From assembly GCF_005116675.2 (NCBI RefSeq), contig NZ_CP050699.1:2937001-3001000 (forward strand): a stretch of 64,000 nucleotides of DNA. The letters are read 5' to 3'. The position numbers and the translations under genes were made by a program. The notes under the pieces were generated by a model. It saw only the letters and a program-made list of their open reading frames with translations, did not search any database and was not told the origin of the DNA. Below are positions 1 through 64,000 of the stretch, piece after piece. Position 1 is the first letter of the stretch. Each line of letters opens with the position of its first letter. Source of the stretch: Desulfosediminicola ganghwensis (GTDB lineage: Bacteria > Desulfobacterota > Desulfobulbia > Desulfobulbales > Desulfocapsaceae).

Positions 1-294
1 AACCGGCAACATTGCTTTACAATTGTTCATATGAACTCCGGCTGATCGGAAAAAGTAACTGAACGGGCGAATACTGCGCCTAACAATACAATGGCTTATT
101 CCTGGTGTCGACGGGAAATTTTTCGCCTTTTTATGATGTTGGCATGGATTGAACGAGTAATTTAACTCTATTCAGCCATTTTCTTGTACTACTCATCTCT
201 TTGTTTCTTCGCTACTCTTTTGAGGTGATGCCGTGCCCTCGCCGGATCTGTTCTTTCTCCGGAAAATAATTGACATAATCTGAATATATCTGTC

Positions 295-322
295 TTGACA
301 TTGGCCGAGGCTTACTTATTGT
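295..322 (+). promoter_or_regulatory. Candidate sigma-70-type promoter for grpE-dnaK
   Basis: TTGACA (295-300) and TATTGT (317-322) are separated by 16 bases, about 90 bases before the grpE start. No clear CIRCE operator or hrcA gene is visible in the first 400 bases, and I see nothing else there that I can name. This is a pattern match only. Confidence 0.3.
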
Positions 323-413
323 TCGCACAGGTTTTTGAAGTGATTCGAGGGGGTGGCACAATGTAGCACTTTCTCGGTATATAAGTTTATTTCTTGGCAA
401 GAAATTGGAGGAA

Positions 414-1013
414 ATGGTGAGCAAAGTTACGAAAGACAATGATCTTCAGGAAGAGAACGAAAAGCTCGAGCAGGAAGATATTGTGTCGTCTGAAGAAGCT
501 GCAGCAGGTAGCACTGAAGAAGAGGCACCGGATTTAGAGAAAGAGCTTGTTGCTGCCAGGGAAGAGATTGCAGAACTTCGTGACAAGATGCTGCGGACGG
601 CCGCTGAGTCAGAAAATTTCAAAAAGCGCATGGAACGTGAGCGAGCTGCAGCCTTAAAATACTCTGGTGAGCAGATCTTCAGAGAAATTCTGCCGGCAGT
701 GGATAACCTGGAACGTGCTATTGGCCACTGCAACGATATGGACGACGCAGAGGCAAATTTCAAAGCATTTCTGGAGGGAGTTCAGCTTACACTGAAGAGT
801 CTGGTCACTGCCCTTGAGAAGTTTGAGGTAAAGGCCGTTGATTCGATTGGGAAACCGTTTGACCCCAATCATCAGGAGGCTCTGACCATGGAGGCCAGCG
901 ATTCCGTTCCGGCTAATCATGTAGTCAATGAATTTGAGAAGGGCTATTACTATAAAGACAGGCTGCTCAGGGCTGCGAAAGTTATAGTATCGTCCGGCAA
1001 GGTTAATGATTAA
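414..1013 (+). CDS. grpE: GrpE, nucleotide exchange factor of DnaK
   Basis: GrpE releases ADP from DnaK and so drives the Hsp70 cycle in the cytoplasm. The protein (199 residues from the ATG at 414) has the family layout: an acidic, low-complexity N-terminus, a long coiled coil (ELRDKMLRTAAESENFKKR) and a C-terminal beta domain with FDPNHQEAL and GYYYKDRLLR, both GrpE signatures. A TTG at 405 in the same frame lies inside the likely ribosome binding site (GGAGG at 407-411), so the ATG at 414 is preferred. It is followed after 174 bases by dnaK on the same strand, the usual heat-shock pairing; dnaJ is not in this window. Confidence 0.96.
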   Translation: MVSKVTKDNDLQEENEKLEQEDIVSSEEAAAGSTEEEAPDLEKELVAAREEIAELRDKMLRTAAESENFKKRMERERAAALKYSGEQIFREILPAVDNLERAIGHCNDMDDAEANFKAFLEGVQLTLKSLVTALEKFEVKAVDSIGKPFDPNHQEALTMEASDSVPANHVVNEFEKGYYYKDRLLRAAKVIVSSGKVND

Positions 1014-1187
1014 GGCGATATAACAGGTCGCTGTCAGCTTATTAAATCTGTAGACATCTCTTGACAATATCCGGAACATGACCACTTTAACAGTCAATGA
1101 TGAAAGCAGATTTCGACTTAACAGGATTGTCTTCTCTGTAACGGAGTAAACAGTCCGACATAGATTGATATAAGGAGAAAAGAAAAC

Positions 1188-3116
1188 ATGGGTAAGATTA
1201 TCGGAATTGACTTGGGAACCACTAACTCCTGTGTAGCTATTATGGAAGGTGGCGACCCGAAGGTTATCGCAAATGTCGAGGGCAACAGAACAACTCCATC
1301 AGTTGTTGCTTTTACAGACAACAAGGAACGCCTGGTTGGCCAGGTAGCAAAACGTCAGGCGGTAACCAACCCCGAGCGTACCCTTCATGCGATCAAGCGC
1401 CTTATCGGACGTAAATTTGCTGATGCCGAGGTTAAGCGCTCCATAGAAATCAGCCCTTTCAAGATTGTTGAAGGAACGAACGGCAGCGTATCCGTTGAGG
1501 TAGAGGGCAAGGTATACCGCCCGGCAGAGATCTCTGCGATGGTTCTGGCCAAGATGAAGCAGACCGCAGAGGAGTATCTCGGGGAAGAGGTTACCGAGGC
1601 AGTGGTAACAGTGCCTGCATACTTCAACGATTCTCAGCGACAGGCAACCAAGGACGCTGGTAAAATCGCAGGTCTTAACGTTCAGCGCATCATTAACGAG
1701 CCTACTGCAGCTTCCCTTGCATACGGACTTGATAAGAAAGGTGAGGAGAAGATCGCGGTATTCGACCTTGGTGGTGGTACCTTCGACGTTTCCATCCTTG
1801 AGATCGGTGACGGTGTATTTGAGGTTAAGTCCACCAACGGTGACACTTTCCTCGGTGGCGAAGACTTCGATATGCGTATCGTAAACTGGCTCGCAGACGA
1901 GTTCAAGCGCGAGCAGGGCATTGACCTGCGTGGCGACAAAATGGCTCTGCAGCGCCTGAAAGAAGAGGCTGAGAAGGCCAAGATGGAACTCTCTACTACC
2001 AAAGAGACCGACATCAATCTGCCGTTTATTACCGCAGACGCTTCAGGCCCAAAACATCTCAACCTCAAGTTGAGCCGTGCCAAATTCGAGAACCTGGTTG
2101 GTGATCTGGTTGAGCGTACTGTTCAACCGTGTGTCACAGCGATCAAAGATGCCGGTCTCTCCGCATCCGAAATCGATGAGGTTATCCTCGTTGGTGGTAT
2201 GACCCGTATGCCGATGGTTCAGGCAAAAGTTAAAGAGATCTTCGGTAAAGAGCCGAACAAAGGTGTTAACCCGGATGAGGTCGTTGCCATCGGTGCAGCA
2301 ATTCAGGGTGGTGTACTCCAGGGCGATGTGAAAGACGTTCTGCTGCTTGACGTTACTCCTCTCTCTCTCGGTATTGAGACCCTCGGCGGCATTACCACCA
2401 AGCTGATCGAGAAAAACACTACTGTTCCAACCAAGAAGAGCCAGGTATTCTCCACTGCGGCAGATAATCAGCCTGCGGTATCCATCCACGTACTCCAGGG
2501 TGAGCGTGAGATGGCTCAGGACAATAAAACCATCGGGCGCTTTGAGCTTTCAGATATTCCGCCGGCACCTCGCGGTGTACCGCAGATTGAAGTAACTTTC
2601 GATCTTGATGCCAACGGTATCCTGCATGTTGGCGCTAAAGATCTCGGCACCAATAAAGAGCAGTCCATCCGCATTACCGCTTCTTCCGGGCTTACCGAGG
2701 AAGAAATTGAGAAGATGACCAAGGATGCAGAGCTGCACGCCGAGGAAGATAAGAAGCGCAAAGAACTGATCGAGACCCGTAACCAGGCAGATGCCATGGT
2801 TCACGCCACCGAGAAGAGCCTCACCGATCTTGGTGACAAGGTGGATGCTGAAACCAAGGCCAACGTGGAAAAAGAAATTGAGAACGTCAAGAGCGTCATG
2901 GAAAGTGACGATGTTGACACCATTAAGGCAGCTGTTGAGGCACTTACTGCCGCTTCCCATAAACTCGCTGAGCTGATGTATGCGCAGGCTTCCAAGGACA
3001 ACCCTGAGGGTGGTGCCGGCGGTCCAGGTGCAGCAGGCGGCGCAGGCGCAGCTGGTGGTTCTAAGAAAAAGGATGATGATGACATCGTCGATGCCGACTT
3101 CGAAGAAGTGAAGTAA
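1188..3116 (+). CDS. dnaK: DnaK, Hsp70 chaperone
   Basis: ATP-dependent Hsp70 that binds unfolded polypeptides with GrpE and a J-protein. The 642-residue product is full length. It starts with the actin-like ATPase phosphate loop [13 protein letters not shown], has [19 protein letters not shown] and the second phosphate loop [11 protein letters not shown], then the interdomain linker [15 protein letters not shown] before the substrate-binding domain. It ends with a Gly/Ala-rich stretch and an acidic tail ([14 protein letters not shown]). AAGGAG at 1172-1177 precedes the ATG. Codon use is even and core-like. It is probably co-transcribed with grpE and ends at the terminator at 3163. Confidence 0.98.
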
Positions 3117-3162
3117 TGGCTTTGTGCTGTCACCGAACCGAGTGGCGGCATAGATAGATTGA

Positions 3163-3199
3163 GGGAGTGGGGATGAATTTTCCCTACTCCCTTTTTTTA
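3163..3199 (+). terminator. Rho-independent terminator after dnaK
   Basis: An 11-base stem (3163-3173 against 3181-3191, one G-T pair) with a 7-base loop is followed by seven T residues and a further T-rich run. It closes the grpE-dnaK unit. Confidence 0.85.
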
Positions 3200-3273
3200 T
3201 TTTTTTAGGGTATGTTACTGCCTTTGTCCAAATCATTCCTATTTCTAATAAATTATAAAAGCAACGTGTTATC

Positions 3274-4239
3274 ATGAAAGTCTTATCAGGTATTCAACCT
3301 TCGGGTCAGCTGCACATTGGCAATTACTTTGGCATGATGCAGGAAATGATCTCCAGAATGGACAGCTCCGAGCTGTATGTATTTATTGTTGATCTCCATG
3401 CACTCACTTCCGTCCGTGAAGGGAAAAAACTTGCCACCGGTACCCTTGAGGCAGCTGCTGATTTTCTGGCCCTCGGTCTTGATCCGGAAAAGTGCATTTT
3501 CTGGGTACAGTCAGATGTACCTGAAGTTTGTGAGCTAACCTGGATACTTTCAACTCTGGCGCCGATGGGGTTGATCGAACGATGTCATTCCTATAAGGAC
3601 AAAGTTGCTAAAGGTATTGTGCCAAGCCATGGTTTGTTCTCATATCCTGTGCTGATGGCTGCCGACATTCTGCTCTACCAGGCGAATCAGGTACCGGTGG
3701 GCAAGGATCAGAAACAGCATCTTGAGGTTGCCCGTGATCTCGCCCAGAAGTTCAATAACGAATACGGCGAAACATTTGTCATCCCTGAGCCTACTATCAG
3801 CTCGACCACAGCAATTGTTCCGGGGCTTGACGGCCAGAAAATGTCCAAGTCCTATGGCAATACCATTCCGATCTTTATGGAGGGCAAGCAGCTCAAAAAA
3901 CGAGTCATGGCCATTGAGACTGATGCCACCCCGGTTGAAGACCCCAAAGATCCCGACAGCTGTAATCTTTACGCATTGATGAAACTGTTTGCGACTCCTG
4001 AGCGTATGGTTGAGATTCGTGATCTCTATGTCAATGGCGGTGCTGCCTACGGTTACCTGAAACTTGAACTGCTCGATCTGTTGAATGACAAGTTTGGTGA
4101 GGCTCGCGCCAAAAAGGCAGAGTATCTGGCTGATCCTGCAGAATTGAGAAAAATTCTTGCCCGTGGAGCCGACAGGGCCAGGGAAAAAGCTACCGTAACT
4201 CTGGACCTGGTGCGGGAGAAGGTTGGTCTGAAATACTAA
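3274..4239 (+). CDS. trpS: Tryptophan--tRNA ligase
   Basis: Class I aminoacyl-tRNA synthetase that charges tRNA-Trp in the cytoplasm. At 321 residues it has the normal bacterial TrpRS length. The class I signatures are both present: the HIGH-type motif as GQLHIGNYFG near residue 14 and KMSKS as QKMSKSYGNT near residue 190. GIQPSGQLHIGN and VPVGKDQKQHLEVARD are typical of TrpRS rather than TyrRS. It lies between two strong terminators with no obvious partner gene, so it is probably transcribed alone; no T-box or trp leader was seen upstream. Confidence 0.95.
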   Translation: MKVLSGIQPSGQLHIGNYFGMMQEMISRMDSSELYVFIVDLHALTSVREGKKLATGTLEAAADFLALGLDPEKCIFWVQSDVPEVCELTWILSTLAPMGLIERCHSYKDKVAKGIVPSHGLFSYPVLMAADILLYQANQVPVGKDQKQHLEVARDLAQKFNNEYGETFVIPEPTISSTTAIVPGLDGQKMSKSYGNTIPIFMEGKQLKKRVMAIETDATPVEDPKDPDSCNLYALMKLFATPERMVEIRDLYVNGGAAYGYLKLELLDLLNDKFGEARAKKAEYLADPAELRKILARGADRAREKATVTLDLVREKVGLKY

Positions 4240-4386
4240 TTCGTTTCCGTCCTGATACGGTCTATTCGCCTGATATCTTCGTTATGTGTAAAAGTTTATC
4301 CCCGGAATATCTATATATGCCTGCGGTAAATTTTTTCACATGCCTTGACCTTAAACGAATACCCTAGTGTTAGGATGAAAACTCAT

Positions 4387-4415
4387 TCACCTCGGTGTAG
4401 TTACAGGTGAGGTGA
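4387..4415 (+). promoter_or_regulatory. Inverted repeat just upstream of the HD-domain gene
   Basis: TCACCTC (4387-4393) and GAGGTGA (4409-4415) form a 7-bp inverted repeat about 8 bases before the ribosome binding site of the next gene. It could be an operator or an mRNA stem that affects translation. No regulator is known. Confidence 0.3.
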
Positions 4416-4433
4416 GACTTGTGGGAGAAAACG

Positions 4434-5012
4434 ATGTCCGAAATAAATGGATACGGGATAGAGCGCGACGAGGCCCTTGCCCTGGTGCAGGAGCACGTAA
4501 AAAGTCAGAACCTCATCAACCACTCCCTTGCAGCCGAAGTTGTTCTGCGGGCTATGGCCGAGCGCCTTGGTGAAGACGTGGAGAAATGGGGGCTGGCCGG
4601 TTTATTACACGACCTCGATGTGGAACTTGAGCCTGAACTTGCCACACACACCACCAGAACTGTAGCTATTTTGCAGGAAAAAGGTGTGAGTGATGAGATT
4701 GTTGAGGCTATTAAGCTGCATAATCTCGAAGCACATCCTGGCGAAGTCCGTTCAACGCATTTGCAGCATGCCCTTGCTGCCGGTGAGACCATTACCGGTC
4801 TGGTTATTGCCTCAGCGCTGGTGCGACCCGATAAGTCGTTGGCTTCGGTAAAAGTTAAATCGATCCGGAAACGATATAAAGAGAAGGCTTTTGCCCGGGG
4901 TGCCAACCGGGAAATAATCGCCGAATGTGAGCAGTGCGGTATTCCTCTGGCGGATTTTTGCGAATTGAGCCTTACCGCCATGCAGCAGATTTCCGACCAG
5001 CTCGGCTTGTAA
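4434..5012 (+). CDS. HD-domain metal-dependent hydrolase
   Basis: A 192-residue protein with the HD phosphohydrolase pattern: a first histidine in NHSLAAE near residue 28, the HD pair in GLLHDLDVE, and later KLHNLEAHPG supplying another histidine. Proteins of this size with one HD domain are usually uncharacterised, and the substrate is unknown. ATG 4434 is chosen over the in-frame TTG at 4419 because GGGAG (4423-4427) sits at the right distance before it. It stands alone between trpS and a terminator. Confidence 0.8.
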   Translation: MSEINGYGIERDEALALVQEHVKSQNLINHSLAAEVVLRAMAERLGEDVEKWGLAGLLHDLDVELEPELATHTTRTVAILQEKGVSDEIVEAIKLHNLEAHPGEVRSTHLQHALAAGETITGLVIASALVRPDKSLASVKVKSIRKRYKEKAFARGANREIIAECEQCGIPLADFCELSLTAMQQISDQLGL

Positions 5013-5042
5013 TTTTTCAGGCTGCCAGCTGATGATCTTATA

Positions 5043-5090
5043 AAGCGGGATTGTTTCGCCTTTATCGGCACGCATCCCGCTTTTTCTTTT
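5043..5090 (+). terminator. Rho-independent terminator after the HD-domain gene
   Basis: AAGCGGGAT (5043-5051) pairs perfectly with ATCCCGCTT (5074-5082), followed by TTTTTCTTTT. The loop is long at 22 bases. Confidence 0.75.
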
Positions 5091-5234
5091 ATTCCCCTCC
5101 TCTTTGCCTCCTCCCGTTCGTGCCTATATTTTTCTTTAAGGAGGAGTATGGCAGAATCCGACAGGCTCCTGGTACCCGCTTGACCGCTTCGCTATACATC
5201 TGATCTTTTCCGCATGGCGTATGGAGTTGAATAG

Positions 5235-5432
5235 ATGAAGAATTCATTTCAGAGTGATATACTTCCCGCAGAAGTATCTGTGGCGGATGCCGCACGATAT
5301 CTTGGAGTTGGCCGCAAGATAATCTATCAATTGCTTGAGTTTGGTGAACTCAGAGCGGTGCGCGAAGGTGGCAGGATCATAATAGATCCGTGCTCGTTAC
5401 GTGAGTTCAGGCAGAGTGGCAAGCATATATAA
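5235..5432 (+). CDS. Small helix-turn-helix protein of the excisionase/MerR-like type
   Basis: This 65-residue protein is almost entirely one winged-helix DNA-binding domain of the HTH_17/excisionase type (VSVADAARYLGVGRKIIYQL, then a wing with VREGGRIIIDP). Such small proteins act as excisionases or as accessory regulators. No phage or integrase lies beside it here, so a regulatory role is as likely as a mobile one. It ends about 50 bases before the carboxypeptidase gene on the same strand and could be co-transcribed with it. Confidence 0.7.
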   Translation: MKNSFQSDILPAEVSVADAARYLGVGRKIIYQLLEFGELRAVREGGRIIIDPCSLREFRQSGKHI

Positions 5433-5483
5433 AAACATCGTGAGTGATATCAAAGACAACACTCAAAAAATACTGGAGTCTCT

Positions 5484-6983
5484 ATGCCTTCAAATGCCTA
5501 TCCTAAACTTTTGATTCAATTCCAGAAAATTGCCCAGCTTGATCATGCGATAACGTTCCTGCAATGGGACCAGCTTGTGATGATGCCACCTGGAGGAAAT
5601 AACTCCAGGGCGCAGGCAATTGCTGAACTCGCCTCAATGCGCCACGAAATGCTCATCAGTTCTGAAATCGGTGAGCTGATTGAAATGGCTGATTACCAGG
5701 CGACGGATGAGCAGCAAAAGCGGTCGGTTCTCGAAATGAATCGGGCCTATCAGCAGGCAAGTTGTCTGCCGGCCAGTCTGGTGAAGGCACAGTCCTATGC
5801 CGGCTCAAAATGCGAACATGGTTGGCGAACCCAGAGGAAGGACAATGATTGGCAAGGTTTTCTGACCAACTTCGAAGAAGTGGTCAAACTGGCCCGCGAG
5901 GAGGCACAGCTCAGGCAGGCTGCAGATCCCAAACGATTTACCACACCCTACGACGCCATGCTGGATTTGCATTGCACCGGGGACAGCAGTGAATTTATAG
6001 CCGATGTTTTTACAGGTTTAAAAAAGGAGCTTCCCGAGCTTATGCAGCAGGTGCTGCAGAAACAGCAGCAAGCAATCTCTCCGGTGGGTTCATACCCTGT
6101 TGAGCAGCAGAAGATTATAAGTCACAAGCTTATGGAATATTTGGGCTTTGATTTTGAAGCAGGTCGGCTCGACGTGAGTTTGCACCCTTTTTCCACAGGT
6201 GGAAGAGGGGATCAACGAATCACAACCCGGTTCAAGGATGACGATTTTATCGATGCGCTTATGGGGACGGCCCATGAGACAGGTCACGCCAGTTATGAGG
6301 CTGGTCTGCCGGAAAAATGGGACAATCTACCGGTGGGCGAGGCGCGAAACATGTGTTTGCATGAGAGTCAGAGCCTCTTTTTTGAAAAGCAGATCTTTTT
6401 GAGTAAACCATTTCTTACCTTTTTCACCGATGAGATTCATAATGGGCTGGTTGATAGTCGCAAATATTCAGCTGAAGAGATCTGGCGCTCGGCGATTCGG
6501 GTTCAGCCGAGCTATATAAGAGTCGACGCAGATGAAGTCAGTTATCCGCTCCATGTTATCCTCCGCTTTGAGATTGAGAGTCAACTGATCAACGGTACGA
6601 TTGTACCTGGGGATATTCCGGAGCTGTGGGATTTGAAAATGCAGGAGTATCTTGGTCTATCGACCAGGGAGAACTATCGGGATGGCTGCCTGCAGGATAT
6701 CCACTGGACGGATGGTTCTTTCGGCTATTTTCCTTCTTACACGCTTGGTGCACTCAACGCAGCCCAGCTCAGCAAAACCATGCGCCAGGTCTATCCTGAC
6801 TGGCAGGACAGGTTTGCAAGAGGGGACGTCGGATTTATCCGTGAATGGCTTCGTGAGAATATCTGGGAAAAAGGAAGTACCATGGATTCGCAAGATCTTA
6901 TCCGTGAGGCAACGGGTGAGATGACCAACCCGAAGTACTTTCTCGAACATATCAAAGCGCGTTATCTGGATAACAGCTATTAA
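5484..6983 (+). CDS. M32-family metallocarboxypeptidase (Taq type)
   Basis: Zinc carboxypeptidase that removes C-terminal residues from peptides in the cytoplasm. At 499 residues it has the family's usual length. The zinc site HETGH is at about residues 264-268 (GTAHETGHASYE), and the downstream M32 signatures HESQSLFFEKQ, IRVDADEVSYPLH and YFPSYTLGALNA are all visible. The fold is nearly all helix. A short GGAG lies before the ATG. No frameshift is seen. The related endopeptidase families M2/M3 also use HEXXH but lack the HESQS and DEVSYPLH motifs. Confidence 0.95.
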   Translation: MPSNAYPKLLIQFQKIAQLDHAITFLQWDQLVMMPPGGNNSRAQAIAELASMRHEMLISSEIGELIEMADYQATDEQQKRSVLEMNRAYQQASCLPASLVKAQSYAGSKCEHGWRTQRKDNDWQGFLTNFEEVVKLAREEAQLRQAADPKRFTTPYDAMLDLHCTGDSSEFIADVFTGLKKELPELMQQVLQKQQQAISPVGSYPVEQQKIISHKLMEYLGFDFEAGRLDVSLHPFSTGGRGDQRITTRFKDDDFIDALMGTAHETGHASYEAGLPEKWDNLPVGEARNMCLHESQSLFFEKQIFLSKPFLTFFTDEIHNGLVDSRKYSAEEIWRSAIRVQPSYIRVDADEVSYPLHVILRFEIESQLINGTIVPGDIPELWDLKMQEYLGLSTRENYRDGCLQDIHWTDGSFGYFPSYTLGALNAAQLSKTMRQVYPDWQDRFARGDVGFIREWLRENIWEKGSTMDSQDLIREATGEMTNPKYFLEHIKARYLDNSY

Positions 6984-7082
6984 TCGTGGAAATCAAGAGC
7001 CGATTAAACACTCTCTAAAATCTTGTTTCAACATGCGCTATTGTGCACGTAGGTGTCAATTAATCGGTTCTGGCACGGTCTG

Positions 7083-7099
7083 GGAGTCTGTCGGACTCC
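7083..7099. repeat. Copy 1 of a dispersed palindromic repeat (core GAGTCTGTCGGACT)
   Basis: GGAGTC/GACTCC flank TGTCG, making a short perfect palindrome in the gap between two plus-strand genes. The same GAGTCTGTCGGACT core occurs at 20536-20651 and 56764-56779, each time in intergenic DNA. Confidence 0.6.
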
Positions 7100-7141
7100 T
7101 GGGGTAACACTAAGTATTCCCAAAGTACTTTTTTAATATTT

Positions 7142-8125
7142 ATGCAAAGCGATTTTTTCAATTGTGTTTTAGAGGCAACTGGCGCCACTGACATGGAGCT
7201 GATAGAAGGAATTCAGGAGCTGTGGAGCGGTTACGGTGCGATCCTGCGCTATGGCTTAACAGGGAGCTCCATTTCCACTGTGGTCGTGAAACATGTGAGC
7301 CTGATGGATGGTGGTGACCACCCAAGGGGATGGAATACTGACCTTGGCCATCAGCGTAAGCTCAGGTCGTATCAAGTCGAAACAGAATGGTACACCAACT
7401 GGGCTCATCACTGTTCAGATGAATGCCGTGTTCCACATTGCCTGGCTGTAGAAAAACATGACTCCGAGACCGTGATGGTTCTGGAAGACTTGGATTCTGC
7501 AGGTTTTCCTGGTCGTTGTGAGGCAGTCGGAGAACAGGAGATTACCGCCTGCCTCAACTGGCTTGCCTGGTTTCACGCGACCTGGATGGGAGTCGAGCCT
7601 AACGATCCTGAAGGATTGTGGCCTCAAGGCACCTACTGGCATCTGGAAACCCGACCAGATGAATTGGAGGCGCTGGATGATCCTGCACTTAAACAGGCTG
7701 CCAGCAGGATTGATGAATTATTGCGGGAATGTCGGTATCGAACCCTTGTACATGGAGACGCCAAGCTTGCAAATTTTTGTTTTTCTCCTGATGGCGACAA
7801 GGTGGCTGCTGTGGATTTTCAATACGTTGGCGGTGGATGTGGCATGAAGGATGTAGCCTATTTTATCGGCAGCTGTCTTGGGGAAGATGATTGCGAGCGT
7901 CTGGAAAGCTGGTTGCTGAATACCTACTTCACCGCTCTTCAGAGCGCACTGACCGTGTGCAAGCCAGAAATCGACTTTCAGGCAGTAGAGGCGGAGTGGC
8001 GCCAGCTTTACCCTTATGCCTGGACTGATTTTCACCGCTTCCTCAAAGGCTGGAGTCCCGGCCACTGGAAATTGAACACCTACAGCGAAAGAATTGCGCG
8101 GGATGTCGTTCGATCGTTGGGCTGA
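7142..8125 (+). CDS. CHK/ecdysteroid-kinase-like phosphotransferase
   Basis: A 327-residue protein of the protein-kinase-like small-molecule kinase group (aminoglycoside phosphotransferase, choline kinase and CHK kinase-like). The catalytic loop is [14 protein letters not shown] (D and N for catalysis) and the metal-binding segment is [12 protein letters not shown], the DFQ variant typical of CHK kinase-like proteins. [15 protein letters not shown] forms the hinge. The substrate is unknown. No good ribosome binding site precedes the ATG. A damaged copy of its last 60 codons lies at 26081-26262, which shows that this locus was once duplicated. Confidence 0.8.
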
Positions 8126-8272
8126 AAAGGCAACTGTCGCTTGTAGCTTCTAAGAAGAGTTCCTGGACGTTAAAAGTATTTGATGTTCAGGAAACATCTT
8201 CTGTTTTAAAAATAATTTTAGATAGTACCTTGCCAAGACAAGTCTTCACATAACGTTTCAGCTAAATAAGGA

Positions 8273-8291
8273 GATGATGGTTATCATTAAT
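8273..8291. promoter_or_regulatory. Weak Fur-box-like sequence
   Basis: GATGATGGTTATCATTAAT resembles the Fur 19-mer (about 14 of 19 positions by eye). It also overlaps a possible 17-codon reading frame that follows AAGGAG (8274-8327). Neither reading is secure. From 8126 to 8370 nothing else was recognised apart from a run of ten C at 8354-8363. Confidence 0.2.
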
Positions 8292-8370
8292 GAGGATGGA
8301 CGAAAAAAAGTTTTGAGGGAGATCTGAATGTCAGGTTCCTATTTTTGTCCTCTCCCCCCCCCCTGCATCG

Positions 8371-9096
8371 CTAAACAAATCTCATCAATGGTTGACCTAT
8401 GAAATAGATTCCCAGCAATCCGATTGAAATTCCTGCTAGCTTGCGGAACAATATGCTTCCGCGTTGCCATGCATTATTATCCAAAAATTGTTTAACCAGA
8501 GCGGTGGAGCTACCGGCTAGCGCGATGGGGATACAGTGACCAAAGCCGAACAGGAGGATAAAAAAAATCCCGGTAAGAATTTTCTGCTGAACAGTAATAA
8601 TGGCGAGAATAGGAGCAATAAACCCAAAGGTACAGGAACCGGAAAGGATACCGTATGCCAAGCCAAGGACGAATGCTCCTGCCATTCCCCTCACTTGAAT
8701 TTTAGCAAGTAAGCCATTTGACATTGAACACTTTGCAAGCCCGAGAGTGTTAAGGGAAACCCAAAGCAGAATCACACCCACTACAATACTCATATAGGGG
8801 CCTACATCACCGAGCATACGGCCAAGTAGAGCACAAATAAAACCGATGGTGGCGATGGTGATAAACAGGCCGACAGTAAACAGCACCGCATATAGTACCG
8901 CCTTACGGCCAGCAATGATTTGATTCTGCCCTGCTACATAACCAACAATAAGCGGTATTGATGCCAGATGACAGGGACTGAAAAGGACACTAACCATTCC
9001 CCATAAAAAGCAGCTAAGGCCCCCAAGTAGAAGACCTTGGTTCATCCATGTATTGATGGTAAGAAAAATATGATCCATATAATTATTTGACACCAA
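8371..9096 (-). CDS. CcdA/DsbD-type thiol-disulfide membrane transporter
   Basis: A 241-residue polytopic membrane protein with about six hydrophobic segments, of the CcdA/DsbD-beta family that passes reducing equivalents across the inner membrane. The two family cysteines are visible in LFSPCHLASIPL and LSGSCTFGFIAP, each at the start of a membrane segment and next to proline or a small residue. It overlaps the end of the upstream periplasmic thioredoxin gene by 14 bases, so the two are translationally coupled and very probably work as a pair: the membrane protein reduces the thioredoxin. Targets could be cytochrome c maturation or other periplasmic thiols. Confidence 0.88.
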   Translation of the reverse strand: MVSNNYMDHIFLTINTWMNQGLLLGGLSCFLWGMVSVLFSPCHLASIPLIVGYVAGQNQIIAGRKAVLYAVLFTVGLFITIATIGFICALLGRMLGDVGPYMSIVVGVILLWVSLNTLGLAKCSMSNGLLAKIQVRGMAGAFVLGLAYGILSGSCTFGFIAPILAIITVQQKILTGIFFILLFGFGHCIPIALAGSSTALVKQFLDNNAWQRGSILFRKLAGISIGLLGIYFIGQPLMRFV

Positions 9097-9496
9097 GTTT
9101 CGTCAGCTCGGCGATTATTGAGGCCTTATCAAAGAAACCCTCATGTCGCAGTACTTCGTTACCCTTGGTATCGTAGAAAATTTGGGTTGGTATGAGGCCT
9201 ATGCCGTATTTTTTTCCTGCACCTGGGTTTTCCCAGACATCGATAAAGACAATGGCAGCCCGGTCCTTGTACTCTTTTTCAAGTTCCTCCATAATTGGTG
9301 CCATCATCTTACATGGGATACACTTTTTTGCTCCAAGGTCCACCATGGTCACCATTCCTGGAATAGGAATCTGCACCTGTTGCTCTGCGGCTACAACTGT
9401 CGCTATTGTTGCCGCTAGCAGGCTAATAGTGATTGATAAAATGAAAACTTTGAGCAGTCCCCCAATTTTTTTTTCTCTCACATCCAGCTCCTTCAT
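9083..9496 (-). CDS. Periplasmic thioredoxin-like protein
   Basis: A 137-residue thioredoxin-fold protein with an N-terminal hydrophobic export or anchor segment (about residues 12-36, ending ...TVVAA). The redox motif is CIPC (Cys59, Cys62) in GAKKCIPCKMM, then the cis-proline region LIPTQIFYDTKG. It is likely reduced by the CcdA-like protein encoded immediately downstream. The ATG at 9496 has no ribosome binding site. An in-frame GTG at 9481 has AAGGAG at good distance and may be the true start, shortening the protein by five residues. Confidence 0.88.
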   Translation of the reverse strand: MKELDVREKKIGGLLKVFILSITISLLAATIATVVAAEQQVQIPIPGMVTMVDLGAKKCIPCKMMAPIMEELEKEYKDRAAIVFIDVWENPGAGKKYGIGLIPTQIFYDTKGNEVLRHEGFFDKASIIAELTKLGVK

Positions 9497-10083
9497 TCAA
9501 AAGTAGTTTTTTTTGCGTGTTTGATTATTTTTCTGATAATACCTGCTAAGTCCTCAACTAATCCACTCAGAAATGGTGCCTCAACGGTAAATCTTGAGTA
9601 TCGCTATACATGCGGGTTGATATTTACAACCTCTACCCTGGCATAGGAGCAGTTAATGCTTCTCGCAGCAACTATAATTTCACCATGTTGCCAACCGCGA
9701 ATTGCCTCTAATTCAACCTCGGGCTTTGGCCGAGCGACCCCACAAGGTTTGAGGTAGGTCGAAAGAAGTGGACACCAAAATCATTGATACTGCCATTTAT
9801 AAGCTTTAACAATCTGAAAGCAGGGGTAACTTTTATATGTTTCCTGTGGAGCTACAGGAATACACGTTCTCGCAATGATAGGCCTCGCACTGGCAAGGTT
9901 AACCACTTCTGAAATTCTGCAACTTAGGACTATTCCTGATGTTTTAGGACCGAGGCGGAAAAACAGGATTGCAGACTCGATGCTGCCAGATCGGCGATTA
10001 ATCATACCAACCACAGTGCCCGATAAAAAAATGCTATCGAGCAATGTGGGTAGTGCTTGATGGAGTAAATACCAATCTGTGTG
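9497..10083. other. Intergenic stretch with possible decayed coding DNA
   Basis: No confident gene. On the minus strand 9606-9780 stays open for about 58 codons without a good start (contains KPCGVARPKPEVELEAI and ends NINPHV), and 9781-10089 is open from a TTG. Neither is recognised. Their position directly after an attC-like site suggests remains of further cassettes of the minus-strand array. Confidence 0.3.
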
Positions 10084-10136
10084 GCGCAAACGAAGCGTAT
10101 CGTAGTTTGTGTCAGAGCACGTGCCTTGTTAGGCGC
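10084..10136 (-). repeat. Degenerate attC-like site after the ICMT gene
   Basis: On the minus strand GCGCCTAAC (R''-like) and GTTTGCGC (R'-like) bound a 53-base imperfect palindrome directly after the methyltransferase stop codon. This is the position of an attC in a gene cassette. It is shorter and less regular than the other two nearby sites. Confidence 0.4.
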
Positions 10137-10154
10137 TGCTATCTGGCAACCTCC

Positions 10155-10874
10155 TCAGTAAATCCCGGGAATCAACCGATAGCGTACGCGTCGCGCATAG
10201 TCACGATAGCCAGGCAACTGATCCTGTAGAGTCTGGTCTTCTAGCACCGTTCTAATCACCGAAATGATTAGCGCAACAGCCGCCGGAATAAGTGTCCACG
10301 TAGAGCTTAAAGCCAGCACCATACCTGGGAGTGCCAACATATTTCCTGCATATCCCGGATGTCGCACAATCCGATAGGGGCCACTGTCACACACCACATG
10401 CCCTCGCTCCACCTGAATACGCACCACGCTGGAAAAAAAGCGATTCTCTATAAAAGCCCACGCAGCGAAAGCGTATCCGAGCGAGATCAAGAAGAAGCCG
10501 AGCACGATGAGCCACAATGGAAATGGGAGTGACCAACCAAAACGATGATCCAGCCCGGCCACAATGATCGGTGGGAAACTCACACTCAGCGCCATCAGTG
10601 GAGCAAGCACTTTGTCCCAGGCTTTCGCACTTTGAACCTTCTCCATATTTTGTCTTTCGGCTGTTAATCCGGGATGCCGACGTTCCGCCCATATGCGCCC
10701 ACCAATACCAGCGGCCAAAATAAGCATGGAATATAGCCAGGCCTGCCACCAGCGGAGATCGCCACCGCAAATAAATAAAACCAGCGGGATTAGGAGATAC
10801 ACTACAACTAATCTGAACCACTGACGAGGTGATGCTGTTTGATCTGCCTTTGGATCATCTTTATTCGATGCCAT
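10155..10874 (-). CDS. Isoprenylcysteine-methyltransferase-like membrane protein (ICMT/PEMT family)
   Basis: A 239-residue membrane methyltransferase-like protein with four or five hydrophobic segments. The C-terminal half carries the family's SAM-binding features: GPYRIVRHPGYAGNML and the terminal EDQTLQDQLPGYRDYARRV. Bacterial members act on lipids or small hydrophobic thiols and are mostly uncharacterised. It is bounded on both sides by attC-like palindromes (10909-10968 upstream, 10084-10136 downstream) in the order expected for a gene cassette read on the minus strand, so horizontal acquisition by an integron is likely. Confidence 0.82.
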   Translation of the reverse strand: MASNKDDPKADQTASPRQWFRLVVVYLLIPLVLFICGGDLRWWQAWLYSMLILAAGIGGRIWAERRHPGLTAERQNMEKVQSAKAWDKVLAPLMALSVSFPPIIVAGLDHRFGWSLPFPLWLIVLGFFLISLGYAFAAWAFIENRFFSSVVRIQVERGHVVCDSGPYRIVRHPGYAGNMLALPGMVLALSSTWTLIPAAVALIISVIRTVLEDQTLQDQLPGYRDYARRVRYRLIPGIY

Positions 10875-10908
10875 GCCACTCCCTCAAATTACATGACTTC
10901 TATTGAAC

Positions 10909-10968
10909 GACTAACGTCCGGGTTCAGCGACGGCGCAGAGCGCCGGCCGCTGCAACAGGTTGTTGGCT
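10909..10968 (-). repeat. attC site between the PAS and ICMT cassettes
   Basis: The minus strand reads AGCCAAC at one end and GTTAGTC at the other, with a 60-base imperfect palindrome between them (CAGCGGCCGGCGC/GCGCCGTCGCTG with unpaired bases). Size, terminal boxes and place right after the PAS gene stop fit an attC well. Confidence 0.7.
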
Positions 10969-10986
10969 GGCCTTTCCGTCCATGAA

Positions 10987-11382
10987 CTAGCGGCCGGTGA
11001 TATCGCGACTAATACCCAATAAGCCGCAAAGATTTCCATGCTCATCGAATAACGGCGTCTTCAAAGTATCCAATAAGACATGACGCCCGTCCGGGTAGTC
11101 TACCCATTCATCATTACGCTTCGTGTGCCGACTATCGAGCATCTCATGGTCCTTCTCGCGGAAAAACCTGGCGACATTCTCCGGGAACAGATCGAAATCT
11201 GTCTTCCCCACAACCTCCTCGATGGACTGTCCGATGAGTTCGGCAAAGGCTTTATTACCGCCGAGGTATACCCCTTCGAGGTCTTTGTAGAAAATCAGGT
11301 CCGGAATGGAATTGATGACCGACGTCATAAAGGACAATTGCTTTCTGACGGCTTCTTCGCTAAGTAGCTTGTCGTTTGGCAT
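10987..11382 (-). CDS. Single PAS-domain protein (cassette gene)
   Basis: A 131-residue protein that is essentially one PAS domain: ITSVINSIPDLIFYKDLEG, GGNKAFAELIGQS, GKTDFDLFPE and the C-terminal LFDEHGNLCGLLGISRDITG. No kinase, GGDEF or HTH output domain follows, so it is either a stand-alone sensor or a cassette-trimmed piece of a larger signalling protein. It lies between two attC-like sites (11454-11527 and 10909-10968). The start codon is the ATG near 11382, preceded by AAGAGG. Confidence 0.85.
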   Translation of the reverse strand: MPNDKLLSEEAVRKQLSFMTSVINSIPDLIFYKDLEGVYLGGNKAFAELIGQSIEEVVGKTDFDLFPENVARFFREKDHEMLDSRHTKRNDEWVDYPDGRHVLLDTLKTPLFDEHGNLCGLLGISRDITGR

Positions 11383-11453
11383 AAATCACCTCTTGTTACA
11401 GGTTTGTCTCTGATGCGAATTCTGTTATCGGGCCAGGATCATGCGGGTTGTCT

Positions 11454-11527
11454 GGCTAACAAGTGATTATAAGGAAACTGCGTAATTCCAGTTCGGTAAT
11501 GTTATACAGAGAGAATAGTTGTTAGGC
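11454..11527 (-). repeat. attC site upstream of the PAS cassette
   Basis: GGCTAAC (11454-11460) and GTTAGGC (11521-11527) are the inverted ends of a 74-base palindrome with a central hairpin (AACTG...CAGTT). On the minus strand this reads R''=GCCTAAC and R'=GTTAGCC. No gene is left on its far side: from 11528 to 11928 I see nothing recognisable before the IS1595-type element. Confidence 0.65.
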
Positions 11528-11928
11528 AGCATGGAAGATAACACGCCACTTTCGATCAGCTCTTAGCCTATATCGCTACCATATATTTTTGCTCATTACC
11601 GCAGCAGAATCGAGTAAAAAAAAATTTAAATTTGCTCTGCCAACCTTAAGGGGTCAATGGAATGGTCAGGTTATGGTGTTTCCTGAGAAGATGGGTTTGC
11701 GCCTGTCTGGTGAGTGGTGCTTGCTTAGGATGAGGCGACTCTGAAAGGATTCAGGAAAAATGTGAAATTGAAATCCCTGATCCTCTCTTATGATTGACAA
11801 TGCAAATCTAAGATTGAATGATATTGGACACTCTCTTCTAATGAAACGTCCATTGCCAAAGAGTATTGTTTATTTCCTTCAACGTGGTTATTTCTGCGAG
11901 AAGTGAATATATGAGTCTTTTACATTTT

Positions 11929-12989
11929 TCTGATTACCCCTCATCCTCAGCAAACTTTAAAATACGCTGAGGCATTGGCTTAGTAACTGCGGAATAACGA
12001 ATAAGTGAGCCAACCATGGCTCCCATATAAAAACGGTTGTTGAAACGAAAACAGAATTCAGCCAAATACCTTGGCAAATGCTTTGGACTCACAGCATGAT
12101 ATGTACCATGTATGGCCCTTTTGACATTGCCGATCATGGTGTTGATCCAATGGAAAATCTTGTTGTCGGGATTGTGATAAATCTCACTTGTATTGACAGC
12201 GCCGTGGAAAGCAACGCTGTCAGCAACTCCTCGCAACGGGCCAAACTCATCTGAAATTACAACGCATTGGTGGTGGATATGCTTCAACGACCACTTGCGA
12301 ACTTCCTGGGAGGAAAAGGAATTCACTTTACTCATTCTCATATGAATAGGATGGCCTTTTTCGTTGCGGGCTATGGCAGCAAGAAATGGGGTTTTGCCGG
12401 GGGCTCCCCGGCCACGCTTACCACCGGACCTTTTACCACCCCAATATGCGTCATCAAGTTCAACTAGGCCATTGAGGGCAAAACTGTCATCGGCGACTTT
12501 CATAACGTGCTGGAGCTTGTGCTTCATTTTCATAGCAGCATTGATTGAAATACCCAGTAATCGTCGCAGATTGAGCGCTGACATACCCTCTTTCGATTGG
12601 GTAACAAAGAAAATCCCGAGGAACCAAGTAGTAAGAGGCAGTTTTGAGGAGGCAAATATAGTGTCGCTTGTAAGTGAGCATTGGAAACGACAGTTGCGAC
12701 ACTGATAGAGATTCCGGGTTGAGACCAGGTAGTGTTTGGTATGACCGCATCTCGGACATTTGTATCCAGTAGGCCAACGAGCATTGAATAGCCTTTCTCG
12801 GCACTGCTCTTCAGCGCCATATGTATCGAGAAATCTCTTCAAGCTGAGGCCTTTTTGAAATTGAACTGTATTCTTTGGCATGTCGTTTCTCCCTGTGAAG
12901 GTTATCCTAGGGATTATGACATGCCAGGGGTATCACAGAGTGACCACCCTCAAGGGTTTTTTAAATGCTGAGCTTTAGGGGTAATCAGA
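11929..12989 (-). mobile_element. IS1595-family insertion sequence, intact
   Basis: The ends at 11929-11952 and 12966-12989 are inverted repeats (TCTGATTACCCCT, four variable bases, CTCAGCA). TACATTTT is duplicated directly outside (11921-11928 and 12990-12997), the 8-bp target duplication expected for this family. Length is 1061 bp with one transposase gene, so the element looks complete and fairly recent. Confidence 0.9.
11934..12881 (-). CDS. IS1595-family transposase
   Basis: A 315-residue DDE-type transposase. The N-terminal zinc ribbon is visible (YKCPRCGHTKHY and YQCRNCRFQCS), followed by the IS1595 core: LVELDDAYWGGKRSGGKRG with the first catalytic Asp, VISDEFGPLRGV with the second, and YHNPDNKIFHWINTMIGNVK. 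The reading frame is unbroken and its stop codon lies inside the terminal inverted repeat. It is probably active or only recently silent. Confidence 0.93.
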   Translation of the reverse strand: MPKNTVQFQKGLSLKRFLDTYGAEEQCRERLFNARWPTGYKCPRCGHTKHYLVSTRNLYQCRNCRFQCSLTSDTIFASSKLPLTTWFLGIFFVTQSKEGMSALNLRRLLGISINAAMKMKHKLQHVMKVADDSFALNGLVELDDAYWGGKRSGGKRGRGAPGKTPFLAAIARNEKGHPIHMRMSKVNSFSSQEVRKWSLKHIHHQCVVISDEFGPLRGVADSVAFHGAVNTSEIYHNPDNKIFHWINTMIGNVKRAIHGTYHAVSPKHLPRYLAEFCFRFNNRFYMGAMVGSLIRYSAVTKPMPQRILKFAEDEG

Positions 12990-13124
12990 TACATTTTTGG
13001 GCGTTTATCCAAGATCTTCAAACTTTCCTGATCAACTGAATCTCTTGCAACTCTCAACTGAGATCTTGTATCATCTAGCGACATAACCTATTGATTGTGT
13101 CGCTATTGTGGGCAGTGATATTAA

Positions 13125-14585
13125 TTACTCAGTGGTCCTGACGGTCGCAGTGACCAACTCTTGACCGGTGACATCAAATGGAGTATCAGCCGCTTCTTCA
13201 TTTTCCCTTTTCCAGACAAATTTACCGGTAGCTGCATATAAAACAGCCAGGATGGGGCAAATGAGGGAGAAAAATGCATAGGGGGCATAATCCAAAGTTG
13301 CAACACCTAAGGTTGCAGCCGTGAAAATCGCATCGTTGCCCCACGGTACGAGAAAAGCGAAAAGGGTCCCGCTGTCTTCCAGGGTACGGGAAAGAACGTT
13401 CCCTTTTATATTCATCCGCCTGTAAGCGGGCTCAAAAGTTTCACCTGGCAGGACAATTGAAACATATTGGCTGGCGGAAAAGAGGTTTGTTGCCAGACAT
13501 GCGCCGATTGTAGCAACAATGAGCCTGAAACTGCTGTTGATAGAGTTGCTGATGGCTGTAAGCAGAGCCTTGAGGATACCTGATCGCTGAATTATTTCGC
13601 CAAATGCCAGAACAATAAGGGCAACAGTTACAATCCAGGCCATACTGCCAAGTCCGCCTCTATTGAGTAATTTGGCAGCATCAGCATTGCCGTAGTCGTA
13701 ACTGACACCTTTAAACAAAGCAAGAACAGCTTCCTTGGCTGTAAATGCGTCCTGAAAAATCATTCCTGCAACTACACCGAGAATCGAGCCGATCATGATA
13801 CTCAGAATAGGTGGAACTTTTTTTATGATTAAGAGAATAGTTGCAGCTGGGATCAGAAGCAGAAAAGGGCTGATCATGAATACAGAATCTATGGCAGCCA
13901 TCAGTTCCTGAGTCTTGGCTGGACTGGCTCCCTGGCTATCTCCGAAATTCATGCCGATTACGGCAAAGATAATTAAAGATATTACGATTGCCGGACCACC
14001 AGTGAATAACATAGAGTAGATGTGACTGAATAGAGTGGTTTTAGCGGTGGCTGCCGCCAGATTAGTCGTATCCGAAAATGGTGACATTTTATCCCCGAAA
14101 AGCGCACCGGATACGACCATTCCAGCAGCTATGGGCAAAGGTACTCCGAGTCCTTCCGCCACACCGATGAGGGCAACGCCCATTGTTGCGATGCAGCCAT
14201 AGGATGTTCCGGTAAAGTATGAGGTGAGACAGCAGAGGATAAGACCCGTTGTGAGATATAATGATGGGGTGAGGAGGTCCAACCCGTAATAAATGATCGA
14301 TGGTATGACGCCACCAATTATCCAGCCGCCGATAACACAACCCACCGCCATTAAAACACCAACAGTGAATGCGGCTTTTTTGAATCCGTCAAGGAGGTAG
14401 CCTTCAATTTCCTTGAGGGTGTTGCCAAGAAAATATGTTACTACAGATAGATAGACAATACACAATACCAAGGTTCCCCGGGTAGGTAATTTCAAAACCT
14501 GGAGGCATGTTGCGAGGATGATGACGAGACCTATCATTGCGAGAAACGCAGAGACAGGTTTTACTGACTTTTCATATGATGACAT
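13125..14585 (-). CDS. NhaC-family Na+/H+ antiporter or sodium-coupled exchanger
   Basis: A 486-residue inner-membrane protein with about 11-12 hydrophobic segments. NhaC-family signatures include GTSYGCIATMGVALIG, GALFGDKMSPFSDTTNLAA (DxxSPxSDT type) and NLFSASQYVSIVLPGETF. Classical NhaC exchanges Na+ for H+; some relatives exchange organic acids such as malate for lactate. It is the third gene of an operon with a racemase-like and a saccharopine-dehydrogenase-like gene, so a role in uptake or efflux of the metabolite they handle is possible. It starts 26 bases after the preceding gene. Confidence 0.88.
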   Translation of the reverse strand: MSSYEKSVKPVSAFLAMIGLVIILATCLQVLKLPTRGTLVLCIVYLSVVTYFLGNTLKEIEGYLLDGFKKAAFTVGVLMAVGCVIGGWIIGGVIPSIIYYGLDLLTPSLYLTTGLILCCLTSYFTGTSYGCIATMGVALIGVAEGLGVPLPIAAGMVVSGALFGDKMSPFSDTTNLAAATAKTTLFSHIYSMLFTGGPAIVISLIIFAVIGMNFGDSQGASPAKTQELMAAIDSVFMISPFLLLIPAATILLIIKKVPPILSIMIGSILGVVAGMIFQDAFTAKEAVLALFKGVSYDYGNADAAKLLNRGGLGSMAWIVTVALIVLAFGEIIQRSGILKALLTAISNSINSSFRLIVATIGACLATNLFSASQYVSIVLPGETFEPAYRRMNIKGNVLSRTLEDSGTLFAFLVPWGNDAIFTAATLGVATLDYAPYAFFSLICPILAVLYAATGKFVWKRENEEAADTPFDVTGQELVTATVRTTE

Positions 14586-14611
14586 AGCTCTACTCCTTTC
14601 TTTTTTTGAAA

Positions 14612-15322
14612 TTAAGTGGAAAATGAATCATGAATCAATGAAACCATCGTCGATAGGTCATACACCTGCAGACCGACAGCTTTTCGAACTGCATTCGCAA
14701 AAGGTGGGAGATCCGTACATTCCAATAAGATTGCTCCCGCGTCCGGATGGTCCTCTTTTGCAGTAACAGCAAGTGAAACGATTTCCTTTTCCACTTTTTC
14801 TATTGAAAGAGGCTGGTCAGGAGAACGACTGATCTTGCTCCATTCCGGCATCTCGTCCATACCATAGATTTCAATTCCACGCATATCTGCGACTCCGATT
14901 GCCTGGAAATGTTCCTGTTTTAGGTCCTTCTTTGAGGCGGTGATAACCAGTATTTTTCTTCCGCCGAGCGAAATGCGGATAAACGGTATCTGCATCAGGG
15001 CTGAAGTGAAGACAGGAACTTTGAGAACAGCAGCCAGTTCTTGCTGAAAAATTGCGTTAAATCCGCAACTTGTAATAATTGATTTCACTCCTTGCTCTAT
15101 CATGGTTTCTGCAGCTTCCACCATGGGACCGATGAGAGCCGTATCGGGGGAAACCAGGACCGACTGGTAGTTTGCTCCCTTTACTCTCTTAAAAAGAACT
15201 GGGAAGGAGTAGGTCAACGGATTGGTGCTGTTGCCAGGAAGGCTTTCCAGCTGCTCCAGTCCTTTCGGATTACTTCCCCCTTCCCAGCAAAGAACTCCGA
15301 GAAAAGGTTTTTGGGAGTTCAT
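14612..15322 (-). CDS. Aspartate/glutamate racemase-family protein
   Basis: A 236-residue protein of the cofactor-independent Asp/Glu/hydantoin racemase superfamily. The two cysteine-centred catalytic segments are IITSCGFNAIFQ (residues about 78-89) and ILLECTDLPPFANA near the C-terminus. The N-terminal GVLCWEGGSNPKGLEQL is not seen in standard MurI or RacX, so the substrate is open; maleate isomerase-like or hydantoin racemase-like chemistry is possible. It sits in a three-gene minus-strand operon between a saccharopine-dehydrogenase-like gene and an NhaC transporter. Confidence 0.78.
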   Translation of the reverse strand: MNSQKPFLGVLCWEGGSNPKGLEQLESLPGNSTNPLTYSFPVLFKRVKGANYQSVLVSPDTALIGPMVEAAETMIEQGVKSIITSCGFNAIFQQELAAVLKVPVFTSALMQIPFIRISLGGRKILVITASKKDLKQEHFQAIGVADMRGIEIYGMDEMPEWSKISRSPDQPLSIEKVEKEIVSLAVTAKEDHPDAGAILLECTDLPPFANAVRKAVGLQVYDLSTMVSLIHDSFST

Positions 15323-15394
15323 TTATCTATATCCTCCAAAATGTATAGGTTGAATGGCTATCATACGTCATGAGATAACGTACCCATAAGCCAA

Positions 15395-16624
15395 TCAGGG
15401 GTTGAGTTGTCCGTCCCAATCGTTCACAGTTTTTGTAAATTTAATTCCCCGTTTGTCCAACTCGCTAAAGTAGTGGTCGAGGGGAACCTCCATCGGCATC
15501 GTTCTTCCAGACTTCTCTAATTTTCCATCCAGAATCATCATGGAACCGATGGCCATTGGGAACCCGACGGTTTGTTGCATTGCGGAGAATCCGGATTCAT
15601 GATCATGTAAAACGATGGATTGCATCAGAACCTGTTTAGGGGAGCCATCAATCAACCCTCTGCCGTCGACACGCAGGAGAGCAACATCGCTTTCATCATT
15701 TTGATAGTAAAACTGTTGTTGGTTACCTAAGAGAGCGGCGCAAAATTCGTCTGGCTTAACTTGCTGGTCGCCAACCTGGATTGATTCGCTGCTCAGAAAG
15801 CCGCAACGAGCCATTCTTTCCCAGAATGCACCGTGCCCAGGCCAGCGGCAAATGTAGCGCCCCATACTCTTAACAGTTTTTCCTATCCCAAAATGGTCTA
15901 CGTACTGTGTGGAGTTGCCGTTATAGAAACACTCAAGTGTGTCGCCTAAACCCGGGAGATCAAGGTTGTGGGTATTCTTTGGCGAGAACATGGCATCGGC
16001 TTCAATTTCGCAAATTTGATTGTTATCGAGGTACCGTGCAGGACGAAGGTGGGAACGAATCACTCCAATAACAGACCAGGTAAATTTGTACCGTAACGGG
16101 TTGTTTGCCGATTGCAATTCCGGAAAGCCTGCCCCGTAGGAATGGAGGGCATGAACTTCATCGAACGAGTTTACTATCATTTGGCCCATAGCAAGGTCTA
16201 CTCCAGGGTCCATACCGAATTCTTCCAGGATTATAAGGCCTTCTTGCCGGGCTTTTTGGTCAAGACTGTCCAGTCGTTCTGCAAATCCTGGCTGATTTGC
16301 GTAAGCCGGATTATTGATATAGCTTGAAGTTATGGCATGACAACCGCATTCAATGGCAAGCTCAACCATCGGAAGTGTCAAGTGGGGAGGGAAAAATTCT
16401 ATAACCAGTGAGGCGGGGGAGAGGAGTTCACGGATTTTTCCCAGATCTTTACCGTCGATCTGGTACCCTCGAACCCTGCTGTCATCAATTGCGCTGAGAT
16501 CATCAAGAAATCCCTCGTAACAGTCGACAACACTCAGTTCGTTGAAATCACCGTATTTGATAAGATCATATACGCAGGCTTTTCCCTGCATTCCATAGCC
16601 TAGAAGAACAATTTTTCGTTCCAT
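15395..16624 (-). CDS. Saccharopine dehydrogenase-like oxidoreductase
   Basis: A 409-residue NAD(P)-dependent enzyme with the saccharopine dehydrogenase layout: an N-terminal Rossmann fold with GYGMQGKACVYDL, the conserved CHAITSSYINNPAY, then GMDPGVDLAMGQMI at the domain switch. Related enzymes make or break C-N bonds between an amino acid and an oxo-acid. As first gene of an operon with a racemase-like protein and an ion-coupled transporter, divergent from a GntR regulator, it probably belongs to a catabolic or osmolyte pathway for one amino acid. Product identity is not visible in the sequence. Confidence 0.82.
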   Translation of the reverse strand: MERKIVLLGYGMQGKACVYDLIKYGDFNELSVVDCYEGFLDDLSAIDDSRVRGYQIDGKDLGKIRELLSPASLVIEFFPPHLTLPMVELAIECGCHAITSSYINNPAYANQPGFAERLDSLDQKARQEGLIILEEFGMDPGVDLAMGQMIVNSFDEVHALHSYGAGFPELQSANNPLRYKFTWSVIGVIRSHLRPARYLDNNQICEIEADAMFSPKNTHNLDLPGLGDTLECFYNGNSTQYVDHFGIGKTVKSMGRYICRWPGHGAFWERMARCGFLSSESIQVGDQQVKPDEFCAALLGNQQQFYYQNDESDVALLRVDGRGLIDGSPKQVLMQSIVLHDHESGFSAMQQTVGFPMAIGSMMILDGKLEKSGRTMPMEVPLDHYFSELDKRGIKFTKTVNDWDGQLNP

Positions 16625-16706
16625 TGTTTAAGACTCCTTCAGGTTGAAACCATATACGAAAAACATATTTACACGGAAATTCAGTTGCGTTTAGTAGCGT
16701 CTGGAC

Positions 16707-16732
16707 TTATGTATGAATAAATAAATACATAA
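16707..16732. promoter_or_regulatory. Candidate GntR operator
   Basis: TTATGTAT (16707-16714) and ATACATAA (16725-16732) form a perfect 8-bp inverted repeat in the 313-base gap between the divergent saccharopine-dehydrogenase-like operon and the GntR gene. Similar AT-rich palindromes are bound by FCD-type GntR proteins. Assignment is by position only. Confidence 0.35.
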
Positions 16733-16937
16733 ATGAATGCAAGAGAAAAAACATTTTTGAATGGATGATTTTTGAAATTGCTCGTATAGAGGGTGTAAGT
16801 ATATGAGATTACGAGCGTGATTTATTAGTGACGAACTCTTCTGGAAAGATTTGATTTGATATCAGGAGAGGAAATCTGTAAGTATCTGTTTTACATTCAG
16901 CTTTCTTCCTAAAATCAAAGAAGCACACACAGGTAAT

Positions 16938-17603
16938 ATGGTTAGCACGAACAGCAAGACAAGCAGTGAGGATCTGGCGTATGCTGAAATCCTCAGACTC
17001 ATCTATGAACGCAAGTTTGTTCCAGGAGATTTTCTCCAGGAAGAATATCTCTCCCGTACCCTTGGCATGAGCAGGACTCCAATCAATCGGGCCCTGTCAC
17101 GAATGAATGTTGAGGGAATCCTTGAACGGAAAAAGAAGAAAGGCTGTTATATCCCGGTGGTTCCCTTAAATGAGGGACGGAAGCTGTTTAGTCTCAGGGC
17201 GATGATCGAGGGGCAGGTGGCCTGGGAGGCTGCTCATGTCTGTCCTGCGGAGAATCTGGAAAAATTGTATGCAATTAACCAGAAAGACAGACAGGCACTG
17301 GATGAGAAAGATGATGCCACATACTACTTGGCAAATCGTGATTTCCATTTCTTGCTTGCAGAGTCTGCTAATAACCGATATCTGGAGCGTGTCTGCAAGC
17401 AGCTGTTTCATCAGGCTTCAATATACATTTTTTTCTATGACTCGTTTTATACATCTCCAAAGGAGAGTATTTTCCACACGCCGGAACAACATGAAGCCAT
17501 TCTTTGTTGTATTAGAGAGAGGGATGCTGAAGGGGCTAAGGTTGCAATGCAAGAGCATATCATCCACACGATGAAAATGTTTGATATTCAAAACAGCCGC
17601 TAG
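16938..17603 (+). CDS. GntR-family transcriptional regulator (FCD type)
   Basis: A 221-residue regulator with an N-terminal winged helix (FLQEEYLSRTLGMSRTPINR, then a wing KKKGCYIP) and a helical ligand-binding FCD domain with the usual metal-ligand pattern (NRDFHFLLAESANN, HEAILCCIRERD, MQEHI). Such proteins bind small organic or amino acids. It is transcribed away from the operon at 13125-16624 and most probably controls it, with the palindrome at 16707 as candidate site. Confidence 0.9.
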   Translation: MVSTNSKTSSEDLAYAEILRLIYERKFVPGDFLQEEYLSRTLGMSRTPINRALSRMNVEGILERKKKKGCYIPVVPLNEGRKLFSLRAMIEGQVAWEAAHVCPAENLEKLYAINQKDRQALDEKDDATYYLANRDFHFLLAESANNRYLERVCKQLFHQASIYIFFYDSFYTSPKESIFHTPEQHEAILCCIRERDAEGAKVAMQEHIIHTMKMFDIQNSR

Positions 17604-17790
17604 TGTTTTGTCGATTTTTGAGGCTGGATTAAGCAGGCAGGTAAAGATGCTGAATTTATTTACATCGTTACCCAAAATTGCTGCGGCCCCAAAAAGGAGC
17701 ATAATCAAGGAAGCATGAACCAGTGATTGGCAGAGGCAAGGCTATGGAACTTCACCAATCTCTAATATTGATGTATCTACTGTTGCTCCA

Positions 17791-17818
17791 AACGGGCGAG
17801 GACCGCTACTCGCCCGTT
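17791..17818. terminator. Strong hairpin between gntR and the recombinase remnant
   Basis: AACGGGCGAG (17791-17800) pairs perfectly with CTCGCCCGTT (17809-17818). There is no T-run on either strand, so it may be a weak bidirectional terminator or a structural site belonging to the recombinase unit that ends ten bases away. Confidence 0.4.
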
Positions 17819-17827
17819 GAGGCATAC

Positions 17828-18665
17828 CTATCCATAAAGTGTTTCGATCCACCTGATCGCTTCCGTGTCATTCACCTTCCCGAGATACCGCTGAGTAGTT
17901 GAAAGATCAGTATGCCGCAGGATTACCTTGCTGACAATTTCTATAGGAGTTCCCGATCTTGAGGCATACGTTGCTGCATGGCGTCGAAGATCATGTGGTC
18001 GCAGTTCTATGTTGACCATCTTGCCAGCCTTTTTAACCATCGACCAGGCGGTGACATAGGAAATGGGAAATATACGGTCATTGCTCTCTATATCCATGGC
18101 ATTTGCATAAGCTGTTAACCTTACCAAGATTTTCCGTGGAACATAAACCGTCTCGCCAACTCGACCACTTTTGGGATTTTGGATAGTCAGATTTCTCTCT
18201 TGGATGTCCGCTGGTGTGAGATTCAAAACCTCGCCTACTCTCATCCCACCCCTGGCCATCAATTCAAGTATGAGTCTATTCCGAACGCTTGTAGTCCTGA
18301 AGATGATCTCATCAACCGTCTCCTTGTCTATGATATTCCATTGTACCGCCTGCGGTCGTCTAAAGATCTTCCTGATGACTGAACTATTGCAGGGGTTAGT
18401 GAGGGCAGGAAATCCGGTATTAATACTGAAGTTATAAAAGGATGCTAAAACGGAGTACCGGTTTCGCTTGGTTGCTTGGCGATTGTTCTTGGTAAGTGAA
18501 AGGAGAAAATCAAGAACCTCTTCCTGGGAGATGCTGGCGAGATCACGTTGACCAAATTGCGAAGAAAATCTGTGGAGAACGAATTCACATGTCTTTATGG
18601 TATTTTTTTTTCGAGTTGGCTCTGTGGTACTGCAGATGGAAATCTACCGCTTGGGAAACTTTCAT
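17828..18665 (-). pseudogene. Tyrosine recombinase, full length but frameshifted in a 9-A run
   Basis: Read on the minus strand from the ATG at 18665, the N-terminal core-binding domain begins MKVSQAVDFHLQYHRANSKK and then meets a run of nine A (T run at 18603-18611), after which the frame stops within a few codons. Dropping one A restores an open frame through to 17828 (about 278 residues). That frame has the catalytic set R in GGMRVGEVL, HDLRRHAA and LRHTDLSTTQRYL. Only the last 144 codons are open without correction. Either it is a pseudogene, the A-run permits transcriptional slippage, or the base call is wrong. A XerC/D-like or island integrase is the likely original function. Confidence 0.8.
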
Positions 18666-19115
18666 GGTGCGCCTCCTGTGGTTGGGGTTGCATGAGCGAT
18701 CTGCTCACACTGTAGTATACAACACCATGATGGGGATAGGTCCTCGGGAGACGCTACAGACTCAGGAAACATCTTTAGCGAGAAAGGCCGGAAACTGACG
18801 ACGGCTGCCAGTGGTAAGGTCCTGCTTCGGGCTGCACGATACTGTCGTGTAACCTTGCATAGCACCTGACAACATACCAAGAACAGCCCATTGCATAGGT
18901 AACTAATATCACATTTAAATCTATCTGCTTGAACGGCACGTCTGTTTGCTGTCAATTCGGCAGCAGAGCCTGATGGATGCTTCCGAACCAGAAAGCGTAT
19001 CACCCGTTATTAAGACGAAACCTGATTACCCGACATTGATAGGCTTTTTGAATGCCTATATGACTGATTCTACATCACCAGATCTCAGGGCCATGTCGGG
19101 TAACCACCGTACTCT
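18666..19115. other. Intergenic region without recognisable gene
   Basis: 450 bases between the frameshifted recombinase and the outer-membrane gene. Short open frames are present on both strands but none has a credible start, codon use or family. No tRNA gene that could have served as an integration site was seen. Confidence 0.4.
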
Positions 19116-20141
19116 TTAATAAAGGGCAATAGTAAACTGTAAACCACCGGCAAAACCGTAGAGATCAGCTTCTTCAAGATCCAGAACACCATCTTCAGGA
19201 TACATCCAAGGGTAACCACCATAGTTGACATCTGGCACAGAAGAGAGATATTGGGCAACTGCGTAGAAACCAAGCGTAACTCCAGGCGAGACTTTATAAT
19301 CTACGGTTAACTTCAGATCCGCGCCATAGGCGCTCTCATCCGCTTCGAGTTGTCTGTAACTTTCCCCCCAAGAACTATCTTCATAATAGGCCTTATAATC
19401 TGTCGAAGAGCTATAAGCTGAGACGGAAAAAATAAGCGAACCACTCCAATTTTCCTTGTAACTGCCGGTAATGGAAACCCCAGCAACACCGCCCCAATAT
19501 GAAGTGGTGACATCCTCTTCTAAAGAGCAATTGTGCGAGAAATCTGGCATAGATCCTGAGATAGATCCTGAGAATGAGTTGCGCAGATCGAGATAGCGCC
19601 AGGAAGGGCCTATAAAAACTGTCGCATTCCAATCTTTTTTCAGGTCATAAGTAGCACCGATGGTAGCCTCCAGGCGAGACATGGTGGCTTTGCGATCAAT
19701 GGATGCCACAAGTGTATTCTCATTGTAGGGAACTCCATAACCAGCTTGGTTAGAAATACTTACCCATCCGTACCTGTAAGGTGAATCGGGGGTCCTTTCC
19801 CGTACTCCACCGTCATTGGTTGAAACACTCGTAATCTCTCCGCGGAGATTGAAGTCCAACTGTTTGGCACCCATGAGCTTTGTATCTCTACGGTAACCAA
19901 ATGCCCCGGTAAACTGAATACCACCCAGGTCGTCATCTCCATAATCGACAGGACGGATTTGTCTCCAATCATCAGACTGTATTTTAAAGAATTGTGTTTC
20001 AGGTAAATTCAGCAACGATGCACCGACTGAAATATCTGTGTAATATTCCTGAGCCGCTGCAGAACCTGTCATACCCAGCACAAAAAATGCCACAGTCAAA
20101 GCAGATCTGCTTTGGAGCAGAAGTCGCCCCTTTTCCATCAC
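19116..20141 (-). CDS. Outer-membrane beta-barrel protein
   Basis: A 341-residue exported protein. Residues 1-30 form a signal peptide (charged MMEKGRLLLQSR, hydrophobic core, cleavage after SAAAQ). The rest alternates polar and aromatic residues in short strands (VGASLL, FTGAFGYRR, FNLRGEITSV, ATIGATYDL, LTVDYKVSPGVTLGFYA) and ends in LQFTIALY, with the C-terminal aromatic residue typical of BAM substrates. No specific porin family was recognised. It stands alone; its downstream neighbour is a recombinase remnant. Confidence 0.75.
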   Translation of the reverse strand: MMEKGRLLLQSRSALTVAFFVLGMTGSAAAQEYYTDISVGASLLNLPETQFFKIQSDDWRQIRPVDYGDDDLGGIQFTGAFGYRRDTKLMGAKQLDFNLRGEITSVSTNDGGVRERTPDSPYRYGWVSISNQAGYGVPYNENTLVASIDRKATMSRLEATIGATYDLKKDWNATVFIGPSWRYLDLRNSFSGSISGSMPDFSHNCSLEEDVTTSYWGGVAGVSITGSYKENWSGSLIFSVSAYSSSTDYKAYYEDSSWGESYRQLEADESAYGADLKLTVDYKVSPGVTLGFYAVAQYLSSVPDVNYGGYPWMYPEDGVLDLEEADLYGFAGGLQFTIALY

Positions 20142-20535
20142 GAACCCCCTAAAAAATGATGATACTCAATTACTCTTTTGGTCAGCTTTCCCCAAACTGA
20201 CATTCCCAAAAAGAACCACTGTATACAAACAGTCAATATCTAACAATTATTAATCGTTATTACAATGACTTAAATGGTCAACGTGTAGAGGGTATATATT
20301 GAAAGTGTAGAGATATAGGTATCTTCATCGTCTCTCAATATTTTTCCCTGCCCCTCGTTGTTTCCCGCGCTATTTTGAGCTTCGCTGACGATCGATTCTA
20401 CTTTCAAATCAGTCATGAGATGTGGGTTGAGATTGCCAACATAAAACACGTCATCGGTCAATCATGTCCATGTATGAGATGTCTACTGTTAATCTTTTAA
20501 AAGATCGGCAGCCAAGTTTGATTGACATCTGAGGC

Positions 20536-20651
20536 TAGGAGTCTGTCGGACTGACCACTTTAAGGCTCTGAGAATCGCATAATTCGATATCAGAGTCCAA
20601 TAGGAGTCCACGGATTAAAGTAGAAAAAGGCTAAAGTCCGACAGCCTCCTA
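20536..20651. repeat. Copy 2 of the dispersed palindromic repeat, 116-base compound form
   Basis: AGGAGTCTGTCGGACT (20537-20552) is mirrored by AGTCCGACAGCCTCCT (20635-20650) with one mismatch. Further inverted segments lie inside (CACTTTAA/TTAAAGTAG and CTCTGA/TCAGAG). This is a MITE- or REP-like folded element in the 900-base gap before pflB. The rest of 20142-20910 holds nothing I recognise. Confidence 0.65.
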
Positions 20652-20917
20652 GGAAGAGTCTGCTCGAATCCAGCTTTGTATCTTATTTCTGATGAAATGC
20701 ATAATCCTTGGGCGTTAAAAAGGGTCAGAGTTAAATGAAACAAGATGACCGCTTGATATCACTCTGATACTTTTAGTGCATAGCATTAACTGTGTCTGCT
20801 ATGTTCCCGTTGTTGTGTCAAAAAAAATGCTAATTCATTTCCGGGCGAACAAATGACTTCCTGCTTGACAATGAAATTGAGCTTGTTTACACTAGCCCAC
20901 CTACAACAAATGAATAA

Positions 20918-21016
20918 AACAATCACATGACTGGCGGAAGTGGATAACCACATGGGAGTGTGATTGAAGATATGCCGACCGCCTGGGCAACAGTCCAGGC
21001 GGTTTTGTGTTTTTTT
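20918..21016 (+). ncRNA. ZTP riboswitch (pfl motif) with intrinsic terminator
   Basis: The pattern matches the pfl/ZTP aptamer. P1 pairs AATCACA (20921-20927) with TGTGATT (20959-20965). The conserved GACTGGCGG (20929-20937) precedes a GTGG/CCAC hairpin and GGGAG, then a linker and the conserved CCGCCTGGGCA (20979-20989). GGCGG at 20933-20937 can form the family's pseudoknot with CCGCC. The same CCGCCTGG alternatively pairs with CCAGGCGG (20995-21002) and is followed by a T-rich run: a terminator that ligand binding would prevent. The ZTP/ZMP signal reports folate shortage. It lies just before pflB, which makes formate for one-carbon metabolism. Confidence 0.92.
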
Positions 21017-21048
21017 GCCGGACTGTAAACCATTGGAATTGAAGAATT

Positions 21049-23271
21049 ATGAACAATTCATGGAATGGTTTTGTGCCGGGAATTTGGCAGGAAACCGTAG
21101 ACGTCCGCTCATTTATCCAGCTCAATTATTCCCCATATTCGGGGGATAGTTCCTTTCTCGATTCAGCCACCGAGCAATCTGAGAAACTTTGGGGCCAGTG
21201 CCAGGCTCTTCTCAAAAAAGAACTGCAGCAGGGTGTTCTTGATATCGATACAACACGCATTTCGGGAATAGACAATTTTGAACCGGGGTACATCGATGCA
21301 GAGAATGAACTCATTGTCGGTCTGCAGACCGATGCACCGCTCAAGCGAATACTCAACCCCTTTGGTGGGATGCGTATGGCAGCAGGGGCCTGTGAGGCTT
21401 ATGGCTATACTCCTTCCAAAGAAATTTCCTCAATTTTTCAGTATAGAAAGACCCATAATGAGGCCGTTTTTGCGGCCTATACCCCAGCTATGCGACGGGC
21501 CAGAAGTGCCGGTCTGCTGACGGGTTTGCCTGATGCCTACGGGCGAGGCAGGATTATTGGGGATTATCGCCGGGTACCGCTCTATGGCACGGATTTTCTG
21601 ATTGCCGAGAAAAAGCGTGATCTGGATAATCACGAAGGCCCAATGGATGGCTCCAGGGTGGTAGAACGCGAAGAACTCTCCACGCAGATTAGTGCCTTAA
21701 AGGAACTGGCACAGATGGCCGCTCGATATGATTGCGATATCACCAGGCCGGCGTCTACTGCGAAAGAGGCGGTGCAGTGGCTCTATTTGGCCTATCTTGC
21801 AGCCGTGAAGGAGAATAACGGCGCGGCAATGTCCCTGGGGCGTGTGAGTACTTTTCTGGATATCTATATTGAAAGGGACCTCAAAGCCGGTCTGATTACC
21901 GAAACCTTTGCCCAGGAACTCATCGATCAGCTTGTCATGAAGCTGCGGTTGGTTCGCCATTTACGAACACCGGAGTATAACCAGCTTTTCGCAGGAGATC
22001 CAAACTGGATAACCGAGGCAATCGGCGGCATGGGAAATGATGGCCGCACTCTGGTAACCAAAACATCCTACCGGTTTCTGCACACTCTGGATACTTTGGG
22101 CCCCAGCCCGGAACCGAATATGACCGTCTTGTGGTCAAAACATCTGCCTGCGGAGTTCAAGCAATATTGTTCGGAACTCTCTATCCGCACGGACGCACTG
22201 CAGTATGAAAGCGATGAACTGATGCGGCCACTTTATGGTGATGATTACGCTATCGCATGTTGTGTCTCAGGGATGACGATCGGTAAAAACATGCAATTTT
22301 TCGGTGCTCGCTGCAACCTGGTAAAGGTGCTGCTTTACGCCATAAATGGTGGTGTTGATGAGGTGAGCGGCAAAAAGGTGGTCGAGGGGCTGGAACCCAT
22401 CGAAGGTGACTCTCTCGATTTTGAGACGGTATGGGGCAAGCTTTGCCTCTCCATTGAAAAGATTGCAGAGCTCTATGTTGATACCATGAACATCATCCAC
22501 ACCATGCATGACCGGTATGCCTATGAAGCAAGTCAGATGGCACTGCATGACACCAAAGTCGACAGGCTGATGGCATTTGGCGTTGCCGGATTGTCCATTG
22601 TCGCAGATTCCCTGAGTGCCATGAAGTATGGCAAGGTGAAGGTTATACGGGAGGGCTCGCTTGCCAAAGGGTATGAGGTAAGCGGTGAGTTCCCGTTTTT
22701 TGGCAACGACGACGATCGGGTTGACGATCTGGCTGTCAAGCTGGTGGAAAAAATGTCGGCAGCGTTAAAGAAGCGGCCTGCCTATCGCGGCGCAAAACAT
22801 ACCCTTTCCGTTCTCACCATTACTTCAAATCTGGTCTATGGCAAGATAACAGGTGCTACGCCGGACGGCAGAAAGGCAGGAGAGCCTTTTGCCCCGGGTG
22901 CCAACTCCATGCATGGCAGGGAACTGAACGGTTCGCTGGCCTCTCTCAATTCTGTGGCAAAACTTCCCTATACCGACGTGTGTGAGGATGGCATCTCCAA
23001 CACCTTTACCATTGTACCGCAGACACTGGGCAAAGATTTGCAGGCCAGAAAAGCGCATCTTACCGCCATTCTTGACGGCTATTTCGAGCAGGGTGGACAT
23101 CATATCAATGTCAATGTGCTGGACAGGGATACGCTGAAAAAGGCCATGGACAACCCCGATGAGTACCCGAATCTGACAATACGGGTTTCAGGGTATGCGG
23201 TGCATTTTAACCGGTTGACCCGGGAACAGCAGCTTGAAGTGCTGCAGAGAACCTTTCATACAGCAATGTGA
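21049..23271 (+). CDS. pflB: Pyruvate formate-lyase (glycyl radical enzyme)
   Basis: Converts pyruvate and CoA to acetyl-CoA and formate under anoxic conditions. The 740-residue product has the PFL active-site cysteine pair (Cys404-Cys405 in [18 protein letters not shown]) and the radical glycine at residue 715 in [14 protein letters not shown]. The adjacent-cysteine CCV motif distinguishes true PFL from glycerol dehydratase or choline lyase relatives. It is controlled by the ZTP riboswitch directly upstream and followed four bases later by its activase gene. Linking PFL to ZTP suggests its main job here is to supply formate for purine and folate one-carbon metabolism. Confidence 0.95.
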
Positions 23272-23275
23272 CCCC

Positions 23276-23977
23276 ATGCACGGCTACATTCATTCCATAG
23301 AGACCATGGCGCTCCATGACGGGCCGGGAATTCGCTTTGCGGTGTTTTTCCAGGGGTGCGGCTTGCGTTGCATCTATTGCCATAATCCGGATACCTGGCA
23401 GTTCAGCAAAGAGAACACGGTCTCGGCCGAGGATCTGTATGCGAAAACCCTTCGCTACAGATCCTACATGGAAAATTCCTCTGGCGGGGTGACCTGCACT
23501 GGCGGGGAGCCATTGATGCAGCCTGAATTTTTATTGAAGTATCTTCGTCTTTGCCGGGATGGAGGGTTGCATACTGCCATAGATACTTCAGGCGTGGGGC
23601 TTGGCGCTTATGAAGAGATTTTGGAAGTGACGGATCTGGTGCTGCTTGATGTGAAGGCAGTCTCAGCCGACGGCTTTCAGCAGCTCACAGGAGTTCCAAT
23701 GGCCAAGGCCGAACCTTTTTACAGGGCTCTTGCCAATAGCGGGACCTCAGTAAGAATACGGCATGTGCTCGTACCGGGTGTAAATGACAGTGATGAGAAT
23801 ATTGAAAAGCTGCAAAAGTTTATCCAAAGGTTCCCAGCTGTGGAGCAGGTGGAGCTTCTTGCATATCACACCTTGGGTGTTTCCAAGTACGAGCATATGA
23901 AACGTCCCTATCCTTTTGAGGGTGTCGAGCCGTTATCGAAAGAAAGACTGAAGTACTTCCAGTCCTTTTTTGATTAA
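23276..23977 (+). CDS. pflA: Pyruvate formate-lyase activating enzyme (radical SAM)
   Basis: Uses a [4Fe-4S] cluster and SAM to install the glycyl radical on PflB. From the ATG at 23276 the protein is 233 residues. The radical SAM motif is Cys28-x3-Cys32-x2-Cys35 in GCGLRCIYCHNPDTW, preceded by the PFL-activase signature HDGPGIRFAVFFQG, followed by SGGVTCTGGEPLMQ for SAM binding. The frame is open further upstream inside pflB, but the ATG four bases after the pflB stop gives the standard family N-terminus. Confidence 0.95.
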   Translation: MHGYIHSIETMALHDGPGIRFAVFFQGCGLRCIYCHNPDTWQFSKENTVSAEDLYAKTLRYRSYMENSSGGVTCTGGEPLMQPEFLLKYLRLCRDGGLHTAIDTSGVGLGAYEEILEVTDLVLLDVKAVSADGFQQLTGVPMAKAEPFYRALANSGTSVRIRHVLVPGVNDSDENIEKLQKFIQRFPAVEQVELLAYHTLGVSKYEHMKRPYPFEGVEPLSKERLKYFQSFFD

Positions 23978-24122
23978 ATAATGAGGATTCGGGTGGGGCT
24001 GTATGGTGGCTCATAAGACATTTAAGCAAAATCTCAAAAGCACTGTGAAGTTGGCAGAAAAAGAAGATTGAGCAAGTTTTTGTCGTGGTATTTTGGGTTT
24101 GATCAAAAATGCAAACATGTGT

Positions 24123-24167
24123 AAGGGATGAGCTGACCGAGGGCACCTCATCCCTTAACTGCTTTTT
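24123..24167 (+). terminator. Rho-independent terminator of the pflBA unit
   Basis: AAGGGATGAG (24123-24132) pairs perfectly with CTCATCCCTT (24147-24156), followed within six bases by TTTTT. It separates pflA from the convergent dehydrogenase gene. Confidence 0.75.
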
Positions 24168-24204
24168 AGTTCGGAATCATAAAAAGTATCACAAGAGTCA
24201 ACGG

Positions 24205-25845
24205 CTACTCCTCTCCCATAAATGGATAGGCGAAACTTTCTGGCGGAACGAAGGTTTCCTTCACGGTCCGTGCTGACACCCAGCGAAGCAGGTTGGCCAT
24301 GGAGCCAGCCTTGTCGTTGGTGCCTGAAGCCCTGCCACCGCCAAAAGGCTGTTGGCCAACCACTGCGCCGGTAGGCTTGTCGTTAATGTAGAAATTGCCT
24401 GCTGTGTGTTCGAGTTGGTGCATGGCGGTACTGACAGCTGCACGGTCTTGCGAGAAGATCGCCCCGGTCAAAGCATACGGTGAGGAACTGTCACAGAGCT
24501 TGAGGGTTTCTATGAAAGCGTCGTCTTCATAAACATAGATGGTCAGTACGGGGCCAAAAATCTCTTCGACCATAGTTTTGAAATGCGGGTCTGTAGCGAG
24601 AATGACCGTTGGTTCGATGAAATAGCCCACGGATTTATCGCATTTCCCACCGATGATGATTTCGCCTCCCTGACTGTCACGGGCAAAATCGATGTATGAG
24701 GAAATGGTATCAAAGGCTTTCTCGTCGATGACCGCCCCTGTGAAATTGCGGAAATCTGTAGGTGGCCCCATCTTGATTTGTGACATCTCTTCACGAAGAC
24801 CTGCCTCGACAGCAGGCCAGAGTGAGCTAGGAATATAGGCACGGCTGGCTGCAGAGCACTTCTGTCCCTGATATTCAAAAGCACCACGCACAAGGGCGGT
24901 AACAAGCGATTTAACCTCGGCGCTTTTATGGGCGAATACGAAATCTTTACCACCGGTTTCGCCTACCAGGCGGGGATAGGACTTGTAGCTGGCGATATTT
25001 TCACCGATGGTTCGCCACATTCCCTGGAAGACCTTGGTGGAACCGGTGAAATGCACCCCGGCAAGGTTGGGGTCGGCAAGCACAGGGTCGCCGACGGTTG
25101 CCCCGGAGCCTGGGACGAAATTGATAACTCCCGGTGGTAAACCAGCCTCTTCAAGAATTTCCATGATCAGGTAAGGGGTATAAACAAGAGACGATGCTGG
25201 TTTCCAGACTACGGTGTTGCCCATTATTGCCGGGGCGGTCGGTAGGTTACCGGCGATGGCGGTGAAGTTGAAGGGGGTGACTGCGAAGACAAAACCCTCC
25301 AGTGGGCGGTATTGGCAGTAGTTCCAAACTCCTGTTGAAGATTCCGGCTGCTTTTCATATATCTCCTGAGCAAAAGCAACGTTAAAGCGGAGGAAATCGA
25401 TGAACTCGCAGGCGGCATCAATTTCAGCCTGAAAGGCATTCTTGCCACCGGCGAGCATGGCACCTGCGTTAAGTTTTGCTCTGTACTTACCGGCAATAAG
25501 TTCAGCCGCTTTCAAAAAGATGGCGCATCGTTCTTCCCAGCGGAAGGCCTGCCATTGTTTTTGGGCTGCGAGAGCGGCATCAATAGCCATCTTCACTTCT
25601 TTTGCTCCGGCCTTATGGTAGGTCGCGAGCAGATGATTATGGTCATGGGGCATTACTGCTTTCCCTGTATTGCCGGTGGTGATGCGTTTTCCGTCGATGA
25701 TCAATGGGATCTCAAGTTGCTGTGAGCTGGCCTCTGCGAGGGCTTCTTTAAGTCTCTGCCTCTCCGGACTGCCAGGAGCGTAGTCTAGAATAGGTTCGTT
25801 TATCGCTGTTGGAATATTGATCACTGCATTATTTAGTAGGGTCAT
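24205..25845 (-). CDS. L-glutamate gamma-semialdehyde (P5C) dehydrogenase
   Basis: NAD(P)+-dependent enzyme that oxidises pyrroline-5-carboxylate/glutamate semialdehyde to glutamate, the last step of proline breakdown. The 546-residue product from the ATG at 25845 has the usual length for the single-domain enzyme. Visible ALDH motifs: VTPFNFTAIAGN, PGSGATVGDPVL, the general base in LVGETGGKDFVF, the nucleophile in YQGQKCSAASRAYIP, and EEIFGPVLTIYVY. QQPFGGGRASGTNDKAG is the P5CDH-specific tail. GGAGG lies nine bases before this ATG; the frame stays open upstream to 25974 but without a ribosome binding site. A proline dehydrogenase is not in the window. Confidence 0.93.
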   Translation of the reverse strand: MTLLNNAVINIPTAINEPILDYAPGSPERQRLKEALAEASSQQLEIPLIIDGKRITTGNTGKAVMPHDHNHLLATYHKAGAKEVKMAIDAALAAQKQWQAFRWEERCAIFLKAAELIAGKYRAKLNAGAMLAGGKNAFQAEIDAACEFIDFLRFNVAFAQEIYEKQPESSTGVWNYCQYRPLEGFVFAVTPFNFTAIAGNLPTAPAIMGNTVVWKPASSLVYTPYLIMEILEEAGLPPGVINFVPGSGATVGDPVLADPNLAGVHFTGSTKVFQGMWRTIGENIASYKSYPRLVGETGGKDFVFAHKSAEVKSLVTALVRGAFEYQGQKCSAASRAYIPSSLWPAVEAGLREEMSQIKMGPPTDFRNFTGAVIDEKAFDTISSYIDFARDSQGGEIIIGGKCDKSVGYFIEPTVILATDPHFKTMVEEIFGPVLTIYVYEDDAFIETLKLCDSSSPYALTGAIFSQDRAAVSTAMHQLEHTAGNFYINDKPTGAVVGQQPFGGGRASGTNDKAGSMANLLRWVSARTVKETFVPPESFAYPFMGEE

Positions 25846-26080
25846 TACTGCTTGCCTCCGTGGAAAGGTGTGCTCGCCGTTCGATGACGACAGGGAAGGT
25901 GGATTTAATGATTGTATGCATATGATGGATGCAACATTTTGATACAACTTGCATCTTTGGTTAGAGATAGTCAAACTCTGGATGAAAACTTCCTAGGAAT
26001 AACCATAAATACCTAACATTTTTGGTGGAAAGATGGGGGCTATGCCGGGGTGAGAATAGGGGACGTGCCACGGTTTCCGC

Positions 26081-26262
26081 TCTGATCGCCTGCAAGTCAG
26101 AAATCGACTTTCCGGCAGTAGAGGCGGTGTGACGCAAGCTTTACCCCTATGCCTAGATTGATTTTCACCGTTTCCTTAAAAGCTGGAGTCCCGGCTACTG
26201 GAAATTGAACACATACAGTGAACGAATTGCCCGGGATGTCGTTCGATTGTTGAATTGAAAAG
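26081..26262 (+). pseudogene. Fragment of a second CHK-type kinase gene
   Basis: About 180 bases are clearly homologous to the last 60 codons of the kinase gene at 7142-8125 (compare 26086-26260 with 7961-8125: GCAAG.CAGAAATCGACTTTC, GGCAGTAGAGGCGG and GGAAATTGAACAC are shared). The copy has in-frame stops (a TGA near 26131) and no upstream part. It is a decayed, truncated duplicate. From 25846 to 26080 nothing else was recognised. Confidence 0.85.
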
Positions 26263-26414
26263 GCGACGGGTCGTGTGCTTCTGTTTTATAAGAACAATTA
26301 CCCTGAGTATCGAAAATATAATATGTTCAGGAATAAGCTGAACATAGCAATTCTATTTTTGGCTCGGACTTGCCAGTGAACATCTTGGCCCTGCCAACAG
26401 GTTCAGACAAGGTC

Positions 26415-26464
26415 CAAGATAGTTGGGAAGTGTCCTGTTTGTAGAATCAATCGTGGTCTACCCC
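26415..26464. repeat. 50-base exact repeat, copy A
   Basis: The 50 bases from CAAGATAGTTGGG to GGTCTACCCC are identical to 34946-34995. In both places they end at a junction with mobile-element-like DNA: here the next bases GAATGGCGCTAA match the end of the IS4-type element at 50495. In one frame they would encode a CPVC motif, but no complete gene contains them. Confidence 0.7.
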
Positions 26465-26749
26465 GAATGGCGCTAACTTCATGTTCTCCTGGTTCTGCAG
26501 CACAGTTTCTTCATCACTCAGGGTCAACTTGTGCTTGATGATCATGGCACCTATCACCAGTCGCGCATCCTTGCCTGGTCGACCACTCTTGGGATCCATC
26601 GTTTGGTAGTAGCATCTGGCCAGGTCATCCCAAGGGATGATCCGGCTCCATTTCACCCATCGATTCTCCGGATTCAACTTGCCGCCAAAGGGCAGAATGA
26701 AACCATCCAGACCGAGTTGTTTGCTGCTCGTATATCGGATCATGTGCAA
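26465..26749 (-). pseudogene. 5' fragment of an IS5/IS1182-like transposase
   Basis: About 90 codons match the N-terminal DUF772 domain of IS5/IS1182-type transposases (NRWVKWSRIIPWDDLARCYY, SGRPGKDARLVIGAMIIKHK, LTLSDEETVLQNQEN). The frame then runs into an IS4-like terminal sequence (GAATGGCGCTAACTTCA) and stops. The catalytic part is missing, so this is a remnant. From 26750 to 27157 I recognise nothing. Confidence 0.75.
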
Positions 26750-27157
26750 ACCTTATATGGAATATGTGGTTGTATTCCTGCACATTATATCCAGAAAATT
26801 ATTTTTTTTACTATCAATTACAGTTGGTTATCTTTTTCTGAGGAGAATCTAAATATTTCCAGCCCTGTAAGAAGAGGTATCTTGCAGCATACAGGGCCGG
26901 GTAGGATTAAAGGTTGGTCTTCTATATGTAAAGTTATCGATCAGCAACATGCTGCTCTGTCACCGATGACAACGAAATTATGAAAGTGAGCCCAGTGCCT
27001 GAATGCGTTTCCCAAGGGGCGGATGGCTGCGGCACAGCGTTTTCAGTCTGCCTTCACCGGAGCCATTCTGCTATCGGCGCTATAAAGCAGTCGTGTCACC
27101 TCGCGGATATCCATCTCGGCTGGCATCTGAATGACAGCTTATGTCCGACCTCAATGA

Positions 27158-27763
27158 TTAAAGAAATTCTACTTTTCCGGACATAAGATCGTAGTAGGCG
27201 GGTACGATTTTCACTGCTCCGTTTTGCACCAATTCTGCAACAATTGGTTCTGACTGGGCTATTTTTACTGAAATCTGTCTGGCCAGTTCTTTGGATGCGT
27301 TGTTCACCAAGTCTCCTTCGGCCTCTTTTATATTCTTGATGGCAGTCTGGATAGCAGGGCCGAGTGTGGCAATGTGACCCTCAAGGGCTACGCCGCTGGC
27401 AACTGCCGAAATTGCCCCACAGCTCGAATGCCCCATGACGACAACAACAGGGGTGTGCAGGTGCTTGACCGCATACTCTATAGATCCCAGGGAATGATCT
27501 CCGATCACATTGCCTGCAACCCGTACGACGAAAAGATCACCCAAGCCCTGGTCAAAGATATCCACAGGGGGGACACGGGAGTCGGCACAGGTGAGGACGG
27601 TTGCTATCGGCTCCTGGCCTGCAGCCAGACTCTTACGGCTTTCTTCACAGTGGTTTGGATGTTCAAGTTTACCGGATATAAAACGTTTGTTACCATCTTT
27701 GAGGATCTGGAGAACCTCTTCAGCGGTGGGGCGTCCTGATTGTTCTTTTGTCATTTTCTTCAT
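27158..27763 (-). CDS. Beta-class carbonic anhydrase
   Basis: Interconverts CO2 and bicarbonate. The 201-residue protein carries the zinc ligands of the beta class: Cys in VLTCADSRVPP (with the Asp-Arg pair), then His and Cys in VVMGHSSCGAISA. DLFVVRVAGNVIGDHSLGSIEYAV is also diagnostic. No signal peptide, so it is cytoplasmic. It lies about 100 bases from purE on the same strand; purE-type chemistry consumes bicarbonate when PurK is present, so the pairing may be functional, but this is inference. Confidence 0.94.
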   Translation of the reverse strand: MKKMTKEQSGRPTAEEVLQILKDGNKRFISGKLEHPNHCEESRKSLAAGQEPIATVLTCADSRVPPVDIFDQGLGDLFVVRVAGNVIGDHSLGSIEYAVKHLHTPVVVVMGHSSCGAISAVASGVALEGHIATLGPAIQTAIKNIKEAEGDLVNNASKELARQISVKIAQSEPIVAELVQNGAVKIVPAYYDLMSGKVEFL

Positions 27764-27867
27764 CGGTTTGAATATGGTTAATAAACGGTCTAAGCTGGAG
27801 ACTTGTTTCTATCCGCTCCCATACGCTACCATGTTGCCTGAGCAGCATGGTAAGGCAGCTAAGTACC

Positions 27868-28410
27868 CTATGATTTTGAAGGATCTTCCTGTGTTGCTAT
27901 TAGGTTGGAGGCCAGCAACTCCTGAGTCAGCTGTTCGGATTGCTTTTTGAGGGATCTCCGCGTGTTTTCCCTGAAATCCTCTAACCTTCCTTTTAATTCC
28001 GGATACTTAATCGAGAGGATGGAACATGCAAGATAGGCGCTGTTTTTGGCGCCGTCAACAGCTACTGTCGCCACAGGGATGCCTGGCGGCATCTGTACCG
28101 TTGAGTAGAGCGCGTCCTCACCATCCAAAGCTCCGGATGCCAGTGGCACACCGATTACGGGCAGGGTTGTATGGGCAGCGATGACACCGGCGAGATGGGC
28201 AGCCATGCCGGCACCGGCGATGATTACCTCGATACCGCGTCCTCTGGCGCTCCTCGCATATTCCGCTGTTTTATCGGGAAGGCGGTGAGCGGAGCTGATA
28301 TCCATTTCAAACGGAACCCCCATCTCCTTTAAGACTTCAGCGGCTTTTTTCATGACGGGCACGTCCGATCCGCTGCCCAAAACGATTCCAACAATTGGTT
28401 CTTCTTTCAT
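27868..28410 (-). CDS. purE: N5-carboxyaminoimidazole ribonucleotide mutase
   Basis: Class I PurE, which rearranges N5-CAIR to CAIR in purine synthesis. The 180-residue protein begins with VGIVLGSGSDVPVMKKAAE (the GSGSD loop), has the catalytic SAHRLP segment, and GAGMAAHLAGVIAAHTTLPVIGVP. A C-terminal extension of about 20 polar residues is not conserved in the family. purK was not found nearby. It connects to the ZTP-controlled pfl genes through purine one-carbon supply, though they are separate transcription units. Confidence 0.95.
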   Translation of the reverse strand: MKEEPIVGIVLGSGSDVPVMKKAAEVLKEMGVPFEMDISSAHRLPDKTAEYARSARGRGIEVIIAGAGMAAHLAGVIAAHTTLPVIGVPLASGALDGEDALYSTVQMPPGIPVATVAVDGAKNSAYLACSILSIKYPELKGRLEDFRENTRRSLKKQSEQLTQELLASNLIATQEDPSKS

Positions 28411-28639
28411 GGTTTATGGTCACTTATGATAATTTCGATGAATCGGTTGTAGTTGCGTACAACCTGTTAAGAGTGAGTCGTAGCAGATTACCCTCTACTT
28501 GATACAGGTTACCATTTCTCTCTACTGACATGAAACCTGGCAGGGAAAAAGCTTCGCCGGGGGGACCGGTTCCATTGAGGTTGCTCTTTCCTGCCAGGAG
28601 GGAGCTTGGAGTACGCATGCCAGAAAAAATCCATTATGC

Positions 28640-28930
28640 TTGCTGCATATGTTTGCCATGTATCAGAAAATGGGCTTTGATACTCATGGCATAGCCAACA
28701 GTTATGGCAGCCTGAATGCTCCGAATGCATTGACCGTAACAGATCCGAGATCGAGATACGCGAACTTGGAAACCATCGCCAGATACCCCTCAAGTAAAAG
28801 TCGAGAGCTCCGACACAGGGAATAATGCCGCAGGAGAAGCCCAGCGTATCCCATTCGGCCCGCGCCACCTTGGTGAAGATATCGAACGACACAAGCTGGC
28901 CGATGCATTCTATGTGAAAAATAAATCCCA
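28640..28930 (-). pseudogene. Remnant of an nhaD Na+/H+ antiporter gene
   Basis: On the minus strand, starting opposite nhaR, the frame encodes SFDIFTKVARAEWDTLGF and CGIIPCVGALDF, the NhaD hallmark VARAEWDTLLFFxGxxLCVGGLGF. Near 28795 the frame shifts to GYLAMVSKFAYLDLG, and near 28700 again to TVGYAMSIKAHFLIHGKHM, which matches the NhaD C-terminus. Most of the protein (N-terminal 60 percent and an internal part) is missing. It is a decayed target of the divergent regulator. Confidence 0.75.
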
Positions 28931-28997
28931 AACCGATTTCGGTCAAATAGATAAATGTGTTATCATAATTCGTAAAAACCGAACTGTTGAGGTCTAC

Positions 28998-29921
28998 ATG
29001 GAATGGCTAAATTATCATCATCTGTTTTACTACTGGACTGTTATGCGTGAGGGAAGCATAACTGCAGCCAGTGAAAAACTCCGTCTGGCGCAGTCCACAA
29101 TTAGCGCGCAGTTGGCAAAACTGGAAGAAAGCCTTGATGTCAAATTGACACAAAAAGTGGGGCGGAACCTGGAGCCTACAGATGCAGGACTGCTCGTTTT
29201 GAGATATGCAGATGAGATATTTCCACTGGGCCGGGAAATGATGGATTCGTTGAAAGGAGTCCCAGTCACTGGGCCATGGTCCTTAAGAGTTGGGGTCGTT
29301 GATGTGGTGCCAAAGCTTGTTGCCCAAAAGTTACTGGCGCCAATAAACAACTTGCCGGAAAAAGTCCGGTTGATCTGCCATGAAGGGAAAGACGAAAATC
29401 TTCTGGCCGAGCTGGCAATGCACAACCTTGATGTGGTCCTGACAGACACCCCCTTACGAACGGGGCTGAGCATTAAGGCCTACAATCACCTCTTGGGGGA
29501 GTGCGGTGTTTCTTTTTTGGGAACGCAAGAACTGGTAGAGCAACTACATGAGAAATTTCCATATTGCCTCAACAATGCCCCGATGCTGTTTCCCATGGCC
29601 ATGAGCACCTTGCGGGGGATTCTTGACCAATGGCTAGACAAAATGGAGATCCAGCCTCTCATAGTTGGGGAGTTTGACGACAGTGCCCTCCTGAAGGTTT
29701 TTGGTCAAGCAGGTGATGGGATTTTTGTTGCCCCGACAGTTATCGAGAAGGAGGTGGTTCAACAGTACCAAGTTAAGCTCATTGGTCGGACGCGTGATAT
29801 CAAAGAAAGATTTTATGCGATTTCAGTAGAACGAATTATCAAACATCCAGCAGTTGCAGCTATTTCGGAGGCTGCACAGCAAAAACTATTTTTTGATATC
29901 AAGCGAAAAAGAACAAAATGA
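28998..29921 (+). CDS. nhaR: NhaR-type LysR-family activator
   Basis: A 307-residue LysR regulator. The N-terminus MEWLNYHHLFYYWTVMREGS is the NhaR signature, followed by the winged helix LAQSTISAQLAKLEESL and a periplasmic-binding-type sensor domain. NhaR activates Na+/H+ antiporter genes in response to Na+ and pH. Its usual divergent partner here is only a broken nhaD, so it may now act on other antiporters. The ATG at 28998 gives the family start; the frame is open upstream to 28914, overlapping the nhaD remnant. Confidence 0.88.
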   Translation: MEWLNYHHLFYYWTVMREGSITAASEKLRLAQSTISAQLAKLEESLDVKLTQKVGRNLEPTDAGLLVLRYADEIFPLGREMMDSLKGVPVTGPWSLRVGVVDVVPKLVAQKLLAPINNLPEKVRLICHEGKDENLLAELAMHNLDVVLTDTPLRTGLSIKAYNHLLGECGVSFLGTQELVEQLHEKFPYCLNNAPMLFPMAMSTLRGILDQWLDKMEIQPLIVGEFDDSALLKVFGQAGDGIFVAPTVIEKEVVQQYQVKLIGRTRDIKERFYAISVERIIKHPAVAAISEAAQQKLFFDIKRKRTK

Positions 29922-30022
29922 TATTGGCAGGTCGACCCTCTCAAGAGAATCCGTTACGGATATAGGCTGCTCATCTCAGGTCTCCGCGTATCGACACAAT
30001 TGTCAGATGAGATCCGAGAGTG

Positions 30023-30966
30023 GGGTCGGGCCACGATAACACCCCGATATAGCGTCTTTGTCTCTTGAAAGAACATCGTGATTCAGGTTAATGTCTTGTT
30101 TTTCCGGGGAGAAAATCAAGATATTGAACTTCTTAGGACGAGACAAATTATGGCAAGAGCCAAAAGGCACTATCTACCTGGGCAGGTGTGGCACATCACT
30201 CATAGATGCCATAAGAAGGACTTTCTGCTCAAACTGAAAATGGATCGGCAGAGATGGCTCCACTGGCTTTACGAAGCCAGAAAGCGGTATGGTTTGACTA
30301 TTCTAGATTATACAGTTACCTCAAACCATATACACCTGCTCGTATTTGATGATCAAGGGCGAGACGTCATCCCGCAATCGATTAAGTTGGTCGCTGGTAG
30401 AACAGGCCAGGAATACAATTCCAGAAAAAATAGGAAAGGAGCATTCTGGGAAGACAGTTATCACGCCACAGCCATCCAGACCAAACAGCATCTGCTACGT
30501 TGTATTGTGTATATTGATCTGAATATGGTGCGTGCTGGTGTTGTTTCCCATCCTTCGGAATGGCAATTTGGTGGATATAATGAGATTCAGAAGCCACGCA
30601 GAAAATGTGTTCTTATCGCGTATGAGAAGCTTGCTGAGCTTTCAGGGTTTTCGAGCTGTCATGCTTTTCAGAAGTCACATAAAGAATACGTTGATGAAGC
30701 TCTTTGCAATGTAGATCGAAGGCAAGCGTGGTGGAGTGAAAGCATAGCAGTTGGTGATGAATCTTTTGTGGAAATCATAAAACATCGATTAGGAATACGA
30801 TCCAAAGGCCGCAAGGTCAAAGAAGCGGGAGAAAGTTACCAGCTTAGAGAGGATGCTGGAATATATATTGCCAATTCTGACCCGAAAAATTGTAATATAG
30901 ACCGTTATATGACCTTATTGGCTGGGGACAATTACGTAAATACAGAGCAATAGCGTGGCCCGACCC
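30023..30966 (+). mobile_element. REP-associated tyrosine transposase element, copy 1
   Basis: GGGTCGGGCCACG (30023-30035) and CGTGGCCCGACCC (30954-30966) are perfect 13-base inverted ends around one transposase gene; total 944 bp. A second element of exactly the same length is at 32788-33731 and a short derivative at 50373. No target duplication is seen, as expected for Y1 (HUH) transposition. Confidence 0.8.
30150..30953 (+). CDS. REP-associated tyrosine (Y1) transposase
   Basis: HUH-type single-strand transposase of the TnpA-REP/RAYT group, 267 residues from the ATG at 30150. Motifs: MARAKRHYLPGQVWHITHRC, the HUH pair in TSNHIHLLV, and the second-half GAFWEDSYHATAI and YIDLNMVRAGVV typical of RAYT proteins; the catalytic Tyr is probably in that half. 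These proteins cut and move hairpin-bearing extragenic palindromes, here presumably the terminal hairpins of its own element. Compared with copy 2 (32915) it differs by about nine residues; for example it has DSYH where copy 2 has DRYH. Confidence 0.88.
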   Translation: MARAKRHYLPGQVWHITHRCHKKDFLLKLKMDRQRWLHWLYEARKRYGLTILDYTVTSNHIHLLVFDDQGRDVIPQSIKLVAGRTGQEYNSRKNRKGAFWEDSYHATAIQTKQHLLRCIVYIDLNMVRAGVVSHPSEWQFGGYNEIQKPRRKCVLIAYEKLAELSGFSSCHAFQKSHKEYVDEALCNVDRRQAWWSESIAVGDESFVEIIKHRLGIRSKGRKVKEAGESYQLREDAGIYIANSDPKNCNIDRYMTLLAGDNYVNTEQ

Positions 30967-31466
30967 TGGAAAGTGGAATATTGAATCTTCCAATTTATTT
31001 TTGATTTTATCCCTCAATACAATTCGATGAATATCCTGGGACTCAGGAATGCGCAATTTTCTGCTATAGGTTTGTAACTGATAAAAAGATATAAAAGCAC
31101 GTTCTACTGTTACTATTCCGGACCTCTTTTATTTTTTAGGTACCCCAAGATATTGTGGTTTGAAGTATTTATCCAAAAGTTGCGATTTCTCCAACATATC
31201 GGTAGTTTTGAAGTCCTGAAAAACCTGCGATATTCAATTTTAATCACAACTTTTAAGGGTGAATTATAGCCTATAGATTTGACCTTTTTATTGCCTCAAA
31301 GCCGCATTTTTAGGGCCTTTGGTTTGACACCAGATTTAAATTTGCGATACGGTTCAGATATCCATATTATACCTGAAATTTTGCTGATTTTTGGATTATC
31401 TCAATATACATGACATTTTTGTGAAGTTGTGCCACTGGCAAGAAATCAACAAAGGAGACGCGAAAA
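30967..31466. other. AT-rich intergenic stretch
   Basis: 500 bases with low G+C and no credible reading frame. A ribosome binding site (AAAGGAGACG) lies at its end before the sugar-binding-like gene. I found no GTTAGGC box that would mark the 5' end of a cassette for that gene. Confidence 0.4.
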
Positions 31467-32342
31467 ATGGCAAGAGAGCTTCGATTCATCATTATCCCGA
31501 AAGTCGCACATCCCTGGTTCGACGAGGTACACAAAGGTGCGCGAGCTCAGGCCGAAGTCCTAAGTCGTGAGCTTGGTGTCGAGATTGTGGTCGACTATAT
31601 GCCACCATCAATTGCCGACGTAGTCGAGCAGAACGCGATGCTGGAAAAAGCTGCCAGGAGTCGCCCGAGTGGCATTGCTGTAGATCCGGTTGACGCAGTA
31701 GGCCATATGACGGCGATCAACCGCATCAGGGATCAGGGCATTCCGATGGTTCTTTTCGACTCACCATCGCCAGACGCCAGCATGACCAGCATTGGCAACG
31801 ATTTTGCCCAGCAGGGGATCATTGCGGCCGAGCGCCTCGTCAAGCTACTTGGGGGAGCTGGCAAAGTGGCGTTGATGCAGGGATATCCCACGGCACCAAA
31901 CCACAAAGAACGATACGAAGCCCAGATGGCTGTTTTAAGGAAGCATCCCCGTATAACTGTTTTAGACGGTGGCACTGACAATGACGACATTGAGACCGCT
32001 CGCCAACAGGCTTCGACTGTTCTCGAAGCGCATCCCGACCTGAGCGGTTACTTGTGCTGCGATGCTTCCGGTTCGATAGGCATAGCAACCGCCATTAAGA
32101 AGGCTGGAAGGGCCGGCAAAGTAAAAGTAGTCAGCATGGATGGAATTAAGCTCATACTCGATGCCATTAAAGAAGGCGTGATCGAGTCCTCCTCAGCAAC
32201 CATCCCGAAAATGCAGGGTTCGATGTCCGTCCTGATGCTGTGGCAAGCATCGCTGGGCGTTCAGATGCCTCAGGCTGTTGATACAGGCATTGACTTGATT
32301 ACGCAGGACGACGTGGATATATATCTGGCTGGTGCAGTCTAA
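31467..32342 (+). CDS. Periplasmic-binding-protein-like (ribose/rhizopine type) protein without signal peptide
   Basis: A 291-residue protein of the type I periplasmic binding fold as in sugar ABC transporters and LacI sensors: FIIIPKVAHPWFDEVHKGA, VDYMPPSIADVVEQNAMLE, PSGIAVDPVDA, VLFDSPSPDASMTSIGND, and DLSGYLCCDASGSIG. It starts MARELRFIIIP with no export signal and no DNA-binding domain, so it is probably cytoplasmic or has lost its signal. No transporter genes are near. An attC site follows its stop (32404-32465), so it may be a cassette gene whose 5' boundary has been lost. Confidence 0.7.
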   Translation: MARELRFIIIPKVAHPWFDEVHKGARAQAEVLSRELGVEIVVDYMPPSIADVVEQNAMLEKAARSRPSGIAVDPVDAVGHMTAINRIRDQGIPMVLFDSPSPDASMTSIGNDFAQQGIIAAERLVKLLGGAGKVALMQGYPTAPNHKERYEAQMAVLRKHPRITVLDGGTDNDDIETARQQASTVLEAHPDLSGYLCCDASGSIGIATAIKKAGRAGKVKVVSMDGIKLILDAIKEGVIESSSATIPKMQGSMSVLMLWQASLGVQMPQAVDTGIDLITQDDVDIYLAGAV

Positions 32343-32403
32343 AGACCCGATACCGCATGGCTGCCCCTCCACGCAACTTAGCCATTGAGTGTAAAAAGCT
32401 CAT

Positions 32404-32465
32404 GCCTAACGAATAAGGATAGATTGTGATCGCAAAGCGATCCACAATCTTATCCGTGGTTGAAC
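32404..32465 (+). repeat. attC site outside the main array
   Basis: R''=GCCTAAC (32404-32410) and R'=GTTGAAC (32459-32465) both match consensus, with a near-perfect stem between (GGATAGATTGTG...CACAATCTTATCC). From TAACG (32407) onward it is identical to the attC at 36954-37015, and both are followed at once by the same end of an IS91-type element. Confidence 0.85.
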
Positions 32466-32777
32466 AAGCCCGGCTTTTCTCCTAAGGAAATATCTTTTGA
32501 AAGTAATTACCCTGGAAGGGGGCCTTGAATTCTAGCTGTAATTATAGAGCATAGTTATCCCTTCACCTGACAAGGTGTGAAAGAAACAGATTGTTTTCAT
32601 AGACTGCATTACCTCCTGCTGAATTTATGTGAGAGCAGCGTCCAGGCAAATCATTATCCTGATCTGCCGTAGTCGAATCGAAAGCGTATCACCAGCATAG
32701 CCGCCTTGCATTTTGGGCAGGAATACTTTGGCCTTTGCCGCTGTTTTGGCACTATTGGGGTAAAGACATGCAGTATA
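32466..32777 (-). mobile_element. Truncated IS91-type element, oriIS end only
   Basis: These 312 bases are nearly identical to 37016-37327 (a difference at 32658). They hold the oriIS terminus and the last 41 or so codons of the transposase on the minus strand ([20 protein letters not shown], ending RFDYGRSG). The rest was removed or displaced where the second REP-transposase element begins. Confidence 0.9.
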
Positions 32778-32787
32778 GGTGAGAGTG

Positions 32788-33731
32788 GGGTCGGGCCACG
32801 ATAACACCCCGATATAGCGTCTTTGTCTCTTGAAAGAACATCGTGATTCAGGTTAATGTCTTGTTTTTCTGGGGAGAAAACCAAGATATTGAACTTCTTA
32901 GGACGAGACAAATTATGGCAAGAGCCAAAAGGCACTATCTACCTGGGCAGGTGTGGCACATCACTCATAGATGCCATAAGAAGGACTTTCTGCTCAAACT
33001 GAAAATGGATCGGCAGAGATGGCTCCACTGGCTTTACGAAGCCCGAAAGCGGTATGGTTTGACTATTCTAGATTATACAGTTACCTCAAACCATATACAC
33101 CTGCTCGTATTTGATGATCAAGGGCGAGACGTCATCCCGCAATCGGTTAAGTTGGTCGCTGGTAGAACTGGCCAGGAATACAATTCCAGAAAAAATAGGA
33201 AAGGAGCATTCTGGGAAGACCGTTATCACGCCACAGCCATCCAGACCAAACAGCATCTACTACGTTGTATTGTGTATATTGATCTGAATATGGTGCGTGC
33301 TGGTGTTGTTTCTCATCCTTCGGAATGGCAATTTGGTGGATATAATGAGATTCAGAAGCCACGCAGAAAATGTGTTCTTATCGCGTATGAGAAGCTTGCT
33401 GAGCTTTCAGGGTTTTCGAGCTGTCATGCTTTTCAGAAGTCACATAAAGAATACGTTGATGAAGCTCTTTGCAATGTAGATCGAAGGCAAGCGTGGTGGA
33501 GTGAAAGCATAGCAGTTGGTGATGAATCTTTTGTGGAAATCATAAAACATCGATTAGGATTACGATCCAAAGGCCGCAAGGTCAAAGAAGCGGGAGAAAG
33601 TTACCAGCTTAGAGAGGATGCTGGAATATATATTGCCAATTCTGACCCGAAAAATTGTAATATAGACCGTTATATGACCTTATTGGCCTGGGATAATTGC
33701 GTAAATACAGAGTTATAGCGTGGCCCGACCC
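32788..33731 (+). mobile_element. REP-associated tyrosine transposase element, copy 2
   Basis: Same 13-base inverted ends as copy 1 (32788-32800 and 33719-33731) and the same 944-bp length. It separates a truncated IS91 end on its left from a 5'-truncated hydrolase gene on its right. Confidence 0.8.
32915..33718 (+). CDS. REP-associated tyrosine (Y1) transposase, copy 2
   Basis: A 267-residue RAYT-type transposase nearly identical to the protein encoded at 30150-30953. HUH motif in TSNHIHLLV; GAFWEDRYHATAI and YIDLNMVRAGVV are present. The differences are single substitutions (for example Ile to Leu in the HRLG segment and LLAWDNC near the end), so both copies remain open. That pattern points to transposition or duplication a modest time ago rather than assembly error. 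Confidence 0.88.
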   Translation: MARAKRHYLPGQVWHITHRCHKKDFLLKLKMDRQRWLHWLYEARKRYGLTILDYTVTSNHIHLLVFDDQGRDVIPQSVKLVAGRTGQEYNSRKNRKGAFWEDRYHATAIQTKQHLLRCIVYIDLNMVRAGVVSHPSEWQFGGYNEIQKPRRKCVLIAYEKLAELSGFSSCHAFQKSHKEYVDEALCNVDRRQAWWSESIAVGDESFVEIIKHRLGLRSKGRKVKEAGESYQLREDAGIYIANSDPKNCNIDRYMTLLAWDNCVNTEL

Positions 33732-33908
33732 TGGAAAGCGACATCGGCGATGGATACCAAAGCGCTCCGCTATTATTACCGAACACAGTACAACAGCCGC
33801 CTACGCGTGATTGACTTGAAGGCTGTTGATTTTGGCAAAGACAATATCACTTACGTGCCGATGGATCTCGAAAAGGGGCAGGATTTCCAAAAAGTGGTTA
33901 TCCCGTAA
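33732..33908 (+). pseudogene. C-terminal remnant of a choloylglycine-hydrolase-like (linear amide hydrolase) gene
   Basis: The frame reads KALRYYYRTQYNSRLRVIDL and ends at 33908. The YYYRT..NSR(I/L)R.IDL pattern is the C-terminal strand pair of the choloylglycine hydrolase/penicillin V acylase (Ntn hydrolase) family. The 5' part, including the nucleophile cysteine, is missing; the break coincides with the end of REP element 2. I am moderately sure of the family and sure that the gene is incomplete. Confidence 0.5.
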
Positions 33909-33974
33909 TATTATATAGCATGAGGGTGATTCCGGCCGCTCAATCGGTTTGGCTAGCTCTGCAGGAAAGAACGA

Positions 33975-34880
33975 ATGGCGCACGATCACGACCATAAGCA
34001 AATCAACTATAACCGCACTTTTGCGGTTGGGATATTGTTGAATATAGTCTTCGTTGTCATAGAAGCAGGCTACGGTGTTGCTGCGGGATCATTGGCGCTG
34101 ATAGCAGATGCTGGGCACAATTTAAGTGATGTATTCAGTTTGTTGCTTGCTTGGGGGGCAAGTTGGCTCGCCAGAAAACCGGCAACGGAAAAAAGGACCT
34201 ATGGTTTTCGTAAGGCAACAATCATAGCGTCTTTAACTAATGGCATAGTGCTGCTTTTCGCACTTGGAGGAATTACCTGGGAGGCTATTGGCAGAATATT
34301 CGATCCAAAACCAATTGAAGCAATAACGGTAGTTGTGGTTGCGGCAATTGGTGTCGTCATTAATGCGATTACTGCTTTGCTTTTTGTTTCCGGTCAGAAA
34401 ACAGACTTAAACATCAAGGGAGCATATTTGCATATGGTTGCCGATACTGGCGTTTCACTTGGAGTCGTGGTTGCTGGCATCATTGTGATGTTCACAGGTT
34501 GGCAAGTAATTGATCCGTTAGTCAGTATTTTTATCGTATCCGTCATCCTCGTTGGAACCTTGTCTTTGCTGCGTGACTCTCTGAACCTTGCCATCGATTC
34601 GGTTCCTGAACAGATCGATATAGCAGGAGTAATGGCCTACCTCTCAGGTCTGGAAAATGTATCTCAGATTCATGACTTACACGTTTGGGCCATGAGCACT
34701 ACAGAAGTAGCCTTATCGGTGCATCTTGTTACAACAGATAATGATTTAGGCAATAATAATTTGTCGATAATTCAGCAGCAATTACATGACCGTTTTGGTA
34801 TTGGGCATTCGACAATACAGGTTGAAAAGCATGGAGATGAGTCTTGCATGTTAGACCAGGACGTATGTAAAAAAGGCTAG
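33975..34880 (+). CDS. Cation diffusion facilitator (CzcD/ZitB-like) zinc exporter
   Basis: A 301-residue inner-membrane metal/proton antiporter of the CDF family. A short His/Asp-rich start (MAHDHDHKQ) is followed by six membrane segments. The metal site appears as ADAGHNLSDV in segment 2 and HMVADTGVSLGV in segment 5 (His and Asp as in zinc-specific CDFs), and the cytoplasmic C-terminal domain has IHDLHVWAMSTTEVALSVH. Zinc, possibly with Cd or Co, is the likely substrate. No metal regulator is adjacent. It lies on the 3' side of the integron integrase, outside the cassette array. Confidence 0.92.
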   Translation: MAHDHDHKQINYNRTFAVGILLNIVFVVIEAGYGVAAGSLALIADAGHNLSDVFSLLLAWGASWLARKPATEKRTYGFRKATIIASLTNGIVLLFALGGITWEAIGRIFDPKPIEAITVVVVAAIGVVINAITALLFVSGQKTDLNIKGAYLHMVADTGVSLGVVVAGIIVMFTGWQVIDPLVSIFIVSVILVGTLSLLRDSLNLAIDSVPEQIDIAGVMAYLSGLENVSQIHDLHVWAMSTTEVALSVHLVTTDNDLGNNNLSIIQQQLHDRFGIGHSTIQVEKHGDESCMLDQDVCKKG

Positions 34881-34945
34881 CAAATCATGAACCGGCCGGC
34901 AAATCCCTTAGCTGAGGCAAATATTGGGGACATCCATGACACTCA

Positions 34946-34995
34946 CAAGATAGTTGGGAAGTGTCCTGTTTGTAGAATCAATCGTGGTCTACCCC
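34946..34995. repeat. 50-base exact repeat, copy B
   Basis: Identical to 26415-26464. Here it lies between the CDF gene and the integrase 3' end and is followed by unrelated sequence. It probably marks a recombination or insertion scar shared by the two regions. Confidence 0.7.
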
Positions 34996-35031
34996 CTAAT
35001 ACTCCCTTACTCCTTATTGCTGGTGAAAATA

Positions 35032-36405
35032 TTAAAAATCAAGTGGGCTCTTTGCTTCTTTCTTCGTCGTACTTTTCACTGTGTGAGTGTAAATCATGGT
35101 TGTCCTTACATCGCTATGTCCGAGTAACTCCTGAATGGTTCGAATATCGTAATTTGCTTGAAGAAGATGACTCGCAAAGCTGTGCCTGAAGGTGTGCGCC
35201 GTGACCCTTTTAGTGAGACAGGCCTTTTCCACCGCCCGCCGGATCGCCCTCTGCACATGGGTTTCATGGAGATGGAATCGTTTCACTTCTCCAGTCTCCT
35301 TTACCTTTGTGAGTTTGTGGGCGGGGAACAGCCATTGCCAGATAAATTGACGGGCAGCATTCTTTGATTTCCTTTCATAGGCGTCAAAAAGAAAAACTCC
35401 ATCATATCGATTGCCTACATCCTTTTTATATTGATCATAAACCATGTCCAACTGCCCATGCAGGTCTCCTAGCAGATTTTTGGGTAAGGGGACGGTACGA
35501 TCTTTTTTCCCTTTTCCGTCATGGACGGTGAGAATACCTCCTTCAAGGTTCAGGCAATGAACACGCAACGATAAACACTCAAACAGGCGTAATCCGCAAC
35601 CGTACAACAGTTTGACAATGAGAAGATACGGTTCATCGATAGCCTTGAATATCTTGTCGATTTCCGCCCGTGATAACACCACCGGGATATACGGTCTTTT
35701 CTTGGCGCGTACAACGCCATCGATGGTGCCGAATTCCCTGTTCAGTACGTTTCTGAAAAAAAAGAGGAGGGAATTGAAGGCCAGGTTCTGGGTTGAGGCG
35801 GACACCTTCTTCTTGACGGCAAGGTGGGTGAGATACTCTTTCACATGTTCCGCCGACAATCGATCAGGATGCAGGGATTTTGTATAGGTTTGAAAATCCC
35901 TGATATATTTTCTGTACGACTTGAGAGTATTGTCGGAGTAATGCCGCATCCGAATGGTATTCTCAAGATCGGCGAATTGAGCTTCCCATGAGCTTTCATG
36001 CTCGTTGGCAGTTATATGTTGTGGAATGGTTGCGATCTTAACGGGCTTTGTACTTCTATCGTTAGTCTTCTTGATGGTTTTCTTCCCAACGACGGCTACT
36101 CTATCGATTTTTTCTGGTCTCTTTGGGCGGCTGCCAGCACTTCTCTTGAGAACCAAAAAATCCAGGTAAAGCTGAATTGCCCTTTGAGCCTCTTGCCTGG
36201 TCGCGACATTTTGATTTTTCTCTGTCAATTTTACAAGAAAGGCATCCAGGCCCCGAGTGGTTGCCGTCTCATGCTGATATTTCTCACAAAAATCCAGGTA
36301 GTAACGGAGCCATTTCTGACATTTATTAACGTATATCTGAGCTACACCTCTTTGAGCGAGAAACTCAGCATACCTGACTCTGACCTCTGTAGGTACAACC
36401 AGCAT
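35032..36405 (-). CDS. Integron integrase, long variant
   Basis: Tyrosine recombinase that inserts and excises gene cassettes at attI and attC sites. Catalytic residues: Arg in LLYGCGLRLFECLSL, His and Arg in HTFRHSFASHLL, His in LLGHSDVRTTMIYTH and the Tyr in that last segment. The IntI-specific extra helix between the catalytic patches is clear: RQFIWQWLFPAHKLTKV, then HLHETHVQRAIRRAV. At 457 residues it is well over 100 longer than IntI1 (337). The excess is an N-terminal extension that looks like a second SAM-like core-binding domain (about residues 1-140) plus a Lys/Thr-rich linker. It is divergent from a verified cassette array whose attI lies beyond its 5' end. I call it IntI with confidence, but the N-terminal domain is unusual. 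Confidence 0.9.
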   Translation of the reverse strand: MLVVPTEVRVRYAEFLAQRGVAQIYVNKCQKWLRYYLDFCEKYQHETATTRGLDAFLVKLTEKNQNVATRQEAQRAIQLYLDFLVLKRSAGSRPKRPEKIDRVAVVGKKTIKKTNDRSTKPVKIATIPQHITANEHESSWEAQFADLENTIRMRHYSDNTLKSYRKYIRDFQTYTKSLHPDRLSAEHVKEYLTHLAVKKKVSASTQNLAFNSLLFFFRNVLNREFGTIDGVVRAKKRPYIPVVLSRAEIDKIFKAIDEPYLLIVKLLYGCGLRLFECLSLRVHCLNLEGGILTVHDGKGKKDRTVPLPKNLLGDLHGQLDMVYDQYKKDVGNRYDGVFLFDAYERKSKNAARQFIWQWLFPAHKLTKVKETGEVKRFHLHETHVQRAIRRAVEKACLTKRVTAHTFRHSFASHLLQANYDIRTIQELLGHSDVRTTMIYTHTVKSTTKKEAKSPLDF

Positions 36406-36539
36406 GACTGCCTCCGAACCTATGGGAGTGAATTGGGTATAATATGTTTTCTTGTGGTGTTACCCAGAAGTAGAACACTAACAGCTTGCTTTGATCAGTA
36501 TAATCTATTTATCTAGATTTACTAATTATTTACCATCTG

Positions 36540-36614
36540 GATGGAGCTGATTGAAGGATGAGAGGTCCGTTGTGGACCATTTCAGTCGGTCTTCCGGATA
36601 ATTACTTGTTATCG
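36540..36614 (+). promoter_or_regulatory. attI region, junction with the first cassette
   Basis: The integrase 5' side and the first cassette meet at G36608^TT36609: the core GTTATCG (36608-36614) is the exact reverse complement of CGATAAC, the R'' box of the first cassette's attC. This fixes the crossover point. A small stem (GGTCC/GGACC near 36567) lies in the site. TATAAT at 36499-36504 could be the -10 of a cassette promoter, but no convincing -35 was found. The left limit of attI is a guess. Confidence 0.7.
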
Positions 36615-36626
36615 AAATAAAAACTG

Positions 36627-36959
36627 ATGATAAAGATCTACAATCCAGAAAATGAATTCGATTTAATCTTTATCAAAAGTATTTTAATGAGTGAAAATGT
36701 AAATTTTTATGTTCATAACGACTTTTTTGGTTCATTGAGGCTAGGGCCACCAATTGAACTATTCAACCAGAAAACTATTTACGTTATAAATGAAGATGTA
36801 GAGAAAGCAAATGAACTAATAGAAATTTACTTAGAAAATTCATACAATAATGATGGATACTATGATGAAGAAGAAAAACTAAAAGTGAAGCTCAGTGTCA
36901 TTATAGAGTTTTTAATTTTTAGGTGGTTTGTCCCAAGAAGAATATTAAAAAAGCGATAA
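36627..36959 (+). CDS. Cassette 1: DUF2007-like small protein with C-terminal membrane segment
   Basis: A 110-residue protein. Residues 1-75 fit the DUF2007/putative signal-transducing fold (YNPENEFDLIFIKSILMSEN, VNFYVHNDFFGSLRLGP, then DVEKANELIEIYL); the last 25 residues (VKLSVIIEFLIFRWFVPRRI) are hydrophobic and basic, probably a membrane anchor. Function is unknown in the whole family. G+C is far lower than in the core genes. It is the first cassette after attI, hence likely the best expressed. Its attC begins within the last codons. Confidence 0.75.
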   Translation: MIKIYNPENEFDLIFIKSILMSENVNFYVHNDFFGSLRLGPPIELFNQKTIYVINEDVEKANELIEIYLENSYNNDGYYDEEEKLKVKLSVIIEFLIFRWFVPRRILKKR

Positions 36960-37015
36960 CGAATAAGGATAGATTGTGATCGCAAAGCGATCCACAATCT
37001 TATCCGTGGTTGAAC
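36954..37015 (+). repeat. attC of cassette 1
   Basis: R''=CGATAAC (36954-36960), R'=GTTGAAC (37009-37015), 62 bases, almost perfect stem GGATAGATTGTG...CACAATCTTATCC with loop AAA. R'' is the exact complement of the cassette's 5' core GTTATCG at 36608, which confirms the unit 36609-37009. The next base after GAAC is the end of an IS91-type element. Confidence 0.93.
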
Positions 37016-37203
37016 AAGCCCGGCTTTTCTCCTAAGGAAATATCTTTTGAAAGTAATTACCCTGGAAGGGGGCCTTGAATTCTAGCTGTAATTATAGAGC
37101 ATAGTTATCCCTTCACCTGACAAGGTGTGAAAGAAACAGATTGTTTTCATAGACTGCATTACCTCCTGCTGAATTTATGTGAGAGCAGCGTCCAGGCTAA
37201 TCA

Positions 37204-38256
37204 TTATCCTGATCTGCCGTAGTCGAATCGAAAGCGTATCACCAGCATAGCCGCCTTGCATTTTGGGCAGGAATACTTTGGCCTTTGCCGCTGTTTTGGC
37301 ACTATTGGGGTAAAGACATGCAGTATAAGCTGAATGAGGGTTCTGATTTTTCTGGCATTGGCGTGCAGAAAACCGTAATCCCGCACGCGTCTGAAGCCTC
37401 TCGGCAGGACATGCTTGACCAGGATGTTCAGGAAATCCTCTGCTTTTACTGTGGAATATCTTAGCTCATCAGTCCTACTGTCACGGTACTTGAAAGTGAC
37501 ATTTCCGTTGTGACTTGCCACAATATTTTTCTCGCTGATGACGCCTCGATAGAGATATCTGGCCAGATATTTCAGGGCCGGGAAGCCATTGCCCACGCAT
37601 TCACAATGGGCAACCCACTTTTCAGGCAGATTTTGAGGCAGGGACAGGCCTGTTGATTTCAGCATGTCGAGGAATTTGCCGCGGAAGGTTTTGGCCAGGG
37701 CAAATCCATTGAAGAGATAGTCATTTTTCACCTTTCTCCACTTGCCGAATCGTTTATCTATACCGCCGCCAGGGATGAGTACATGAATGTGGGGGTGAAA
37801 CGAGAGGTCTCGCGCGTGGGTGTGCAGGATCATGGTCATGCCGATCTCCGCTCCAAGATGTTTTGGGTTCGCAGCAAAGGATCTAAGGACTTCAGCGACG
37901 CATTTGAACATCAGGGAATAGACAGTTTTCTGGTGCCCGTATGCCAGGTATCGCAGTTCATATGGTAAGGTAAAGGTGGCCAGGAAGTAGGGGACCGGCA
38001 TGAGCTTCGCCTGCTGTTTATCAAGCCAGGAACTGGTCTGGTGATTGAGGCAGGTTGGGCAGTGGCGGTTGCCGCACGAGAGGGGGCGCCATTCTCCATG
38101 CTGGCAATCAGGGCATCGTGCATAGAGTTCGCCAGATTGAGGGGTTCGACACTGCTGTATGTCCCTCAAAGCCCTCAGTTGCTCTGGGATGGCATTGCCG
38201 CCATGACGAATCATGTACAGGTCGAAGTATTTGTTGATGAGTGATTTAATGTCCAT
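37204..38256 (-). CDS. IS91-family transposase
   Basis: A 350-residue HUH transposase. The N-terminal zinc-finger cluster is [20 protein letters not shown] with CLNHQ, followed by [11 protein letters not shown], the HUH motif [17 protein letters not shown] and [15 protein letters not shown] with the nucleophile tyrosines. The C-terminus carries another CPKCKAAM pair. It moves by rolling-circle replication from oriIS at its 3' side. Its start overlaps the end of the accessory recombinase frame by 11 bases, so translation is coupled. The frame is intact. Confidence 0.93.
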
Positions 38257-39162
38257 GTTGCTTCCTCGTTGGGTTCAGCTCCATGGAATTGATCAGCTCG
38301 TTTATGGTGGCAATGCTATCCTTTTCCGCGGTGTAGGTGAGCTGGGCGTAACGGGCAGTGGTTGTGGGGCTTGAATGCCCGAGAAGTTCCTGGATGTGGC
38401 GAAGGCTTAAACCCGCTTCGAGGAGGTGGGTGGCAAAGCTGTGTCTGAGGGAGTGGATGGAGACTTTTTTTTAATGTTACAGGCTGCAACCACCGCTTTC
38501 ATGGCCTGCTGGGTGGAACCGATGTTCATGTGAGAGGTTGCCCTGATGATGGTTTCAGCAGAGCCTCTATAGTTTGGGAAAAGCAGCTTGGGATGGCGAT
38601 GATCCTGCCAGAGAATGCGTAATGCCTTCAGGGTTCGATCAGGCAGTGGAACCAGACGATCTTTATGTCCTTTGCCTCTGCGGATATGTACCCGTCTGCG
38701 ATTGGCATCGATATCTCCGATCTGTAAAGAAAGTGCTTCCTGTAAACGCAACCCCATGGAGTAAGTAGTAAAGAGAAAGACCCGGTAACGGAGTTTGCGC
38801 GTGTTGTGAACAAGTAAGGCAACTTCTTCTCTAGTAAGGATATCCGGGATTGTTTTCACAGTTGGTGGCTTGACGATATTGAGCCATTGCCAGTCCTGCT
38901 CCAGGACGTGCTTCCAGAAGAACATCAGGCCGAGCCTGTCGAGCTTTACCGTACTCCAGGAATAGTTTTCTACCAGACGGGTAAAATAATCTTCGAGCTG
39001 CTCCACCGACAGTTGATCTGGGCAACAATCAAAATGTTCGGTAAGACGACGAACAGCCCGGGCATAGGCGCTGATAGTTGCCTGACTCTTGCCTTGAAGC
39101 GTAAGCTTTTTCAGGTGCCGATCGTAAAGGATTTCAAAACGTTTGGAATCTTTTGCCTTCAT
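38246..39162 (-). CDS. IS91-associated tyrosine recombinase, likely expressed by -1 frameshifting
   Basis: Open in one frame from 39162 to 38407 (251 residues, with [11 protein letters not shown] supplying the catalytic Arg), then in the -1 frame to the stop at 38246. The second part reads [18 protein letters not shown] and [16 protein letters not shown], giving the remaining His, Arg, His and Tyr. The switch lies exactly at A AAA AAG on the minus strand (38470-38464), the canonical -1 slippery heptamer; a -1 slip gives NIKKK then VSIH. Full product about 305 residues. Programmed frameshifting is favoured, because the downstream frame is perfectly conserved and overlaps the transposase start. 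A simple mutation cannot be excluded. Confidence 0.8.
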
Positions 39163-39243
39163 GGTATACTCCTTTTTCTGTAAGTGTCCGGAATTGGACT
39201 CTTTACTGAAGTATACTCAAGACCTCTGCCGCGTAGCGGCTTC

Positions 39244-39300
39244 GTTCAACAAACCGTTTCAAGGGACGCGCAAAAGGCGCGCGCCCCTGAACTCCACGTT
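39244..39300 (+). repeat. attC of cassette 2, split by an IS1182-type element
   Basis: R''=GTTCAAC (39244-39250) complements the cassette 2 start GTTGAAC at 37009. A stem (TTTCAAGGGACGCGC against GCGCGCCCCTGAA) follows. The R' box continues at 41139-41145 as GTTACAT after the inserted element, with GTT present on both sides. Confidence 0.9.
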
Positions 39301-41138
39301 GAACCTGTAGAAAAAGGTATTGGTCATAGCAATATCAGGCATTTAGGGTTATATTTAGCTTCATTCGATGGTAATCAACCCCTTAACCCTGCCGAAAGTC
39401 GGAAGCCATGGCCAAATACAAGCCGTATTCATACGCTCAGGGGATGTTCATACCAGTATTCTTCAGTGAGCAGATACAAAAAGGGACTTTCGAGTACACC
39501 CTGAACTATCTGGTCGATCACGAACTCGACCTTTCCATCTTTGATGCCAGGTTCACCAACGACGAAACTGGTGCCCCAGCCTATGACCCACGGATCTTGC
39601 TGAAGATTATCCTGTTTGCCTATTCACGAGGTATTACTTCTAGTCGTGCAATTTCCGAGTGCTGTGAAAAAAACATCCTTTTCATGGCCCTTTCAGCCAA
39701 TACCAGACCCCACTTCACAACAATTGCCAGTTTCGTTTCCAGTATGGACAAAGAGGTTGTCTCTCTCTTTCTTCAAGTACTGCTGATCTGTGACCAGCAG
39801 AACCTTATTGGCCGAGAGATGTTTGCTATTGATGGCTGCAAACTCCCAAGCAATGCCTCTAAGGAATGGAGTGGCACCAAAGCCGATTTGACCAAAAAGG
39901 TTGAAAAGATAGAGCGAGCTCTGCACAGAATGATCATCCGTCACAAGTCCATGGATCTTGAGAAGATAGAGCCGGAAGTTCGGGATCATGAAGAGAAATA
40001 TAAGAAGAAACTACAAAAAAGTGCTGCCAAGATAAGGGATTGGCTGAAAGACCATGATGACCGACGTGGCAGTGGCGGCAAACCGGTTAAATCAAACATT
40101 ACCGATAATGACTCTGCCAAGATGGCCACATCGAAAGGGGTAATACAGGGGTATGTCGGTGTTGCCTCAGTGGACAAGAAGCACCAAGTCATTGTTGGAG
40201 CAGAAGCCTATGGGCAGGGCAGTGAGTCCAATCTCCTTGTACCTTCGCTGAAGTCGATACAGTCTAACTTGGAACAGATAGGCGACCAAGATGTATTTGG
40301 TAAGGCCAAAGTTGTAGCGGATAGCGGTTATCATTCCGAGAAGAATCTCGAGTACCTCTATACAGAGAATATAGATGGGTATGTTGCGGATACTCGTTTC
40401 CGCAAACGAGATCCTCGCTTTGCCACAGCGGAGCGCTATAAAGATCTCCCCGCTTATCACTTTGCGACCAGGGCCGGTGGAAAGCGACTCTTTCGGCCTG
40501 AACATTTTACTTTCGCTGATGATTTGAGCCACGCTATTTGTCCGGCCGGCAAGAAACTCTACCGCAATGGCTGCAACGCCAAGGTGAAAGACTATCAGGC
40601 CTACAAGTTTAAAGGAGCTAAGCGAGACTGCCTCCCATGTCAATTGCGACGTGAGTGTTTACGAAAGCCAGAGAAAACCGAGGCCCGTCAGCTAGCTTAC
40701 TTTCCGGGGAAAAAGCGTAACGGTAATGAGCGATTCACAGAGAAGATGAAACGAAAGATTGATTCAACCATTGGTCGAGCAATCTATGGCATGCGACTCG
40801 CTGTTGGTGAGCCACCCTTTGGCCATATACGGTCAACCATGAAACTTGATCGATTCAGTCTTCGAGGAAAACGAAAAGTGAATGCGCAGTGGAACCTGTT
40901 CTGCATGGTCCATAACCTGAAAAAGATCCACTCGTATGGAGCGGTAGTAGGCAGCTGACAGGTAGATCGTAGAGGAGAATAGTTCCAAGAATGTTCACAA
41001 ATGGACTTGAGGGCAAATAGAGCAAGGTAAAGAACAAGTGGAATCGAAATAGGCGGCTAGGAAAGTAGATTTTTGGAACCCTCCTGAAATCGGTTGAGGG
41101 AATCTTCGGGATTTTGAACTGCCTTTTTCTACAGGCTC
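39301..41138 (+). mobile_element. IS1182-type insertion sequence, copy 1, inside attC
   Basis: Ends GAACCTGTAGAAAAAGG and CCTTTTTCTACAGGCTC are 17-base inverted repeats with one mismatch. GTT is duplicated at 39298-39300 and 41139-41141, and it is exactly the GTT of the attC R' core. Length 1838 bp. A copy that appears identical is at 47449-49286. Confidence 0.9.
39408..40958 (+). CDS. IS1182-family transposase, copy 1
   Basis: A 516-residue DDE transposase. The N-terminal DUF772 domain is visible (GTFEYTLNYLVDHELDLS, YDPRILLKIILFAYSRG, SSRAISECCEKNILFMAL), then the catalytic core with MFAIDGCKLPSNASKEW, KVVADSGYHSEKNLEYL and a C-terminal IDSTIGRAIYGMRLAVGEPP with the family's RxxxE-like glutamate region. 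A Cys-rich insertion lies near residue 410 (CLPCQLRRECL). The frame is intact and the protein sequence is identical to the second copy, so the element has moved or been copied recently. Confidence 0.92.
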   Translation: MAKYKPYSYAQGMFIPVFFSEQIQKGTFEYTLNYLVDHELDLSIFDARFTNDETGAPAYDPRILLKIILFAYSRGITSSRAISECCEKNILFMALSANTRPHFTTIASFVSSMDKEVVSLFLQVLLICDQQNLIGREMFAIDGCKLPSNASKEWSGTKADLTKKVEKIERALHRMIIRHKSMDLEKIEPEVRDHEEKYKKKLQKSAAKIRDWLKDHDDRRGSGGKPVKSNITDNDSAKMATSKGVIQGYVGVASVDKKHQVIVGAEAYGQGSESNLLVPSLKSIQSNLEQIGDQDVFGKAKVVADSGYHSEKNLEYLYTENIDGYVADTRFRKRDPRFATAERYKDLPAYHFATRAGGKRLFRPEHFTFADDLSHAICPAGKKLYRNGCNAKVKDYQAYKFKGAKRDCLPCQLRRECLRKPEKTEARQLAYFPGKKRNGNERFTEKMKRKIDSTIGRAIYGMRLAVGEPPFGHIRSTMKLDRFSLRGKRKVNAQWNLFCMVHNLKKIHSYGAVVGS

Positions 41139-41221
41139 GTTACATGCCAATTCGTTCACCACAGTTTTCTCAAAGTACATTCAATTTCTGTTTGGAATTG
41201 TTTTGAAATTATGGAAATAAA

Positions 41222-44200
41222 ATGAGCAAAGATGTAAAACAACAAAGCAATCCATTTTCTACTGGAGGTGGTGGTGTTAACTTTGAAACTAGAGTTCAAG
41301 CTGCTTTTGCATTGTCATTACTAACAAAGTCTTGTGTTCCTTGTTTATCACAGGATATGAGGGCAAAAGAGTTAAAGTTTCAGAATAAATATGCTGGCGC
41401 AAATACGGATGACTTTGTTTTAGTTGCGACTGATAAAGCAAGTAACCAAAGTCAGCTTTTTGCTCAGGTTAAGCATGAAATCACTATAAGCGGGGCTGCT
41501 GATTCAATGTTTGCTGAAGTTATTAATAGTGCATGGAAAGATTTTAAAAGTACTGACTTTAATATTGAAAATGATTCAATTGTATTAATAACAGGTCCGT
41601 TACCCAAGCTCGAAGTTAATAATACTCTTCCAATATTGGAATGGGCTAAGTATTCATCAAACTCAGAAGACTTTATTAAGAAATCAAAAACGAAAGGCTT
41701 CACTAGTGAAGCAAAAGTTAACAAACTTAATATATTCAGGACACAATTAACCGGTGCTAACGATGGGAATGCGATTACTGATGATGAATTATGGCTTTTC
41801 TTAAAAGTTTTTCAGTTAGTTTCTTTCGACTTAGATGCAAAATACTCAGTCGTTGCAAATCTTTTGTGCTCTTTGATTGAATGTTACTCGGATGAATCAC
41901 CATCTCTTGTTTTGTCTAAATTAGTAACTTGTGCCCAAGAATTTAACCAGAATGCAGGAACTCTAACTCAAGATAATGCACCTAAAGAAGTTAAATTATT
42001 ATTTGAGTCGACAAGTAAAGTAAATTTTGAAAATGATTTTTTAAAGCTTAAAGAGCGTGGCGACCATATATTTGATGGAATATCGAACACTATTAATGGT
42101 TTTCATATAGATAGGGCTGATCAGATAGCAGAAATATCTGAACTGTACGAGGTAAATGACTTTCTTTTTGTTACTGGTGCTAGAGGTGTTGGAAAATCTG
42201 GAGTTGTTAAAGACTTTATCTCAACGAAAGGTAAAGATGTTCCTGTTTTCTATTTAAGAGCTGAAGACTTAGATAAAAGCCACCTTAACGATGTGTTTAC
42301 ATCTATCGGAATGAATTCAACGTTAGGGCAGATTGAAGGGTACTTCTCGTTACTTAAAGAAAAAATACTTGTTATTGAGTCTCTAGAAAAAGTTTTAGAG
42401 CTAAATTATCAAGATGCATTTATTGATTTACTTCAATACATAAAAAAACAAGCGGGTTGGACCATTATTGCAACGGGCCGTGATTATGCATATCAACAAC
42501 TTACTTTTAATTATCTTCAACCTAGTGCTATCCAGTTCGACAGTGTGAATGTGGAAGGGCTTACTACGGATCAAGTTGCCCAAGTCAGTGAGCATATTCC
42601 TGAGCTAACAGGGCTAATATCTAATGATTCGTTAACTGAATTGCTTAAAGTGCCATTCTTTATCGAGATTGCAGTAAGAGCCATTGGTAATGGAGCACAA
42701 TTTAAATCTGGTGATACTGAAGTCGATTTTAGAAATACTGTCTGGGCAACAGTGATTTCAAAAGAGGCAGATAGAAAATCAGGAATGCCAGATAAACGAA
42801 GAACAACTTTTATTAATATTGCAAAACAACGAGCGAAAAAAATGTTGTTTGGCATTAGAGCTAGTGAGTTTGACCCTGAAGTCATTGCTAAATTGGAAGA
42901 AGATCATTTAATTCACCGTGATCAGAAGTCTGCCACTATAAGTCCAATGCACGATGTATTAGAGGACTGGGCATTAGAAGAATACATTGAGAGCGAGTAC
43001 GTTGAAAATTCGCATGACTTAGTTCAATTTTTATTAACTATTGGTAATGAACCTGCAATTAGTAGAGCATTTCGGTTATGGCTATACAGGAAATTGAAGT
43101 TTGATGATGCAACTAATGAATTTGTTGAAGAAGTCTTGACCACTGATGGTATAGAAAGTTACTGGAAGGATGAGGCTATTGCAGCGATTATGCAACATGA
43201 CTCGCCAGAAGATTTTCTATATTTTCTTAAGTCTCAGCTTCTAAAGGATGATTGCGCACTTTTGGTCCGCTTTTGCTTTATTCTAAGAATAGCCTGTCAA
43301 AGACCAAGCTCATTATATAATTATTTATTGGTTAAAGATGAAAAATCAGGGATTTTGAAATCTTTGTTCTTACAACCCTATGGTAACGGTTGGGAGGCAT
43401 TATTTAATTTTATCTATGAGGTTAAGCACGATTTGAGTAACTCTATGCTTACTCAAGTTGTTGAGGTGATAAATGAATGGTGTGGACTCGTTAATATATA
43501 TGAGGAACTGCCAAGTGCCTCACAAAAGGTTGGCTTGTTAAGTATATGGCTGCTTGAACAGGTTAAAGATTCTTATCGTGATGAGGGGCGAAGAAAGAAA
43601 ATACTTAATGCCCTATTAAAGGTTTCAACAGCAATCAAAGAAAAATTTGATGAATTAATGGAGCGGGATGTTTTCATCTCCAAGGTAAAGCCTAGAAGGT
43701 TAAGTTATGTTGATGAGCTGACTAGTTTAGCCCTTGTAGGCACTAATGTGCCTATGTTATGCAAGCGTAATCCTGACTTTGTAGTTAAGCTTTCTTTGCA
43801 TGAGTGGCTACTGCAAAAAACAGAAGAAGATGAGTTTGGCTATAGTTCTTATGGCCGAATTGATGTTGAAGAATCCTTTGGTTTAGATAGAGAACGTGAT
43901 TTTTTCCCCGCAAGTGGTTCTAAAGGACCTTTTAAGTACCTCCTTGAGTCAAAACCTAGATTAGCGTTAGATTTTATTATTAAATTATGCAATTTAACTG
44001 CACAGAAGTATGCTGAATCTGAGTTTGGCGCTCCTTCTGCGGATGAACAAGAAAAGTACTTTTCTAATGAAGTAGCTGCAAAGCAAGTGGATGTAATTCT
44101 CAATGACGGAACATTAATAAAGCAGTATGCCTCACCTCATCTTTGGAAAGGTTATCGAGGTCAGTCAACATTACCATATCTTCTTCAGTGTGCTCTTATG

Positions 44201-46336
44201 GCGTTAGAAAACTGGTTGGTTGAGTATATAGATACGTGTGGTGAAGATAATGAAATAGAATGGATATACGATTACTTGCTGAGAAAAAGTAACTCTGTAA
44301 TGCCTACATCTGTTTTATCTTCTGTGGCGACAGGTTTCCCTAATAAAGTAGGAAAAGCAGCATTTCCTTTACTGAAAACTGCTGACTTATACCATTTAGA
44401 TTTGATTCGAATGACGCAAGAAATGGGGGGGAATGAATTACACTTCTTTAACCATCAAAGAGATGTAATGACGAAAATTTACATCGAGGAAAGAAGAAAA
44501 GCCGCACTTAGACCTTGGAGAAAAGAGTCTTTAGAAACCTTATTAACAAGGCTTCAGTTCGTAAATGAGTTAAGGGATGGCGCTTTAAAAATTGTTGATG
44601 AATTGACAAGTGAAGCGACTGCTCGTAATGAAAAAAAACTTCGGTATATGATACACCGAGTTGATACAAGGACTTGGGAGGCTGTTGAAGACAAGGGTAA
44701 TGATCGAATATTGCTTCAAAGTTCGTCTGACCTTCCGGAAGATTTAAAGCAAGATCAACAAGAGTTTAATGAAAAACGTGTAATTGATAACACTGTAATT
44801 AGTTTAAATTTATGGGGACGAAAATTATTAGAGGAGAAATTACTCGAAGAAAAATATTTCTCTTCATATCAAGATGCAATAATAGCAGCAAAAGAATTAC
44901 TCATTTCCTTCCAAAAAGGAGAAATTCATAACTTTGCCGATATGGCAGTTGGTACAATCACAACTGTTGCTGCTGTTTGTGTTAGAGATGATCTTTTGAA
45001 CTTAAGTGATGGAGATAAAGAGTGGTGCATAGGAGTTATCCTAGAGTCAATATTTATGCACGCAGATAATATGGATGGAACAACAGCTCATGATAAGACT
45101 GATTATTATGGCTCTGGGGCGTGTGCATTTGTTTTGCCTAAATTATTTGATTTAGAGCTAGATTCAGAACAAGAAGAGCATTTGAAGTTTGCTTTGGCTA
45201 CAGCGTTAACACATGAAAACCTTAATGTTAGTGCTAATGCTGCTAAGGGGGTAAGGGAATTTCTTTGGTCAAGAGACGCTGAATTAGCATCCCGTTGTAT
45301 AGGTGGAATAGTTGAGTATGCTAGATTACGAAGAGAAGATAGTGTGGTACGTAGGTTTTATCATCTGCAAGGTGATGAGTTGCAAGCAGCTATCGATAAC
45401 TGGAATGATCTTATAACAACATTTCGTAATGAATTAGTTGAAGGAAAGTTTAAGCTCACGGTTAACGACATTTCTTTGGAAAGTCACAGCTCATGGTTTC
45501 TTCATTTACCTATGCTAATGGTTCCACTTAATACTAAAGATGATAGCCAGGTTAAGTTAGTTCAAAAATTAGTGAACTTTGTATTTGAAAGTGAATATCA
45601 AGATCATCGGTCAGGAGATGATGAAACAATAAATCATGATATAAAAAAGCAGATACAAGACTGTCTTTCTGAACATGTTATTTACTCAAGAAATAACAAC
45701 TATATGCCTTTTAAAGATCTTTTAATCGCTGGCTGTTCAAAAGCGCCGAGTTTTATTTATTCATTGACATTATCATTTCATGTCGCTGTGGAAAAAGAAG
45801 GTGATTATGACGCAATATGGTCATTGTGGTCTTTATTGGCACCAGAAGCGCATAAGATTGCTTTGAATGATGTTAATGATCGTTATATAGGCTTGCAGAA
45901 TGATTTAAATCAGCTGCTGCGTGGAATGATGTATGCGGACTGCCCTTGGCAAGGACATGAAAACGAAGAAAATGATATGAAGCGTGGTGCGCAATATTTA
46001 TTGGATTTTGCAAGTGAGTCGGCAAACAATAGTCATGTATTTGAAGCATTAGCATCTTTAATGCATCAATTTCATGTAGTGTTCTTCGATAAGGGAATTC
46101 ACTTGTTAGCCTCTAAATACGCAGAGAACTCAAGTCTTATCGCCAAGCAAATCAATACTGCTTATTATTTGGAAATGTCGATAGGTCGATATTTACAAAT
46201 TGAGAACAGGGGAGCATTAAGCCGAAAAATGTATAACTCATGCCTTGAGCTGCTTAACGGAATTGTAGAAACTGGTTCAGCAAGGGCCTATTACCTTCGT
46301 GAGCATATGGTTAGATCACGAAAAATACATGTTTAA
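41222..46336 (+). CDS. Cassette 3: giant nuclease-like/STAND-type NTPase, candidate antiphage protein
   Basis: A 1704-residue protein in a single cassette. Residues about 15-110 look like a DUF4297/Cap4-type restriction nuclease: GGVNFETRVQAAFALSLL (Glu22), NTDDFVLVA (Asp63/64) and QLFAQVKH (Gln82-x-Lys84) give an E...D...QxK site. A P-loop follows at about 317-325 (GARGVGKSG), a Walker-B-like strand near 380 (EKILVIESLEKV), a sensor-like IIATGRD near 416 and a winged-helix-type ISPMHDVLEDWALEEYI near 573. The remaining 1100 residues are helical, repeat-like and rich in Leu/Glu, with no family recognised. This order (nuclease, STAND NTPase, large helical sensor) is that of Avs-type phage sensors. 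G+C and codon use (many TTA, ATA) differ strongly from core genes. Confidence 0.72.
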   Translation: MSKDVKQQSNPFSTGGGGVNFETRVQAAFALSLLTKSCVPCLSQDMRAKELKFQNKYAGANTDDFVLVATDKASNQSQLFAQVKHEITISGAADSMFAEVINSAWKDFKSTDFNIENDSIVLITGPLPKLEVNNTLPILEWAKYSSNSEDFIKKSKTKGFTSEAKVNKLNIFRTQLTGANDGNAITDDELWLFLKVFQLVSFDLDAKYSVVANLLCSLIECYSDESPSLVLSKLVTCAQEFNQNAGTLTQDNAPKEVKLLFESTSKVNFENDFLKLKERGDHIFDGISNTINGFHIDRADQIAEISELYEVNDFLFVTGARGVGKSGVVKDFISTKGKDVPVFYLRAEDLDKSHLNDVFTSIGMNSTLGQIEGYFSLLKEKILVIESLEKVLELNYQDAFIDLLQYIKKQAGWTIIATGRDYAYQQLTFNYLQPSAIQFDSVNVEGLTTDQVAQVSEHIPELTGLISNDSLTELLKVPFFIEIAVRAIGNGAQFKSGDTEVDFRNTVWATVISKEADRKSGMPDKRRTTFINIAKQRAKKMLFGIRASEFDPEVIAKLEEDHLIHRDQKSATISPMHDVLEDWALEEYIESEYVENSHDLVQFLLTIGNEPAISRAFRLWLYRKLKFDDATNEFVEEVLTTDGIESYWKDEAIAAIMQHDSPEDFLYFLKSQLLKDDCALLVRFCFILRIACQRPSSLYNYLLVKDEKSGILKSLFLQPYGNGWEALFNFIYEVKHDLSNSMLTQVVEVINEWCGLVNIYEELPSASQKVGLLSIWLLEQVKDSYRDEGRRKKILNALLKVSTAIKEKFDELMERDVFISKVKPRRLSYVDELTSLALVGTNVPMLCKRNPDFVVKLSLHEWLLQKTEEDEFGYSSYGRIDVEESFGLDRERDFFPASGSKGPFKYLLESKPRLALDFIIKLCNLTAQKYAESEFGAPSADEQEKYFSNEVAAKQVDVILNDGTLIKQYASPHLWKGYRGQSTLPYLLQCALMALENWLVEYIDTCGEDNEIEWIYDYLLRKSNSVMPTSVLSSVATGFPNKVGKAAFPLLKTADLYHLDLIRMTQEMGGNELHFFNHQRDVMTKIYIEERRKAALRPWRKESLETLLTRLQFVNELRDGALKIVDELTSEATARNEKKLRYMIHRVDTRTWEAVEDKGNDRILLQSSSDLPEDLKQDQQEFNEKRVIDNTVISLNLWGRKLLEEKLLEEKYFSSYQDAIIAAKELLISFQKGEIHNFADMAVGTITTVAAVCVRDDLLNLSDGDKEWCIGVILESIFMHADNMDGTTAHDKTDYYGSGACAFVLPKLFDLELDSEQEEHLKFALATALTHENLNVSANAAKGVREFLWSRDAELASRCIGGIVEYARLRREDSVVRRFYHLQGDELQAAIDNWNDLITTFRNELVEGKFKLTVNDISLESHSSWFLHLPMLMVPLNTKDDSQVKLVQKLVNFVFESEYQDHRSGDDETINHDIKKQIQDCLSEHVIYSRNNNYMPFKDLLIAGCSKAPSFIYSLTLSFHVAVEKEGDYDAIWSLWSLLAPEAHKIALNDVNDRYIGLQNDLNQLLRGMMYADCPWQGHENEENDMKRGAQYLLDFASESANNSHVFEALASLMHQFHVVFFDKGIHLLASKYAENSSLIAKQINTAYYLEMSIGRYLQIENRGALSRKMYNSCLELLNGIVETGSARAYYLREHMVRSRKIHV

Positions 46337-46363
46337 AGTACATTCTTGCAAACTATGTCGAGC

Positions 46364-46435
46364 ATGTAACAAGCCACTGCACTCGGAAATTTTACTCGCT
46401 CCGCTCCCAAAATTCCGGTGAGTGGGGCGTTATGC
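46364..46435 (+). repeat. attC of cassette 3
   Basis: R''=ATGTAAC (46364-46370) and R'=GTTATGC (46429-46435) bound a 72-base palindrome (CACTCGGAAATTTT against AAAATTCCGGTGAGTG). GCATGTAAC is the exact complement of GTTACATGC at 41139, proving that the 5.3-kb stretch 41140-46429 is one cassette. Confidence 0.95.
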
Positions 46436-46457
46436 AATAAAATAAATGGAGATAGAA

Positions 46458-46832
46458 ATGTCAAAATATTGGGTTGTTGGTGCTTCATGGGGTGGAGTTG
46501 AACATCAGGATAAGAAATTCATAGAGCAAGGTATTTGGATGCTTGGCTGGGAAGAAGGCGATCAACCTGCTCAATACAAAAAAGCCTCGGGAATGAAAGC
46601 TGGAGACAGAATTGCAATCAAGCGTATGAAAGGCGGTGGCCAGACTGGTATTAGAATTTTTCATCTGGGCATCATCAAGGGTGTGATTTTGGAAGCTAAT
46701 AAGGTTATTTGCACAGTTGATTGGGTAGCCACAGACTTAAACAGAAACATTGAAGAAAGTCGTGGTTGTTTTAAATCAATACATGGGCCATTTGAACATG
46801 ATGAATGGGTGGAAAAAGCGTTCTGTCTGTAA
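46458..46832 (+). CDS. Cassette 4: EVE/PUA-like domain protein
   Basis: A 124-residue protein. SKYWVVGASWGGVEHQDKKF and GIWMLGWEEGDQP at the start, MKAGDRIAIKRMKGGGQTG in the middle and ESRGCFKSIHGPFEHDEWV at the end fit the EVE/PUA-like folds found in front of McrBC-type restriction proteins and as free proteins in defence islands. These domains bind modified bases in DNA or RNA, but the ligand here is unknown. ATG 46458 is preferred because GGAG at 46448 fits it; an in-frame ATG at 46446 overlaps that site. It directly follows the giant STAND cassette, so a joint role is possible. Confidence 0.6.
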   Translation: MSKYWVVGASWGGVEHQDKKFIEQGIWMLGWEEGDQPAQYKKASGMKAGDRIAIKRMKGGGQTGIRIFHLGIIKGVILEANKVICTVDWVATDLNRNIEESRGCFKSIHGPFEHDEWVEKAFCL

Positions 46833-46842
46833 AATTCAATTT

Positions 46843-46936
46843 GCATAACAAGGCAAATTCACTCGGACAGCCCAAAGCTGCGCCGCTCGTGCCTCGCTAT
46901 GCATCTTTAGGCTGCCGGTGATTTGCGACGTTATCT
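46843..46936 (+). repeat. attC of cassette 4
   Basis: R''=GCATAAC (46843-46849), R'=GTTATCT (46930-46936), 94 bases with arms CAAATTCAC/GTGATTTG and CAGCC/GGCTG. TTGCATAAC complements the cassette start GTTATGCAA at 46429. Confidence 0.93.
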
Positions 46937-46937
46937 C

Positions 46938-47154
46938 ATGAAATGTATTAGATCTTGGCTCTATGAAAAAAGAATAGTTGATAAAAAGTTGGGATTAAAG
47001 ATTGCTAGTCTTTCTTTCATTTTAGTTGGTATATCAGCTAGTTGTGTTTTTTGCCGGATATGGTAATATTGCTATACCATTTGTTGTCATTGGTTTTACT
47101 GGAGCCATATTAGGTGTAATAGTGCATTTTTTGATAATGCTAAAGTCATACTGA
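46938..47154 (+). pseudogene. Cassette 5, first gene: small membrane protein with a frameshift
   Basis: From ATG 46938 the frame encodes KCIRSWLYEKRIVDKKLGLK and a hydrophobic segment, then stops after a run of six T near 47047. With one T fewer the frame continues through a second hydrophobic segment (NIAIPFVVIGFTGAILGVIV) to the stop at 47152-47154, giving a 71-residue protein with two membrane helices. Either it is a recent pseudogene or the base count in the T run is wrong. The family is unknown. Confidence 0.6.
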
Positions 47155-47202
47155 GATTGACTAATAAAATTTGAAAATCATAGTCATCATATAGTTCAGT
47201 AA

Positions 47203-47409
47203 ATGCCTTGGAAATTAAAAGTAAAAATAATTGTTAAAATATTACTATTCTGCATGTTTTTAATATTTGTAGTTCCAGTAATAGCAGAGAAAGCAAATCG
47301 ATTTTTGATATATGTAATTGGTCCGTTGCTCGGGATGTTGTTTGTTGAAAACCTAAAAAAAGACTTAAATAACAAAGCAACAAAAAGAAGAGATAACAAA
47401 ACAATATAG
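47203..47409 (+). CDS. Cassette 5, second gene: small membrane protein
   Basis: A 68-residue protein: a basic start (MPWKLKVKIIVK), two hydrophobic stretches (ILLFCMFLIFVVPVIA and FLIYVIGPLLGMLFV) and a highly charged Lys/Asp/Asn tail. No family recognised. It shares a cassette with the frameshifted membrane protein upstream, an unusual two-gene arrangement. Its last codons overlap the attC R'' box, which is common for cassette genes. Confidence 0.55.
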   Translation: MPWKLKVKIIVKILLFCMFLIFVVPVIAEKANRFLIYVIGPLLGMLFVENLKKDLNNKATKRRDNKTI

Positions 47410-47448
47410 AGGGACGCGTAAAAGGCACGCGCCCCTCAATTCCACGTT
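47391..47448 (+). repeat. attC of cassette 5, split by the second IS1182-type element
   Basis: R''=AGATAAC (47391-47397) complements the cassette start GTTATCT at 46930. The inner arms (AGGGACGCGT against ACGCGCCCCT) resemble those of attC 2. R' resumes as GTTAGCT at 49287-49293; GTT is duplicated at 47446-47448. Confidence 0.9.
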
Positions 47449-49286
47449 GAACCTGTAGAAAAAGGTATTGGTCATAGCAATATCAGGCATTTAGGGTTAT
47501 ATTTAGCTTCATTCGATGGTAATCAACCCCTTAACCCTGCCGAAAGTCGGAAGCCATGGCCAAATACAAGCCGTATTCATACGCTCAGGGGATGTTCATA
47601 CCAGTATTCTTCAGTGAGCAGATACAAAAAGGGACTTTCGAGTACACCCTGAACTATCTGGTCGATCACGAACTCGACCTTTCCATCTTTGATGCCAGGT
47701 TCACCAACGACGAAACTGGTGCCCCAGCCTATGACCCACGGATCTTGCTGAAGATTATCCTGTTTGCCTATTCACGAGGTATTACTTCTAGTCGTGCAAT
47801 TTCCGAGTGCTGTGAAAAAAACATCCTTTTCATGGCCCTTTCAGCCAATACCAGACCCCACTTCACAACAATTGCCAGTTTCGTTTCCAGTATGGACAAA
47901 GAGGTTGTCTCTCTCTTTCTTCAAGTACTGCTGATCTGTGACCAGCAGAACCTTATTGGCCGAGAGATGTTTGCTATTGATGGCTGCAAACTCCCAAGCA
48001 ATGCCTCTAAGGAATGGAGTGGCACCAAAGCCGATTTGACCAAAAAGGTTGAAAAGATAGAGCGAGCTCTGCACAGAATGATCATCCGTCACAAGTCCAT
48101 GGATCTTGAGAAGATAGAGCCGGAAGTTCGGGATCATGAAGAGAAATATAAGAAGAAACTACAAAAAAGTGCTGCCAAGATAAGGGATTGGCTGAAAGAC
48201 CATGATGACCGACGTGGCAGTGGCGGCAAACCGGTTAAATCAAACATTACCGATAATGACTCTGCCAAGATGGCCACATCGAAAGGGGTAATACAGGGGT
48301 ATGTCGGTGTTGCCTCAGTGGACAAGAAGCACCAAGTCATTGTTGGAGCAGAAGCCTATGGGCAGGGCAGTGAGTCCAATCTCCTTGTACCTTCGCTGAA
48401 GTCGATACAGTCTAACTTGGAACAGATAGGCGACCAAGATGTATTTGGTAAGGCCAAAGTTGTAGCGGATAGCGGTTATCATTCCGAGAAGAATCTCGAG
48501 TACCTCTATACAGAGAATATAGATGGGTATGTTGCGGATACTCGTTTCCGCAAACGAGATCCTCGCTTTGCCACAGCGGAGCGCTATAAAGATCTCCCCG
48601 CTTATCACTTTGCGACCAGGGCCGGTGGAAAGCGACTCTTTCGGCCTGAACATTTTACTTTCGCTGATGATTTGAGCCACGCTATTTGTCCGGCCGGCAA
48701 GAAACTCTACCGCAATGGCTGCAACGCCAAGGTGAAAGACTATCAGGCCTACAAGTTTAAAGGAGCTAAGCGAGACTGCCTCCCATGTCAATTGCGACGT
48801 GAGTGTTTACGAAAGCCAGAGAAAACCGAGGCCCGTCAGCTAGCTTACTTTCCGGGGAAAAAGCGTAACGGTAATGAGCGATTCACAGAGAAGATGAAAC
48901 GAAAGATTGATTCAACCATTGGTCGAGCAATCTATGGCATGCGACTCGCTGTTGGTGAGCCACCCTTTGGCCATATACGGTCAACCATGAAACTTGATCG
49001 ATTCAGTCTTCGAGGAAAACGAAAAGTGAATGCGCAGTGGAACCTGTTCTGCATGGTCCATAACCTGAAAAAGATCCACTCGTATGGAGCGGTAGTAGGC
49101 AGCTGACAGGTAGATCGTAGAGGAGAATAGTTCCAAGAATGTTCACAAATGGACTTGAGGGCAAATAGAGCAAGGTAAAGAACAAGTGGAATCGAAATAG
49201 GCGGCTAGGAAAGTAGATTTTTGGAACCCTCCTGAAATCGGTTGAGGGAATCTTCGGGATTTTGAACTGCCTTTTTCTACAGGCTC
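47449..49286 (+). mobile_element. IS1182-type insertion sequence, copy 2, inside attC
   Basis: Same 1838-bp length and same 17-base ends as copy 1, with GTT duplicated at 47446-47448 and 49287-49289. Wherever compared, the sequence is identical to copy 1, but the flanking attC differs, so this is a separate insertion. Confidence 0.9.
47556..49106 (+). CDS. IS1182-family transposase, copy 2
   Basis: The 516-residue product is identical in sequence to the transposase of copy 1 (39408-40958), with the same DUF772 N-terminus, MFAIDGCKLP and KVVADSGYHS catalytic segments. Two identical copies 8.1 kb apart in direct orientation could recombine and delete the giant NTPase and EVE-like cassettes between them. 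Confidence 0.92.
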   Translation: MAKYKPYSYAQGMFIPVFFSEQIQKGTFEYTLNYLVDHELDLSIFDARFTNDETGAPAYDPRILLKIILFAYSRGITSSRAISECCEKNILFMALSANTRPHFTTIASFVSSMDKEVVSLFLQVLLICDQQNLIGREMFAIDGCKLPSNASKEWSGTKADLTKKVEKIERALHRMIIRHKSMDLEKIEPEVRDHEEKYKKKLQKSAAKIRDWLKDHDDRRGSGGKPVKSNITDNDSAKMATSKGVIQGYVGVASVDKKHQVIVGAEAYGQGSESNLLVPSLKSIQSNLEQIGDQDVFGKAKVVADSGYHSEKNLEYLYTENIDGYVADTRFRKRDPRFATAERYKDLPAYHFATRAGGKRLFRPEHFTFADDLSHAICPAGKKLYRNGCNAKVKDYQAYKFKGAKRDCLPCQLRRECLRKPEKTEARQLAYFPGKKRNGNERFTEKMKRKIDSTIGRAIYGMRLAVGEPPFGHIRSTMKLDRFSLRGKRKVNAQWNLFCMVHNLKKIHSYGAVVGS

Positions 49287-49318
49287 GTTAGCTTCAGAAA
49301 TAAATTAAGGCTACCTTT

Positions 49319-50260
49319 ATGCGCACTTTTGCAATAGCACTGGCTCTACCCTTATCCCTCTTCGGAATGCCGTTGCTCTTTTCAGTATTATTGGCCCCCT
49401 TATTTTTTGCGGCATTAAAATATACAGCCAACTCTTACCCACTAGCCATACCAAGCACCATCAAGCGCATTATGCTACTAGCCTCAAGCGTTATTATTCT
49501 TTGGCTCGCAGCACGCTTTTTGGCAACAACAGTTCCAGGTGGTGGAACCGGGTACATGGTGACCTATTACGGTAAATACACCATTCTCCCAGCAGCAATC
49601 TTGTTACTTCTTCTCGATATCGTCGTCATATTTAGGTCGTACGGAAAAAAAATCGGAAATATTTCGGTAATAGTCGTGGTTATAGCTGCCTTAACCAGAG
49701 CTGCAGTGCCTCACATAAATGAAATCGCGCGCGATTCACAATGGGAAGAACACTGCAAAACTGCGGTAGACAAGTTCAACATTTCTGAAGAAAACATCGA
49801 ACAGCTTGAATTTTTCAATTTTGTAGTGAGTAGCAAGTATGTAAAAACAGAAGATGGTCAAGTCAGAAAAAGCGTAATGGAATCCCCCGGGCAAGAGCTT
49901 CTCAGGCGAAGAATTTTTAAGGAATACGAAAGAGCATTTAAAAAAAAGTCACAGCGCTACCGCCTAACACTTGAAGGTGAAAAAGAAATAGAGACATCAA
50001 TCAATCATTCATCCGCAACACACAGGGTTTCAGGAGAAACGAAAAATTACGCCAATGGTCCAGGTAGCAAACGGTGGTTCGAAAAAGAAACTGTAACAAT
50101 CACAAATTTAAAAACTGGGGACATCATAGCTCAGAGAGTTTTGTTTAGAGATCCTTTTAAAAAAAACAGGAGTTGCGCCGAAACATATAGCGCTACAGAC
50201 TTTATTGAAAAAGTCATTTTAAAATCGAACACAAAGAAAGCTAACCCGGCACTCCACTAG
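49319..50260 (+). CDS. Cassette 6: membrane protein of unknown function
   Basis: A 313-residue protein. The first 125 residues hold about four hydrophobic segments (FAIALALPLSLFGMPLLFSV, LAPLFFAALKY, LLASSVIILWLAARFLA, AAILLLLLDIVVIF, then ISVIVVVIAAL). The remaining part is polar and mixed, with a single cysteine pair and no motif that I recognise; it is likely periplasmic or cytoplasmic as one block. G+C is intermediate. It is the last verified cassette gene, and its stop lies inside the attC R'' arm. Confidence 0.65.
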   Translation: MRTFAIALALPLSLFGMPLLFSVLLAPLFFAALKYTANSYPLAIPSTIKRIMLLASSVIILWLAARFLATTVPGGGTGYMVTYYGKYTILPAAILLLLLDIVVIFRSYGKKIGNISVIVVVIAALTRAAVPHINEIARDSQWEEHCKTAVDKFNISEENIEQLEFFNFVVSSKYVKTEDGQVRKSVMESPGQELLRRRIFKEYERAFKKKSQRYRLTLEGEKEIETSINHSSATHRVSGETKNYANGPGSKRWFEKETVTITNLKTGDIIAQRVLFRDPFKKNRSCAETYSATDFIEKVILKSNTKKANPALH

Positions 50261-50370
50261 GACCGCCTAAGGTCGCGGGCGTTGACAATGAACCGGCATT
50301 TAGTAAAATCAATCATAAACCATGCTCCATTGGCTCCGACTTTAGGCGGCCTGTGAGTTTAACGTTGTGG
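50238..50370 (+). repeat. attC of cassette 6, long form
   Basis: R''=AGCTAAC (50238-50244) complements the cassette start GTTAGCT at 49287. A 133-base folded site follows (CCGCCTAAGGTCG against CGACTTTAGGCGG), ending in AACGTTGTGG with R'-like GTTGTGG (50364-50370). Its length resembles that of Vibrio VCR-type sites. Confidence 0.85.
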
Positions 50371-50372
50371 GG

Positions 50373-50494
50373 AGAATGGGGTCGGGCCATGATAACATCT
50401 TGATATAGCGTCCTTGTCTCTTGAAAGAATATCGTGATTCAGGTTAATATCATGCTTTCCCGGGGAGAAAATCAAGAATATCGGGGCCAGACCA
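50373..50494 (+). mobile_element. Mini-derivative of the REP-transposase element, copy 3
   Basis: The first 105 bases align with the left end of copies 1 and 2 (GGGGTCGGGCCATGATAAC and GTGATTCAGGTTAAT). The sequence then jumps to a right-end-like ATATCGGGGCCAGACC. The transposase gene is missing, so it is a MITE-like internal deletion. Its right end is interrupted by the IS4-type element. Confidence 0.7.
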
Positions 50495-52058
50495 GAATGG
50501 CGCTAGTTTAAGCGTGTTTTATAGGTGAAAAGCAACTGAATATATTGGCAAAAATTGGTATAATTTGCTATGCGAAACCAACACCAAATCATGCCAATGT
50601 TGCCCGGTTTTCACCTTCCCAAACGAGGTAGAAAACCTCATAGCCAACAACAAAAATTTGCTCGAAAAATCACTTCCCTCAGACAGAACTCTTTTAAACA
50701 GATAGGAGAGATTTTTGGGCAATTCATTCCCACGAAATTGCTCAAACAGGATCCTTCGGGAAAGATGAGCAGACGACGTTTGTTTACCAAGGAAAACACT
50801 TTTTGGTCCTTCTTAGGCCAAGTCCTTGATGCAGACGGTGGATGTAGAGAAGCTGTAAAAAAGTTGCAATCATATGCATCTAACCACGGCCTTCGGCTTC
50901 CATCATCATCTACCGCTTCATATTGCTGTGCACGTAAGAAATTAGATGAAAATCTGCTTGTTGAGGTGTTTCAACATACTGCTAAATGGTCCGGAGCACG
51001 ACGTGCATCTCATTCATTAAATGATCGCCAGGTAATTGTTGTTGATGGGACAGGTGTTACAATGGCGGATACAGCAGAAAATCAAGAGCTTTGGCCACAG
51101 TCATCGAACCAGAAACCAGGATGCGGCTTCCCCTCAGCACGAATATGCGCATACTTTTCATTGCAAACCGGAACAATGCTCAGCTATGCCATCGGTAATA
51201 AAAAGAGTAACGAACTTCCATTGTTCCGTAAGCAGTGGTCCACCTTTGAGGCTGGTGATATCTTTCTTGGTGATAAAGGTTTTTGTAGTTACTTCGATTT
51301 AGCCGAGCTGAAAAAACGCTGTGTTGATAGTGTGATAACACTTGCTCGTAGAAAACCAGTCGGTAGGAAAAACTGCATTAAAGAATTCGCTCCTGATGAT
51401 CTACTGATTGAATGGAAAAAACCAGTATACAGGGAAATGGTGTCGTATTCGCGGAAAACCTGGGAGGACCTTCCCGACAAACTCGTTATGAGACAAATCA
51501 AAGTAAAGGTGACTCAATCAGGGTTTAGAACAAAAGAATTTCATATTGTTACCACGCTAATCGATCAAGATCAGTACCTGAAAGACGAAATTGCAGCGTT
51601 ATACCTTAAGCGTTGGGATGTCGAACTTTTCTTTCGTGATATCAAGACAACGATGGGATTTGATATCCTCCGGTGCCAATCGCCTGAAATGATAAAGAAA
51701 GAAATTTTAATGTACTTCATAGCGTACAACTGCATCCGGCGCATAATGTTACAAGCGACACAGCTGGTAGACATTGATATCCGGTCTATCAGTTTCAAAG
51801 GAAGTCTACAGGCTATTAGAAGTTGGGAACCACGGTTGGGGTCCTCTAGGTTGAGCACAAATGAAAGACAAAACATGCTCTCAGATTTATCCTTTGTCGT
51901 GGCTCGTTGCAAAGTTTTCGACAGGCCTGGACGAAGCGATCCGCGGTGTCTTAAGCGAAGACCAAAACCTTATCAGTTACTCAACAAACCTAGAAGTGAA
52001 ATGGTCGAAATACAGCATCGGAGCAGATATGAAAAAAAGGCTTAAACTAGCGCCATTC
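50495..52058 (+). mobile_element. IS4-family insertion sequence, intact
   Basis: Perfect 18-base inverted ends (GAATGGCGCTAGTTTAAG at 50495-50512 and its complement at 52041-52058) and an 11-bp target duplication GGGCCAGACCA (50484-50494 and 52059-52069). Length 1564 bp. Confidence 0.93.
50570..52045 (+). CDS. IS4-family transposase
   Basis: A 491-residue DDE transposase. Catalytic Asp residues lie in QVIVVDGTGVTMADT and DIFLGDKGFCSYFDL, and the IS4 YREK signature in YLKRWDVELFFRDIKTTMG, with Tyr, Arg, Glu and Lys in the expected spacing. The stop codon lies inside the right inverted repeat. The frame is intact and the target duplication exact, so the insertion is recent. Confidence 0.94.
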   Translation: MRNQHQIMPMLPGFHLPKRGRKPHSQQQKFARKITSLRQNSFKQIGEIFGQFIPTKLLKQDPSGKMSRRRLFTKENTFWSFLGQVLDADGGCREAVKKLQSYASNHGLRLPSSSTASYCCARKKLDENLLVEVFQHTAKWSGARRASHSLNDRQVIVVDGTGVTMADTAENQELWPQSSNQKPGCGFPSARICAYFSLQTGTMLSYAIGNKKSNELPLFRKQWSTFEAGDIFLGDKGFCSYFDLAELKKRCVDSVITLARRKPVGRKNCIKEFAPDDLLIEWKKPVYREMVSYSRKTWEDLPDKLVMRQIKVKVTQSGFRTKEFHIVTTLIDQDQYLKDEIAALYLKRWDVELFFRDIKTTMGFDILRCQSPEMIKKEILMYFIAYNCIRRIMLQATQLVDIDIRSISFKGSLQAIRSWEPRLGSSRLSTNERQNMLSDLSFVVARCKVFDRPGRSDPRCLKRRPKPYQLLNKPRSEMVEIQHRSRYEKKA

Positions 52059-52506
52059 GGGCCAGACCACAGTTTTAAGCGCAAATGAAGTGAATTCAAA
52101 TTGCTACACCAAATCTCACAGGAGTTTGTATTGGCTTAGTTGTAGTTGAAGATTTCTACCGAGTGTCAAATGGGTTCAGGCTACAGTCTGGTAAGTATAG
52201 TTCGTATAGTTTCTATGTGTTTCATGAAGTACTCCATCAAATCATCACGTCAAATACTCAAGCAGGTAAAAGGTAGTAACCGCAGATGCTCCGTGCAGCT
52301 GTAGCGAAACGTACTCCTTCTTATGACATGAAAACTATTACGGTGAGGTGGTGTTCAAAAGGGAGGTAGGTGCGAGGGAGCCCTCACCCTGCGTTTCCGG
52401 AGGATTACCGCAGGCCTTGGAATTGGGTGGTAAGCGGAAAAGAGTGTATGCACATGCTCTTTCCCGCTTGTTGGCTGTAAACGCCGTTGAGTTATTACAC
52501 TATGCG
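52059..52506. other. Intergenic stretch with one hairpin
   Basis: About 450 bases without a credible gene. A long stem (AAGCGGAAAAGAG at about 52432 against CTCTTTCCCGCTT, one mismatch) lies near the FKBP gene 3' end, with no T-run. It is followed by GTTGGC, which resembles an attC R' box, but no matching R'' was found. Confidence 0.35.
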
Positions 52507-52935
52507 TTAGCCGATGGTGACCAGCTCAAGATCAAAGGTAAGGGTCTGGCCAGCCAGTGGGGCGTTACCGTCCACTACCACAGAGTCTTCTTTGAGCTCG
52601 GTCACAACGACCAGAATGGCGTGATCATCTTCATCGGTCAGCTCGAGTTCATCACCGACAGTCAGTTCAAGATCTTCAGGCATCTCGGTGATAGGAAACT
52701 CAATCACCAGTTCGTCGGTGCGATCTCCGTATGCTTTTTCCGGTGGGAGAATGACAGTTTTTTTGTCACCTACCTGCATATCTAAAACACCTTCCTCGAA
52801 TCCTTCTATAAGATCATTGTCCCCAATTGTAAAAACAATGGGATCTCCATCGTAGGATGAATCGAAGATGGTTCCATCATCAAATTTGCCTGTATAATGA
52901 ACGGTTACTGTATCGCCAGATTTGGGTTGAGACAT
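52507..52935 (-). CDS. FKBP-type peptidyl-prolyl isomerase (SlyD-like)
   Basis: A 142-residue cytoplasmic isomerase/chaperone: GDTVTVHYTGKFDDGTIFDSS and EGFEEGVLDMQVGDKKTV form the FKBP core. After PPEKAYG the sequence carries an insert-in-flap region (DELVIEFPITEMPEDLEL... HAILVVVTELKEDSVVVDGN) as in SlyD. The C-terminal His-rich metal tail of E. coli SlyD is absent. NAPLAGQTLTFDLELV closes the fold. It stands alone on the minus strand. Confidence 0.93.
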   Translation of the reverse strand: MSQPKSGDTVTVHYTGKFDDGTIFDSSYDGDPIVFTIGDNDLIEGFEEGVLDMQVGDKKTVILPPEKAYGDRTDELVIEFPITEMPEDLELTVGDELELTDEDDHAILVVVTELKEDSVVVDGNAPLAGQTLTFDLELVTIG

Positions 52936-53433
52936 ATCCTGATCCTCAAATTTTCAAAGATGTTGTTTATAAAGCAGAATCATCGTAAACGAAACTGCAC
53001 ATTTTCCGCTAACCACTTGTGAACCAAGAAAAAAGAGCAAAAACAGCTTGGTAATTTCTTGGTGTTATTGAGAAATGGAGAGTATCTCAATACCTCTTGA
53101 TATGATAAAGCCAGAGGAGGGCGACCGCCATTATAGGGGAATCAATCGAGGATATCCATGATAAGTATTAAATATTGTAAATATCGTGTAAAGGCAAGAG
53201 ATTGGAAGCAACTAGTGGCTGGATGAAATAGCCACTCCAAACCTCATAAGATTTTGATATCAACACAGCTGGGATATCTACTGTAAATCGCAATGTACTT
53301 CGTGTTAGGTGAAAAATTCAGGTTAAATAGGCCCTTACATTTTGTATAGGTCAGCTCAAATCCAGGTTTCTCATACCAGTAATCTGTAATAACGTGCAGC
53401 TTGGCAGCCTGGTGATCTAATGGGGTGAAACCG
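52936..53433. other. Intergenic stretch with a hairpin and a possible gene fragment
   Basis: AGTGGCT (53214-53220) and AGCCACT (53230-53236) form a hairpin. On the minus strand about 65 codons ending at 53244 are open (DYWYEKPGFELTYTK, CVDIKIL) and look protein-like, but they have no start of their own and overlap the end of the MFS gene. I do not recognise the fragment. Confidence 0.3.
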
Positions 53434-54594
53434 TTATGTTCTGTTTTTAAGACCGGTGATCAATGGTACCGCCAAAAAGCACATCACGAAAAAGATTACG
53501 CCTGTCCAACCTTTGTATTCAAAAGCGAATCCGGCTCCGGTTATGCCGAGCCATCCTCCTCCATAATAAAAGAGCACGTACAGGGCATTGGCCTTGCCGT
53601 GTCCGTCACTTAACCTGCTGTTTAACAGCCCGACCGCCACTGCATGGATTGTGAAAAATCCGGCACATATCCCGAGCAATCCCAATATCACAGAATATAT
53701 CGAAGAGATGAGCAACAGGGCCTGGGAGATGCCCAGGATGACCGTTCCAGCTATGAGTGTGGTGCCGCCTCCGTAGGTATTGCTCAGGCGACCGGCAATT
53801 GGCCCGAGAAAGATGCCCAGTACATACACCAGGTAGATCAGGGTAATCAGTTCAGTGGAAAAGTGAAATGGAGCACCTGCCAGCCTGTACGGTAAATAAT
53901 TGAAGATGGGTGAGAACATCAGAAAGGCTCCGGCTCCACAGCAGTAATAGAGAAAGAGGTCCTTATTGAAAAGCAGTGAGCGATAGGAGGTGGTTGAACT
54001 GCCAGTTGAATTGACGTGTTGAGATGTTCGGGGCAGTGCGATCAGGGCCAGAATAGTTGTCACCAGAATCAGGGCGGCAGCGGAGAAAAAGGCGTAACGC
54101 CAGTGTAGGGGTGGGTGAATCCAGCCCCCCAGCAGTCTTCCTCCCAGTCCACCCAGTACAGTGGCGCTGACATATGAACCCATTACCACGCTCAGTCGTT
54201 CCATGGGGAGAGTCCGGGCGAGCCAGGCGGCCAGACTTGTGGTGAGTGCTGGAATAAAAAGCCCCTGGACCAGGCGGGCAGTGACAAGGAGACGAAAATC
54301 GTGGGTCAGGGCTGCGCATAATCCTGCCAGTGCAACACAGATTCCACCAATCAGGAGTATGGGGTGGATCGGCATTTTATCGGAAAGGTAGCCGAAAAAG
54401 AGGTTGGAGAGAACTATACCAAAAATGACGATCGAAACGGTAAACGAGACCTGAATAGTGCTGACACCGAATTCCTGTTGCAGCACAGGAAGAATTGGCT
54501 GAGTGAGATAAATGTTGGTAAAGGAGGCTGAAACCAGAGCAAAGACGGCAAGCTGTAGTTTTATGGTCCCTATGTTTGAACTCGTATCAGTCAT
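53434..54594 (-). CDS. MFS transporter, YnfM-like
   Basis: A 386-residue major facilitator with 12 hydrophobic segments. The motif A-like loop between segments 2 and 3 is FFGYLSDKMPIHPILLIGG, and TNIYLTQPILPVLQQEFGVS lies in segment 1-2, as in the YnfM/YgaY-type exporters. It is probably an efflux pump for arabinose-like sugars or drugs; the substrate is not deducible. It stands alone, with about 570 bases to the next gene. Confidence 0.85.
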   Translation of the reverse strand: MTDTSSNIGTIKLQLAVFALVSASFTNIYLTQPILPVLQQEFGVSTIQVSFTVSIVIFGIVLSNLFFGYLSDKMPIHPILLIGGICVALAGLCAALTHDFRLLVTARLVQGLFIPALTTSLAAWLARTLPMERLSVVMGSYVSATVLGGLGGRLLGGWIHPPLHWRYAFFSAAALILVTTILALIALPRTSQHVNSTGSSTTSYRSLLFNKDLFLYYCCGAGAFLMFSPIFNYLPYRLAGAPFHFSTELITLIYLVYVLGIFLGPIAGRLSNTYGGGTTLIAGTVILGISQALLLISSIYSVILGLLGICAGFFTIHAVAVGLLNSRLSDGHGKANALYVLFYYGGGWLGITGAGFAFEYKGWTGVIFFVMCFLAVPLITGLKNRT

Positions 54595-54707
54595 GCATTC
54601 CCCGTCTGTAGTTATACATTGCCTTATGGTCTGATATTACACCTGTTATTTTAGTATTTCCCACTATAGGCAGAAAACATCAAGCGTAATTTACGTAAGC
54701 GTGACGC

Positions 54708-54741
54708 GCATGTTATATGAAGATTCCGTCATATAACATGC
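54708..54741. promoter_or_regulatory. Perfect 13-bp hairpin upstream of the peptide-transport operon
   Basis: GCATGTTATATGA (54708-54720) and TCATATAACATGC (54729-54741) are perfect inverted repeats with an 8-base loop. It lies about 110 bases beyond the MFS start and 420 before the transporter operon. It could be an operator for either; without a T-run it is not a terminator. The rest of 54595-55163 shows nothing else. Confidence 0.4.
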
Positions 54742-55163
54742 TGTGCTGATGGATTAAGGTACATAATTATATAGATTTAGTAGTCTGGATTTGTTAATAA
54801 TTTTGTCGGAAGGTTAGACCAGGTAGACAGATTCTGCATGGTACAGCCCTTCTTGCAGCTAGAGAGGTTGAACCGCTGCCCCCTGCCTGGGCAAGACAAA
54901 AATGTAACTTTTCTGCACACCTCGAACAAAGATGTAACAACATACAGGCAGTACTGGCCTGGAGCACACAGAAAGAAAAACGGATTTTCGAATAAATAAT
55001 ATTCTTGGAGGGTTATTGATTATTCAGGAATGGATATTGCTGTACAGCCAGTACGTTCAAGGTTCTACCTGTTTTGAATGCATGAGTGGAAGGTTTACTG
55101 GTTGACCGTTTCAGGTTGACGTTTTGGTAAGCCTTGCTAACAAACAAATAAGAGGAGAGAAAC

Positions 55164-56747
55164 ATGAAAAGACTGCTGATTCTGGCGTGTCTGGTAGTAA
55201 TTGGGGTTGCTCAGGTGGCCTATGCCAAGACCCCGAAAGACTATCTGGTGATGGGGTTTGCAATTGACGATATTATTACTCTTGACCCTGCAGAGATTTT
55301 TGAGTTTTCCGGTGCTGAATATGCCGCCAATACCTATGACAGACTGATTAATTACGATGTGGACAATGTCAGCGATATTTATGGCGGCATTGCGGAGAGC
55401 TGGGATATCTCCGAAGATGGTTTGAGCTACACTTTCAACATCCGCAAGGGGATGACTTTTGCCTCCGGTAACCCGATCAGTGCGGATGACGTTGTTTTTT
55501 CTCTGCAACGGGTGGTGGCGTTGAATAAAGGGCCAGCGTTCATTTTGACCCAGTTTGGCTTTACCCCTGAAAATATGGCGGACACTATCAAGAAGCTTGA
55601 TGATTACACCGTACAGGTAGTCATTGATCAGCCGTATGCTCCGACCTTCTTCCTGTACTGCCTCACTTCTACAGCCGGTTCTATCATAGATAAGAAGCTC
55701 GCTCTTTCCCACGAAAAGGATGGTGATTACGGGCATGCGTGGCTTAGAACAGGTTATGCCGGTTCTGGTCCTTACATCTTGAAAAAATGGAAGCCAGCTG
55801 AATCCCTGACCCTCGATCGCAATGATGGGTACTGGGGGGAGAAGGCCAATCTCAAGCGAGTCATGATTCGACATATCTCCGAGCCGGCTACCCAGCGGTT
55901 GCTTCTCGAAAAGGGAGATATTGATATTGCCAGAAACCTTGAGCGAAATGATATTGAGGGACTGGAAACAAATCCCGATGTGAAAATCGTTTCCAGACCC
56001 AAGGGTGGTATCTACTATCTCGGTTTAAATCAGAAAAACGAATACCTGCAAATCCCTGAGGTACGCCAGGCGCTGAAGTATCTGATCGATTATAAGGGTA
56101 TGGCAGATACCTTCCTCAAAGGCAGAATGACGGTTCACCAGGCTTTTCTGCCAAACGGCTTTCTTGGTGCCCTGACCGAAACTCCATTCTCTCTCGACGT
56201 TGAAAAGGCGAAAGAGCTGTTGAAAAAGGCTGGTCTTGAAAATGGTTTCACCATTACCATGGACACCAGAAATACCGAACCGGTTCCTTCCATGGCGCTT
56301 GCCATCCAGGCCAATTTTGCCCAGGCCGGTATCAAGCTTGAAATTATTCCTGGTGATGGCAAGCAGACCCTCACCAAGTACCGTGCCCGAAACCACGATA
56401 TCTATATCGGCAAATGGGGACCGGACTATATGGACCCGCACACCAATGCCGACACCTTTGCCCGCAACCCGGATAATTCCGATGAGGCGAATTTTAAGCC
56501 TCTTGCCTGGCGTAATGCCTGGGATATCCCGGAGATGACCAAAGTGGCGGATGCTGCCGTACTGGAGAAGGACACCAAGAAGCGTGCCGAGATGTATCTT
56601 GATTTGCAGCGTGAGCACCAGCAGGTTTCTCCGTTCGTCATCATGTTCCAGGATATTGAGGTCATTGCTGAGAGAAACAATATTGATGGCTTTATCCTCG
56701 GACCAAGCTTCGACAGTAATTTTTATCAGCATACGGTTAAAAAGTAG
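55164..56747 (+). CDS. ABC transporter substrate-binding protein, peptide type (family 5)
   Basis: A 527-residue periplasmic solute receptor. The signal peptide is residues 1-21 (MKRLLILACLVVIGVAQVAYA). Family 5 features: YDRLINYDVDNVSDIYGGIAE, GLSYTFNIRKGMTFASGNPI, ADDVVFSLQRV, and the domain 3 segment IGKWGPDYMDPHTNADTFA. It starts a gene run encoding two permeases, two ATPases and two cell-wall-peptide hydrolases, so murein peptides or other D-residue peptides are the likely ligand. The operon promoter was not found with certainty. Confidence 0.9.
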   Translation: MKRLLILACLVVIGVAQVAYAKTPKDYLVMGFAIDDIITLDPAEIFEFSGAEYAANTYDRLINYDVDNVSDIYGGIAESWDISEDGLSYTFNIRKGMTFASGNPISADDVVFSLQRVVALNKGPAFILTQFGFTPENMADTIKKLDDYTVQVVIDQPYAPTFFLYCLTSTAGSIIDKKLALSHEKDGDYGHAWLRTGYAGSGPYILKKWKPAESLTLDRNDGYWGEKANLKRVMIRHISEPATQRLLLEKGDIDIARNLERNDIEGLETNPDVKIVSRPKGGIYYLGLNQKNEYLQIPEVRQALKYLIDYKGMADTFLKGRMTVHQAFLPNGFLGALTETPFSLDVEKAKELLKKAGLENGFTITMDTRNTEPVPSMALAIQANFAQAGIKLEIIPGDGKQTLTKYRARNHDIYIGKWGPDYMDPHTNADTFARNPDNSDEANFKPLAWRNAWDIPEMTKVADAAVLEKDTKKRAEMYLDLQREHQQVSPFVIMFQDIEVIAERNNIDGFILGPSFDSNFYQHTVKK

Positions 56748-56763
56748 TATTATACCGTGAGCC

Positions 56764-56822
56764 AGGAGTCTGTCGGACTAAGCCCTTTTCAGCCAACTCA
56801 TTATTACTGAGGCGAAAAGGGC
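56764..56822 (+). repeat. Copy 3 of the dispersed palindromic repeat plus intercistronic stem
   Basis: AGGAGTCTGTCGGACT (56764-56779) matches the other copies. Directly after it GCCCTTTTC (56782-56790) pairs with GAAAAGGGC (56814-56822). Standing between the receptor and first permease genes, it may protect the 3' end of the receptor mRNA or lower transcription into the permeases, giving the usual excess of receptor. Confidence 0.6.
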
Positions 56823-56921
56823 AATTCTTCGACACTCTTGACGCTGATTGAAAAGTACCTCCCTCCCCGGTTGATTTATACGCCGGGGAGAACCGTTTCC
56901 TTTATTATAAAAGTAGTAGAT

Positions 56922-57965
56922 ATGGCGCGCGAGTTATCGGAACACCGCCTCCTGGCAGCAGCAAATCAAAGCTTTCGCTTGCTGTTGATGGTGGCAATTA
57001 CCTTCTTTGGGCTGTTACTCATTACATTCCTGATCGGTCGAATCGTACCCATCGACCCTGTGCTTTCTATGGTGGGCGACAAGGCCAGCGCCGAGACCTA
57101 TGAAGCTGCCAAAATTGCCATGGGGCTGCATCTGCCGATCTGGCAGCAGTTCTTCATTTATCTGGGCAAGGTGCTGCAGGGTGATCTCGGTGTATCTATC
57201 CTTACTTCCAGACCGGTTTTAGAAGACATCATCAGGGTTTTTCCCGCGACCTTTGAGCTGGCAATTATCGCCACGATTCTCGGGGTGGTACTGGGGATTC
57301 CTCTGGGTGTTTTTTCAGCAGTGCACCGGGGCAGCTTTATTGATCATGCGGGCAGGGTGGTTGGCCTGCTTGGTTATTCTTTGCCAATCTTCTGGCTCGG
57401 CCTTATTGGTCTGATGGTCTTTTATGCTCATCTCGATTGGTTGCCGGGGCCTGGAAGAATAGATGTCTTTTACGAAGATATCGTAGATCCTGTAACCGGC
57501 ATGATGTTGATCGATTCGATAATCGCCCGTGAATGGGAAATCTTTCGGAATGCAGTTTCACACATAATTCTGCCTGCCGCTCTTCTCGGCTATTTCAGCC
57601 TGGCCTATATCTCACGAATGACACGCTCCTTTATGCTGGAGCAGCTGAGACAGGAATATATTCTGACTGCTAGGGTGAAGGGTGTGCCGGAGTGGAAGGT
57701 GATATGGGGGCACGCTCTCGGTAATTGCGCAATCCCCCTGATTACTGTAGTTGCTCTCAGTTTCGGAACACTGCTTGAAGGTTCTGTTCTTACAGAGACG
57801 GTCTTTGCCTGGCCGGGGCTTGGCCTCTATCTTACCAACTCCCTGCTGAATGCAGACATGAATTCGGTACTTGGTTCCACCATTGTTGTGGGAACGATAT
57901 TTCTGGGGGTGAATCTGTTTTCAGATTTTCTCTATAAGGTCATGGACCCAAGAGCAAGGAACTAG
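56922..57965 (+). CDS. Peptide ABC transporter permease (DppB type)
   Basis: A 347-residue inner-membrane permease with six hydrophobic segments. The EAA loop is EQLRQEYILTARVKGVPEWKV near residue 240, and LEGSVLTETVFAWPGLGLYL is typical of DppB/OppB. The ATG at 56922 is preferred over an upstream TTG at 56838, since the extra 28 residues (LPPRLIYTPGRTVSF) are not family-like. It pairs with the DppC-type permease encoded 17 bases downstream. Confidence 0.9.
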   Translation: MARELSEHRLLAAANQSFRLLLMVAITFFGLLLITFLIGRIVPIDPVLSMVGDKASAETYEAAKIAMGLHLPIWQQFFIYLGKVLQGDLGVSILTSRPVLEDIIRVFPATFELAIIATILGVVLGIPLGVFSAVHRGSFIDHAGRVVGLLGYSLPIFWLGLIGLMVFYAHLDWLPGPGRIDVFYEDIVDPVTGMMLIDSIIAREWEIFRNAVSHIILPAALLGYFSLAYISRMTRSFMLEQLRQEYILTARVKGVPEWKVIWGHALGNCAIPLITVVALSFGTLLEGSVLTETVFAWPGLGLYLTNSLLNADMNSVLGSTIVVGTIFLGVNLFSDFLYKVMDPRARN

Positions 57966-57981
57966 GGAGTGGACAGACGTT

Positions 57982-58902
57982 ATGACAGGTAAAACTCTAC
58001 GCTTGGATACAGTTCGGAGCTGGCTGTTGACAGATACGCCGACTTCGCCGTTTCATGCTGCGGCAGGCAGAACATATCTGATATCCAGAGAATTTTTAAA
58101 AAATCACCTGGCAGTCCTAGGTCTGCTGATAATTTTGACACTGATCACAGTGGCGCTGTTTGCCCCTTTGCTGGCGCCTTTTGACCCGGTACAGACCAAT
58201 CTGACAAACCGGCTTATGGAACCTTCTGCGGTGCACTGGATGGGGACCGATGAGGTAGGCAGGGATATTCTCTCCCGCATTATCTGGGGCTCGAGGCTGA
58301 CCCTCTACATCGTCGGGCTGGTAGCTATAATTGCCGCACCGGTGGGCATTCTCATAGGTACGGTTTCCGGCTATTTCGGCGGTATTATCGATACCGTGCT
58401 GATGCGTATTACCGACATTTTCCTGGCATTTCCCAAGCTTATTTTAGCTCTGGCGTTTGTGGCAGCACTGGGGCCGGGAATCGAGAATGCGGTCATAGCC
58501 ATTGCCATCACTTCCTGGCCACCCTATGCCCGTATTGCCAGGGGTGAGACCATAACTCTCAGAAATTCAGATTTCATCAAGGCTGTCAGACTACAGGGCG
58601 CGGGACCGGTCAGGATAATCACCAAACACATTGTACCGCTCTGCATGTCTTCGCTCATTGTCAGGGTTACGCTTGATATGGCGGGCATAATTATGACTGC
58701 TGCGGGCCTCGGATTTCTAGGCCTTGGCGCCCAGCCGCCGTCTCCTGAGTGGGGAGCCATGACCGCCAGCGGCCGAGCCTATATTCTTGACCATTGGTGG
58801 CTGATCACCATGCCGGGTATGGCAATTTTCATGGTAAGCCTTGCTTTCAACTTGCTTGGGGATGGCCTGCGGGAAGTGCTTGACCCACGCAGTGAAAAAT
58901 AG
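57982..58902 (+). CDS. Peptide ABC transporter permease (DppC type)
   Basis: A 306-residue permease. The N-terminal cytosolic part and first helix (FLKNHLAVLGLLIILTLITV) are followed by the DppC signature HWMGTDEVGRDILSRIIWGS and five more membrane segments. The EAA loop is SDFIKAVRLQGAGPVRIITK, and GLGFLGLGAQPPSPEWGAM is also diagnostic. It forms the membrane channel with the DppB-type partner. Confidence 0.92.
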   Translation: MTGKTLRLDTVRSWLLTDTPTSPFHAAAGRTYLISREFLKNHLAVLGLLIILTLITVALFAPLLAPFDPVQTNLTNRLMEPSAVHWMGTDEVGRDILSRIIWGSRLTLYIVGLVAIIAAPVGILIGTVSGYFGGIIDTVLMRITDIFLAFPKLILALAFVAALGPGIENAVIAIAITSWPPYARIARGETITLRNSDFIKAVRLQGAGPVRIITKHIVPLCMSSLIVRVTLDMAGIIMTAAGLGFLGLGAQPPSPEWGAMTASGRAYILDHWWLITMPGMAIFMVSLAFNLLGDGLREVLDPRSEK

Positions 58903-58969
58903 GCGTACACAGTGAAATACACGTTAAAGAATAAACATCTCAACCTTGAGAGCGTAGAAGTGTAATTGT

Positions 58970-59845
58970 ATGAAACAGCAACCATTGCTTACTGTAAAAA
59001 ATTTGAATGTCGTTTTTCCCTCTCCCAGAGGGGATGTGCAGGCGGTCCGCGATATCTCCTTTTCCATGGGAAAGGAGAAGATCGGTATAGTCGGTGAATC
59101 CGGTTCGGGAAAATCCGTAACAGGCCGGGCCATTTTGCGTCTCTTGCCTCCCCATGCACGGGTTGAGGCTGCCCAAATCGTCTTCGATGACCAGAATCTG
59201 CCCGATTTAAGTGAAAAAGAGATGCGTAAAATCCGTGGTAACGAAATTTCCATGGTCATGCAGGATCCGAAATATTCACTCAATCCTGTCCGCACTGTCG
59301 GGGAACAGATCATGGAAGCGTATCTTACCCATCACAAGGTGGGCAGGAAGGAGGCGAAAGAGCGAACGCTGTCGATGCTTGAAGCTGTGCGTATTCGTGA
59401 TCCGAAGCGGGTTTTCGCTTTATATCCCAATGAAGTCTCAGGTGGCATGGGCCAGCGTATAATGATAGCCATGATGCTGATACCTGAACCACGCTTGTTG
59501 ATAGCTGATGAGCCAACTTCAGCACTTGATGTGACAGTTCAGCTGCAGATTATGGCGATTTTAGATGACCTGGTAACCCAGCGGGGGATGGGCCTTATTT
59601 TTGTCTCCCACGACCTGGAGCTGGTCGCCTCCTTTTGCGACCAGATTATCATTATGTACCATGGACGGATTATGGAAATTGTTGACGCAGATAAACTTCA
59701 CCAGTCGACCCACCCATATACCCGTGGCTTGCTCAATTGTCTGCCGAAAATAGAAGGTGAGCGGCAACGGCTGCCAATTTTGCAGCGGGATGACGCCTGG
59801 CTTGAGTCAGGTTGGACTGGAGGCATTGACAATGTTGCAGGTTAA
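58970..59845 (+). CDS. Peptide ABC transporter ATPase (DppD type)
   Basis: A 291-residue ATPase: Walker A in VGESGSGKSVTGRAIL, ABC signature NEVSGGMGQRIMIAMML (a GGM variant of the usual GGQRQR form), Walker B in LLIADEPTSALDVTVQ and the switch histidine in IFVSHDLELVASF. The oligopeptide C-terminal cap is recognisable (STHPYTRGLLNCLPKIEG). The iron-sulfur Cys motif of some DppD proteins is absent. Its end overlaps the next ATPase gene by 14 bases. Confidence 0.92.
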   Translation: MKQQPLLTVKNLNVVFPSPRGDVQAVRDISFSMGKEKIGIVGESGSGKSVTGRAILRLLPPHARVEAAQIVFDDQNLPDLSEKEMRKIRGNEISMVMQDPKYSLNPVRTVGEQIMEAYLTHHKVGRKEAKERTLSMLEAVRIRDPKRVFALYPNEVSGGMGQRIMIAMMLIPEPRLLIADEPTSALDVTVQLQIMAILDDLVTQRGMGLIFVSHDLELVASFCDQIIIMYHGRIMEIVDADKLHQSTHPYTRGLLNCLPKIEGERQRLPILQRDDAWLESGWTGGIDNVAG

Positions 59846-60605
59846 GGATTTACATGTCTACTTCGGCCGTGGTCTGCAGAAAAATCATGCAGTCCGTGGT
59901 GTGGATTTTTCTGTATCAAAGGGACAGAGCTTTGGCCTGGTTGGTGAGTCCGGTTCCGGCAAATCAACAGTGTTGAACTGTGTCTCCGGCCTTGTCAAAA
60001 GCTGGACCGGGACAATTGAAATTGATGGTGCCAGGCTCGGGCCAAAGCGCGATCTGCAATTCTGCCGCAACGTGCAGATGGTATTTCAGGATCCATACGG
60101 ATCGCTGCATCCAAGGCATACCATAGACCGCACTCTCAAAGAGCCTGTGTCCATTCATAAACTCGGCAACGAAAATGAAAGAGTGGAAAAAGTGCTCGAA
60201 GAGGTGGGGCTGGGGCCGGAGTTTCGCTTTCGTTTTCCTCACCAGCTTTCAGGCGGGCAGCGTCAACGAGTGGCAATAGCCAGGGCCTTGATTCTTGAGC
60301 CGGAAGTGATTCTGCTCGATGAGCCAACCTCTGCACTCGATGTTTCTATCCAGGCAGAAGTACTTAACCTATTAGAGGATATTCGCCAGCAGCGAAACCT
60401 TACCTATGTGCTGGTGAGCCATGACCTGGCTGTGGTTTCTCATATGTGTGATGATATTCTGGTGATGAACCACGGTCAGATGGTTGAGACAATCAGCAGG
60501 AAGCAGTTGCAGGCAACGGACTTTACCCAGAACTATACGCGTCAGCTCCTGGTTGCCAGCAAAGGCTACGACCGGGAGGTTATTGATCAGTTTCAGGACT
60601 TTTAA
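59832..60605 (+). CDS. Peptide ABC transporter ATPase (DppF type)
   Basis: A 257-residue ATPase with Walker A GESGSGKSTVLNC, signature LSGGQRQRVAIARAL, Walker B VILLDEPTSALDVSIQ and switch LVSHDLAVVSH. The ATG at 59832 gives the family start MLQVKDLHVYFGRG and overlaps the preceding stop, indicating translational coupling. The frame is open further upstream to 59757 inside the previous gene, but that stretch is not family-like. Confidence 0.92.
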   Translation: MLQVKDLHVYFGRGLQKNHAVRGVDFSVSKGQSFGLVGESGSGKSTVLNCVSGLVKSWTGTIEIDGARLGPKRDLQFCRNVQMVFQDPYGSLHPRHTIDRTLKEPVSIHKLGNENERVEKVLEEVGLGPEFRFRFPHQLSGGQRQRVAIARALILEPEVILLDEPTSALDVSIQAEVLNLLEDIRQQRNLTYVLVSHDLAVVSHMCDDILVMNHGQMVETISRKQLQATDFTQNYTRQLLVASKGYDREVIDQFQDF

Positions 60606-60634
60606 ACAAAGTGAAGAGCGCGGAGGAGAAAGTG

Positions 60635-61426
60635 ATGACTCAGGCGGTAATACAGGTAAGCGTCAGCAACCATTATCAGCAGCCTGATTATTGCAGTGAG
60701 ATCGTGAGTCAGGGACTGCTCTGGGAGCAGGTGGAGCTGTTGGAGGAAGAAGCGGAGTTTTGCCGAATCAGGCAGCGGGATGGTTACCAGAGCTGGGTGA
60801 GCAGCAGGCAGTTGGCGCAATCCGGAATGGAAAAAGCTCAGGGACTTGAATGGCGATTGGTTCGGAGTCATAACGAACGGATCTTTTCAGCGCCTGATCG
60901 CGCATCAACAGCTCTACGGGATGTGGTAATTGGTTCCAGGCTTCCTGTCCTGGCTGAAGAAAGGCGATGGGCTCAGGTTGTATTGCCTGGTGGTGAAACA
61001 GGTTGGCTGGAAAGCTGTCATTTCGGTGAAATAGGCCCGGCTGGCACCGCGAGTATCGTGGACCTCGCCAGGGAGTTCCTTGGTTATCAGTATAGCTGGG
61101 GCGGAAGAACACCTAAAGGTTTTGATTGTTCCGGCTTTGTGCAGACAGTGTTTGGGCTCCACGGGATAGAGTTACCCAGGGATGCCAATATGCAGCAGAA
61201 GCTGAATCTGGTCTCGAAAGATCACCACAAGGCAAGCGCGGGTGATCTACTTTTCTTTGGTGAGAGTCCAGACAGGGTGACTCACGTAGCCATTTCCCTC
61301 GGTGACAACCGATTTATCCACGCCTATGGCATGGTGAGAGAAAATAGCTTTTCAGCGGAAGACTCAGATTTCTCCCCGAAACATCTGGAGAGTTTTGTGT
61401 CAGTCAACCGTTATCCGTTGGGCTGA
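60635..61426 (+). CDS. NlpC/P60-family murein peptidase with SH3-like domains (YkfC-like)
   Basis: A 263-residue protein. Residues 1-130 hold two SH3-like repeats (CRIRQRDGYQSWVSSRQL, WAQVVLPGGETGWLESC). The C-terminal NlpC/P60 domain has the nucleophile Cys in GFDCSGFVQTVFGLHG, the His in VTHVAISLGDN and the third polar residue in FIHAYG. No signal peptide is seen, so it probably acts in the cytoplasm on imported murein peptides, as YkfC does when cutting gamma-D-Glu-L-amino acid bonds. The ATG at 60635 follows GGAGGAG; a GTG at 60611 is less likely. Confidence 0.88.
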   Translation: MTQAVIQVSVSNHYQQPDYCSEIVSQGLLWEQVELLEEEAEFCRIRQRDGYQSWVSSRQLAQSGMEKAQGLEWRLVRSHNERIFSAPDRASTALRDVVIGSRLPVLAEERRWAQVVLPGGETGWLESCHFGEIGPAGTASIVDLAREFLGYQYSWGGRTPKGFDCSGFVQTVFGLHGIELPRDANMQQKLNLVSKDHHKASAGDLLFFGESPDRVTHVAISLGDNRFIHAYGMVRENSFSAEDSDFSPKHLESFVSVNRYPLG

Positions 61427-61473
61427 GCTATATAGGTAGAGATATATAATTACTATCAATAAGGAAGTTTGGT

Positions 61474-62271
61474 GTGAAAATATTTATCAGTGCTGATATT
61501 GAAGGTGTGTGCGGGGTAACCGCCTGGGATGAAACTGAATCAGACAAAGCAAATTACGCCCAGTTTCAGAAGCAGATGACCCGTGAAGTGTGTGCCGCCT
61601 GCGAAGGCGCAATTGCCGGTGGCGCAACGGAAATATATGTGCGGGATGCCCATAATTCGGCCCGTAACCTGATCGCAGAAGAGTTACCGAAGCAGGTCAG
61701 ATTGGTTCGGGGCTGGTCCCGGCACCCCTATATGATGATGCAGGAGTTGGACTCTTCGTTTGATGGTGTCATGATGATCGGTTACCACTCCCAGGCAGGC
61801 GGCGACGGGAATCCACTTGCCCACACCATGACTTCCAGAGTGAGTGAAATCACTATCAATGGCATGCTGGTCTCTGAATTTCTCATGAACACCCATACTG
61901 CCTGGTTGGAAGATGTGCCGGTTATCTTTCTCTCGGGGGATAAACAAATCTGCACCCTGGCTCAAGAACTGATACCAGAGTTGGAAACGGTTGCAGTGAA
62001 ATCGGGCTCCGGTGGGTCAACGGTAAACCTTCACCCACTGGTTGTTCTTGACAAGATAGAGGAGGGGGCCAGGAAAGCGATGCAGGCTGATAGTGCGGCC
62101 TGTCGTAAGCAAATGCCAGAAAAGTTCGAGACAAGCATCACCTACGTTAACCATCAGGATGCCTATAAGGCGTCGTTCTTTCCCGGGGCAAGACGTATTT
62201 CATCACACGCCATAGCCTATGAAGCAGATAATTATTTTGACGTATTGAGACTTTTTCTCTTCAACCTCTAA
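61474..62271 (+). CDS. M55-family D-aminopeptidase (Bacillus DppA-like)
   Basis: A 265-residue zinc peptidase that removes N-terminal D-amino acids from peptides. The hallmark start MKIFISADIEGVCGVT supplies Asp8 and Glu10; VRDAHNSARNL and MIGYHSQAGGDGNPLAHT supply the metal-binding Asp and His residues. In Bacillus subtilis the homologue is in the same operon as a Dpp transporter and Ykf enzymes; the same set here supports murein tripeptide/dipeptide salvage. It is the last gene of the plus-strand run. Confidence 0.92.
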   Translation: MKIFISADIEGVCGVTAWDETESDKANYAQFQKQMTREVCAACEGAIAGGATEIYVRDAHNSARNLIAEELPKQVRLVRGWSRHPYMMMQELDSSFDGVMMIGYHSQAGGDGNPLAHTMTSRVSEITINGMLVSEFLMNTHTAWLEDVPVIFLSGDKQICTLAQELIPELETVAVKSGSGGSTVNLHPLVVLDKIEEGARKAMQADSAACRKQMPEKFETSITYVNHQDAYKASFFPGARRISSHAIAYEADNYFDVLRLFLFNL

Positions 62272-62318
62272 CTGTTTCCATATCTCTTCATAACTCCGAA
62301 AACCAACTGCTGCTCAGG

Positions 62319-62882
62319 TTAGCGACGGGAACCACCGCGATAATTTGAATAACCATGTTTGCGCGGTACTTGTATTCGGTATTTTGGATATCGCTGGTTG
62401 TTTCTGGATTTGTAACCTGGGTGTCTCGGGACAACATAGGCAGGGGGATGGTGTTTTTTATAGTGAGGCTTGCCGTAATTCGGTTTGCTATGTTTGTAAT
62501 AATTCCTTTTGTATTTCGGGTGGCCCGGCTTGTAATAATTGGGTCGATAGCCGTCATGATAGATAAAGGAGGAGTTGCCGTTTCTGTGTACGATCCCATG
62601 ACTGGATTTATACCGCGATTTCTCGACAACTATGGTGGTGACTCCACCATAGCCGGGGCGATGGCTGTAACCTGTCGAACTTCCACCCGAGTAGCTTGAT
62701 GTCGGTTCTGAACTTCTGCCGTAGTACCTGTCGAGATATGCCTGGTTATCAATATGACCTGTCCAGTTCTGCTGTTCGCCGGCCCGTGCCAGAGGAACAG
62801 AAGTAGTCAGCGCCATAACAAGTGCGACGAGAGCCAGAGTGAGTGGTGCGGTGATATTGGATTTAGGAAAATAATGTCTCAT
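62319..62882 (-). CDS. Secreted Tyr/His/Lys-rich low-complexity protein
   Basis: A 187-residue protein from the ATG at 62882, with a signal peptide of about 34 residues (hydrophobic LTLALVALVMALTTSV, cleavage after PLARA). The mature part is dominated by Tyr, His, Lys, Pro and Gly (NYYKPGHPKYKRNYYKHSKP, YGKPHYKKHHPPAY), with no fold recognised. It may be an envelope or matrix protein, a metal binder, or disordered. The frame is open up to 63002 but the longer start has no signal-like sequence. Confidence 0.6.
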   Translation of the reverse strand: MRHYFPKSNITAPLTLALVALVMALTTSVPLARAGEQQNWTGHIDNQAYLDRYYGRSSEPTSSYSGGSSTGYSHRPGYGGVTTIVVEKSRYKSSHGIVHRNGNSSFIYHDGYRPNYYKPGHPKYKRNYYKHSKPNYGKPHYKKHHPPAYVVPRHPGYKSRNNQRYPKYRIQVPRKHGYSNYRGGSRR

Positions 62883-63091
62883 AGCTAACACATCGAAACA
62901 AAGGTTGAAAACAGACCTGCCCTGCCGGGGCAATGAGCAGTCATCACGATTGGTGACGTTGATGCAGCTGGAACCTGGGGTGCCAACAAGGAAGTACTCC
63001 AATCACTCCCTCCCATTAATACAGACAATAGGTTGCCGGTACCAACAAGTAAAGTTGGCAGCACCTGTTTCGGGAAGGGACTTCGCCACAG

Positions 63092-63640
63092 TTACTTCGC
63101 CACAGTTACTTCAGTCTTGGGGGACACTTTTGAGGCACAGAACATCATCAATGGCCAGAATAAGGCCCAGAGAAGAGCCAGCAGCAAAAGAGAACTGGGA
63201 GTGGACCAGTTGAAGCTTGCAACTCCAAGCCGGACACCAGCCCAGTAGGCGACAGGGCCACCAATCGCACCGAGCAGCGCTGACAGCAGCCATCGACCCT
63301 TCAACCAGTTCAGGCTGTGGTTTGGCAGCAGGCCCAATGTCATCCAGACAGTTATGAGCCAGAGCGGGATGGGCCAGAAATCACTGGAAAATGAGAAAAA
63401 CCCGATAGCCTTGAGCAGCCCATCTAAAGTGATACCGCAGATGGTAATAATCGCCATCAGCACCATGTCCTTGCCTGGGGATGGTGATACAAGCATGTGG
63501 CATGCAATAAGCAGCAGGGCGAGCCAGAGAAAAGAATTCTGGCCGAATATGCAAATGAGCCAGTTCAGTTGGTAAACGGCGAAATTTGTAACGATCATCC
63601 ACAGTTTGGGAAGGGGCCTGATGTTTGCGAGTGTCTGCAT
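63092..63640 (-). CDS. DUF2878-family membrane protein
   Basis: A 182-residue inner-membrane protein with about five or six hydrophobic segments (WLICIFGQNSFLWLALLLIA, MAIITICGITLDGLLKAIG, WPIPLWLITVWMTLGLLPNH). LWMIVTNFAVYQLNW and the LL(A/G)IGGPVAYW segment fit DUF2878. Function unknown. It lies 16 bases after a chalcone-isomerase-like gene, a pairing known from other proteobacteria, so the two are probably co-transcribed. A GTTACTTCGCCACA tandem repeat lies at its 3' end (about 63088-63115). Confidence 0.75.
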   Translation of the reverse strand: MQTLANIRPLPKLWMIVTNFAVYQLNWLICIFGQNSFLWLALLLIACHMLVSPSPGKDMVLMAIITICGITLDGLLKAIGFFSFSSDFWPIPLWLITVWMTLGLLPNHSLNWLKGRWLLSALLGAIGGPVAYWAGVRLGVASFNWSTPSSLLLLALLWALFWPLMMFCASKVSPKTEVTVAK

Positions 63641-63656
63641 TTTATTTACCAGCCGC

Positions 63657-64000
63657 TCAGCTCTTTTTTCCTCGAAGACCTGAAAGGAGATTAGCTCTTA
63701 GGTTGTCACTAAGCGGTTCTTTTTCTCCCAGCCAGATACCGAAATATACAGCAGCGAAATCAGCGGAGGGGATGACAACCTGTTCGATTCCATTCCGAAA
63801 CAGTCGCGTGGTCTGAGCTTCTCCATTATAGCAGAGGACATAACTGTCACCGTCATCTACTTCTGTGTAATTTTGGTGAAGCAGATCGAGCTGCGGACGC
63901 ACTTTGCTGATAGTTAGCGGATCATGCTGCCGATTGAGGATTTTTTCTGCGGCTTCAATGAAATTTTCCCTGGTCAGGCTGACTGCATAATTTAATTTCA
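63657..64000 (-). CDS. Chalcone-isomerase-like protein, partial
   Basis: Open from the window end (64000) to the stop at 63657, so the N-terminus is missing. The visible 113 residues include AVSLTRENFIEAAEKILNRQ, NYTEVDDGDSYVLCYN, TTRLFRNGIEQVV and AVYFGIWLGEKEPLSDNLRA, the last being the C-terminal signature of bacterial chalcone isomerase-like (Chalcone_3) periplasmic proteins. Function in bacteria is unclear. It probably forms an operon with the DUF2878 gene downstream. Confidence 0.7.
   Translation of the reverse strand, partial: KLNYAVSLTRENFIEAAEKILNRQHDPLTISKVRPQLDLLHQNYTEVDDGDSYVLCYNGEAQTTRLFRNGIEQVVIPSADFAAVYFGIWLGEKEPLSDNLRANLLSGLRGKKS

Follow-up and report, generated by a model that had tools for sequence, protein, structure and literature searches.

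A ZTP riboswitch ahead of the pflB-pflA genes of Desulfosediminicola ganghwensis, probably of clostridial type and origin

The genome of Desulfosediminicola ganghwensis carries a pair of genes for pyruvate formate-lyase (PFL) and its activating enzyme, preceded by a structured leader RNA. Within the window (the whole stretch of 64,000 nucleotides that was analysed) the leader and the genes are composed of the following features:

20865-20893, + strand: promoter-like sequence TTGACA-17-TACACT, separated from the aptamer by 23 bases (consensus scan, 10/12 matches)
20917-20995, + strand: ZMP/ZTP riboswitch aptamer, or pfl motif (full RF01750 model, 1-86; score 68.4 bits, cut-off 39; E 5.5e-09)
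20920-20966, + strand: P1 helix, 20920-20928 with 20958-20966, around the P2 hairpin (minimum-energy fold)
20940-20943 with 20948-20951, + strand: P2 hairpin inside P1 (minimum-energy fold)
20933-20937, + strand: GGCGG, 5' half of the pseudoknot (sequence; 2/5 pairs with CCGCC covary among related aptamers)
20979-20983, + strand: CCGCC, 3' half of the pseudoknot, common to the terminator stem (sequence, terminator scan, alignment)
20977-21016, + strand: expression platform, an intrinsic terminator made of a stem-loop (20977-21004) and a T-rich tract (terminator scan, fold)
21049-23271, + strand: pflB, formate C-acetyltransferase, 740 aa (TIGR01255, 1120.2 bits against a cut-off of 994.2; PF02901, PF01228)
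23276-23977, + strand: pflA, PFL-activating radical SAM enzyme (TIGR02493, 279.4 bits against a cut-off of 231.75, in the translation from 23246; PF04055, in that from 23273)

The pflB gene lies directly downstream of the riboswitch on the same strand, with its start at 21049. Its translation was found by Pfam to contain PFL-like (PF02901) and glycine-radical (PF01228) domains, and it holds an adjacent cysteine pair (ACCVSGM) and a glycyl-radical motif (RVSGYAV), the two motifs that mark PFL. A different glycyl-radical enzyme, of the glycerol or choline type, was rejected, as the TIGR01255 cut-off was passed and the other listed models scored below theirs. The start of pflA is our choice, an ATG located 4 bases past the pflB stop.

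The RF01750 match was the sole gathering-level Rfam match in the 64-kb window (cmscan, Rfam 15); together with the score of 68.4 bits this rules out a chance match. The cmscan alignment contained two non-standard pairs. The initial annotation, made from the sequence, had placed a ZTP riboswitch in the pflB leader and named a covariance search with this model as a check. The claim is borne out by the covariance score (68.4 bits, threshold 39), the anatomy of the RNA, the comparative evidence and the gene context, and the full pfl-motif core that it described, with the pseudoknot partners GGCGG and CCGCC, is indeed present, the complete model being matched and both halves being found. It had also seen no such switch at purE (27868-28410, - strand), in agreement with the lack of a gathering-level ZTP match there in the cmscan of the window.

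For the comparative evidence we aligned 16 ZTP leaders and counted pairs for a structure of 15 pairs that we had named ourselves. Over the whole structure, standard pairing appeared in 99.2% of the cells, as compared to 33-43% when the partners were slid. Two-sided changes were seen at 7/15 pairs, a number reached by 8/500 shuffles, and at 5/7 of the pairs counted in the P1 helix; pair types beyond these numbered 16, an ordinary value that 180/500 shuffles reached. Since all 16 rows came via Rfam's model, pairing in the helices is biased towards that model. The pseudoknot lies outside the pairs of the cmscan structure line, and its changes are therefore more telling: 100% of its cells hold standard pairs, with two-sided changes at two of the five. 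By fold prediction, the 104-base leader is more stable than 200/200 shuffles (z = -4.28). The RNA upstream of pflB is a genuine, ordinary ZTP riboswitch, and adds one example of a well-studied switch.

Scanning 20142-21060 for terminators retrieved two sites, against a mean of 0.5 in shuffled sequences. The first, on the + strand, is a stem-loop of 12 pairs with a 4-base loop, followed by TTGTGTTTTT; the second, on the - strand, falls within an inverted-repeat element. The stem-loop (20977-21004) includes 20979-20983, so the earlier proposal that the terminator re-uses CCGCC holds. The spacing of about 30 bases to pflB that was given with it is right when counted from the end of the T-tract (32 bases); counted from the end of the stem, the distance to the ATG at 21049 is 44 bases. 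Predicted energies were -23.4 kcal/mol for 20976-21012 folded alone, -40.5 kcal/mol for aptamer plus terminator and -20.8 kcal/mol for the aptamer alone, for which the pseudoknot is left out. Because CCGCC is needed by both, aptamer and terminator would be mutually exclusive. Promoter-like sites are no rarer in shuffled sequences (1 found, fewer than the shuffle mean of 2.4), so that the position of the site at 20865-20893 alone speaks for it.

Our main reading, to which we assign a probability of about nine in ten, is that this RNA is a ZMP/ZTP-sensing transcriptional ON riboswitch that controls pflB-pflA; the binding of ZMP and the ON direction are assumed here by analogy with the riboswitch family. 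When 10-formyl-tetrahydrofolate runs short, AICAR transformylase would stall and ZMP (and ZTP) would accumulate. ZMP would then stabilise P3 and the GGCGG/CCGCC pseudoknot, so that the downstream CCAGGCGG strand could not take CCGCC and the terminator would fail; the terminator stem, if formed, would displace P3 and the pseudoknot. Failure of the terminator would lead to production of PFL and its activase, PFL would convert pyruvate to formate, and formate-tetrahydrofolate ligase could load this formate on folate, easing the shortage. For the ZTP family, stabilisation of the aptamer and pseudoknot by the ligand and the resulting hindrance of the terminator are described or predicted in the accessible parts of three papers (PMC7337938, PMC2864571, PMC10085676), the last of which deals with a ligand-hindered terminator in a clostridial pfl leader.

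The switch might instead be a vestige that came with the operon and is unresponsive in this host, with pfl constitutively off or on. Such a reading would be in line with its being the sole ZTP match in the genome, with its absence from three congeners and with the repeated and broken mobile-element pieces nearby. However, the aptamer spans the complete model, scores 68.4 bits and has two non-standard pairs, the terminator is intact, and pflB and pflA are open and above their cut-offs, and we give a vestige hardly any credence.

The functional switch of our main reading has close parallels among known systems. In its aptamer, pseudoknot, terminator overlap and position before pfl it resembles the RF01750 pfl motif of Weinberg et al. 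2010 (PMC2864571); compared with the accessible part of that paper, we found no difference in the RNA, and the host lineage alone is unusual. The arrangement is the one after which the "pfl motif" was named. In the pfl ZTP riboswitch of Clostridium beijerinckii, as presented in the accessible part of PMC10085676, a terminator strand likewise displaces P3 and the pseudoknot, and the ligand blocks this displacement, turning expression on. The host there is different, and the stem predicted in the window is free of bulges whereas the C. beijerinckii wild type has three wobbles and two bulges, a comparison made between unaligned sequences. The order of parts is also the same in the leaders of Maledivibacter halophilus (locus L015), a Clostridiales MAG (L023) and Peptoclostridium acidaminophilum (L184), with the attenuator also present in the first two; the PFLs of these three are about 66% identical to that of the window, and their phylum differs.

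We next consider the metabolic setting. The 5.65 Mb genome contains one ZTP riboswitch match, that at pflB. Further ZTP switches on FTHFS or PurH are thus ruled out, as FTHFS and both PurH halves sit elsewhere. Of two formate-using enzymes that were sought as possible routes from PFL formate to purine synthesis, only FTHFS was found: one FTHFS in the genome is above its cut-off, and no PurT is (best 51.9 bits against 502.15). The PurH profile is split over two unlinked genes, each below the cut-off of 528, which is set for the fused protein:

G000:C1:3885064-3885648: first half of PurH (profile positions 2-195, 279.9 bits)
G000:C1:5162903-5164060: AICAR-transformylase half of PurH (profile positions 203-511, 225.4 bits)

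Both dsrA and CdhC (acetyl-CoA pathway) were found above their cut-offs, which suggests a dissimilatory sulfite/sulfate reducer with an acetyl-CoA pathway. Since CdhC is encoded, PFL need not be the sole one-carbon source.

An anabolic use of the PFL formate, which the initial annotation had set against a fermentative role, is plausible and, in our judgement, likely, because it fits both published pfl cases and the gene content (FTHFS, no PurT). The idea is already in print for other bacteria. According to the accessible part of PMC2864571, pfl is among the five commonest genes under the ZTP motif, and its control is reported alongside that of purH, fhs, glyA and folD. In Thermoanaerobacterium saccharolyticum, pfl deletion strains grow poorly in defined medium but do better when given formate, serine or lipoic acid, and PFL was assigned to C1 supply (PMC4570089, accessible part). 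The role proposed there, C1 supply together with formate-tetrahydrofolate ligase, is the one proposed here; that organism is a fermenting bacterium, whereas the window genome has dsrA and CdhC.

It is also conceivable that the riboswitch is real and PFL is mainly dissimilatory, with ZMP merely tuning a catabolic gene, for example during pyruvate fermentation. The pair of pflB and pflA is the standard enzyme pair, other records annotate the protein with "fermentation", and no formate-using gene was identified beside the operon. The scanned flanking genes are a P5C dehydrogenase and one ORF with no Pfam match, and focA, which stands beside pflB in E. coli, is not among them. This absence, the published control of pfl together with purH, fhs, glyA and folD (PMC2864571, accessible part) and the assignment by gene deletion of a clostridium-class PFL to C1 supply (PMC4570089, accessible part) all argue against a mainly fermentative enzyme, which we consider unlikely.

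The distribution of the unit was assessed at three levels. The switch is present in one of four genomes of the genus, with the three congeners lacking it. In a sample of 193 genomes of the order, ZTP matches were found in two (with stricter filters, which lose weak matches) and a PFL above the TIGR01255 cut-off in one, the window pflB. The corresponding numbers for a sample of 395 genomes of the phylum were 25, including the window genome, and one, again the window pflB. When matches below the TIGR01255 cut-off are included, 54/193 order genomes and 126/395 phylum genomes have one; those listed mostly match only in part, in open frames of some 800 residues or longer, and were provisionally taken for other glycyl-radical enzymes. 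A phylum-wide unit of sensor and PFL is ruled out by the order and phylum samples.

In the second ZTP-bearing genome of the order (G121), the ZTP match stands directly before a PFL start (L147, contig C494), and its aptamer is 0.70 identical to that of the window. The contig has 4,984 bases and ends within the PFL, which for this reason could not pass the cut-off. It carries a transposase gene (DDE_Tnp_1) and another ORF that we take to be a transposase, and the assembly has an estimated contamination of 7%. This locus is possibly a contaminant or another transfer; given the short, transposase-bearing contig and the contamination of the assembly, it was not counted as independent proof. The phylum sample has another 44 ZTP matches, of which 29 were fetched as loci (L095-L123) with flanks of about 1500 bases either side at most. 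Within these flanks 0/29 have a PFL, and the aptamers of these loci are 0.59-0.69 identical to that of the window.

We searched for relatives of the window PFL by short peptide patterns in genome contigs, and used the best 80 of at least 575 confirmed relatives. These 80 are 63-67% identical to the window PFL and all belong to Bacillota or Mycoplasmatota; with 67% as the best identity among the matches listed, no near donor is known. A ZTP riboswitch was found upstream in 21/80 of these loci, 42-256 bases before the PFL match. Six of the 21 (L015, L018, L024, L027, L033 and L036) are rows of our model and match it by construction, and the same six independently passed Rfam, among 16 Bacillota loci given to it. 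The other 59/80 showed no ZTP match, with L014 and L063 having too little upstream DNA to judge. In all 21 ZTP-bearing leaders, a hairpin in or adjoining the CCGCC/CCGTC motif is followed by at least 4 T. Among the 51 aptamers compared, the one closest to the window aptamer is that of Maledivibacter halophilus (0.89), and the 20 most similar all come from the 80 nearest PFL loci listed. As a separate observation, a raiA RNA (RF03072) was seen at L013:2345-2546 and at L030:860-1076, in the pfl loci of two clostridia with no ZTP match there.

Two trees were built, both by quick searches with SH-aLRT support only. The first, which contained no outgroups, left the window PFL unplaced; on it the ZTP label was clustered, with 6 changes against a shuffled mean of 18.8 (0/500 shuffles as low). 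The second held the window PFL, 38 of the 80 loci, hand-picked to span the first tree with all 21 ZTP loci kept, and 10 further PFLs. It split a clostridial-type set of 40 rows, including the window, from outgroups with an SH-aLRT of 99, although these outgroups (E. coli, Azospirillum, Embleya, Bacteroides and Ilyobacter, and three that are likewise Bacillota, Subdoligranulum, Lachnospira and Ligilactobacillus) were not one side of a branch. The window PFL grouped with the Clostridiales MAG (L023) and Peptoclostridium acidaminophilum (L184) with an SH-aLRT of 98, both of these having a ZTP riboswitch upstream of pfl, and its branch was long (0.68, against a median of 0.23). A ZTP riboswitch also lies upstream in 3/10 of the further PFL stretches, those of Peptoclostridium, Ilyobacter (Fusobacteriota) and Subdoligranulum, so the ZTP-pfl arrangement is wider than the clostridial group.

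Judged from sequence comparison, a clostridial-type donor probably supplied the switch together with the operon, presumably as one piece; this foreign look of the unit had escaped the initial annotation. The third-position GC content of pflB (GC3 0.553) is not unusual against 30 window ORFs (mean 0.495, sd 0.071), and this unremarkable base composition leaves a recent transfer unsupported. The alternative, in which PFL and switch were ancestral to the phylum, were lost in nearly all its members and were not transferred, could account for the ZTP matches in 25/395 phylum genomes (window genome included). It is, however, hard to reconcile with a PFL above cut-off in 1/395 genomes, with none near the 29 fetched loci (of 44 further matches), with phylum aptamers only 0.59-0.69 identical to the window aptamer as compared to up to 0.89 for Bacillota loci, and with the nesting of the window PFL among clostridial PFLs. 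We regard such an ancestral unit as very unlikely.

The surroundings of the unit contain repeated sequences:

17777-18774: repeat with a phage-integrase-like fragment (PF00589); one copy (93%) lies at G000:C1:4967757-4968751, and congeners have many partial ones
20535-20652: MITE-like element of 118 bases whose 18-base ends form an inverted repeat (94%); it lies 264 bases ahead of the aptamer and has a copy (99%) at G000:C1:2292440-2292557
26078-26855: short stretches that recur in the window genome and in congeners

A small ORF at 26447-26749 has no Pfam match, and resembles the start of a transposase. None of the listed DNA matches to the three congeners (40 candidates scored per genome, of 54 to 81) covers 20653-24198 of the window. 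On the left, 13195-16675 and 16936-17585 are collinear in one congener (G195), and on the right, 27035-28519 and 28863-29969 are collinear in another (G194). No clean empty site was found, as the 19.9 kb stretches read from G194 and G195 each showed just one of the two flanks. The surroundings fit a region that gains genes, and do not identify a vehicle.

Taken as a whole, we somewhat favour a scenario in which a clostridial ZTP-pflB-pflA unit moved into an acetyl-CoA-pathway sulfate reducer whose kin lack both switch and enzyme, where it would serve as the only ZTP-type folate-stress sensor of the cell, with pyruvate as an emergency source of formate. Riboswitch and operon seemingly passed from one phylum to another as a unit that could work at once, because in most cells purine synthesis runs through ZMP. 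These results also suggest that a bacterium with dsrA and CdhC, which may have other C1 routes, can place its formate supply under the control of folate stress. The point that goes beyond an ordinary switch is this foreign-looking unit in a lineage otherwise without it in the samples searched. A literature search for ZTP riboswitches together with transfer, or for PFL, riboswitches and horizontal gene transfer in sulfate reducers, found no paper, most subscription papers being outside the search.

In other genomes of the phylum, ZTP riboswitches precede genes for reductant supply and also one-carbon genes. In the 29 loci L095-L123 (of 44 further phylum matches), the genes behind the riboswitch, named by eye from their translations, were 9 glyoxylate-type aminotransferases, 7 NADP isocitrate dehydrogenases (6 of them monomeric), 4 glyA, 3 rnfC, 2 FTHFS, and one each of a transhydrogenase-alpha-like gene, serA, kup and benE. 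NCBIfam searches on 10/29 loci gave best matches that agree with these names, 5/10 above cut-off (some are truncated where the locus stops). Among the 11 leaders of isocitrate dehydrogenase, RnfC and transhydrogenase genes, 10 were folded, and in 9/10 a hairpin covers CCGTC and stops at a T run; the fold of the L116 leader showed no such hairpin. No paper was found in a search of the same literature for the ZTP riboswitch together with isocitrate dehydrogenase. The sequences of these loci hint that ZMP may also control reductant supply in the phylum, and they may be a more interesting lead than the window switch.
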